Of a DNA stretch of 40,895 nt, positions 1 to 40,895 are shown in pieces (position 1 is the first letter of the stretch; the number at the start of each line of letters is the position of its first letter). The translations under genes were made by a program, and so were the position numbers. Origin of the DNA: an uncultured Acetobacteraceae bacterium (lineage in GTDB: Bacteria > Pseudomonadota > Alphaproteobacteria > Acetobacterales > Acetobacteraceae); contig CALMVN010000096.1 of assembly GCA_937873225.1 (NCBI GenBank), positions 1 through 40,895 on the forward strand. The letters are read 5' to 3'. The notes beneath the pieces are model-generated. The model did no database searches and was not told where the DNA came from. It saw only the letters and a program-made list of their open reading frames with translations.

Positions 1-3
1 GGG

Positions 4-1428
4 CTAGAACAGCTGGATGTGGGTCTTGAAGCCGATCAGGGCGGCATCGGGCAGGTTGGCCTGGCCGTTCGGGCGGATGAAGTACTGGAAGTCCGGCGCG
101 AAGGTCACGCCGCGGAACACGTGGATCTGGTAGTTCAGTTCGACGTTGAACACGTGGTTCTGGACGCCCTGTGCACCAGCGAAAGTGCCGAAGTCGCCGC
201 CGCTGATCGGCAGCCCGAACTCTTCCTCCTCGCTCTGGACCTTGCTGAGCTGTGCGGACACGGTCTGGTAGTTGAACAGCACGCCGATGGTGTCGAGCGG
301 TCGCGCCTTCCAGAAGTCGCGGTCGATCGCGGCGATGTTGAACTGGTCCGCGCGTTCAGAGTAGCGCGGGTCGTTGTGGTTGTAGTTGCCGATCAGGATG
401 ATGCCGTCGGTGGCGCCGGGACCCTGGCGGACCAGCATCTGGTCGAACTGCACCCACTCCTGCGAGCCGCCCTTGCGGACTTCCGGAGTAGCGGTCGGCA
501 GCTCCCAGGTCGCGTGGGCGTTGTTCTCGTACATGAAGCCGAGCTTGTAGTGGCCGGGCATCGCGTCGCGGCCGATCTTGGGCTCGTAGCCGACCTCGAC
601 CGGGAAAGCCTCGCCGTCGATGTGCGAGCCGTCGATGTGGAAGCCGGACCGGTAGCCGTTGGTCGCCGAGTAGGTGTTGTCCTCGGTGAAGTAGATGCCG
701 GTCTGCACGTAGACCGACGGGATCGGCCGGATGCGCGGGCGGATCGCCCACTGCGCGTCGGGGTAGGACACGTTGGCGCTGTTGTCGGTGATGCCCTTGG
801 CATTGCCGCACAGCGAGTTGTTCATGAAGTTACAGTTCAGCGGGTTCGAGTCGAAGTCGTTCTCCATCGGGAACCGGCCCGCGGCGAGGTTGACCCGCCC
901 GTGCGCCAGCGTTTCTTCCGCGTAGAAGAACACCAGGTGGATCGCGACGTTGCCGCCGGCGCCGTAGATTTCCTGGGTCTGGTCCAGGGTGTCGCCGAAG
1001 TTCGGGCCGACGTTGATGCCGTAACGGCCGACCGCGATGGCGTGCGTCTCAAGGCCCGGGATCCCGGCCAGCTTGTACCAGTCCTGGTCATATTCCAGGC
1101 CATACTGGCCCGCGTTGCCGGACTCCTGGTGCGGCCCGCTGATGATGCCGTCGAACTCGTTGACGTTGTCCAGCAGCACCGCTGCGCCGTACTGCGACAG
1201 GTACTGGTTCACCTGCGGCACCAGCGCTTCCGGCGCCGGAAGCGGCGCCATGCCGAAATCGGGGCCGGGCACGTGGCTGATCTTCGAGCTGGCGACCAGG
1301 CCCGAGCCCGAGTCGAGCTGGGCGAAGGCCGGGCCCGAGCCGAGCGCGATCACCGCTCCGGCGGTGAGCAGCGCTTGGCGGTGCACACGCCAGGCTGAGC
1401 GGAGCGCCGCCCTGGTTGAACTCGACAT
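4..1428 (-). CDS. oprB: OprB-family carbohydrate-selective porin
   Basis: A 474-residue outer-membrane protein. The N-terminus has a basic start, a hydrophobic stretch and an Ala-rich cleavage site (GPAFA then Q, about residue 36), which is a Sec signal peptide. The mature part is rich in aromatic and alternating residues and ends in Phe, the usual last residue recognised by the BAM complex. OprB porins pass sugars across the outer membrane by diffusion. A GGAGGA ribosome site lies about 8 nt before the ATG, which fixes the start. The gene diverges from a ROK regulator, and a perfect palindrome sits about 60 nt upstream of its start, so sugar-responsive control is plausible. The sugar carried cannot be read from sequence. 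Confidence 0.9.
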   Translation of the reverse strand: MSSSTRAALRSAWRVHRQALLTAGAVIALGSGPAFAQLDSGSGLVASSKISHVPGPDFGMAPLPAPEALVPQVNQYLSQYGAAVLLDNVNEFDGIISGPHQESGNAGQYGLEYDQDWYKLAGIPGLETHAIAVGRYGINVGPNFGDTLDQTQEIYGAGGNVAIHLVFFYAEETLAHGRVNLAAGRFPMENDFDSNPLNCNFMNNSLCGNAKGITDNSANVSYPDAQWAIRPRIRPIPSVYVQTGIYFTEDNTYSATNGYRSGFHIDGSHIDGEAFPVEVGYEPKIGRDAMPGHYKLGFMYENNAHATWELPTATPEVRKGGSQEWVQFDQMLVRQGPGATDGIILIGNYNHNDPRYSERADQFNIAAIDRDFWKARPLDTIGVLFNYQTVSAQLSKVQSEEEEFGLPISGGDFGTFAGAQGVQNHVFNVELNYQIHVFRGVTFAPDFQYFIRPNGQANLPDAALIGFKTHIQLF

Positions 1429-1485
1429 GATGTTCCTCCGAACGCTTTTTGATTCTTCCCCAGCATCCGCATCTACCGTGGCGGT

Positions 1486-1503
1486 TCTGCCACAGTTGGC
1501 AGA
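1486..1503. promoter_or_regulatory. Perfect palindrome in the oprB/ROK divergent region, candidate operator
   Basis: TCTGCCA, four bases (CAGT), then TGGCAGA: both 7-base arms match perfectly. It lies 58-75 nt upstream of the oprB start and about 180-230 nt upstream of the ROK regulator, in the 243-nt divergent intergenic stretch, which is visibly richer in A/T than its surroundings. ROK repressors bind dyad-symmetric sites as dimers, so this is a reasonable operator for the neighbouring regulator. That link is inference. Confidence 0.45.
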
Positions 1504-1722
1504 TTAGTAACAGGCACCGGTTGACCCTGACCGTGGGGCAAGGATTATCCGAACACGTTACGCCGTCGCGGCTGACGAAATTGCTGCCACCTAACTCCTA
1601 CGAAACGCGGATCACGTCAAGTCGATTAATTCACTCTGACTAAACAAATCGCTTTCGCCGGCACCGCTTAGATGCCATCAAACGCCATGACCGGGCGCAG
1701 AACCGGTGAGCGAGCGTCCTTG

Positions 1723-2949
1723 ATGAGCAGGCAGTCTCCACCCGTCGCGACCGGTCAGGGCAGCAACTCCACGGCTGTGCGGCAGCTCAACGAGCGCCGG
1801 CTGCTGACCGTGCTGCGCCGACTCGGCGAGACCTCCAGGCCCGACCTCGCCAGGCAGCTCAACCTCACCCAGAACACGGTCGGCCAGATCGTCCAGTCGC
1901 TCGAGCAGCAGGGGCTGATCACCAGCACCGGGCGGCGCATGGGACAGCGCGGCCAGCCCGCCACCATGCTTCGCCTCGACTCCGCCGGCGCCTATTCCGT
2001 CGGCATCAAGCTGGGACGCCGCTCGATCGACGCGCTGCTGATCGACTTCACCGGCACCGTGCTCAAGAGCCGGCGCTTCGAGCGACTCGACCCCGAGCCG
2101 CCCGACGCGATGCAGCTGGCGCTGCGCGGCATCAGGGAGCTCCGGCGCGCCCTGTCCCCGTCACGGCGCGGCCGCCTGGTGGGCGTGGGCCTGGCGCTGC
2201 CGGTCCCCCTCCAGGCCCGTCCGTCGGACGCGCAGGCGTCCGGCTTCCAGCAGGCCTGGAACTCGGTCGACGTCGCGGAACAGCTTCGCGCCAACCTGGA
2301 CGTCCCGGTGTTCCACGAGAACCACGGCACCGCCGTCGCCCTGGCCGAGCTGTTCTGCGGCCACGGCCGGGAGCTGGACGACTTCCTTTGCGTCTACATC
2401 AACAGCTCGATCAGCGGCGGCATCGTGCTGGACGGCGACACCCGGCACGGCGTGCACGGCCAGGCGGGCAGCATGCAGGCGATCCCGGTGCCGCCCGCGT
2501 CCCGGACATCCTCCGGCGGCGCCGGCGCGGCGGACGGCACCAGCCTGTTCGGGCGCGCCTCCGGCTCCGCCCTGATCGGCCACCTGCGCGCCAACGGCAT
2601 CGGCATCACCCGCGTCGGCGAGCTTCACGCGGTCATGCGCAGCCACGAGGCGCTGGTGTCGGATTGGCTGCAGGATTGCGCTGAGGCGCTCGTGGTGCCG
2701 CTGCTGACCATGGCGGGCCTGCTCGACGTCCAGGCGATCGTCCTGGACGGCAACCTGCCCCGCGCGCTGATCGAGGCGCTGCTGGAGCGCCTGGCGATCC
2801 TGCTCGGACAGGGGCAGACCGCGCACCCGATCGAGCTGCGGCTCGGCAGCATCGGCAACCAGGCGGCCGCCCTGGGAGCGGCGTTCCTGCCGTTGCACTC
2901 GCGACACGGCCAGGCGAGCTCCGCCGCGACCACCCCTGCCTCCGGCTGA
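1723..2949 (+). CDS. ROK-family transcriptional regulator
   Basis: About 408 residues. Residues near 20-80 form a winged helix-turn-helix (DLARQLNLTQNTVGQIVQSL), followed by a ROK sugar-sensing domain. The ATP-binding DxGGT motif of ROK kinases and the CxCG zinc site are both missing: the matching segments read VGIKLGRR and AGSMQAIPV. It is therefore expected to be a regulator without kinase activity. An odd Gly/Ala/Ser-rich insert (TSSGGAGAADGTS) sits where the zinc loop would be. In-frame ATGs also exist at 1672 and 1687; none has a clear ribosome site. I chose 1723 because it gives the usual short lead-in to the HTH. It is divergent from the OprB porin, which is its likely target. Confidence 0.85.
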   Translation: MSRQSPPVATGQGSNSTAVRQLNERRLLTVLRRLGETSRPDLARQLNLTQNTVGQIVQSLEQQGLITSTGRRMGQRGQPATMLRLDSAGAYSVGIKLGRRSIDALLIDFTGTVLKSRRFERLDPEPPDAMQLALRGIRELRRALSPSRRGRLVGVGLALPVPLQARPSDAQASGFQQAWNSVDVAEQLRANLDVPVFHENHGTAVALAELFCGHGRELDDFLCVYINSSISGGIVLDGDTRHGVHGQAGSMQAIPVPPASRTSSGGAGAADGTSLFGRASGSALIGHLRANGIGITRVGELHAVMRSHEALVSDWLQDCAEALVVPLLTMAGLLDVQAIVLDGNLPRALIEALLERLAILLGQGQTAHPIELRLGSIGNQAAALGAAFLPLHSRHGQASSAATTPASG

Positions 2950-3061
2950 GGGAACGGGACCTGCCGGAGGGTTCACGGAGGCGGCACCCGACGGCCCGTG
3001 CCTTGACCGGGACGGTGCCTGCGCCCTAATCCCGTCCGCGCAGAGCAGCGGGGGCCGCACC

Positions 3062-3235
3062 ATGCAGAACATCATCCGGCGGCCGCTTGCGATCCTGGCC
3101 TGCCTGGCCGCCCTCGGTGCCGCGGCCCTGCCTCTCGCCGCCTGCTCCTCCGGCTATGACGGGCCGATCACCAACGAGGCGCCGCACGACGACTCGCAGG
3201 GCCCGCCGCTCCTGACCAACGGCTTCGCCCCGTAA
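3062..3235 (+). CDS. Very small lipoprotein, unknown function
   Basis: A 57-residue product. The N-terminus is basic (RR at 6-7), then a hydrophobic run ends in the lipobox LAAC with Cys28 as the lipidated residue. The mature part is only 30 residues, acidic and Pro-rich, with no recognised domain. A GGGGG tract 6-10 nt before the ATG may serve as ribosome site, and a strong inverted repeat follows the stop codon within a few bases. The signal peptide, start and terminator together make a real gene likely. The function is unknown. Confidence 0.6.
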   Translation: MQNIIRRPLAILACLAALGAAALPLAACSSGYDGPITNEAPHDDSQGPPLLTNGFAP

Positions 3236-3238
3236 TGT

Positions 3239-3276
3239 CCTGCCCCTGACCTTCGGATATGAATTCCAGGGGCAGG
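3239..3276. terminator. Perfect 10-bp inverted repeat, likely bidirectional terminator
   Basis: CCTGCCCCTG at 3239-3248 pairs exactly with CAGGGGCAGG at 3267-3276 across an 18-nt loop. It lies just after the small lipoprotein stop and before the convergent reductase end, where a shared terminator is expected. There is no T-run, so it could instead be a pause or processing structure. Confidence 0.5.
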
Positions 3277-3360
3277 CAGGCCGCTATCCTGCTGAAAGGC
3301 AGCCGGTTCACGTCCACCGGCCGCGGTCCGGCTCGTCGTTCCGGCAGGCAGCCTTGGCGG

Positions 3361-4320
3361 TCAGGCGACCACGCCTGATCCGGTGATGCCCTGGCCGATC
3401 CCGCCGGCGCCCGCCCGGCCCGGCGCGCCGCCGCGGGCCGAGGGCCGCCCCGCAGCCGCGCGCGCCCGTCGCGCCATCGCCGCGAAGGCCCGCCCGCTTT
3501 CGCCGCGCGCGACCGTGGCCAGCAGCCGGTCGCGCACCAGCGATCCCATCGGCATCGGCACTCCCAGCGCGTCGCCGGCTTGCAGCAGCAGCGCCGTGTC
3601 CTTGGCCGCCAGGGTGACCGAGCCGCCCGGCGGCTCGAACGCCTGGTCGACGATGAGCCGCCCGTAGTTCCTGTGCACCGGCGCGTCGAAGAAGCTGTTG
3701 GTCAGGACCTCGAACACCGCTTCCGGCGCCACGCCGCCCTTGTCGTTGAGCGCGAACACTTCCGCCATCTGCTCGATGGTCGAGAAGATCAGGAAGTTCA
3801 GCGACAGCTTGAGGAGGTTGGACTGCGACGGGTCCGTGCCGAGGACGAAAACCCGCTGCCCCATCGCGTCCAGCGCCGGACGCACCCGCGCCGACGCTTC
3901 CGCCTCGCCCGCCAGCACCACGAACAGCTTGCCCGACGCCGCCGCTGGCGGCCGCCCCAGCACGGTGGCCGACAGGTAGCCCTGGCCGCGCGCGCCGTGC
4001 GCCTCCGCCAGGCGGCGCGACAGCGCCACCGAGATCGTGCTGCTCGACACGTGCGTGGCGCCGGACGCCAGCCCCTCCGCGATCCCGTCCTTCCCCAGGG
4101 TCAGCGCCTCCACCGCGTCGTCGTCCGCCAGCATGCTGAACACGAACTCCGCGTCGCGGGCGGCGTCGGCCGGGCTTTCCGCCGGCCTGGCGCCGGCCTC
4201 GATCAGGGGCGCCGCGCGCGACGCGGTGCGGTTGAACACGCTGACGGGATGCCCGGCGTCGAGCAGCCGGCGCGCCATGCCGACGCCCATCGGTCCGAGC
4301 CCAACGAAACCCAGCTTCAT
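3361..4320 (-). CDS. NAD(P)-dependent beta-hydroxyacid dehydrogenase family oxidoreductase
   Basis: 319 residues, the usual length of the 3-hydroxyisobutyrate / tartronate-semialdehyde / glyoxylate reductase family. Residues 4-14 hold the Rossmann dinucleotide site GFVGLGPMGVG. The catalytic Lys is probably K171 in NLLKLSLNFL, with the partner Asn at 175, and the C-terminal KDTALLLQAG motif is present. The substrate loop reads SATVLGRPPAAASGKL instead of the common DAPVSGG form, resembling the GLYR1-like branch that reduces small semialdehydes. The exact substrate is not assignable. A GGGAGGA ribosome site about 8 nt before the ATG fixes the start. The last 40 residues are unusually Ala/Gly/Arg-rich. 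Confidence 0.85.
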   Translation of the reverse strand: MKLGFVGLGPMGVGMARRLLDAGHPVSVFNRTASRAAPLIEAGARPAESPADAARDAEFVFSMLADDDAVEALTLGKDGIAEGLASGATHVSSSTISVALSRRLAEAHGARGQGYLSATVLGRPPAAASGKLFVVLAGEAEASARVRPALDAMGQRVFVLGTDPSQSNLLKLSLNFLIFSTIEQMAEVFALNDKGGVAPEAVFEVLTNSFFDAPVHRNYGRLIVDQAFEPPGGSVTLAAKDTALLLQAGDALGVPMPMGSLVRDRLLATVARGESGRAFAAMARRARAAAGRPSARGGAPGRAGAGGIGQGITGSGVVA

Positions 4321-4998
4321 GCGGATCCTCCCTGCGATGCGTCAGAACCTGCACGTCGTGCCGGCGCGCATGACCCGGCGGACGGAAGCGGCTGCCTGGC
4401 CTTCACCGTGCGGTTCGGGTGAAGCCGGACCCGCCGGCCGGAACCGTGCGGCCGCCCGGTTGAACAACGCCGGAGGAACCGCGTCGGACGGATCACCATC
4501 CCGCGGGTCGGCTCCGTGATCCCGATCCGCGGTGCACCCGAGTCGCATTCCGCGCGCCCGTGGTCCGCAGGGGCGTGCGCGTGCTCGGCGGCACGTTGCA
4601 GACCTTCGTCGCTTCACGGGGCTGAAGCGCGACCACCCCGAGGAAGAGCTGCTGGTCCGTGCGGAGCGGGCGAGAACGGAATACGACGGGATCCTCGGTC
4701 AGCTGGAGTCTGCTGTCGAGATCCCTGTCCGGCGCAAACGCCTCCCGTGCCCCCGTGACGCCGCTGCCCACAGCAAGCATCAGGCATGCTTGTTGAAGTC
4801 CTGATTATTATGTTCCAGAAAGCTCCAAAAAACGAGACAGTCTTACTAGACGGAGCTGTGGACAAAAAGCAGATCAGGTAGATTTTCTTCTTGAGCAGTG
4901 CCTGCTTCTTACAGTAATTGCCGTTCCAGGCGTGCCCTGTGCCCCTGGGCCAGCCGAGCTTGGCCGTTCGTGCACAATCGTTGAAGCGGAAAGAACCG
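4321..4998. other. Long intergenic region with no convincing gene
   Basis: 678 bases between the reductase (leftward) and the heptosyltransferase (rightward). Short open frames occur on both strands. One plus-strand frame near 4600-4760 has a helical, charged look (EEELLVRAERARTEY) but no ribosome site, recognised family or clear boundaries; it may be a gene remnant. The last 150 bases are A/T-richer, as expected for the promoter of the glycosylation operon, with a weak TTCTTG-16-TACAGT candidate near 4890-4915. Confidence 0.4.
4771..4795. repeat. 10-bp hairpin upstream of the heptosyltransferase
   Basis: CAGCAAGCAT at 4771-4780 pairs with ATGCTTGTTG at 4786-4795, with one G-T wobble and a 5-base loop. 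It lies about 200 nt upstream of the heptosyltransferase start, at the edge of an A/T-rich stretch. It could be a terminator remnant or an operator. Confidence 0.4.
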
Positions 4999-6357
4999 AT
5001 GGACCAGGCGGTCAGCCTTGAGGCAGATGCCGTCGACGTTGATCACCCTTCCGATGTCGGCTGGACGGTGTCCGAAGCGACCGCGACCCCGGCGGCGCCG
5101 GAAGTCGCCGTTCCCGGCACGGCGGGTGGTGTCGCGCCGGGCGAGAAGCACGCTTACCCGCCGGCGGCGTCGCGGCCGACGCAAGCCGGACCGTGCGGCA
5201 TACGCTTCGACTTCAACATCGGCGCCCGGGTGACGCTGCCGGCGGCCTCGCAACCCTGGCAGGCGACGCTGCGCGACCTCGACACCGGCAACGTCCTGTT
5301 CGAGACCGAGATCGCGCAGGGCGGCTTCATGAGCTCCAAGCGCTTCTTCGTGCGCTTCGGGATCGAGATCCGGCAGGAGGGCCGGCTCGTCTTCGAGCAT
5401 CGCTTCGACGCGCGCGGGCAGGACGTGCTGGTGCAGTTCCCGGTCGGCACGCTCGGCGACATCCTGGCCTGGTTTCCCTATGCGGTGAAGTTCCGGGAGC
5501 GCAACGGCTGCCGGCTCACCTGCGCCATGTCCGGGCTGATCATCCCGCTGCTGCGCGACGCCTATCCCGAGATCCGCTTCGTGACCCATGCGGAGGTGGT
5601 CGAGGGGCAGCTCGCCGACACCTTCTACGCCACCTACTCGATGGGGCTGTTCTTCGACGACGCCGACTGCAACTGGCAGCCGACCGACTTCCGGCATGTC
5701 GGCCTGCACCGCACCGCGGGCTACATCCTCGGCGTCGATCCGGCCGAGCGGAAGCCGGCGCTCGCGCTGCCCGACGAAAGCCGGCCGATCGACGAGCCCT
5801 ATGTCTGCATCGCCGTGCAGGCCTCCACCCAGAGCAAGTACTGGAACAACCCGACCGGCTGGCGCGACGTGGTCGCCTTTCTCAGGACGCGCGGCTTCCG
5901 GGTGGTCTGCATCGACCAGAAGCCGGTGCACGGTGCCGGCCTGGTGTGGAACCACATCCCGCACGGCGCCGAGGACCAGACCGGCGACCGCCCGCTCGCC
6001 GAGCGGGCGCGCTGGCTGCGGCACGCGTCCGCCTTCATCGGGCTTTCCTCCGGCCTCGCCTGGCTTGCCTGGGCGGCCGGCGCCCCGGTCGTGATGATCT
6101 CGGGCTTCACCCATCCGAGCAACGAGTTCGACACGCCCCACCGGGTGATCAACTGGCACACCTGCAACTCCTGCTGGAACGACGTCCGCCACCGCTTCGA
6201 CCACCACGACTTCCTGTGGTGCCCGCGCCACGCCAACACGCCGCGCCAGTTCGAGTGCACGAGGCTCATCACCGCGGACCACGTCACCAGGATGCTCGAA
6301 GCCATCCCGCAGCTGTCGGGTGCGGACGGCTCCGCATCCTCCCTCCGTCACTCCTAA
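4999..6357 (+). CDS. Autotransporter strand-loop-strand O-heptosyltransferase (TibC/Aah type)
   Basis: 452 residues. Family members such as TibC and Aah transfer heptose from ADP-heptose onto Ser/Thr of strand-loop-strand repeats in the cytoplasm before export. The region around residues 147-160 carries the signature PVGTLGDILAWFPY; Asp154 is the candidate catalytic base. A Cys4 pattern typical of the TibC iron finger is complete: Cys389, Cys392, Cys408 and Cys420 (C-x2-C-x15-C-x11-C), within CNSCWND and FLWCP. The first about 60 residues are acidic and low-complexity. I chose ATG 4999; a TTG 81 nt upstream is in frame. The next gene begins 19 nt after its stop and encodes the expected repeat substrate, so the two form an operon. 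Confidence 0.85.
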   Translation: MDQAVSLEADAVDVDHPSDVGWTVSEATATPAAPEVAVPGTAGGVAPGEKHAYPPAASRPTQAGPCGIRFDFNIGARVTLPAASQPWQATLRDLDTGNVLFETEIAQGGFMSSKRFFVRFGIEIRQEGRLVFEHRFDARGQDVLVQFPVGTLGDILAWFPYAVKFRERNGCRLTCAMSGLIIPLLRDAYPEIRFVTHAEVVEGQLADTFYATYSMGLFFDDADCNWQPTDFRHVGLHRTAGYILGVDPAERKPALALPDESRPIDEPYVCIAVQASTQSKYWNNPTGWRDVVAFLRTRGFRVVCIDQKPVHGAGLVWNHIPHGAEDQTGDRPLAERARWLRHASAFIGLSSGLAWLAWAAGAPVVMISGFTHPSNEFDTPHRVINWHTCNSCWNDVRHRFDHHDFLWCPRHANTPRQFECTRLITADHVTRMLEAIPQLSGADGSASSLRHS

Positions 6358-6376
6358 CTGAAAGGAAAGCGCCTTC

Positions 6377-8431
6377 ATGGCCACCACCACCATCAGTTCC
6401 GGCGTCACCTCGTCCGGCCTCACGATCTCGGGCGCCAGCACGCTCGTCGTTCTGAGCGGGGGCATCGTCAGCGCGAGCAAGGTCGTCTCCGGCGGCACCG
6501 AAACGATCTCGAGCGGTGGCAAGTCCTACAACGACGTCATCAGCGGCCTGTTCGGCACCAAGAGCGCCACCCAGAACGTCTACGGCATCGCCAGCGGCGC
6601 GATCCTCAGCAGCGGCGCCGTGCAGAACGTCCTGGCCGGCGGCACCGTCTACGGCGCCGATCTCCTGGCCGGCAGCACCCAGACCGTTTCCTCCGGCGGC
6701 ACGGCCTACAACGACATCGTCGCCGGCGGCCGCGAGAACGTGTCCTCGGGCGGTGCGGACGTGTCCGCCACCGTGCAGAGCGGCAACATCATGTGGATCT
6801 ATGCCGACGCCACCGGCAGCGGCGAGATCGTGAGCGGCGGGGCGAACTCGACCGCTGAGATCTCCAACCAGGGCACCACCACCAACGTGTCCGTCTACGT
6901 CAGCGGCTCCGAGGTAGTCTCCTCCGGCGGCGTCGCCAACACGACGCACGTGTTCAACGGCGGCGCCCTCATCGTGTCCGGCGGCGGCAGCGCCGCCGGG
7001 ACGGTCATCTCCAGCGGCGGCACCGAGACGGTGTCGTCCGGCGGCATCGAGACCGGCAGCATCGTCAGCAGCGGCGGCGACGAGGTGATCGCCACCGGCG
7101 GCAAGGTGAGCGGCGCCACCATCGACGGCGGCACGCTGGAGCTCCAGTCCGGAGCTATCGTGTCGGGCGCTATCACCTTCGGCACGGTTGTCGGCACGTT
7201 GCAGGTCGACGGCACCACGATGCCCACCAACGTGATCAGCGGCTTCTCGGTGGTCGGGGACGCGGTCGTGCTGGACGGCGTCAGCTACAACACGTCCGAA
7301 ACCCTGGCCGTGTCGGGCAACACGGTCACGGTCACCAACGGCCACACGGCCTACGCCCTCGACATCGCCGGCGCCACCACCACCCATCTGCAGCTGGTCA
7401 ACGACGGCGGCCTCCTCGAGGTGGAGTACGTCGCCTGCTTCCTGCGCGGCACGCACATCGCCACCCCGGCCGGCGAGCGGCGCATCGAGGATCTGGCCGC
7501 GGGCGACGCCGTGACGGTGCTGGAGGACGGGGCGACGCGGCAGCACCCGATCCGCTGGATCGGCCAGCGCGCCGTGCGCAGCGTCGACTTCGCCGAGCCG
7601 GATGAGGCGTATCCGGTGCGGATCCGCCGCCACGCCTTCGGCGAGAACGTGCCGCACCGCGACCTGCTGGTCACGCCGGAACACTGCGTCCTGGTCGAGG
7701 GCCGCCTGATCCCGGCGCGCATGCTGGTGAACGGCCGCTCGATCGTGCTGGACCGCGGCATCCCCGAGTACGAGTTCTTCCACATCGAGCTGGACCGGCA
7801 CGGCATCCTGCTGTCGGAAGGCCTCGCCACCGAAAGCTACCTCGACGGGGGCAACCGGCACGTCTTCGCGTCGGCCGACATGGCATCGGCGCCGCTCCCG
7901 CCGTCGCCCGCGCCGGTGATGGCGGCGCCGCTCGCCACCGACCGGGACACGGTGGAGCCGGTGTGGCGCCGGCTTGACGAGCGGGCCGTGCAGCTGGGCC
8001 TGGACGAGCAGGCGCCGGCCTGCGCCGGGCGGACGCAGGAGCCCGACCTCCGGCTGCTTCTGGACAACGGCGAGCAGCTGCGTCCCGACTGGTTCACGGA
8101 GGCGCGCCTGCGCTTCTGGATCCCGCGCGACCGCCAGCCGGTGCAACTGTTGTCGCGCGCTGCGGCGCCCGCGGGAATGATCGGGCCGTTCGTGGATGAC
8201 CGGCGCCGGCTCGGCGTGCTGGTGGAGCAACTGGTGCTGTGGCACGGCCTCGCGGAAACCGTGCACGAGGCGGAGGCACTGGGCGGCACGGGCTGGCATG
8301 ATCTCGAGAACGGGGCACGCTGGACCAACGGCGCGGCGGAGCTTTCCTTGCCGTGCGCAGCCAACGGCGAGACCTTTCTCGACGTGAGGCTGCGGTCGAC
8401 CGCCGTCTACCCGCTCGCCATCGTCGCCTGA
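6377..8431 (+). CDS. Strand-loop-strand repeat protein with C-terminal Hint domain
   Basis: 684 residues. Residues 1 to about 265 are tandem AIDA-type passenger repeats of about 19 residues around the core SSGGTxxN/VxSGG, dense in Ser, Thr and Gly: presumed heptose acceptors. A linker leads to a Hint_2-type domain starting at Cys354 (ACFLRGTHI), with the internal TPEH motif and the segment FFHIELDRHGILLSEGL, ending near LDGGNRHVFA (about 495). A further 190-residue C-terminal domain of unknown role follows. There is no Sec signal peptide, no beta-barrel and no C-terminal Phe, so it is not a classical autotransporter; its export route is unknown. AAGGAAAG precedes the ATG. Co-transcription with the heptosyltransferase is very likely. 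Confidence 0.85.
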   Translation: MATTTISSGVTSSGLTISGASTLVVLSGGIVSASKVVSGGTETISSGGKSYNDVISGLFGTKSATQNVYGIASGAILSSGAVQNVLAGGTVYGADLLAGSTQTVSSGGTAYNDIVAGGRENVSSGGADVSATVQSGNIMWIYADATGSGEIVSGGANSTAEISNQGTTTNVSVYVSGSEVVSSGGVANTTHVFNGGALIVSGGGSAAGTVISSGGTETVSSGGIETGSIVSSGGDEVIATGGKVSGATIDGGTLELQSGAIVSGAITFGTVVGTLQVDGTTMPTNVISGFSVVGDAVVLDGVSYNTSETLAVSGNTVTVTNGHTAYALDIAGATTTHLQLVNDGGLLEVEYVACFLRGTHIATPAGERRIEDLAAGDAVTVLEDGATRQHPIRWIGQRAVRSVDFAEPDEAYPVRIRRHAFGENVPHRDLLVTPEHCVLVEGRLIPARMLVNGRSIVLDRGIPEYEFFHIELDRHGILLSEGLATESYLDGGNRHVFASADMASAPLPPSPAPVMAAPLATDRDTVEPVWRRLDERAVQLGLDEQAPACAGRTQEPDLRLLLDNGEQLRPDWFTEARLRFWIPRDRQPVQLLSRAAAPAGMIGPFVDDRRRLGVLVEQLVLWHGLAETVHEAEALGGTGWHDLENGARWTNGAAELSLPCAANGETFLDVRLRSTAVYPLAIVA

Positions 8432-8583
8432 GGCGACATGGCTTGAGGCGTGGGGCCTGAAGCGTCCGGGTGTCGTGCGGGACCGCGCGACGCCCGTCCC
8501 GCGAAGGGCTCGGGAACGCGGCGAAGCACGACGTCCTGCGTGCTGCCCGCGGCAAGGGCGGCCCGTAGGGTTCCGGGCGATGC

Positions 8584-8627
8584 CTGGAGCATGATCCGAT
8601 CACCCAGGTTTACGGATCGTGCTCCAG
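8584..8627. repeat. 15-bp inverted repeat (GGAGCATGATCC family), possible terminator
   Basis: CTGGAGCATGATCCG (8584-8598) pairs with CGGATCGTGCTCCAG (8613-8627), with one G-T wobble and a 14-base loop. It sits between the convergent Hint-protein and MFS genes. The GAGCATGATCCG core resembles a dispersed palindromic repeat I know from alphaproteobacterial genomes. There is no T-run. It may act as a shared terminator. Confidence 0.5.
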
Positions 8628-8687
8628 CCCGGTGTTCAGGCGAGCATCTTCATCCGATCGACCGGCCCGGTTCGGTCCGATGATGCG

Positions 8688-9980
8688 CTAGACTCGCGTC
8701 CCCGCGCGGTCGCGCGTGCCGAACTGGTAGATGGCGGCGGTAAGCACGGCGATGCCTGCCGCCAGCAGCAGCGCCGGGGTGAACGACCCGGTCGCGCCCA
8801 CGATCCATCCGGTGAGGGCAGGGGCCACCGCGCCGCCGACGGAGCCGCCCACGTTCTGGAACGCTTCCAGCGTCGCGACCTTGTCCGGGCTGGTCGCGAC
8901 TGCCGCCATCGCCCAGCCGCAGGACGAGGCCAGGCTGCCGGCGAACAGGGCCACGCTGACCAGCAGGACCGCCGCCCCCGTCCCGTGCACTACCGACGCC
9001 CACGCGGTGCAGCCGCCGGTCAGCAGCATCGCCAGCACCAGGGGCAGCCGGCAGCTCGCCACCGGCGGCACCCCGCGCCGCGCCAGGCTGCGCGAGGCGA
9101 GCCCGCCCAGCAGCGCGCCGAGAAAGCCGCAGCCCTGCGGCACCGCCGTCCACACCCCGGACTGCGCCACGCTGAGGTGCCTGGCCCGGTGCAGGTAGTC
9201 CGGCAGCCAGGCGCCATAAAGCCAGGTCAGGTAGATCACGCCGACGAAGCCGCACGCCATGCCCCAGCTGGTGCGGTCCCGGAACAGGGCGCTCCACCCC
9301 TGGGGCGCCGCCGCCTCGTCCGCCGGGCTGTCCTCGGCATGGATCCAGCGACGCTCCTCGTTTCCGATTCCGTAACGGTCCGGGTCGCGGTACAGCACGG
9401 CCCAGAACACGGCCACCAGCACCCCGGCCACGCCGATGATCACGAACATCGACCGCCAGCCGAACGCCACCAGCAGCGCGGTCAGCACCGGCGGCGCGAT
9501 CGCCGGCCCGAGGGCGGAGGACGCGTTGAACAGCCCGATCGGGAACGCGCGCGCCGGCCTGGGGAACCAGTTCGAGCACACCTTGGTGCCGGCCAGGTAC
9601 ATCGGCGACTCGCCGATCCCGAGCGCGCCCCTGGCGACGAGGAACTGGCCCAGGCTGCCGACGAACCCCGCCGCCACCTGCGCCGCCGACCACAGCATCA
9701 GCCCCATGGTCATCACCCGCCGCGGCCCGAACCGGTCGATCAGCATGCCCACCGGCAACTGCGCCACCCCATAGGCTACCGCGAACGCGGACAGCAGCAG
9801 GCCCATCTCCGCGTCGCTCAGGTGCAGCGACGCCCGTATGCTGGAGTTGCCGATCGAGAGCGCCGAGCGGTCCAGGTAGTTGACCGTGCCCGCCACCATC
9901 AGCAGCGTCAGCGCGACCACCCGCATCCGCCGCGCCCGCGGTGACGGATATGGCCCCGCTGTTCCCGGACCGTGCGGCAT
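8688..9980 (-). CDS. MFS transporter, anion:cation symporter (sugar-acid) type
   Basis: 430 residues with about 12 hydrophobic segments. The first helix ends in [15 protein letters not shown], the signature of the ACS family (GudP, GarP, DgoT, ExuT), and LIDRFGPRR matches the conserved loop between helices 2 and 3. Such proteins take up organic anions such as glucarate or galactonate with protons in the inner membrane. The ATG at 9980 is preceded by GAGGAG at about 7 nt, so it is preferred over a start 33 nt further upstream. No catabolic genes adjoin it, so the substrate is open. It is divergent from parC. Confidence 0.85.
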
Positions 9981-10090
9981 CAGAAGGCTCCTCGCTTGTC
10001 CGGGCAGCGCCAAAGCGTTGCAGGTCGGCGCGGGATGGACAAGAGCCGGTTTCTCTGTTTGTTCCTGTTCGGTTGGCAGGGAGCACGACG

Positions 10091-12295
10091 ATGCCGGACG
10101 TGGCGGGGCACATCGAGGACACCAGCCTGAGCACGGCGCTCAGCGAGCGCTACCTCGCCTACGCCATGTCCACCATCACCTCGCGCTCGCTGCCCGACGT
10201 GCGCGACGGGCTGAAGCCGGTGCATCGCCGCCTGGTCTACGCCATGCAGCAGCTGCGCCTCGATCCCACCGCCGGCTTCAAGAAGTGCGCCCGCGTGGTC
10301 GGCGACGTGATCGGCAAGTACCACCCGCACGGCGACGTGGCGGTCTACGAGGCCCTGGTGCGGCTGGCGCAGGACTTCGCCGTGCGCTACCCGCTGGTCG
10401 AGGGCCAGGGCAATTTCGGCTCGGTCGACGGCGACAACGCGGCCGCCATGCGCTACACCGAGGCGCGCCTGACCGCCGTGGCCAAGGCCCTGCTCGAAGG
10501 CATCGAGGACGACGCCGTCGACTTCCGCCCGACCTATGACGGCGAGGACGCCGAGCCGGTGGTACTCCCGTCGGCCTTCCCCAACCTCCTTGCCAACGGC
10601 GCAGCCGGCATTGCCGTCGGCATGGCCACCAGCATCCCGCCGCACAACGCCGGCGAGGTCTGCGCCGCCGCCGCCCTGCTGGTGAAGCGCCCGGACGCCA
10701 GCCTGGACGAGCTGCTCCAGCTGATGCCGGGCCCCGACTTCCCCACCGGCGGCCTGATCGTCGAGGACCCGGCTGCAATCCGCACGGCCTACGAGACCGG
10801 CCGCGGCGGCTTCCGCATCCGCGCCCGCTGGTTCCGCGAGGAGGGCCGCTTCGGCACCTGGACCGTGGTCGTCACCGAGATCCCGTACCAGGTGCAGAAG
10901 GGCCGCCTGATCGAGCAGATCGCCGAGCTGATGGAGCAGAAGAAGCTCCCGTTGCTGGCCGACGTGCGCGACGAAAGCACCACCGACATACGCCTGGTGC
11001 TGGAGCCGCGCAGCAAGGGCGTCGAGCCCGAGGTGCTGATGGAGACCCTGTTCCGCGCCACCCAGCTGGAAACCCGCTTCGGCCTGAACATGAACGTGCT
11101 GGCGAGCGACCGCACCCCGCGCGTGATGGGGCTGCGCGAGGTGCTGCGCGAGTGGCTCGACCACCGCAACGCCGTGCTGGTGCGACGCAGCCGGCACCGC
11201 CTGGACGCGGTGCTGCGCCGGCTGGAGATCCTGGACGGCTTCCTCGCCGTCTACCTCAACCTCGACGAGGTGATCCGCATCGTCCGCGAGGAGGACGAGC
11301 CGAAGCCCGCGCTGATGGCCGCGTTCTCGCTCACCGAGCTGCAGGCGGACGCGGTGCTGAACATGCGCCTGCGCAGCCTGCGCCGCCTGGAGGAGATCGA
11401 GATCCGGCGCGAGCACGACGCGCTCCTCCGCGAGCGCGACGAGCTGCACGCGCTGCTGGACGAGCAGGGACCGGGACAGAAGCTGCGCTGGCGCCGCATC
11501 GGCCAGGACCTGGAGCGCCTGCGCAGGCAGTTCGGCGGCGGCCCGCTCGGCACGCGGCGCAGCACCCTGACCGCACCTCCCGCCGCGGTGGACATTTCCG
11601 CCATCGCCGCGGTGGAGCGCGAGCCGATCACGGTGGTCCTGTCGCAGAAGGGCTGGATCAAGGCGGTGCGCGGCCACGGGCTCGACCCGGCCGCGCAGAA
11701 GTTCAAGGAAGGCGACGCGCTGCGCCTCCTGATCGAGTGCCTGTCCACCGACCGGCTGTGCCTGTTCGCGACCGACGGCCGCAGCTTCACGCTGCGCGCC
11801 GGCGAGCTCCCGCGCGGCCGCGGCGACGGCCAGCCGCTGCGCCTGGTGGTCGAGCTCGGCAATGACCAGGACATGGTCTCGCTGTTCGTGCTGCGGAACG
11901 ACGCCCGCGCCCTGGTCGCCGCCTCCACCGGCCGCGGCCTGGTGGTGGAGATGGCCGACCTCGTCGCCGAGAAGCGCACCGGCAAGCAGGTCCTGAACCT
12001 CAAGCCCGGCGAGCGCGCCGTGGTCTGCGCCGAGGCCTCCGGCGACCATGTCGCCGTGCTGGGCGAGAACCGCCGCTTCCTCGTGTTCCCGCTGTCCCAG
12101 CTTCCCGTGCTCGGCCGCGGCTCCGGCGTCGCCCTGCTGAAGGGCCCGCTGCTGGACGCGCGCACCTTTGACGGCAAGACCGGCCTGGTCTGGCACGACG
12201 GCGCCAAGCCACGCCCCGTCGCCGACCTGCAGACCTATCTCGGCAAGCGCGGCGATGCCGGCCGCGCCGCGCCGCCCTGGGTGCCGCGCCGGTAA
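10091..12295 (+). CDS. parC: DNA topoisomerase IV subunit A
   Basis: 734 residues. With ParE it separates replicated chromosomes by passing one DNA duplex through another. The N-terminal breakage-rejoining domain has the active-site Tyr122 in AAMRYTEAR, and the C-terminal part is a short beta-pinwheel, as in ParC and unlike GyrA (no GyrA box seen). In the quinolone-resistance region the sequence is [11 protein letters not shown]: Val83 stands where E. coli ParC has Ser80, while Glu87 (E. coli Glu84) is kept. GGGAG lies about 8 nt before ATG 10091; earlier in-frame codons lack this. Confidence 0.95.
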
Positions 12296-12305
12296 GGCAT
12301 CAGCG

Positions 12306-12327
12306 GATCAGGCGTGGTCACCTGATC
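12306..12327 (+). terminator. 7-bp inverted repeat after parC
   Basis: GATCAGG (12306-12312) and CCTGATC (12321-12327) pair perfectly across 8 bases, beginning 10 nt after the parC stop. There is no T-run, so termination is only suggested by position. Confidence 0.3.
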
Positions 12328-12492
12328 GGCAAGGCTGCCTGCCGACAGCGAGCTGCAGCGCGGCCGGTGAACGAACGCGAACCGGGTGCGGTCCAGGGTC
12401 CCGGCGCCGCTCATACCGGCGGCGTCGGGGTCTAACCGGCAGGCGAGCAAGCCGTAGGGCTCCGCCCATCGATCTTGATATTTGGGTTTTCA

Positions 12493-12563
12493 AAGGGCGA
12501 CCGTTTCTTTGGCGGGTCCAGGGCAGGGCCCTGGCCTGTGCAGGTCGAATCCTGCCGCCCTCG
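12493..12563 (+). pseudogene. Degenerate tRNA-like cloverleaf
   Basis: The stretch folds in tRNA order. The acceptor strands are AAGGGCG / CGCCCTC (6 of 7 pairs), and the 3-bp D stem CCG/CGG has a loop containing GG. The anticodon arm is CCAGG-GCAGGGC-CCTGG, with AGG in the anticodon place. A 5-nt variable loop is followed by the T arm GCAGG-TCGAAT-CCTGC. It departs from a working tRNA at key points: C instead of the invariant T33, a 6-nt T loop lacking one T, an A-C mismatch at the first pair, and no encoded CCA (GTA instead). I read it as a decayed tRNA gene; a chance fold is possible. Confidence 0.4.
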
Positions 12564-13026
12564 GTATCATTCCGCCTTCGATCGTGCTTCCACCGCCGCA
12601 TGCACCGCCTTGAGGTGTGCCCGCACGGAAGGTCCCGTCGTCGGCGGCGGGTCGTGCGGCAGCGCGAGGAGGCGGTCCACCGTCGACCGGTCGACCGGCC
12701 AGGGTCGCCGGCGGGCACGCCGTCGGCAACCTCAGCCGTGGCGGCCGCGCCGCCTGCCGTTCATGGCTCCGGATCACCACCACATGCAGCCGGAGCGGGC
12801 GCAGGGGCATGTGCAGGCTCCGGAACACCTGCGCCGTGCCTTGCCGCGTCACGTGCAGCGTCGCCGTGCCTTGGCCGGCGATGGCGGGATCAGCCGGACG
12901 GTTCCGCAGCCTTCCGGCCTCCCGGTGGCGGCGCTTCGGCGCGTCCGGCTTGTCCGCCACCGCCACCGAGCCGAGCCCACATCCCCTGTGCGCCCGGCGG
13001 CCGTTCAACGCACGGCCAGCCCCATC

Positions 13027-13761
13027 CTAGTCCGCCGGCCGCCGCTCCAGCTCCCGCCACGCGCCCATCGACAGGATCTCGCTCGGCCGGAACCGCGCCT
13101 TGTACGCCATCTTGCGGCTGTCCGAGACCCAGTAGCCGAGATACACGTGCGGCAGCCCCAGCACCCGGCAGCGTTCGATCAGCCACAGGATGGCGAAGCT
13201 GCCCAGCGACCGCGCCGCGTGCTCGGGCGCGAAGAAGCTGTACACCGCCGACAGCCCGTCGCCGAGCCGGTCGGTCAGGCACACGCCCACCAGCTCGTCC
13301 TCCGGGTCGCGGAACTCCACCAGCACCGTCTCGATCGGCGTGTCCTCGATCATCGCCCGGTAGTCGTAGAAGCTCATCGAGGCCATGTCGCCCTCGCCGT
13401 GGCGGGCCTGCTGGTAGCGCTTGAACAGCCCGTACTGCTCTGTGGTCGCCCGCGCCGGCACCTCGAACCCTTCCACCGCCGCGTTGCGCCTCTGGATCCG
13501 CCGCAAGGTCCGCCCCGGCTGGAACCGCGCCACCGGTATCCGGATCGGCACGCAGGCGTTGCAGGCCGGGCAGACCGGCGCATAGGCAATGTTGTGGCTG
13601 CGTCGGAACCCCGCCCGCGACAGCCGGTCGTGCAGCGCCTCCGCGTCCGGTCCCGCGATCTCTGTCACCACCTTGCGCTCGGTGCGGCCGGGAACGTACG
13701 GGCAGGGCAGGGGTGCGGTGGTGTAGAAGAACTGCGGTCGCTTGGGCGCTGTATAGGTCAT
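13027..13761 (-). CDS. bpt: Aspartate/glutamate leucyltransferase (ATE-like, N-degron pathway)
   Basis: 244 residues, the normal length for the bacterial Bpt / arginyltransferase family. It conjugates Leu from Leu-tRNA to proteins with N-terminal Asp or Glu, marking them for ClpS-ClpAP. The N-terminal signature FFYTTAPLPCPYVPGR (about 11-26) and the Cys pair region CPACNACVP are present, as is the GCN5-like C-terminal half with YLGYWVSDSRKMAYKARFRP. I chose ATG 13761 because family proteins begin just before this motif; a GTG 63 nt upstream is in frame. It lies 66 nt after the penicillin-acylase gene on the same strand, probably the last gene of that transcript. Confidence 0.9.
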   Translation of the reverse strand: MTYTAPKRPQFFYTTAPLPCPYVPGRTERKVVTEIAGPDAEALHDRLSRAGFRRSHNIAYAPVCPACNACVPIRIPVARFQPGRTLRRIQRRNAAVEGFEVPARATTEQYGLFKRYQQARHGEGDMASMSFYDYRAMIEDTPIETVLVEFRDPEDELVGVCLTDRLGDGLSAVYSFFAPEHAARSLGSFAILWLIERCRVLGLPHVYLGYWVSDSRKMAYKARFRPSEILSMGAWRELERRPAD

Positions 13762-13827
13762 GCCGCTCGCATCCGGTCTCCGGGACCGCTCCTTGCTCGC
13801 GCAGCCAGGCGATCCCTGGCCCACGCC

Positions 13828-16163
13828 TCACGGCACCAGGGACAGCGTCGCGGCGACCCGTCGGGGAGCTCGTCCGATCAACAGTGTAGAACCGTCCGCC
13901 CAGTCCTGCATCAGATTCCACGCGTCCGGCGACAGCCAGTTCCCCGACTGCCCCGGCGTCACCACGAACCGGCTCCGCTCCGGATCGGCCAGGTCGTACA
14001 CGCCGCGATACGCGCCCCCGTGCCTGGACCGGAAATCGCCCAGCAGGCCGCTGCCGCCGCGGAACAGGGTGCTGTCGTCGCCCGGCACCGCCACCTCGCG
14101 GCGGCCCAGGCGAGCGAGCAGCGGGATCGCCTGCAGGAACGCGTTCTCGAACACCGCCTGATGCACCGTCCCCCAGCGCCAGGCGGACGGGTCCGGCCCT
14201 TCCCTGGCCGCGAGCGCTCGGCCGGCCTCGTCCAGCGCCCGCTGGAGCGCCGGGGTGCAGTCGCCGCCGCACCAGGCGCTCCCGGCGGGCGACAGCAGCA
14301 GGGCCGCCACGTCCTCCCACGGCCCGGCGGCGCCGGAGATCCCATCCCGGTCCAGCACGTCGGCGACGAAGCGCTGCATCCAGGCGTTGAATACCAGCGG
14401 CTGCGGCCGGTCAGCATCCATCGCCCCGTTCCAGCCGCCGAGCAGCGCCAGCGCGCGCGCGGACACGCTGCCCGGCACCGGGTGCAGCGGCCGCGCCAGC
14501 AGCAGCGGCAGCATGGCCTGCGCGAACGCGCTGACAACGTCCACCTGCATCCGCACGAAGCCCGCAACGTCCTGACGCGGCCTCCCGTCCAGCAGCGCGC
14601 GTATCCGCTCCGCCCGCCACGCCCCGGGCCAGTCGCGCCCCATGAACACGGGGAAGTCCGGCGGCGAGGTGCGCTCGTTGCCGTTCAGCAGGTGTCCGCT
14701 CGCCGGTGCCACGATCGTCGGCAGGGCGCTGCCGCTGGCCTCGCCGGTCCAGTCCCCTGCGCCGCTGGCGCCGTCCGCCGGAAAGCTTCCGTCTCCGGAC
14801 CGGCGCACCGGCACCCGGCCGGTGGTGAACAGGGCGATCCTGTTCCGGTCCGCGACCAGCAGGTTCTGCACCGGCGTCGTGATCAGCGCCGCCGCCCGCC
14901 CGGCCGCGTCCACGTTCCCGGCCACGTCCAGCGCCGCCAGGCCCGGCGCCGCGTCCTCCGGCAGGAGGTTCTCCATCGACGCGGCCAGCACGCGCCCGCC
15001 CGTGTCCGCCGCGGGCAGGATGTCGCTGATCACCGGGCCGTGCCGGGTCGTGCGCACCGTCAGCACGGTGTCCGGCGCCCCCCGCACGTGGATCACCTCC
15101 CGCCTGGCCGCGAACGCGCGCGGCCCGTCCGGCGTGGCGTACCGTCCGCCGGGCACCGGCGTCTCGACGAACAGGTCCTGCGTGTCGGCGCTGCTGCTGG
15201 TGAAGGTCCACGCGACGTGGCCGTTCTGGCCGATCACCAGGAACGGGATGCCGGGCGCCGACGCCCCGGTCAGGCTGTAGCCCGGCACGTCGATCCGGAT
15301 CAGGTACCAGATCGCCGGGAAGCCGAAGGCGAGGTGCGGATCCCCGGCCAGGATCGGCGCGCCGGTGTCGCTGTGCGCGCCGTCCACGGCCCACTCGTCC
15401 GACGCGTCTTCCGGCAGGGTGAAGGGATCGGGAAACCGCGGCACGGCCCGGTCGACCCGCGCGGCGAGGCGGGACAGGGACGGCAGCACGCGTGCCGCCT
15501 GCGGCGCCGGCGTGTCGGCTTCCGCCGGCCACAGTTGGAGCAGCCGGGCAAGCGGGACGCGCCCCGCCAGCGCCAGCCGGTCCAGCTCGACCCGCCAGTT
15601 CCCCGACAGCGACAACCCCATCAGCCGCCCCCACAGCAGCGAGTCCACCGGCGTCCAGGGCTCCGGCCTGCCCAGCAGCAGGAACTCCGGCGCGATGAAG
15701 CGCCCGCGCGACGCGATCGCCGCGTTGACGCCGCGCGCATAGGCATCGAACAGCGCCCGCGGGTCCGCCGGCAGCGCCGGATACGCCGCCTCCGCCAGGT
15801 GGCGCAGGCCGAGCGTGCGCATGGTGCGGTCGATCGGCAGCCCACCCGGCCCGGCGATCTCCGACACCCGCCCGGAGCCGACGCGGCGGGTCAGCTCCAT
15901 CTGGAACATGCGGTCGCGCGCATGAAGGTATCCGGTCGCCGCCGCCGCGTCGGGAAGGTCGGCCGCCTCCACCCGCGGCACTCCCTCGGCGTCGATCGTC
16001 ACCGAGACCGGCTGGTGCAGGCCGGGCAGGCGAAGCGTTTCCTGCCGCGGCGGCAGCGTCGCCCACAACGCGCCGCCGATCCCCAGCACCACGACCAGCA
16101 GCAGCGCGACGAGGCCGACCGCGATCCCGCGCAGCACCCGGGCCAGGGGTCCGCGACGACGCA

Positions 16164-16164
<1 letters not shown>
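13828..16164 (-). CDS. Penicillin-acylase family N-terminal nucleophile hydrolase
   Basis: 778 residues. A single hydrophobic segment at about 12-35 follows basic residues (membrane anchor or signal peptide), so the enzyme is expected outside the inner membrane. These proteins are cut autocatalytically into alpha and beta subunits. The new N-terminal nucleophile should be Ser255 in DASDEWAVDG, where most relatives have SNxWAV, so Asn is replaced by Asp at the second position. The oxyanion-region pattern GQNGHVAW and the C-terminal GQSGNWLSP motif are present. Substrates of the family include beta-lactams and acyl-homoserine lactones; which applies here is unknown. Its ATG overlaps the hemB stop (TGATG), so translation is coupled. 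Confidence 0.9.
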
Positions 16165-17177
<1,013 letters not shown>

Positions 17178-17199
17178 TCAGCCGTTGCATGATGTCGGA

Positions 17200-18672
17200 T
17201 CAGGACGCGCGTCCGAGCCGGCTGTGTCGGCGGCCATAGGCGAAGAACACCGCAAGCCCGATCAGCAGCCAGATCACCAGCCGTATCCAGGTCAGCCCGT
17301 CCAGCGAGGCCATGATCGCGCCGCAGGACAGGATCCCCAGCACCGGCACGGTCGGCCCGAACGGCACCCGGAACCCGCGCGGCCGGCCGGGATCGCGCGC
17401 GCGCAGGATCATCACGCCGACGCAGACGATGATGAAGGCCAGCAGGGTGCCGATGGAGGTCATGTGGCCGAGCTGGCTGATCGGCAGGAACGCGCTGAGC
17501 GCTGCCGTCGCCACCATGAAGAACAGGTTGGAACGCCACGGCGTCTGCCAGCGCGGATGCACCTGGCTGAACAGCCGCGGCAGCAACCCGTCGGTGGACA
17601 TGGCGAAGAACACCCGGCTCTGCCCCAGCAGCAGCACAAGCAGCACGGAGGTGAAGCCGCACAGGATGCCGAAGTTCACCGCCAGCTTGAGCCAGCCATA
17701 CGGCGTCTGGTCGATCGCGGTGGCGACCGGCGCCGGGTCGTTCAGCATCCGGTGGTAGTTCAGCATCCCCGTGAGAACAAAGGAGAAGGCGATGTATGCC
17801 AGGGTGCAGATCGCCAGGCTGCCCAGGATGCCGATCGGCATGTCGCGCCTGGGGTTGCGCGCTTCCTGCGCGCAGGTCGACACCGCGTCGAAGCCCACAT
17901 AGGCGAAGAAGATGGTGCCCGCCGCCCGCATCACCCCGGAAATGCCGAACTGGCCGAAGGTTCCGGTGTTGGGCGGGATGAACGGCACGTAGTTCGCGGT
18001 CCGGATGTACGGGATGCCGAACCCGATCACCGCCAGGATCACCGCGATCTTGATCGCCACGATGACGTTGTTGACCCGTGCCGACTCCGACACGCCCCGC
18101 ATCAGCAGCAGCGACACGCACACGATCACGAACACCGCCGGCAGGTTGACCAGCCCGACGGCGCTGCTGCCGTCCGCGAGATGCACCGTCTCGTACGGCG
18201 ACGCGCACAGCCGCGGCGGCAGCGACAGCCCGAAGATGCCCAGCAGCTTCACCGCGTAGCGCGACCAGCTCACCGCCACCGCAGCGGCCGCCACCGCATA
18301 TTCCAGCACCAGGTCCCAGCCGATGATCCAGGCCACGAACTCGCCCAGCGTCGCGTAGGCGTAGGTGTACGCGCTGCCCGCGATCGGGATCATGCTGGAC
18401 AGCTCGCTGTAGCACAGCCCGGCGAAGCCGCAGCCGACGGCCGCCACCAGGTACGACAGCACCACCGCCGGCCCGGCGTTCTCCGACGCGGCGATGCCGG
18501 TGAGCGAGAACAGGCCGGCACCGATGGTGCAGCCGATGCCGAGCGCCACCAGCGCCCATGGTCCCAGCACCCGGCGCAGCGACGGCCCGGCGCCTGTGCC
18601 TTCCACGAACTGCTCGATCGGCTTGCGTCGCCACAACGAGGACGGCCGCACGGTACCGGCGGAATGGGACAT
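17200..18672 (-). CDS. APC-family amino-acid permease (cationic amino-acid transporter type)
   Basis: 490 residues with about 12-14 membrane segments. It imports amino acids across the inner membrane. The conserved helix-1 pattern ALGIGCTIGAGLFSLTG and helix-6 region FFAYVGFDAVSTCAQEARNP are those of the CAT/YfnA group. AGGAG stands 10-14 nt before ATG 18672, so that start is favoured over one 66 nt upstream. It follows the acylase-like gene by 97 nt on the same strand and precedes hemB by 43 nt. Its neighbours suggest it takes up amino acids released from acylated precursors, but the substrate is not readable. Confidence 0.9.
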   Translation of the reverse strand: MSHSAGTVRPSSLWRRKPIEQFVEGTGAGPSLRRVLGPWALVALGIGCTIGAGLFSLTGIAASENAGPAVVLSYLVAAVGCGFAGLCYSELSSMIPIAGSAYTYAYATLGEFVAWIIGWDLVLEYAVAAAAVAVSWSRYAVKLLGIFGLSLPPRLCASPYETVHLADGSSAVGLVNLPAVFVIVCVSLLLMRGVSESARVNNVIVAIKIAVILAVIGFGIPYIRTANYVPFIPPNTGTFGQFGISGVMRAAGTIFFAYVGFDAVSTCAQEARNPRRDMPIGILGSLAICTLAYIAFSFVLTGMLNYHRMLNDPAPVATAIDQTPYGWLKLAVNFGILCGFTSVLLVLLLGQSRVFFAMSTDGLLPRLFSQVHPRWQTPWRSNLFFMVATAALSAFLPISQLGHMTSIGTLLAFIIVCVGVMILRARDPGRPRGFRVPFGPTVPVLGILSCGAIMASLDGLTWIRLVIWLLIGLAVFFAYGRRHSRLGRAS

Positions 18673-18769
18673 GGGGGCAAGCTCCTGCCGGACGGCCCGG
18701 TCGCCGTTCAAGGGTTGTTCCGGTTCGGGGCACCGCACGCAAGGTCCTGCATGCGCCGTGCCACGACGA

Positions 18770-19822
18770 TCAGCCGGGCTCGCACAGCCGCGCCAGCCTG
18801 ACCGCGGTGTGGCCGCGGCTGGGCCGCAGGCTCGGCATCACCAGCAGGCAGTCGTCGTGGGGCGTGCGTATCTCCAGGCCACCGTCGCGGGCGATCAGCG
18901 TGCCGCCTTCGCGTATCAGCTCGCCGCCGCGGAACGACTGGGTGAAGGAGAAGCTGCCGGTGGTGGCGGTCACGACGCTGGTGACGGCGGCACAGCGCGG
19001 CCGCGGCGACGGCCCCGGCAGCGGCACGGATTCCATCATTCCGGTTTCTCGCAGCACGGCGCGCACCGCGACCCGCGCGGTGTCCACCGTTTCCGGCTCC
19101 CAGTGCGGGCCGGCCTCGACCAGGCAGGCGACGCGGCGGTCGTCGGGATCGGCGAAGGGGCGGTAGTCGATCAGGCGCGGGCCGCTGCTGTGGCCGCGAT
19201 CGGCGACCACCATCGCCGGCGTGCCGAGGGTGAGCGCGAAGCGTCGCCCCTTGTCGGTCGGCCCGCTCAGGATCAGCGGCTCCGAAGGCCACAGCATCGA
19301 ATGAAGGTCCACCAGGATGTCCACGTCCTCGACCAGCGGCCGCAGCTCCCGCGCCCGCGACAGCTCCGCCGAGCTGCGCCCGCTGCCCAGGATCGCCTCG
19401 TCCCAGACCCGGTTCATGTCCTCGTCCACGAAGCGCGACGCGGTCGGCTGGCCGGCATCGAAGCGGGCGAACGCCTGGAGGTTGAGGAAGCCGATCGACA
19501 GCCTGCCGCACAGCGGCCTGAAGCCGGCCCGGAGCAGCTCGTCCAGCACGATGGCGCCGGCGATCTCGTTGCCGTGCATCAGCGCGGTGATGGCGACGTG
19601 CGGGCCGGGGCGGCCGGAGTCGAACTGCATCACCCCGCGCAGGCCCGCGTTGCCGTCGCGCCAGGGCGCCAGGTCCGGCGGGCGCAGGTGCACCTCGAAG
19701 CGCGGCAGCCGCACGGTGTTGGGCAGGCCCGGCAGGTCCGGACCGGCATGCGCCGGCTCCTGTCCTTCCCCGGGCCCCGGCCCGCCGGCTTCCGGCAGGG
19801 CATCCGCAGCCGGAACGGTCAC
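18770..19822 (-). CDS. Succinylglutamate desuccinylase/aspartoacylase-family zinc deacylase
   Basis: 350 residues of the M14-like AstE/AspA superfamily, which removes acyl groups from N-acyl amino acids. Zinc ligands appear in MHGNEIAGAI (His and Glu) and LVDLHSML (His), and the catalytic Glu is probably in VEAGPHWEPE. A beta-rich C-terminal part (about 100 residues) resembles the lid domain of related deacylases. The start is taken as GTG 19822 because it overlaps the argE stop (GTGA), leaving no room for another gene. No other arginine succinyltransferase (ast) genes are near, so a true AstE role is doubtful; a general acyl-amino-acid deacylase paired with argE fits better. Confidence 0.8.
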   Translation of the reverse strand: MTVPAADALPEAGGPGPGEGQEPAHAGPDLPGLPNTVRLPRFEVHLRPPDLAPWRDGNAGLRGVMQFDSGRPGPHVAITALMHGNEIAGAIVLDELLRAGFRPLCGRLSIGFLNLQAFARFDAGQPTASRFVDEDMNRVWDEAILGSGRSSAELSRARELRPLVEDVDILVDLHSMLWPSEPLILSGPTDKGRRFALTLGTPAMVVADRGHSSGPRLIDYRPFADPDDRRVACLVEAGPHWEPETVDTARVAVRAVLRETGMMESVPLPGPSPRPRCAAVTSVVTATTGSFSFTQSFRGGELIREGGTLIARDGGLEIRTPHDDCLLVMPSLRPSRGHTAVRLARLCEPG

Positions 19823-20985
19823 GGGCGTGTCAGGTGCCGGGCGACGCGGCGGATGAAGCCGTCGCAGGCGTCGAGCTGGTCCAGCGCGATCCACTCGTCC
19901 GGCCTGTGCGCCTGGGCGATGTTTCCCGGCCCGCACACGATGCTGGCGATCCCGGCATCCTGGAAGATGCCCGCCTCGGTGCCGTAGCTGACCTTTCCTT
20001 CCCGGTTGGCGCCGCCGGCCTGCTTGACCAGCCCGACCAGCGGGTGGTTCGGGTCGAGCGACAGCGGCGGCAGCAGGTCCAGCAGCTCGAAGCGGAAGCC
20101 GGAATCGGGATCGACCGCCTTCATCCAGCGCTCGGTGGTGCCCTGCAGGTGCGCGCGCATCCGCTCGAGCTCCACCGACGCGTCGTCGCCGGGGATCGTG
20201 CGCCATTCCATCTCGAAGCTGGCGCGCTCGGGGATGATGTTCAGGATCGAGCCGCCCTCGACCAGACCGACATGGATCGTGCTGTGCTCCGGATCGAAGC
20301 CCGCCTCCCGACGGCCCGACGCCTCGAGCCGCCGCCCTTCCGCGGCCACCCAGGCGATCGCCTCGCCGGCCGCGTGAACAGCGTTCACGCCAAGCGCCGG
20401 CTGGCTGGAATGCCCCGGCCGACCGGACACGGACACCCGCACCGACAGCCGGCCCTTGTGCGCGGTGATCGGCCGCATCATCGACGGCTCGCCGACCACG
20501 CACAGCGCCGGCCGCTTCTCGGGCGGCAGCGTACGCATCAGCACCCGGGCGCCGTCGCAGTCGACCTCCTCGTTGTAGCTGATGAACAGGTGCACCGGCC
20601 GACGGAGGTCGAGCGCCAGCAGGTCCGGCACCGCCGCCAGGACCGAGGCGACGAAGCCCTTCATGTCGGCCGCCCCGCGCGCGGTGGCGCGGCCACCCGC
20701 GACGTGAAGCTTGAACGGGTCGGTGCTCCAGTCCTGGCCGTCCACCGGCACCGTGTCGACGTGGCCGGACAGCGCGAGGCCGCCTTCCCGGTCCGGGCCG
20801 ACCAGGGCATGAAGGTTGGCCTTGGTCCCGGTGGCGTCGAAGCTCAGCCGGCTCGCGACCCCGAACCCGTCGAGGTAGTCGCGCATCCAGTCCACCAGGG
20901 GCAGGTTGGTGTTGCGGCTGGTCGTGTCGAACGCGACCAGCTTCTCCAGGATCTCGACGGTGGACAGGCGCTCCGGGCTTGGCAT
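19819..20985 (-). CDS. argE: Acetylornithine deacetylase (M20 family)
   Basis: 388 residues. M20 dinuclear zinc hydrolase that cleaves N-acetyl-L-ornithine to ornithine and acetate. Metal and catalytic residues are visible: SGHVDTVPV, GAADMKGF, NEEVDCDGA (catalytic Glu-Glu), GEPS and AQAHRPDEW. The dimerisation insert with RPGHSSQP is intact. No ribosome site precedes ATG 20985. Instead TATAGA lies at 20995-21000, only 9 bases before the start, so the message may be leaderless. It heads a minus-strand run with the AstE-like deacylase and the permease, and diverges from the glycosyltransferase pair. Other M20 deacylases are possible alternatives. Confidence 0.85.
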   Translation of the reverse strand: MPSPERLSTVEILEKLVAFDTTSRNTNLPLVDWMRDYLDGFGVASRLSFDATGTKANLHALVGPDREGGLALSGHVDTVPVDGQDWSTDPFKLHVAGGRATARGAADMKGFVASVLAAVPDLLALDLRRPVHLFISYNEEVDCDGARVLMRTLPPEKRPALCVVGEPSMMRPITAHKGRLSVRVSVSGRPGHSSQPALGVNAVHAAGEAIAWVAAEGRRLEASGRREAGFDPEHSTIHVGLVEGGSILNIIPERASFEMEWRTIPGDDASVELERMRAHLQGTTERWMKAVDPDSGFRFELLDLLPPLSLDPNHPLVGLVKQAGGANREGKVSYGTEAGIFQDAGIASIVCGPGNIAQAHRPDEWIALDQLDACDGFIRRVARHLTRP

Positions 20986-21106
20986 GGACAACAGTCTATA
21001 CGCGGCCGGTGCCGCGGCAATGGGCGCCGAACGCCGCCGGCACCGGGGAGAGGCGGTCCCGCACCCTTGCCGCGGATCGTGCGCGCCGCCAGGATCGCCC
21101 GACCCG

Positions 21107-22321
21107 ATGCCGAACGCTTCTCCCGGTCTGCACCCGCTGCACCGCGCCTGGCAGGCCCTGCCCGCACGGTCGCGCCGCCTTTGGCTGGCGCGCGGCAGCG
21201 CGTGGCTGGCGCCGCGGCCGGACCCGGTGCCGCCGGCACGATGCGGCGGGGTGGTGGTCGGCGGCGAGATCAACCGCAGCTCGGGGCTTGGCGAGGGTGC
21301 CCGCATCATGGCGCAGGCGTTGGGACGCCTGGGTGTTCCCCACGCCGCGACCACCGCCGGGCCCGGGATGCGCGCCGGAAACGCCGCCGCCTGGCCGGAC
21401 CGGGCGGCGCTGGTCCTGCACGTCAACGCCCCCCAGCTCCCCGCCGCGCTGATCGGGCTCGGCCGGGCGGCGCTGCGCGGGCGACGCGTGGTCGGCTACT
21501 GGGCCTGGGAGCTGCCCGTGGTGCCGGACACGTGGCGGCCGGCGCTCGGCCACGTGCACGAGGCGTGGGTGCCGTCGCGCTTCACCGCGGCCGCGCTCGA
21601 GCCGCTGCTGCCGGGACGCGTGCGGGTGGTGCCTCATGCCGTGGCGCTGCCGCCCCCGCTGCCCTCGGCGCTGGACCGTCAGGCGTTCGGGCTGCCGGAC
21701 GACGCGGTGGTGGTGCTGTGCTCCTTCAACCTGGCTTCGAGCTTCGCGCGCAAGAATCCGCTGGCCGCGGTCGCGGCGTTCCGGCAGGCGTTCGGCAACC
21801 GGGCCGACCGGGTGCTGCTGCTGAAGGTGGGCCATGCCGAGCACTACGGAGCCGACCTCGGGCTGCTTCGCGACGCGGTCGCAGGCGCTCCCAACATCCG
21901 CCTGGAAACGCGCATGCTGCCGGACGCCGACATGCACGCCCTGACGCGCGCCTGCGACGTGGTGCTGTCGCTGCACCGGAGCGAAGGCTTCGGCCTGGTG
22001 CCGGCGCAGGCGATGCTGCTCGGCCGTCCGGTGGTGGCGACGGACTGGTCCGCCACCGCCGAGTTCCTCGACCAGACCTGCGGGATGCCGATCGGCTACC
22101 GGCTGGTCCCGGCGCGGGACCCGCGCGGCGTGTTCGAGGCCCCCGGCGCCCTGTGGGCCGAGGCCGATATCGGGCAGGCGGCGGATGCGCTGCGCCGGCT
22201 GGCGGACTCGCCGGAACGTCGCGCGGCCCTGGGTGCCGCGGCGCACGCGGCGGCGTCGTCGCGGCTCGACGGCACCGCGCTCCGCGCCGCCCTCGACGGC
22301 ATCGGGGCATCGCGCGCGTGA
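21107..22321 (+). CDS. Glycosyltransferase, GT4 (GT-B fold)
   Basis: 404 residues. The N-terminal half has a Gly-rich nucleotide-sugar loop (GEINRSSGLGEGAR). The C-terminal half carries SLHRSEGFGLVPAQAMLLGRPVVATDWS, the family's EGFGL...E/Q-A signature for donor binding, near residues 290-320. It should transfer a sugar from a nucleotide donor to a glycan or lipid carrier in the cytoplasm. ATG 21107 is chosen; only a weak AGGA lies upstream, and longer starts exist in frame. Its stop overlaps the GTG of the next glycosyltransferase, so the two are coupled. The acceptor is unknown. Confidence 0.85.
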   Translation: MPNASPGLHPLHRAWQALPARSRRLWLARGSAWLAPRPDPVPPARCGGVVVGGEINRSSGLGEGARIMAQALGRLGVPHAATTAGPGMRAGNAAAWPDRAALVLHVNAPQLPAALIGLGRAALRGRRVVGYWAWELPVVPDTWRPALGHVHEAWVPSRFTAAALEPLLPGRVRVVPHAVALPPPLPSALDRQAFGLPDDAVVVLCSFNLASSFARKNPLAAVAAFRQAFGNRADRVLLLKVGHAEHYGADLGLLRDAVAGAPNIRLETRMLPDADMHALTRACDVVLSLHRSEGFGLVPAQAMLLGRPVVATDWSATAEFLDQTCGMPIGYRLVPARDPRGVFEAPGALWAEADIGQAADALRRLADSPERRAALGAAAHAAASSRLDGTALRAALDGIGASRA

Positions 22322-23499
22322 GGTCCGGCCCGTCAACCGGGAGCCAGCCGGTCAGGGTCCTGGTCTGGCAGTGGGGCCGCCGCGGCGCCGGGCCGCGCGT
22401 GGCGATCGAGATGGCGGCGGGGCTGGACGCGCTGCCGGACTGCAGGGCGATGCTGTCCCTGTCCAGCGGCGCGGAGATCCTGAACCGGCACGAGGTGCCG
22501 GACGGCACGTTGCTGGTGCCGACCTACCGCAACCTGCTCGGCTACGTCGCCCGCCTGCTCGGCACGCCGCTGCGCCGGCACGCGCTGGCGCGTCGCGTCG
22601 CGGCCCTGCGGCCGGACGTGGCGATCTGCGCCATGCCCGGTCCGCTCGACCTGGAGATGGCGGCGGCCCTGCGCCGGCTCGGCATCCCGTTCCTGGTGGT
22701 GGTGCACGACGCCGACCGACACCCGGGCGACGGCTCGCCGGCGCAGACCCTGCTGCAGCGCCGGCTGATCGCCCGTTCGGACGGGCTGGTGGCGCTCACC
22801 CGCCACGTCGCCGACCGGCTGGGGCAGCAGGGCGCCTCGGCCGGGCGGGCGCTGCTGATGGCGAGCCTGCCGCCGTTCGTGTTCGGGCCGCCGCCGCTGC
22901 CGCCCTTGTCGCATGGCGGCCGCCTGCGCCTGCTCTGCTTCGGCCGCCTGCTGCCCTACAAGGGCCTCGACCTGCTGGCGGGCGCGCTCGCCGGGCCCGG
23001 GCTGGAGCACCGCCTGTCGGTACGCGTGGTGGGGCAGGGACCGCCGAGCCCCGAGCTGTCGCGGCTGGCCGCGACCCCGGGGGTGCAGGTCGAGAACCGC
23101 TGGGTGCCGGAGGAGGAGGTTGCCGTGCTGATCGCCTGGGCCGACGCGGTGATCCTGCCGTATCGGGAAGCCAGCCAGAGCGGGGTCGCGGCGGCAGCGA
23201 TCGCCGCCCGGCGCTGGGTGGTGGCGACGCGCGTCGGCGGCCTGGTCGAGCAGTTCCGCGGCCAGAACGGCGCGATCATGTGCGCTCCGGATCCCGTCCA
23301 GCTGCGCCGGGCGATCGAGACGCTGCTGGCCGACCCGCCGCCGCTGCCGGCCGGGACGGAGGATCCACGCGGCGCCTGGTCCGGCGAGGCGGCGCGCCTG
23401 CTGGACGGGATGAGGCGGGAGGTGCTCGGGCAACGCGACCCGCCGCGACCTGCCGGCCTGCCCGCGGCGGAAGCCCTGGACGCGGCCACGGTTCCCTGA
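22318..23499 (+). CDS. Second GT4 glycosyltransferase
   Basis: 393 residues. GTG 22318 overlaps the stop of the first glycosyltransferase (GTGA). The N-terminus QPVRVLVWQWGRRGAGPR is the donor/acceptor loop of GT-B enzymes. The C-terminal half has LLCFGRLLPYKGLDLLAGAL, VVGQGP and LPYREASQSGV, matching the GT4 donor-site Glu region (normally E-x7-E; here REASQSG). The acceptor may be an O-antigen or exopolysaccharide intermediate. It ends 8 bases from the end of the convergent helicase gene. No flippase or polymerase genes are in view. Confidence 0.85.
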   Translation: MRSGPSTGSQPVRVLVWQWGRRGAGPRVAIEMAAGLDALPDCRAMLSLSSGAEILNRHEVPDGTLLVPTYRNLLGYVARLLGTPLRRHALARRVAALRPDVAICAMPGPLDLEMAAALRRLGIPFLVVVHDADRHPGDGSPAQTLLQRRLIARSDGLVALTRHVADRLGQQGASAGRALLMASLPPFVFGPPPLPPLSHGGRLRLLCFGRLLPYKGLDLLAGALAGPGLEHRLSVRVVGQGPPSPELSRLAATPGVQVENRWVPEEEVAVLIAWADAVILPYREASQSGVAAAAIAARRWVVATRVGGLVEQFRGQNGAIMCAPDPVQLRRAIETLLADPPPLPAGTEDPRGAWSGEAARLLDGMRREVLGQRDPPRPAGLPAAEALDAATVP

Positions 23500-23507
23500 C
23501 CGGGCGT

Positions 23508-24644
23508 TCAGCCGGCCGCCTGCCTGCCCTCGTACGCCTTCAGCCGGGTGCCGAGCAGCTTCTCGATCGCCCGAAGCGACAACCGTTCGGACGGGGCGCA
23601 GAAGGTGATGGCGATGCCGCGCGCGCCGGCCCGCGCGGTGCGCCCGACCCGGTGCACGTAGGCTTCCGCCACCTCCGGCAGCTCGAAGTTGACCACGTGG
23701 GTCAGGCCGTCGATGTCGAGCCCACGTGCCGCCACGTCGGTCGCCACCAGCACCGGGAACAGGCCTGCCCGGAACTCCGCCAGGGTGCGGTCGCGCTGCC
23801 CCTGGCTCTTGTCGCCGTGCAGGGCGCTGCCGCGTATGCCGGCCGCGTCCAGCGACGCCACCAGGGCGTCGGCGCCCTGCCTGGTGCGCGTGAACACCAG
23901 GGTGCGCTCCATGCGGCCGCGCCGGAGCAGCTCGATCAGCAGGGAAGGCTTCTCGCGCGTGTCCAGGAACACCACGCGCTGGTCGATCCGCGCCGCCGGC
24001 GTCGCGACCGGCCCCGCCGACACGGGCACCGGATCGCGCAGCAGATGCCGCGCCAGGGCGGCGATGTCCGGCGGCATGGTGGCGGAGAACAGCAGGGTCT
24101 GCCGGTCCCGCGGCAGCAGCGACGCGATCCGGCGCACGTCGTCGACGAAGCCGAGGTCGAGCATGTGGTCCGCCTCGTCCAGCACCAGGATCGTGGTTCC
24201 GTCCAGGCGCAGCGCGCCGCCGGCCAGGTGGTCGAGCAGCCGTCCGGGCGTTGCCACCACCATGTCGACCCCGCCGGCCAGCGCCTTCGCCTGCTTGTTC
24301 TTCGGCACGCCCCCCACCACGACCGCGGTGCGCAGGCGGGTCTGCCGCCCCAGCGCGCGCATGGTCTCGCCGATCTGTCCGGCGAGCTCGCGCGTCGGCG
24401 CCAGCACCAGCGCATGGCAGGCGTACGGGTCCGGACGGCGCGCGTCCTCCAGCAGCCGGTGCAGGATCGGCAGCACGAACGATGCGGTCTTGCCGGTGCC
24501 GGTCTGCGCGATGCCCTGCACGTCGCGCCCGGCCAGGATCGCCGGGATCGCCTGCGCCTGGATCGGGGTGGGAACGCGGTGGCCGGCCACGCGCAGCGCG
24601 GCCAGCAGCGGTTCGGCCAGGCCGAGGGAAGGAAAGTCGCTCAT
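23508..24644 (-). CDS. DEAD-box RNA helicase (RhlE-like)
   Basis: 378 residues. ATP-dependent RNA unwinding, typically in ribosome assembly or RNA decay. Motifs in order: Q motif (TPIQAQAIP, 26-34), AQTGTGKT (46-53), APTRELA, DEAD (156-159), SAT (187-189), and HRVGRTARAG in the C-terminal RecA domain. The C-terminal extension is very short, unlike long RhlE or DeaD tails. ATG 24644 gives the expected short lead-in; there is no clear ribosome site, and an in-frame GTG lies 198 nt upstream whose extra residues look unstructured. Confidence 0.9.
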   Translation of the reverse strand: MSDFPSLGLAEPLLAALRVAGHRVPTPIQAQAIPAILAGRDVQGIAQTGTGKTASFVLPILHRLLEDARRPDPYACHALVLAPTRELAGQIGETMRALGRQTRLRTAVVVGGVPKNKQAKALAGGVDMVVATPGRLLDHLAGGALRLDGTTILVLDEADHMLDLGFVDDVRRIASLLPRDRQTLLFSATMPPDIAALARHLLRDPVPVSAGPVATPAARIDQRVVFLDTREKPSLLIELLRRGRMERTLVFTRTRQGADALVASLDAAGIRGSALHGDKSQGQRDRTLAEFRAGLFPVLVATDVAARGLDIDGLTHVVNFELPEVAEAYVHRVGRTARAGARGIAITFCAPSERLSLRAIEKLLGTRLKAYEGRQAAG

Positions 24645-24977
24645 GGCGCTGCGTTCATCCGCGGGCAGGGGAGGTGGTTTCGGCGCGGCAGCGGCGTTTG
24701 GACGGTTCCCCGCTGTTCCTGTCAAGGCGACGGAACCGGCGGCAGCGCCTCGGCCCGGATCGAGGTCGCCGGCCGGACGGCAGGTCGACACCAGCAGAAC
24801 GGCGGCCTGCCGGCGAATGATGCGCGTGGCGAGGTCCTCCACTGCTCAGGCCGGATCAGCCTGCCAGCAACACGGTTATCGGCCGGAAACGAGGCCAGCA
24901 TGGCGCACCGGCGATCGTCCGGCTGCGGATGTGGAGGGGATGCGCTCACGCCGGGTCCGGTCGCCATGTCAACCTCT

Positions 24978-25098
24978 CCTGCCCGTGGCTGAACATGGCA
25001 GGGGCTACGAGGTGACGGCCAAGCTCGGCCTTCCGGATCGGCGATCCGGAACCGGGACACGACCGGACCGCCTGCCCGATTGACGCCGACCGGGCAGG
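24978..25098 (+). promoter_or_regulatory. Hairpin-rich leader upstream of the ELM1-family gene
   Basis: Within the 470-base gap 24645-25114, which otherwise shows no gene, three inverted repeats stand in a row. CCTGCC/GGCAGG is at 24978-24983 and 24997-25002. A perfect 9-bp stem TTCCGGATC/GATCCGGAA is at 25031-25039 and 25043-25051. A perfect 8-bp stem CCTGCCCG/CGGGCAGG is at 25071-25078 and 25091-25098. The last ends 16 nt before the next start. The first and third share the CCTGCC/GGCAGG arms and could pair alternatively, as in switching leaders. Function is inferred only. Confidence 0.35.
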
Positions 25099-25114
25099 CT
25101 CGCACAAGCGGGCC

Positions 25115-26110
25115 ATGCAGGACGAGATGGTGCGGGACAGGAAGGCCGTCGCGGCGCAGCACGCGCCCGCGCCGGGGATCATCCTGTGTGAAGGCTATGC
25201 CGGGCTCCAGGCCCAGGCGATCGGCCTCGCCGAACGCGCCGGCATCGCCGCCGGGCGTCGCACCCTCGTCCCGTCGCGGCCCTGGCGCTGGATCCCCGCC
25301 CGGACCTGGCCGGCGCCGCTGGCCGCCGTGGACGGGCTGGCGGACCTTCCGGACGGGCTGGTGCTGACCGTGGGCGGCACCGGCGCCGCGGTCGGGGCGG
25401 CGCTGCGCCGGCAGGGGAGGCGGGTGGTGCAGATCCAGAACCCGCGCATGCGGCTCGACCGCTTCGACCTGGTGGTGGCCAACCATCACGACGAGATCCA
25501 TGGCCCCAACGTCCTGCTGTCGCGCACCGCCCTGCACCGGGTCACCCCTGCCGTGCTGGCGGAAGCCCGCCTGCGCTGGATGCCGCGCTTCGCCCACCTG
25601 CCGAGGCCCCTGGTGGCGGTGCTGGTGGGCGGCTCCAACGGCCGGTTCCGGCTCGGGCCGGCGGAAGCGGAGGCGCTCGCGGGCGGGCTTGCCGCCATGC
25701 ACCGCACCGAGCGGGTCGGGCTCGCCGTCACGCCGTCGCGACGCACCGGGGACGCGGTGCGAACGGTGCTGGAGCGCCAGCTCTGCCCGCTCGGCGCCTT
25801 CGTATGGGACATGACCGGCGAGAACCCGTATCCCGGCCTGCTCGCCTGCGCCGACGCCATCGTCGTCACCGCCGACAGCGTGTCGATGGTGTCCGAAGCG
25901 GCCGCGACCGCCGTCCCGGTCGCGGTGGTGCCGCTGCCCGGCCGGTCGCGCCGGATCAAGCTGTTCCTCGACGGCCTGATGGATGCCGGGCGGATCCGGA
26001 TCTTCGACGGAACGCTGCGGCACGGGGCGGCGACCCCGCTGGACGACGCCGGACCGGTCGCGGCCGAGCTGTGCCGCCGGCTCGGCCTGCCGGACCCTCC
26101 ACACCCGTAG
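25115..26110 (+). CDS. ELM1-family (DUF1022) protein
   Basis: 331 residues of the Mito_fiss_Elm1 family, named for plant mitochondrial fission protein ELM1; bacterial members are widespread in alphaproteobacteria with no settled role. The fold resembles GT-B glycosyltransferases. Conserved patches seen: VLTVGGTGAA, VQIQNPR, VVANHHDEI, VLVGGSNGRF and TADSVSMVSEA. ATG 25115 has no ribosome site; ATG 25127, 12 nt later, has AGGACGAG directly before it and may be the real start. The next gene begins 20 nt after its stop, so they are likely co-transcribed. Confidence 0.8.
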   Translation: MQDEMVRDRKAVAAQHAPAPGIILCEGYAGLQAQAIGLAERAGIAAGRRTLVPSRPWRWIPARTWPAPLAAVDGLADLPDGLVLTVGGTGAAVGAALRRQGRRVVQIQNPRMRLDRFDLVVANHHDEIHGPNVLLSRTALHRVTPAVLAEARLRWMPRFAHLPRPLVAVLVGGSNGRFRLGPAEAEALAGGLAAMHRTERVGLAVTPSRRTGDAVRTVLERQLCPLGAFVWDMTGENPYPGLLACADAIVVTADSVSMVSEAAATAVPVAVVPLPGRSRRIKLFLDGLMDAGRIRIFDGTLRHGAATPLDDAGPVAAELCRRLGLPDPPHP

Positions 26111-26130
26111 CGCCGGGAGCCCGAAGCCGA

Positions 26131-28023
26131 ATGCTCGACATCCACACCTATGACGCGCGGCAGGGCGGCAACGTGCTCTACAAGGCGCTGGCGCATCCGC
26201 TGGCCGCCGAGGCGCTGTCCGCCCTGGGCGACCGCCTGCGCCGCCAGGGCCCGCTTGCGGTGCTCGACCCCGACGGCGCCGCGACCATGCTGTTCGCGCT
26301 GCATCCCGACCTTCCTCGCCCCACCGCCTGCTACGTGCAGGACGTGACCCTGGTCGGCCGCCCGATGCTGGGCATCGACGCGCTGCCGCTCACCGCCCTG
26401 CCGTCCTGCGACGCCGCCACCCTGATGGTGACCGCGTTCGACGCCGGTCGCGTGCTGGCCCGGATCGGCCACCTCATGCCGCGCGGCATGCAGGTGGCGA
26501 CGCTGGACGATGCCCGGCTGCCCCCGGAGATGCTGACCTCCGGCCGCGCCTACCTCGACCGGCTCAACTTCGCCACCAACTACGCCTTCTTCCGCGATGC
26601 GGACGGGCTGTCGACCCGGCTGGTCACCGCGAACTACTGGGCCTCCTACGGCGCCCGCGCGGTCAGGCTCTGGCTGCGGCTGTTCGACGAGAGCGGCCAC
26701 CCGCTGGCGACCTGGGAGGAGTCCCTGCCCGCCGGTGCCGGCGGCGTCACCGTCGACAGTCGCGAGGTGCGAAGGCGGTTCGGCCTGCCCCCGTTCCGCG
26801 GCCAGCTGTTCATCCACGCGATCAACGTGTCCGGCCACGACGTGGTCAAGTACGCCCTCGACACCTACGACAACGGCGACGGTGCGGGCGGCAGCAGCCT
26901 GTCGGTCACCCATGACGCCAACGCCTGGCCGTCCGACCGCTACGCCAACCTTCCGGCGCCGCGCCCGGACGAGACGGTGGTGCTGTGGCTGCAGAACAGC
27001 CACGCGGCCGCGATCCCGGCAGGCGCCGTCAGCCTGGACCGCATGGGGGCCGAGGCCCCGGTGCCGTTGCCCTTCCCGGTTCCTCCCTACGCCAGCGTCG
27101 CGGTGGACGTGTCCGCCCACCTGCCCGGGCTGCACTGGCCGGCCCAGGTCGAGCTGCGCGCCGGCCGCCACGTGGTGCGGCCGCGCTACGAGGTGACGCG
27201 CGGCGGCCGCCGTCGCATCGCCCATCTCAACGTCGAGCGCGCCGACCTCGTGCCCGATCCGGGCATCCCGACCCTGCCGGCGACGCTCGGTCGCGGCTAC
27301 CTGCTGCCGTTCCCGGTGCTGCCGCCGGACCGGTTCCGCTCGATCGTGCAGCCGACCCCGATGGCCGAGCGTCAAACGGACCTGCCGCTGCGCCTGGACC
27401 TGTTCGACACCGCGGGCGTCAAGGTGGCCGAGCGCTTCCTCGGCCGCCTGCCGCGGAACCACGCGCTGGCGCTCGACCTGTCGGAGCTCGACGCGCCGGA
27501 AGGCCACGCCGAGCTGGTGTACGACTTCCGCGACGGCGGCTCGGCCGATGGCTGGCTGCACGCCCTCCTGCGCTACGAGCACCTCCGCAGCGGCCACGTC
27601 GCGGAAACCAGCTTCGGCGCGCACATCTTCAACACCGCGATGACCTATCGCGACGAGCCGCAATCCTATTCCGGCCCGCCGCCCGGCCTGTCCACGCGGT
27701 TGTTCCTGCGCCTGGGCGACCGGCGGCGCCGCTCCTTCGCGGCGATGATGTATCCGGCCTCGGCGCCGTGGCACGCGAGCTCGCGCACCCGGCTGGTGCT
27801 GCATGACGACACCGGCGAGGTGCTGGGCGAGCGCCCGGTGGAGATCGCCTGCTCCGGTTCGACCACCATCTGGCCGCACCTGCTGTTCAGCGAGGAGCTG
27901 CTGGGCCTGGCCGGCCCGCACGGCTACGTGCTGATCCGCGACACCACCTGCCGCCTGTTCGGCTATCACGGCCTGATGGACGACGACGGCGCCTTCTCGC
28001 TCGACCACATGTTCGGGTTCTGA
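26131..28023 (+). CDS. Large protein of unknown function
   Basis: 630 residues. I do not recognise a family. There is no signal peptide or membrane segment, so a cytoplasmic place is likely. The protein looks globular and beta-rich in its middle and C-terminal parts, with many aromatic/His patches (NYWASYGARAV, DTYDNGDGAGG, FNTAMTYRDEPQSYSG), and ends in DHMFGF. The start ATG 26131 follows GGGAG at about 11 nt. Base and codon use match neighbouring genes, so it is a resident gene. Placement 20 nt behind the ELM1-like, GT-B-fold protein suggests a joint role, perhaps in envelope glycan metabolism; that is inference. Confidence 0.8.
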   Translation: MLDIHTYDARQGGNVLYKALAHPLAAEALSALGDRLRRQGPLAVLDPDGAATMLFALHPDLPRPTACYVQDVTLVGRPMLGIDALPLTALPSCDAATLMVTAFDAGRVLARIGHLMPRGMQVATLDDARLPPEMLTSGRAYLDRLNFATNYAFFRDADGLSTRLVTANYWASYGARAVRLWLRLFDESGHPLATWEESLPAGAGGVTVDSREVRRRFGLPPFRGQLFIHAINVSGHDVVKYALDTYDNGDGAGGSSLSVTHDANAWPSDRYANLPAPRPDETVVLWLQNSHAAAIPAGAVSLDRMGAEAPVPLPFPVPPYASVAVDVSAHLPGLHWPAQVELRAGRHVVRPRYEVTRGGRRRIAHLNVERADLVPDPGIPTLPATLGRGYLLPFPVLPPDRFRSIVQPTPMAERQTDLPLRLDLFDTAGVKVAERFLGRLPRNHALALDLSELDAPEGHAELVYDFRDGGSADGWLHALLRYEHLRSGHVAETSFGAHIFNTAMTYRDEPQSYSGPPPGLSTRLFLRLGDRRRRSFAAMMYPASAPWHASSRTRLVLHDDTGEVLGERPVEIACSGSTTIWPHLLFSEELLGLAGPHGYVLIRDTTCRLFGYHGLMDDDGAFSLDHMFGF

Positions 28024-28139
28024 GTGACCGGGGGCGGGCCTGCAGCGTGGCCGGGAACCGCTTCCGGCGGCAGAGCCGTGGCGTCGCGGCCCGCTGGTGC
28101 CGGGAGCAACCTGCCGCCGGTCTGCCGCAGGACGGAACC

Positions 28140-28376
28140 CTAGTTGCCCATGCCGCGGTTTGCCAGGGTGTAGGCGGCAGCGGACGCATCGTCGCCTACG
28201 CCTTCGCGGGGCGTCCGGAGCGGGCCTTCGAGCTTCTGCTGGGCGGTGAGCCTCGGCTGATCGGGCGAGGGTGACGAGGACGCGCATCCCGCGAGGGAAA
28301 CGCCTGTCCCGCAGACGTGCAGGAAGGCGTTGGCGAGGAGGCGTTTCCGGATGACTGGGATCGGGTTCCGCTCCAT
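28140..28376 (-). CDS. Small putative lipoprotein
   Basis: 78 residues. The N-terminus has basic residues (RKR near 10-12), a moderately hydrophobic run, then the lipobox LAGC followed by ASSSPSPDQ, typical of lipoproteins. The remaining 47 residues have no recognised domain. There is no clear ribosome site at ATG 28376, so the start and even the gene are uncertain. It lies in a gene-poor stretch. Confidence 0.4.
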   Translation of the reverse strand: MERNPIPVIRKRLLANAFLHVCGTGVSLAGCASSSPSPDQPRLTAQQKLEGPLRTPREGVGDDASAAAYTLANRGMGN

Positions 28377-28463
28377 CTGGTCAGCACGCGACGACGTTGG
28401 CAGACGCCGTTCGGGAGGTCGAGCTCTGCATCGCCGGATCGGAGCCTCACGTCGGCCAGGTCC

Positions 28464-28571
28464 TTATCGGCCGCTGACGATCCGCAGCATCGTCACGAGC
28501 AGGGCCAGGCCGCCCGTGAGCACGGCGATGATGGCCATCACGGTCGTCACCCAGAACCAGACGCTTCGCAT
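28464..28571 (-). CDS. 35-residue single-pass membrane peptide
   Basis: A short ORF with a GGAG ribosome site about 8 nt before ATG 28571. Almost the whole product is one hydrophobic helix (FWVTTVMAIIAVLTGGLALL) ending in a basic tail (RIVSGR). Such mini-proteins often modulate membrane complexes. The function is unknown; a longer in-frame reading upstream looks non-coding. Confidence 0.4.
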   Translation of the reverse strand: MRSVWFWVTTVMAIIAVLTGGLALLVTMLRIVSGR

Positions 28572-29237
28572 CGACCGGCTCCGCTCGCTTGTTCTGCCGT
28601 TCCCGCGCCGGCCGGCAACGCGTTTCCGGCCTGGCGGCTCCGCTCCGGATTCCCGTATCTGCCAGGATGACGAGGTGTCCTCGTTGTCCGGCAGCTTGAC
28701 GTGCCCAGCCGAGGTGCTGCTCCGTTCGGCCAGGTCGTGGATCCCGGCAGGATGATCCGAGCGAGCGGGCGGCTCAGCTCCTCGGCGATCGAGACGGCGC
28801 TGGCGGGGCTGTCTGGCGTCGGCACCTGGTGGCATTCCGGCAGCGTGTCCTTGAGCCGGGCTCGGCCAGCGGCGCAGCAGGTCCGCGACGGGCGTCGCGC
28901 GCCATTGGTTCCGCGCCGGTCATCGCCCTGGTTCTCCGGCTCCGCCGCCGCTGCCGATCCGCATTCCGATGCCGGCGATCCACCGCATGGCAGACTTGGC
29001 CTGGCGGCCGCTGGTGCGAGGCCGAACGAGGCGAAGCGGGGCAGCCTGGATCACGCCGCCTTCCGCACCGATTCACTCGTCCCGACAGCCCCGGCGTTTC
29101 GCTCGACACGCGGACGTGTCGCCCGCCGTTCAAGAACAGGGCCGGACTCCGGCGCATCAGGGCGAGGCTTGACGGCCAGAAGGCCGGTGTTACGTGCGCC
29201 GGTCGATGTCGGGGTGGCCGGAAGGCTTGTCGGAGGA
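28572..29237. other. Gene-poor region before tRNA-Val
   Basis: About 660 bases with only overlapping open frames typical of GC-rich DNA on both strands, without ribosome sites or recognisable products. I see no insertion-sequence ends. It may contain decayed coding sequence. Confidence 0.35.
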
Positions 29238-29312
29238 TGGTGGGCGCGACAGGGATTGAACCTGTGACCCCCGCCGTGTGAAGGCGATGCTCTACCGCTG
29301 AGCTACGCGCCC
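29238..29312 (-). tRNA. tRNA-Val (CAC)
   Basis: A complete cloverleaf on the minus strand: acceptor GGGCGCG/CGCGCCC, D stem GCTC/GAGC, anticodon loop TTCACAC (anticodon CAC), T loop TTCAATC, and encoded CCA. It has its own promoter upstream. Confidence 0.95.
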
Positions 29313-29331
29313 ATCCGCCGCGACGGCGCGC

Positions 29332-29360
29332 TTTGTATGGGCAAATTCCCGCATCGGCAA
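29332..29360 (-). promoter_or_regulatory. Promoter of tRNA-Val(CAC)
   Basis: Reading the minus strand: TTGCCG (29360-29355), 17-base spacer, TACAAA (29337-29332), placing transcription start about 12 nt before the tRNA. Close to the vegetative sigma consensus. Confidence 0.65.
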
Positions 29361-29389
29361 CCCCTGCGACGCGCGCCGAACCGGATGCG

Positions 29390-29635
29390 CTACCGCCTGC
29401 CGCGCCGCTCGCGGTCGAACAGGATCCCGGCGACCAGAAGATAGACGCACGCCCCGACCAGGACGATCGCCTGCCAGACCGGGAAGCTGCGCCCGGACCC
29501 GGCTGCCGCGCCGAGGAAGCCGTGCAGGTCGATGCCGAACACCAGGCCGTTGATCGCCACCACCACCAGCCCGATCCAGAGTCCCGTCGCGCCGCGCATC
29601 CGCCAGTTCCGCCGTTCCTGCCGCCGGTCCAGCAT
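29390..29635 (-). CDS. Small two-helix membrane protein
   Basis: 81 residues. A basic N-terminus (LDRRQERRNWRMRG) is followed by two hydrophobic helices (about 17-35 and 54-72) joined by a Gly-rich loop and a basic tail (DRERRGRR). It resembles generic 2TM proteins and I assign no function. ATG 29635 is preceded by GGACGGGG; a GTG 15 nt upstream is an alternative. It lies 50 nt after the DUF1127 gene on the same strand, so the two may share a transcript. Confidence 0.6.
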   Translation of the reverse strand: MLDRRQERRNWRMRGATGLWIGLVVVAINGLVFGIDLHGFLGAAAGSGRSFPVWQAIVLVGACVYLLVAGILFDRERRGRR

Positions 29636-29685
29636 GCCCCGTCCGGTCACCAGCCGCGAGTGGGCCGGCAGCCCGGCGGCGCCGG

Positions 29686-29904
29686 TCAGCCGATCCGGAT
29701 GTGCCGGACGATGTGGGGGATCTCGGCCCGGCTCAGGTTCATCTCTGCCAGCTCGCGGTCGGAACACTGCGCGAGCTCCTCGCCAAGCCTGGCGCGCTCG
29801 CGTCGCACCGAGCGGTGCGCCCGCACGGTCGCCAGGATGGACCTGAAGACGTCGAGGCGGCTCGTGTCGTGGGCGGTCTCGACCGGATCTGCCGTGATGG
29901 TCAT
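29686..29904 (-). CDS. DUF1127 domain protein
   Basis: 72 residues. The C-terminal half matches DUF1127, an Arg-rich helical domain of small alphaproteobacterial proteins (RERARLGEELAQCSDRELAEM, then NLSRAEIPHIV). Some family members bind RNA or tune phosphate and carbon metabolism. GGAGG lies about 7 nt before ATG 29904, fixing the start well inside the longer open frame. Confidence 0.85.
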   Translation of the reverse strand: MTITADPVETAHDTSRLDVFRSILATVRAHRSVRRERARLGEELAQCSDRELAEMNLSRAEIPHIVRHIRIG

Positions 29905-30072
29905 GCGAACCTCCAGCTCCTGTTCATGCTGCAATGCAACATAAGGTGCCGGAGCTTGATCGTCCACCTTTTCGGTGCGCCGCAGCATGACGTCTTGGTG
30001 ACGTGCGGCCAGGGCGGGATGCAAAGGCGCCGGGGCCTGGACGCCGGCGGATCGCTGCCGGCAGCCTGCGGC

Positions 30073-31461
30073 TCAACCCCGGCCGCGTATCACCTGCGCC
30101 AGCTCGGTGGCGCGGTTGTCGGTCAGGCTGGACAGGAAGTCGTTGACCAGCCGGTAGCTGTCCTCCAGCCCCGTCGACTCGTCCGGCGCCGACTCCCCCA
30201 TCAGCCCCAGGATGCGCGACGCGCGATACGACAGCGCCGGCCCGCCGCCCGACGCCAGAAGCTCGCGCGCCGCGTCGGAACACGAATCGAGCAGCGTGTC
30301 GACCGCCGCGTAGGCGCCGATCTCGATCTCCATCTTGCGGGTGTGGGTGAAGATCTTCTCCCGCGCCAATGCCTTGGCCCCGGCCACGCCTGCCGCCACG
30401 TGCGGGCTGCCCGCTTCCACCAGGCTGCCGCCGAACCGGCCCTCGAGGATCGCCGGGGCGTTGCGGAAGAAGCTGCCCACGCAGTCCTCGATCAGCAGGT
30501 CCACCGCCTGGCCGCGCAGCCAGCGCACGCGCTGACGCTCCGAGCGGCCGCCGCGATACGCGTCGTAACGCTGCCGGACTTCCATCGTCATCACCGACAG
30601 CAACAGCTCCTCCACCTCCCCGGTGTGGAGAAGCTTCATCTCGATGCCGTCCTCGATGTCGATGATGGCGTAGCAGATGTCGTCCGCCGCCTCGACCAGG
30701 TAGGCCAGCGGATGGCGGCAGAACACGCCGGACTCGATCTCCAGCAGTCCCATGGAGCGGGCGATGACCAGGAACGCGTCCCGCTCGGAGGCGAAGTAGC
30801 TGAACTTGCCGGGCCGGTAGCGTTGCGCGTGCAGCGACGACCAGGGGTACTTGATGAAGCTGCCCAGCGTCGCATAGGTCAGGCGCAGCCCCACCGTGTC
30901 CACCAGGCTGGTGAGCAGCCGGAAGCCCTGGGCGTTGCCCTCGAAGGTGTTGAGGTCCTGCACGCAGGACGGCCGCATTCCCTCGAAGAACGACGCCGGC
31001 CGCTTGGCGTACCAGCCGCGTATCGCGAACTCGCCTGCATGGCCGAAGGGCGGGTTGCCGATGTCGTGCGCGAGGCAGGCGGCCTGCACGATGGCCGCGA
31101 CGTCGGCCGCCACCACCCAGTCGGGCAGGTCGCCCTGCACCTGCAGCCGCTTGCCGGCGAGCTCTCCCAGCGAGCGCCCGACGCAGGACACCTCCAGGCT
31201 GTGGGTGAGGCGGTTGTGCACCCGGTCGTTCTGCGGCAGCGGATGCACCTGGGTCTTGCGCCCGAGCTTGCGGAACGGCTCGGAGAAGATCAGGCGGTCG
31301 TGGTCCTTCTGGAACTCCGAGCGCCCGGTGGATGCCGCCCGGCCGGCGCCGGACGGACGGCGCGGCTCGTCGCCGAGCCGGGTGTCGTCCAGCAGCCGCT
31401 CCCATCGCATGGCCGGCCGCGTGGTGCCTGGGCCGCCGACGGGGGAAAGGTCGCCGCTCAC
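30073..31461 (-). CDS. dgt: Deoxyguanosinetriphosphate triphosphohydrolase-like protein
   Basis: 462 residues. HD-domain dNTPase that hydrolyses dGTP to deoxyguanosine and tripolyphosphate. Metal ligands are seen: His87 in HNRLTHSLEV, His132-Asp133 in CLAHDIGNPPFGH, and the distal Asp in AADDICYAIIDIEDG. The length is above the about 400 of the short type-2 dgt group, nearer the long form. GTG 31461 is used; ATG 31410 (MRWERLLDD) is an equally good family-like start. It lies 55 nt behind pncA in the htpG-pncA-dgt run. Confidence 0.9.
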   Translation of the reverse strand: MSGDLSPVGGPGTTRPAMRWERLLDDTRLGDEPRRPSGAGRAASTGRSEFQKDHDRLIFSEPFRKLGRKTQVHPLPQNDRVHNRLTHSLEVSCVGRSLGELAGKRLQVQGDLPDWVVAADVAAIVQAACLAHDIGNPPFGHAGEFAIRGWYAKRPASFFEGMRPSCVQDLNTFEGNAQGFRLLTSLVDTVGLRLTYATLGSFIKYPWSSLHAQRYRPGKFSYFASERDAFLVIARSMGLLEIESGVFCRHPLAYLVEAADDICYAIIDIEDGIEMKLLHTGEVEELLLSVMTMEVRQRYDAYRGGRSERQRVRWLRGQAVDLLIEDCVGSFFRNAPAILEGRFGGSLVEAGSPHVAAGVAGAKALAREKIFTHTRKMEIEIGAYAAVDTLLDSCSDAARELLASGGGPALSYRASRILGLMGESAPDESTGLEDSYRLVNDFLSSLTDNRATELAQVIRGRG

Positions 31462-31516
31462 GGCGGACCGGTCCCGCCCGGCGGGACGCGGGCCGCCAGC
31501 AAGGGGGGCCGGACGG

Positions 31517-32176
31517 TCAGGCGAGCCCGTCGGACTGGACGAACCGCACGCCCGCCGCTTCGAGCCGTCCGCGCGCCAGCGTCGCGCTGGTGCCGCCGTC
31601 TGGCTGCGGCAGCGCGATGGCCCGCGTCATGTCCTCGATCACGACAGTCTCGAACCCGGCGCGCACGGCGTCCTCCGCCGACCAGGCGACGCAGAAATCC
31701 GCGGCAAGCCCCACCAGGAACAGCCGGCGCGCGCCGCGGTCGGCAAGCCAGCCGGCCAGCCCGGTGCGTGTGACGCCGTCGTTCTCGAAGAAGGCCGAAT
31801 AGCTGTCCAGCTCCGGGCGCCAGCCCTTGCGCAGGATCAGCGACACCCGTCCGCTGTCGAGCCCCGGATGCAGGTCGGCGCCCGGCGTGCCCTGGACCGC
31901 GTGGTCCGGCCATAGCACCTGCGGGCCGTAGGGCATCGACACCACCTCGTAAGGCTTGCGGCCGGGATGGGAGCTGGCGAACGAGGTGTGGCCGGGCGGA
32001 TGCCAGTCCTGGGTGGCGAAGGCGTGGCGGAAGCGCTCGCGAAGCAGCCGGTTGATGCCGGGCACGATCTCCTCGCCCCCGGCGGTCGGCAGCTCGCCGC
32101 CGGGCATGAAGGTCGGCTGCAGGTCGACGACGCCGAGCACGTCGGTCGCCGGATCGAGGACGAGCCCGGCCGGCAT
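31517..32176 (-). CDS. pncA: Nicotinamidase
   Basis: 219 residues. Cysteine hydrolase that turns nicotinamide into nicotinate for NAD salvage. Catalytic triad Asp18 (VVDLQPTF), Lys117 (ILRKGW) and Cys162 (AADFCVAWSA); metal-binding Asp57, His59 and His63 in TQDWHPPGHTSF. All key residues are intact. It starts 3 bases after the htpG stop, so it is in the same transcript. ATG 32176 is the natural start. Confidence 0.93.
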   Translation of the reverse strand: MPAGLVLDPATDVLGVVDLQPTFMPGGELPTAGGEEIVPGINRLLRERFRHAFATQDWHPPGHTSFASSHPGRKPYEVVSMPYGPQVLWPDHAVQGTPGADLHPGLDSGRVSLILRKGWRPELDSYSAFFENDGVTRTGLAGWLADRGARRLFLVGLAADFCVAWSAEDAVRAGFETVVIEDMTRAIALPQPDGGTSATLARGRLEAAGVRFVQSDGLA

Positions 32177-32179
32177 GGC

Positions 32180-34078
32180 TCAGATGTCCTGGGGCGGAAG
32201 CGAGAAGGACGCCACCATCGCCTCGGCGACACGACGGGCGAAGGCGGCCGGCTCCGCCGGCTGCTCCCCGTCCTGCACGCGCGCCAGGTCGAGCAGGGTG
32301 CGCGCCGCCTCCTCGATCCCCTCGCCGCGGCCGAGCTTCGCCGCCAGCGCCCGGATCAGCGCGTGGTGCGGGTTGATCTCCAGGATCGGTGCGGCACTCG
32401 GCATCCTTTGGCCGCTGCGACGCATCAGCCGCTGCATCTGCAGGTCCGGCCCCGACTGCGACGCCGCCAGCACCACGGCGCTGCCGACCAGCCGGTCGGT
32501 CGCGCGCGCTTCCGCGATGTCGGCCCCGAGCGCCTCCTTCAGCGCCGGCAGCAGCGCCGCCACGTCGGCCGCCTCTGCCTGTGGGGCGTCTCCCGGCGGG
32601 ATCTTGGACAGGTCGGCCAGCCCCTGCGTCACGCTGCGCAGCGGCTTGTCCTCGAACTTGTCGAGCCGCTCCGGCCAGAAAGCGTCTACCTGGTCCGACA
32701 GCAGAAGCACCTCGATGCCCCGCGCCCGGTACCCCTCCAGCTGCGGGCTGCTTGCCAGCGCCTCATGACTGTCGCCGGCCAGGAAGTAGATCGCCTCCTG
32801 TTCCGGCTTCATCCGTCCGACGTAGTCGGGAAGCGACACCCAGCCTTCCGCGCCCGACGAGCGGAACCGCGACAGCCCCGCCACCTCGGTGCGGTGCTCG
32901 AAGTCGTCCCACAGCCCTTCCTTCACCACCGCGCCGAAGTTCTGCCAGAACGGCACGTAGCCCTCCGCATCCTTGGCCTTGGAGCGCAGCTCGCTGATCA
33001 CCCGGTTGGTGACCGCCTTGCGTATGCGGGCCAGCACCGGCGTGGCCTGCAGCATCTCGCGCGACACGTTGAGCGGCAGGTCCTCGGTGTCGACCACGCC
33101 CTGCACGAAGCGCAGCCAGGACGGCAGCAGGTTGGCCTCGTCGGTGATGAACATGCGCCGGACGTGCAGCCGCACACGGCTTTCCCGCGTGCTCTCGACC
33201 GGCTCGAACGGCTTCATGCCGGGCACGAACAGCAGCGCGTTGAACTCCAGCGTGCCCTCGGCGCGCCAGTGCAGCGTCGCCCACGGCTTGTCGAACATGT
33301 GGCCGAGATGCTGGTAGAACTCGGTGTATTGTTCCTCGGTGACCTCGCTCCGGGACTTGCGCCACAGCGCCGTGCCCTCGTTGGCGGCGACGTCGTTGCC
33401 GTCGCGCGTGATGCTGATCGGCCAGGTGATGTGGTCCGCCCACTTGCGCACGATCGCTTCCAGCCGATACGGCTCGAGGAACTCGTCCGCGTCGGACTTC
33501 ACGTGCAGCACGATGTCGGTGCCCGGCATCTCGCGCGTCGCCGGCGCCAGGGTGTAGGTGCCCTGGCCCTCGGACGACCAGCGCCATGCCTCTTCCGTGC
33601 CGACCCGACGCGACACCACCTCGACCCGCTCCGCGACCATGAACGCGGCGTAGAAGCCGACGCCGAACTGCCCGATCAGGCTCGGCCGCTCCTCCGGCTT
33701 GGCCTCGGCCAGGCTCCTGGTGATGTCCTGGCCGAACGCCCGCGTGCCCGACCGGGCGATGGTGCCGAGGTTCTGCGCCAGCTCCTCGCGGCTCATGCCG
33801 GTGCCGTCGTCGGACACCGTGAGCAGGCGCGCCTCCTTGTCCGGCACGATCCGGATCTTGGCTCCCTCGGGCAGGGCACGCGACGGATCCGTCAGCGCCT
33901 CGAACCGCCGCCGGTCGGACGCGTCGGCGGCGTTGGCGACCAGCTCGCGCAGGAAGATCTCGCGCTCTGAATAGAGCGCGTGCACCACCAGGTCGAGCAG
34001 CCGTCCGACCTCGGCGCCGAACTCGTGGCGTTCCTCGCCGGCGGACGGGGTCGGCTGCATGGTGTCCTGGTCGCTCAT
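32180..34078 (-). CDS. htpG: Molecular chaperone HtpG (Hsp90)
   Basis: 632 residues, full length. ATP-driven chaperone in the cytoplasm. The GHKL ATPase domain has the catalytic Glu45 and Asn49 ([14 protein letters not shown]), DDGTGM, and [11 protein letters not shown]; the middle-domain Arg lies in [15 protein letters not shown] tract lies about 10 nt before ATG 34078. It begins the minus-strand run with pncA and dgt. No heat-shock promoter was recognised in the 117 bases upstream, which partly adjoin the lytic transglycosylase gene. Confidence 0.97.
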
Positions 34079-34195
34079 CTCGTCGTGTCCCTGCTGGATG
34101 ATCTCAAAGCGCGCGTGCTGCCCGTGCCGGCGATATGCGCGGAGATCCGTTCCAGTTCAACATGCCGGGCGCTCCCGACCGCTTCATCGCCCGTT

Positions 34196-35035
34196 TCAGT
34201 ATCGCATCGGTCGCATCGGCAGCGACGCCAGCGCCACCGGGCGCGCACGGTAGGCGGCGAGGCTGCCCATCGGCATCCCCATGGTGCCGAGCCCGGGCCC
34301 CGTGGGCGTGCTGCGTATGACGTGCCCGAACCCACCGAGCGGCCGGCTCATCGGCGGCGACGCCGGCGCCCCGCCTCCGGAGAACGCGCCCGGGGAAGCC
34401 GCGGAACTCGTCGCCAGGCCGGCCACGGCGACCGCGGCGCGCGCATGGCCGGCACGACGCCCGGCCGCGCCGTCCGGACGGTCGATCGGCTCGGCCCAGG
34501 CTTCCAGCACCTTTCTCTGGTAGTCGACGCCGAGATCGGGGGTCTGCGAGTGGTACGCCGCCGCGGCGTGCGGCCAGCTTCCGGTCTGGTGGAACAGGTC
34601 GGTCAGGAAGCGCGCCGCGAACAGGGCGTTGGCATGGGGATCGAATGCCTGCTCCAGGCTGCCGAAGCCGTCCGGGTGATACATGAGGTTGATCTGCATG
34701 CAGCCGACGTCGATCGACCGGATGCCTGCGGCCTGGAACGCCCGAGCCGCCGCCACCGCCGCCTCCCTGGTGTCGTAGAAGTGACCGACGCCCTGGGCGT
34801 TGATGGTCCAGGGCCAGGCCCGGATTCCCCCGGCGCCCGGGTCGTAGCGCCCGGTCTCGACCCGGCTGATCGCGCCGAGAAGCTGGTTCGGCACGCCGGT
34901 GCTGTTTTCCGCGGCCGCGGTGGCATCCTGGCACAGGATCCCTGCCTCGGACGGCGTCTGCGCATGGGCAGGAACCGCGCAGGCGATGAACAGCAGGCTC
35001 GCGAGGAGGAACCGCAGGATACCGGGACACGCCAT
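34196..35035 (-). CDS. Secreted lytic transglycosylase (SLT domain)
   Basis: 279 residues. The signal peptide is cleaved after AHA (about residue 25). The SLT domain (about 35-170) has catalytic Glu60 in AISRVETGRYDP, then VGCMQINLMYHPDGF and YHSQTPDLG, the standard motifs. It cleaves the glycan strands of peptidoglycan to 1,6-anhydro products in the periplasm. The last about 100 residues are Ala/Gly/Pro-rich and of low complexity. The upstream gap also holds a palindrome and an oppositely transcribed small RNA. Confidence 0.9.
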   Translation of the reverse strand: MACPGILRFLLASLLFIACAVPAHAQTPSEAGILCQDATAAAENSTGVPNQLLGAISRVETGRYDPGAGGIRAWPWTINAQGVGHFYDTREAAVAAARAFQAAGIRSIDVGCMQINLMYHPDGFGSLEQAFDPHANALFAARFLTDLFHQTGSWPHAAAAYHSQTPDLGVDYQRKVLEAWAEPIDRPDGAAGRRAGHARAAVAVAGLATSSAASPGAFSGGGAPASPPMSRPLGGFGHVIRSTPTGPGLGTMGMPMGSLAAYRARPVALASLPMRPMRY

Positions 35036-35083
35036 GGCCGCGACACTAGGCCTTGAAACCTTCCCCGATCGTTAAGACGCTCG

Positions 35084-35100
35084 ATGCGAACGGTTCGCAT
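35084..35100. promoter_or_regulatory. 17-bp palindrome upstream of the small RNA promoter
   Basis: ATGCGAAC, one G, then GTTCGCAT: perfect 8-base arms. It ends 19 nt before the small RNA -35 box and lies between it and the divergent transglycosylase start, a normal operator place. It does not match the GTTC-N7-GTTC direct repeat of alphaproteobacterial LexA. Confidence 0.45.
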
Positions 35101-35119
35101 TGTGCGACGCAAAAACATG

Positions 35120-35148
35120 TTGACCGGCAGGTTCCGCGTCGCTATATG
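35120..35148 (+). promoter_or_regulatory. Consensus-like promoter of the small RNA
   Basis: TTGACC (35120-35125), exactly 17 bases, TATATG (35143-35148). The predicted start is about 35155. It is the closest match to the vegetative consensus outside the tRNA promoters that I found. Confidence 0.75.
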
Positions 35149-35154
35149 GGAGGT

Positions 35155-35232
35155 GGCGGCGCTGCCTTGGCGCGCCGCTTCTTGGACGTTTCCTCCCTAA
35201 ACTTGGCGGTGCTTCGGCACCGCCTTTTTTTT
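35155..35232 (+). ncRNA. Candidate small RNA with anti-Shine-Dalgarno tract
   Basis: A transcript of about 78 nt. A 5' hairpin (GCGGCGC at 35156-35162 with GCGCCGC at 35172-35178) is followed by a single-stranded stretch containing CGTTTCCTCCCTAAAC (about 35187-35202). The transcript ends in a rho-independent terminator. The CCTCCC tract can pair with ribosome sites of mRNAs, the trait of several alphaproteobacterial trans-acting small RNAs. The only overlapping reading frame has no proper ribosome site and runs through the terminator. It lies antisense to the 3' side of the N-formylglutamate amidohydrolase transcript. Confidence 0.7.
35205..35232 (+). terminator. Rho-independent terminator, UUCG loop and eight T's
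   Basis: GGCGGTGC / GCACCGCC stem (8 bp) capped by TTCG, followed by TTTTTTTT at 35225-35232. Textbook intrinsic terminator on the plus strand, with no protein gene before it, so it ends the small RNA. Confidence 0.9.
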
Positions 35233-35242
35233 GACCCCGTGT

Positions 35243-36124
35243 TCAGGCCGGCTGCGGCATTGCCCCGGACAACGCACGCAGCAGCGCCGACATCAGGTCG
35301 CGCAGCCCGTCGAAGCGGGCAAGCTTGAGATAGCGCGCCTGGTCCAGGTAGAGGCTCCGGCTGACCTCGATCTGCAGCACGTGGACGCCCTGCCGCGGCC
35401 GGCCGTAATGGCGGGTGACGTAGCCGCCGGCATAGGGATCGTTGCGGCGCACCCGGTATCCCGCCGCCTCCAGGAACCGGTGCGCCACCTCGGACAGCAC
35501 CGGGTCGCAGGAGGTGCCGTGCGCGTCGCCCAGCACGAAATCCGGATCGTGCCTGGCACCCGGAGCCGGCTCCTCCGTCGGCATGGAATGGCAGTCGAGC
35601 AGGATGCAGCGGTCGAAGGCGCTCCGCGTTTCCGCGATCAACGCGGACAGGGCGTCGTGGTACGGCTGCCAGCAGGACCGGATGCGCGCTTCCGCCTCGG
35701 CGAACACCAGCTTCTCCGCATAGATCGGCTGGCCCGAGGCCACGAGGCGGGCGATCGTGCCGAACCCGGCATTGATCCGCGGCGTGCGCGTGTTGCACCA
35801 GGGCGGCAGCTTGTCGGAGAACATAGCCGGGTCGAGCTCCCACGGCTCCCGGTTCACGTCGCAATAGGCGCGCGGGAAATCCGCCGCCAGCAGCGGCAGA
35901 CCGCAGGAGGGGGCACCGGAAAACAGCTCGTCGACGAAGCAGTCCTCGCTGCGACGCAAGGTGTGGGGGTCCAGCCTGGACGCGGCCAGGAAGGCGCGCG
36001 GGTAGATGCGTCCGGAATGGGGCGAGGCCACCAGCACCGGTCCGTTCCGGCCGGCTGGCCGGATGACCCGGAACGGATGATCGGCGAGCGCATCGGCGGT
36101 CTGCGGCTGGCCCTGCCTGGTCAT
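35243..36124 (-). CDS. N-formylglutamate amidohydrolase family protein
   Basis: 293 residues. Family members deformylate N-formyl-L-glutamate, the last step of one histidine-degradation route. Motifs seen: ASPHSGRIYP, EDCFVDELF, DVNREPWELD, LLDCHSMP, GGYVTRHYG and QIEVSRSLY, the usual set. No other hut genes adjoin, so a general deformylase or amidase role remains possible. There is no ribosome site before ATG 36124. Its stop lies just 11 nt from the small RNA terminator, which faces it. Confidence 0.88.
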   Translation of the reverse strand: MTRQGQPQTADALADHPFRVIRPAGRNGPVLVASPHSGRIYPRAFLAASRLDPHTLRRSEDCFVDELFSGAPSCGLPLLAADFPRAYCDVNREPWELDPAMFSDKLPPWCNTRTPRINAGFGTIARLVASGQPIYAEKLVFAEAEARIRSCWQPYHDALSALIAETRSAFDRCILLDCHSMPTEEPAPGARHDPDFVLGDAHGTSCDPVLSEVAHRFLEAAGYRVRRNDPYAGGYVTRHYGRPRQGVHVLQIEVSRSLYLDQARYLKLARFDGLRDLMSALLRALSGAMPQPA

Positions 36125-36206
36125 GGCCGCATTCTGGCGCGCATGCCCGGCCTTGTCATCCGGCGCACGCGCCGCGGCCGGTGGCGAGAAACGAGACCGG
36201 CGACGC

Positions 36207-36235
36207 TTGCGGAACCATCCGGGCGCTTGTAGAAA
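36207..36235 (+). promoter_or_regulatory. Promoter of tRNA-Val(GAC)
   Basis: TTGCGG (36207-36212), 17-base spacer, TAGAAA (36230-36235), about 14 nt before the tRNA 5' end. Same design as the other two tRNA promoters in the window. Confidence 0.7.
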
Positions 36236-36249
36236 ACGCCCCGACGGAT

Positions 36250-36325
36250 GGGCGCGTAGCTCAGCGGTAGTAGCACTACCTTGACATGGTAGGGGTCACA
36301 GGTTCAATCCCTGTCGCGCCCACCA
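36250..36325 (+). tRNA. tRNA-Val (GAC)
   Basis: Full cloverleaf: acceptor GGGCGCG/CGCGCCC, anticodon stem CTACC/GGTAG with loop TTGACAT (anticodon GAC at 36283-36285), T loop TTCAATC, encoded CCA. The D arm has an 8-nt loop and a C-T mismatch at its inner pair, within normal variation. Confidence 0.95.
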
Positions 36326-36911
36326 TCCGTTCCTCGCAGTGTGTCCAGGCCGCCGGCGACAGCCAGCCGAGCAGCGCCTCGAACACGGCGCCGGCCGTGC
36401 GGACGGTGCGATTGCCCTCCCCATCGGTCGCCGACGCGTTCAGCGCCGCGCACGCGTCGCGCCAGCGCTCCCCCGTTTGCTCCCCGTAGACGTTGAAGTA
36501 CCGGTGCGCGTCCGCCGGCAGCGCCGCGTTGCCGCGCAGGTGGCGGCTGATCAGCCGTCCTCCCAGCGTGCTTCCCTCCGCGACGTAGAACGCACCCATC
36601 GCCTCCGCCCGACCCTGGATCAACGGCAGCGCGAGCACCGGCAGCTCTGCCACCTCCTCCGGCTGCATCCCGCATGCCCGGAGGTCATGCTCCAGCGCCG
36701 GAAGCTTGGCCCGGCCCCGGAGCAGCGCCGGATCCAGCTGCGCCGCCAGCGCCGGCTCGAGCGCGCGGTGGAAGCCGTGGAAGCGCCCGAGCAGGCAGCG
36801 GTATTGAGGAAGGCCGAGCGGCGCTCCCAGCAGGTCCAGCGCCCGGTCGAGTGCGTCGTGCGCCCCGCGCGTCTCGTTCCGCAGCCGCTCCCGAAGCCCC
36901 GGCCCGCTCAT
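36276..36911 (-). CDS. Biliverdin-producing heme oxygenase
   Basis: 211 residues. It opens heme to biliverdin, CO and iron, either for iron supply or for a bilin chromophore. The proximal heme ligand is His18 in ETRGAHDALD. The distal-helix signature GAFYVAEGSTLGGRLISR is intact. ATG 36911 overlaps the ruvX stop (ATGA), so the two are coupled. The 3' end runs antisense through 50 bases of tRNA-Val(GAC), giving the artificial-looking tail MVGATGIEPVTPTMSR. The functional fold likely ends before this. No phytochrome gene is in view. Confidence 0.85.
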   Translation of the reverse strand: MSGPGLRERLRNETRGAHDALDRALDLLGAPLGLPQYRCLLGRFHGFHRALEPALAAQLDPALLRGRAKLPALEHDLRACGMQPEEVAELPVLALPLIQGRAEAMGAFYVAEGSTLGGRLISRHLRGNAALPADAHRYFNVYGEQTGERWRDACAALNASATDGEGNRTVRTAGAVFEALLGWLSPAAWTHCEERMVGATGIEPVTPTMSR

Positions 36912-37381
36912 GCCGACGGGCTCCTGCTGGCATCGAGCGCTGCCTGCAGGATGTATGCCGCCGCCAGCTTGTCCACCACCGCCGCGCGCCGCTGCCTGGT
37001 CATGTCCAGGTCGCCGATCAGCATCCGGTTCACCGCGCTCGACGACAGCCGCTCGTCCCACAGCGCCGCCGGCAGGGCGGTCATCTCCGACAGGCTGCGC
37101 ATCCAGTCCCGTGCCGCCTGCGCCGCTGGCCCGAAGCTGCCGTCCAGCGACAACGGCAGCCCGCCTACCAGCCCGCCCACGCCCTCGCGCGCGACGATCG
37201 CCGCGATCTCCGCCGCCGTCGCCGCCATCCTGCCACGCTTGAGCGTCGCATAGGGCGAGGCCAGCATCAGCGACACGTCCGACAGCGCCAGCCCGATCGT
37301 GCGCGTGCCGAGGTCGAACCCCAGCAGCCGCGATCCCGGCGGCAACGCAGCCCGCAGCTGCGGCATGTTGAACAGCGCCAT
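36908..37381 (-). CDS. ruvX: Holliday-junction resolvase-like protein (YqgF)
   Basis: 157 residues of the RNase-H-fold YqgF family, linked to pre-16S rRNA 5'-end processing and junction resolution. The first acidic catalytic residue is Asp23 in LLGFDLGTRTIGLALSD; VGGLPLSLDGS and WDERLSS follow in order, and the last acidic segment AVVDKLAAAYILQ is present. It overlaps heme oxygenase by 4 bases and diverges from gatC, a pairing seen in other alphaproteobacteria. No good ribosome site before ATG 37381; ATG at codon 6 is an alternative. Confidence 0.92.
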   Translation of the reverse strand: MALFNMPQLRAALPPGSRLLGFDLGTRTIGLALSDVSLMLASPYATLKRGRMAATAAEIAAIVAREGVGGLVGGLPLSLDGSFGPAAQAARDWMRSLSEMTALPAALWDERLSSSAVNRMLIGDLDMTRQRRAAVVDKLAAAYILQAALDASRSPSA

Positions 37382-37502
37382 GGGGAGCGGTTATGGTCCG
37401 GTCGCACCCGCGCTGCCAGGGTCCAGGCCGGACGAGCGTCGTTTTGTCGCACGGTTCCACCTCGGCGCGACCGTTCCCGGCAACCATCGAAGGCTTCGCT
37501 GC

Positions 37503-37790
37503 ATGGCGCTTGAACCCGCGACCGTCCGTCGCATCGCCAGGCTGGCGCGCCTGGGCGTCGACGACACCGAGATCGCGCGCCTGCAGGGCGAGCTGAACGC
37601 CATCCTCGGCTGGATCGAGCAGCTGGGCGAGCTGGACGTCGAGGGCGTGGAGCCGATCGCCGGCGTGGGGCAGGCGGCGCTGCGCCTCCGTCCCGACCTG
37701 GTCACCGACGGCGACAAGGCCGACGCCGTGCTGTCCAACGCCCCGGACCGCGCCGGCCGGTTCTATGCGGTGCCCAAGGTGGTGGAGTGA
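37503..37790 (+). CDS. gatC: Asp-tRNA(Asn)/Glu-tRNA(Gln) amidotransferase subunit C
   Basis: 95 residues. Small subunit that wraps around GatA and stabilises the GatCAB complex, which amidates Glu-tRNA(Gln) and Asp-tRNA(Asn). The start of the family, [20 protein letters not shown], follows ATG 37503 directly, and [16 protein letters not shown]-like C-terminal residues ([16 protein letters not shown]) are typical. GAAGG lies about 10 nt upstream. Its stop overlaps the gatA start. Confidence 0.95.
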
Positions 37791-39274
37791 TGCTCACCGA
37801 CCTTTCCCTGGCCGAAGCGCTGGACGGCCTCGATCGACGCACCTTTTCCGCCGTCGAGCTGACGCGGGCGCATCTCGACGCGGTGGAGCAGCTCAACCCT
37901 CGCCTCAACGCCTTCATCACCGTGACCGCCGACCGCGCCCTCGACCAGGCGCGCGCCGCCGACGACGCGCGGGCAGGGGGCACCGCCGGCCCGCTCGCCG
38001 GAGCGCCGGTGGCGATCAAGGACCTGTTCTGCACCGAGGGCGTGCGCACCACCGCCGCGAGCCGCATCCTTGCCAACTTCGTGCCCCCCTACGAGAGCAC
38101 CGTCACCGCCCAGCTCAGGCGCGACGGCGCGGTGTGCCTCGGCAAGACCAACCTGGACGAGTTCGCCATGGGCTCGTCCAACATGACCTCCGCCTTTGGC
38201 CCCGTGCTCAACCCCTGGACCCGGCGCGACGACCCGTCCGCCCTCCTGGTCCCCGGCGGCTCCTCCGGCGGTTCCGCTGCCGCGGTTGCCGCCCGCCTGG
38301 CACTGGGCGCCACCGGCACCGACACCGGCGGCTCGATCCGTCAGCCCGCCGCCTTCTGCGGCATCACCGGCCTCAAGCCCACCTATGGCCGTTGCAGCCG
38401 CTGGGGCGTGGTCGCCTTTGCCAGCTCCCTCGACCAGGCAGGTCCCATGGCCCGCACGGTGGAGGACTGCGCCCGCCTGCTCGGCTCCATGGCCGGCTAC
38501 GACCCCAAGGACAGCACCAGCGTCGACCGCGCCGTGCCCGACTACCGTGCCGCCTGCCGACGCAGCCCGAAGGGCCTGCGCATCGGCATCCCGGCCGAGT
38601 ACCGCCTGCCCGGCATGTCCGCGGAGATCGAGGCGATCTGGCAGCAGGGCATCGCCTGGCTGCGCGACGCCGGCTGCACGATCGTCGACGTGTCGCTGCC
38701 GCACACGAAGTACGGCCTCGCCACCTACTACATCGTCGCCCCCGCCGAGTGCTCCTCCAACCTCGCCCGCTACGACGGCATCCGCTTCGGCGAGCGCGTC
38801 GAGGCCGACGCCCTGGACCAGCTCTACGAACGCTCCCGCGCCGCCGGCTTCGGCACGGAGGTCAAGCGGCGCATCCTGATCGGCACCTACGTGCTGTCCG
38901 CCGGCTACTACGATGCCTACTACCTGCGGGCGCAGAAGGTGCGCAGCCTGATCCTGCGCGACTTCACCGATGCCTTTGCGCACGTGGACGCGTTGCTGAC
39001 TCCGACCGCTCCCTCCGCCGCCTTCGCCCAGGGCGAGAAGATGACCGATCCCGTCACCATGTATCTCAACGACGTGTTCACCGTGCCGGCGAGCATGGCC
39101 GGCATCCCCGGCATCTCGGTCCCCGCCGGCCTGGACCGTGACGGCCTCCCCCTCGGCCTGCAGCTCCTTGGCCGCCCGTTCGACGAGGAAGGGCTGTTCG
39201 CGCTGGGGACTGCGCTGGAACAGGCCGCCGCCTTTTCCTACCGGCCTTCCATCCGTGCCGGAGCGGCCTCGTGA
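37790..39274 (+). CDS. gatA: Glu/Asp-tRNA amidotransferase subunit A
   Basis: 494 residues. Amidase that frees ammonia from glutamine for GatB. The Ser-cisSer-Lys triad is intact: Lys77 (VAIKDLF), Ser158 ([10 protein letters not shown]) and Ser182 ([12 protein letters not shown]). ATG 37790 overlaps the gatC stop (TGATG), with GGTGGTGGAG just before it; the GTG one codon earlier is less likely. It overlaps gatB by 4 bases at its end. Confidence 0.97.
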
Positions 39275-40731
39275 GCTACACGGTTGACGGCGCCACCGGC
39301 CCCTGGGAGCTGGTGATCGGGCTCGAGGTGCACGCCCAGGTCATCAGCCAGGCCAAGCTGTTCTCCGGCGCCTCCGCCACCTATGGCGGCGAGCCCAACA
39401 GCCAGGTCAGCCTGGTCGATGCCGCCTTCCCGGGCATGCTGCCGGTGCCGAACGAGTTCTGCGTCGCCCAGGCGGTCCGCACCGGCCTCGGCCTCGACGC
39501 GCACGTCAACCTCGTCAGCCGCTTCGACCGCAAGAACTACTTCTATGCCGACCTTCCCGCCGGCTACCAGATCAGCCAGTTCACCCACCCGATCGTCGGC
39601 GCCGGCCGCATCGAGATCGAGCTCGGCGACGGCACCCGGCGTGACATCGGCATCACCCGCCTCCACCTGGAGCAGGACGCCGGCAAGTCGCTGCACGACC
39701 AGGATCCGACGCGCTCCTTCATCGACCTCAACCGCTCCGGCGTCGCGCTGATGGAGATCGTCAGCGAGCCCGACCTGCGCAGTCCCGAGGAGGCGGGCGC
39801 ATACCTGCGCAAGCTGCGCACCATCCTGCGCTATCTCGGCACCTGCGACGGCAACATGGAGGAGGGCTCCATGCGTGCCGACGTCAACGTGTCGGTGCGA
39901 CGCCACGGCGAGCCGTTCCGCACCCGCTGCGAGATCAAGAACGTCAACTCGATCCGCTACGTGATGCAGGCCGTCGAGGTCGAGGCCCGCCGACAGGTCG
40001 CGATCTGGGAGGCCGGCGGCACGGTGGACCAGGAAACCCGCCTGTTCGACCCGCAGCGCGGCGAGACACGCTCGCTGCGCACCAAGGAGGACGCGCACGA
40101 CTACCGCTACTTCCCCGACCCGGACCTGCTGCCGCTGGTGCTGGACGAGGATTGGGTCGCTGCGCTCAAGGCCGCCTTGCCTGAGCTTCCCGACGCCAAG
40201 CGCCTCCGCTTCGTGTCCCAGTACGGCATCCCCGCCTACGACGCCGCCGTTCTGGTCGCCGAGCGCGACACCGCCCAGTTCTTCGAGACCGTAGCCGCCG
40301 GTCGCGACGCGCGCCTCGCCTCCAACTGGGTGATCGGCGAGCTGTTCGCCGCGCTGAACCGCACCGGCCGCACGATCGCCGACAGCCCCGTCACCGCCGA
40401 GGCGCTCGGCGGCCTGCTCGACCTGATGGCCGACCGCACCATCAACGGCAAGATCGCCAAGGAGGTGTTCGAGGCCATGGTCGAGACGGGGGAGGGAGCG
40501 TCTGCCATCGTCGAGCGCAAGGGTCTGCGCCAGGTGGTCGACGTGGGCGCGATCGACAGCGCGATCGACACCGTGCTGGCCGCGCACGCCGACAAACTGG
40601 CGGAGTATCGCTCGGGCAAGGACAAGCTGTTCGGCTTCTTCGTCGGCCAGGTGATGAAGGCCATGGCCGGCAAGGGCAACCCGGCCCTGGTCAACGAGGC
40701 TCTGCAACGGCGCCTGGCCCCTGGGGCCTGA
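39271..40731 (+). CDS. gatB: Glu/Asp-tRNA amidotransferase subunit B
   Basis: 486 residues. Kinase-like subunit that activates the tRNA-bound Glu or Asp with ATP and adds the ammonia delivered from GatA. The N-terminus has the family signature [10 protein letters not shown], then [19 protein letters not shown] and [19 protein letters not shown]-like text ([20 protein letters not shown]), DVNVSVR, and a C-terminal YqeY-like tRNA-binding tail. The start codon is GTG 39271 overlapping the gatA stop (GTGA). Confidence 0.97.
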
Positions 40732-40760
40732 TTGACGGGCTTCCCGGGACACCCTAGAAC
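40732..40760 (+). promoter_or_regulatory. Promoter of tRNA-Ser(GCT)
   Basis: TTGACG (40732-40737), 17-base spacer, TAGAAC (40755-40760). The -35 box begins one base after the gatB stop; transcription should start near 40767. Confidence 0.75.
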
Positions 40761-40799
40761 CGGCGGTGCAAACGCCGTGTGATGAGCACGCTCTTCGGC

Positions 40800-40892
40800 G
40801 GAGGGGTGGCCGAGTGGCTGAAGGCGGCGGTTTGCTAAACCGTTGTACACTGTAAAGGTGTACCGTGGGTTCGAATCCCATCCCCTCCGCCA
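40800..40892 (+). tRNA. tRNA-Ser (GCT)
   Basis: 93-nt class II tRNA: acceptor GGAGGGG/CCCCTCC, anticodon loop TTGCTAA (anticodon GCT at 40834-40836), long variable arm, T loop TTCGAAT, encoded CCA. It ends 3 bases before the window end. Confidence 0.96.
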
Positions 40893-40895
40893 AAG

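Follow-up and report, generated by a model that had tools for sequence, protein, structure and literature searches.

The alpha-r8 small RNAs (sRNAs) are described as ending in a terminator and carrying a core 10-mer after a hairpin, with the usual copy adjoining an N-formylglutamate amidohydrolase (FGase) gene, and are stated to be present in all alphaproteobacteria except Rickettsiales (PMC12559287). In Caulobacter crescentus, the alpha-r8 RNA SisA represses mRNAs, those of TonB-dependent receptors included, through Hfq-aided pairing of the 10-mer near the start codon, which compensatory mutations demonstrated for one target; another sRNA, CrfA, acts as the sponge of SisA (PMC12559287). The S. 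meliloti member, MmgR, limits PHB accumulation, with no direct target known. Its gene is repressed by PhaR (AniA), which binds the promoter, carrying CAATTGTGCACCGCAGCATTA, by EMSA (PMC12542648). For the Acetobacteraceae, a literature search of limited reach returned no report of the family.

Anatomy, family and likely action of the locus

The locus lies in a window of 40,895 nucleotides (the whole stretch of DNA that was analysed) from an uncultured Acetobacteraceae bacterium, and its features are collected in Table 1. A preliminary description, made from the letters alone, had listed a promoter, an open CCTCCC segment and a UUCG-capped terminator with eight T's; direct reading found the first two in place, and a terminator scan (background in shuffles, ~0.7 sites expected per 1.5 kb) recovered the third at 35205. 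The promoter pattern TTGACC-N17-TATATG occurs once in the window, and is absent from a strict sigma-70 scan because that scan requires T as the final -10 base. The 5' hairpin is also present, though not of the 7 bp proposed: folding gives 8+2 pairs with a one-base bulge. As a whole, the predicted 78-nt RNA folds at -36.5 kcal/mol (z = -4.0; equal stability in 1 of 200 shuffles), and in this minimum-free-energy structure the first core bases are paired in a weak 3-bp helix. In line with the preliminary description, no convincing protein gene overlaps the sRNA: the overlapping frames 35053-35328 (+) and 35142-35864 (-) are mechanical and unsupported, and the true neighbours end outside it.

Table 1. 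Features of the sRNA locus and its surroundings (positions in the window)
Feature	Position	Strand	Basis or remark
DUF1127-like small gene	29686-29904	-	PF06568, 20.5 bits, below cut-off 23.3
Lytic transglycosylase-like (SLT domain) gene	34196..35035	-	divergent neighbour; Pfam PF01464, E = 6.4e-6
PhaR/AniA-box-like palindrome GCATTGTGCGACGCAAAAACA	35097..35117	+	putative site; TGC-GAC-GCA core; just 5' of -35
sRNA promoter TTGACC-17-TATATG	35120..35148	+	direct read; -35 at 35120-35125, -10 at 35143-35148
Mature sRNA, ~78 nt	35155..35232	+	predicted; start inferred from -10 spacing, end at the end of the T tract
5' hairpin	35155..35179	+	folding
RF00519 (suhB/MmgR, alpha-r8) match	35168..35239	+	full length, model 1-77 of 77; 50.8 bits, cut-off 41
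Open segment TTTCCTCCCTAAAC	35189-35202	+	direct read
Anti-Shine-Dalgarno core UUUCCUCCCU	35189..35198	+	exact; same as the alpha-r8 10-mer published in PMC12559287
Intrinsic terminator GGCGGTGC-TTCG-GCACCGCC plus T8	35205..35232	+	8-bp UUCG-capped stem 35205-35224, T8 35225-35232; terminator scan
FGase gene	35243..36124	-	convergent neighbour; Pfam PF05013, E = 4.8e-78

The sRNA had initially been matched to no named family. This did not hold: a covariance search of Rfam placed it in RF00519, whose long name is 'Makes More Granules Regulator RNA' (E = 1e-7, whole window searched), and since the score exceeds the curated cut-off the RNA is not an unrecognised one. All the published hallmarks, i.e., the terminator, the exact 10-mer after a hairpin and the FGase neighbour, are found at the locus, and the core sits inside the conserved block CUUGGACGUUUCCUCCCUAAACU. 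In the Rfam consensus a 4-bp hairpin precedes the core; here two of its four model pairs are non-standard and a larger stem, using partly the same bases, forms instead, yet the total score still passes, and the published description of alpha-r8 wants just a hairpin before the core, not the 4-bp one of Rfam (PMC12559287). Judged by its sequence, the locus is an ordinary alpha-r8/MmgR member, a real sRNA gene of an already known family.

We hold it very probable, taking the explanation as a whole, that this is an FGase-linked copy of alpha-r8/MmgR (RF00519) in an Acetobacteraceae-type alphaproteobacterium. A sigma-70 promoter would yield an RNA of ~78 nt, and Hfq, for which the host genome encodes a gene, would help the exposed UUUCCUCCCU pair with the G/A-rich ribosome-binding sites of several mRNAs, as suggested by its homologs; those mRNAs would then be repressed, as they are by SisA in Caulobacter. 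Less certainly, a PhaR/AniA-type repressor would, as it does in S. meliloti, control the promoter by way of a TGC-N3-GCA box and so might tie the level of the sRNA to carbon status.

By homology, then, repression of mRNAs at ribosome sites would be the function of the locus. A trans-acting anti-Shine-Dalgarno sRNA, as first proposed, remains the best reading and agrees with the characterised family members; the accompanying notion that it regulates many mRNAs would carry over from Caulobacter SisA, and a target scan of the host genome for GGGAGGAA with a nearby ATG gave too few sites above control to demonstrate it (7 versus 3 in the reversed control, a weak result). Two of these sites precede long frames (L194 and L198), which are candidate, unproven targets. 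Exact 9-10-mer target sites were rejected as mostly chance; one apparent match among them (L083) lies antisense to an ORF that resembles flgD by eye.

It is also conceivable that the main partner is another sRNA, with the RNA being targeted by, or tuning, a CrfA-like sponge and not acting on mRNAs directly, given that the identical 10-mer pairs with CrfA in Caulobacter (PMC12559287). In that species, however, mRNAs are regulated by the alpha-r8 RNA, with CrfA serving as the sponge, and here no sponge candidate was recognised, short of a homology search; we regard this arrangement as very unlikely.

Conservation, rival readings and further copies

All four congeners keep the gene order SLT - sRNA - FGase, as do many genomes of the host's taxonomic family. 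As an independent check on the 10-mer, we took 76 FGase loci chosen by the protein alone, with enough sequence, and found that 62 of them carry the core 10-mer, on the convergent strand, 45-392 bases beyond the FGase match. In the promoter, TTGAC at -35 is kept in all five genus members, while the -10 is looser.

We further compared 27 syntenic orthologs. The 10-mer served to locate them and therefore had to be invariant; the invariance of the flanking block CUUGGACG-core-AAACU was not imposed in this way. Each of the 27 has a 5' region more stable than its shuffles (mean z -2.8, against +0.17 for a control just upstream), although the sequence differs, and the core region shows no such excess stability (mean z -0.07). 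The terminators comprise 18 distinct stems, all still complementary. Within the genus, where the sequences are few and too similar, the observed covariation score was reached by 81 of 500 shuffles.

These data bear on two other readings. Were the RNA to belong to a novel family, its likeness to alpha-r8 would amount to a shared anti-Shine-Dalgarno core only; its 5' stem is indeed unlike the Rfam consensus hairpin, and CCUCCC segments occur in other sRNAs too, the SorY and SorX models matching it below threshold. Both models nevertheless fail their cut-offs and were rejected (SorY, RF02651, 29.6 of 111 bits; SorX, RF02784, 24.8 of 46.6 bits), the RF00519 match is full length and above its own, and the FGase synteny and the long block are common to the alpha-r8 family, such that the Rfam match and the synteny speak against a novel family and we give it hardly any credence. 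Least credible of all, to the point of being negligible, is a mere terminator between convergent genes with no transcript of its own: the terminator does separate the sRNA from the end of the convergent FGase gene, but its T tract suits transcription of the + strand, and its conservation is shared by the promoter, hairpin and core that precede it.

Besides the clear alpha-r8 copy, the host genome holds a weak second one (L002 1501-1574, G000:C337:4903-4976), which scores 32.5 bits, below the cut-off, and carries the exact 10-mer followed by GAACUGGCGG; the 260 bases preceding its core contain no TGC-N3-GCA box. Elsewhere, L055 harbours a tandem pair of alpha-r8 copies ~320 bases apart (G035:C187:12541-12611 and 12859-12929), with a box at each. 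A second class of copies, recognised by a GGCCCG/GGGCCG terminator and by CUGCCGUGUGACUGGCG, or a close variant of it, ahead of the core, was seen at 16 loci (L037, L039, L040, L049-L052, L056, L059-L061, L063-L065, L068 and L071) and could be a distinct subfamily. Three of the five tested in Rfam pass RF00519 and two (L068 and L071) fail; the TGC-N3-GCA box is present in 4 of the 16 only.

The PhaR-type box and its distribution

Set against the S. meliloti consensus, WNWD2NYGCRNYGCRNH2WNW (PMC12542648), the palindrome upstream of the sRNA promoter has a single mismatch, at outer position 1. All five genus members carry TGC-N3-GCA at the matching place (shuffle mean 0.13), 24 of the 27 syntenic orthologs have it in their promoter region (shuffle mean 3.0, maximum 8), and it occurs in 53 of the 62 FGase-selected loci, although shuffles overstate the independence of these counts because the loci share ancestry. 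Most boxes lie ~47 or ~95 bases before the core. With a start ~34 bases before the core, the ~47 place would correspond to that of the S. meliloti box; the host genus retains the outer (~95) box only. Genome-wide, the exact consensus gave 12 sites against 14 in the control, so that the degenerate pattern has no power on its own and only the conserved position of the box counts. One exact consensus match in the window, TCATGCTGCAATGCAACATAA at 29924-29944, lies just 5' of the small DUF1127-like gene. On this comparison, alpha-r8 RNAs look to be under PhaR-type control throughout the family.

PhaR itself (PF07879) was found in 29 of 36 genomes of the host's taxonomic family. A convincing RF00519 match is also missing from six of the seven genomes in which it was not found (Fisher p = 3.6e-6 over the 36 genomes, though the six double negatives may form a single clade and would then count as one event); the remaining genome, G013, retains an RF00519 copy at L019 that has no box. 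Searched as whole genomes, the six (G012, G017, G026, G029, G033 and G034) yielded no PhaR or PHA synthase match and no convincing alpha-r8 RNA, which runs counter to the published statement that only Rickettsiales lack the family.

The host genome, 99.55% complete, has a PhaR gene and gave no PhaC_N (PF07167) or Phasin_2 (PF09361) match, a profile search that distant synthases could escape, and inspection of its ORF list by eye showed no recognisable pha gene next to phaR. A PhaC_N match is missing from three of the four congeners too, leaving the synthase undetected in four of five genus genomes, and those three congeners have both PhaR and the sRNA. The fresh detail is thus a putative PhaR box conserved at the alpha-r8 promoter and apparently kept even where a PHA synthase gene is undetected. 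Given that box, PhaR and sRNA are kept in the genus without a detectable synthase, the circuit may serve a purpose other than PHB granules, e.g., general carbon flow, a suggestion we make tentatively and at somewhat less than even odds. PhaR control seems to outlast the PHA synthase in this genus, in which case 'makes more granules' may be a misleading name as far as the basic role of the RNA is concerned.

Comparison with known systems

SorY and SorX share with the locus a CCUCCC segment and a strong terminator, and their models score far under their cut-offs. Much closer is S. meliloti MmgR (SmelC689), with which the locus has in common the covariance-model match, the core and a PhaR-type box at the promoter. 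MmgR is 77 nt long, compared with ~78 nt predicted here, and the 5' stem is larger here; the box of the host genus lies 5' of the -35, whereas that of mmgR lies ~13 bases before the start. Unlike S. meliloti, the host lacks a PF07167 or PF09361 match, and the granule role may therefore not apply to it. With Caulobacter SisA, which acts with Hfq on ribosome-site regions (PMC12559287), the locus shares the FGase linkage and the identical 10-mer; Caulobacter has four copies (SisA and SisB-D), as opposed to the one clear and one weak copy here. Placing a supposedly unknown sRNA in this named, widespread family allows the mechanism tested there to be carried over to the locus.
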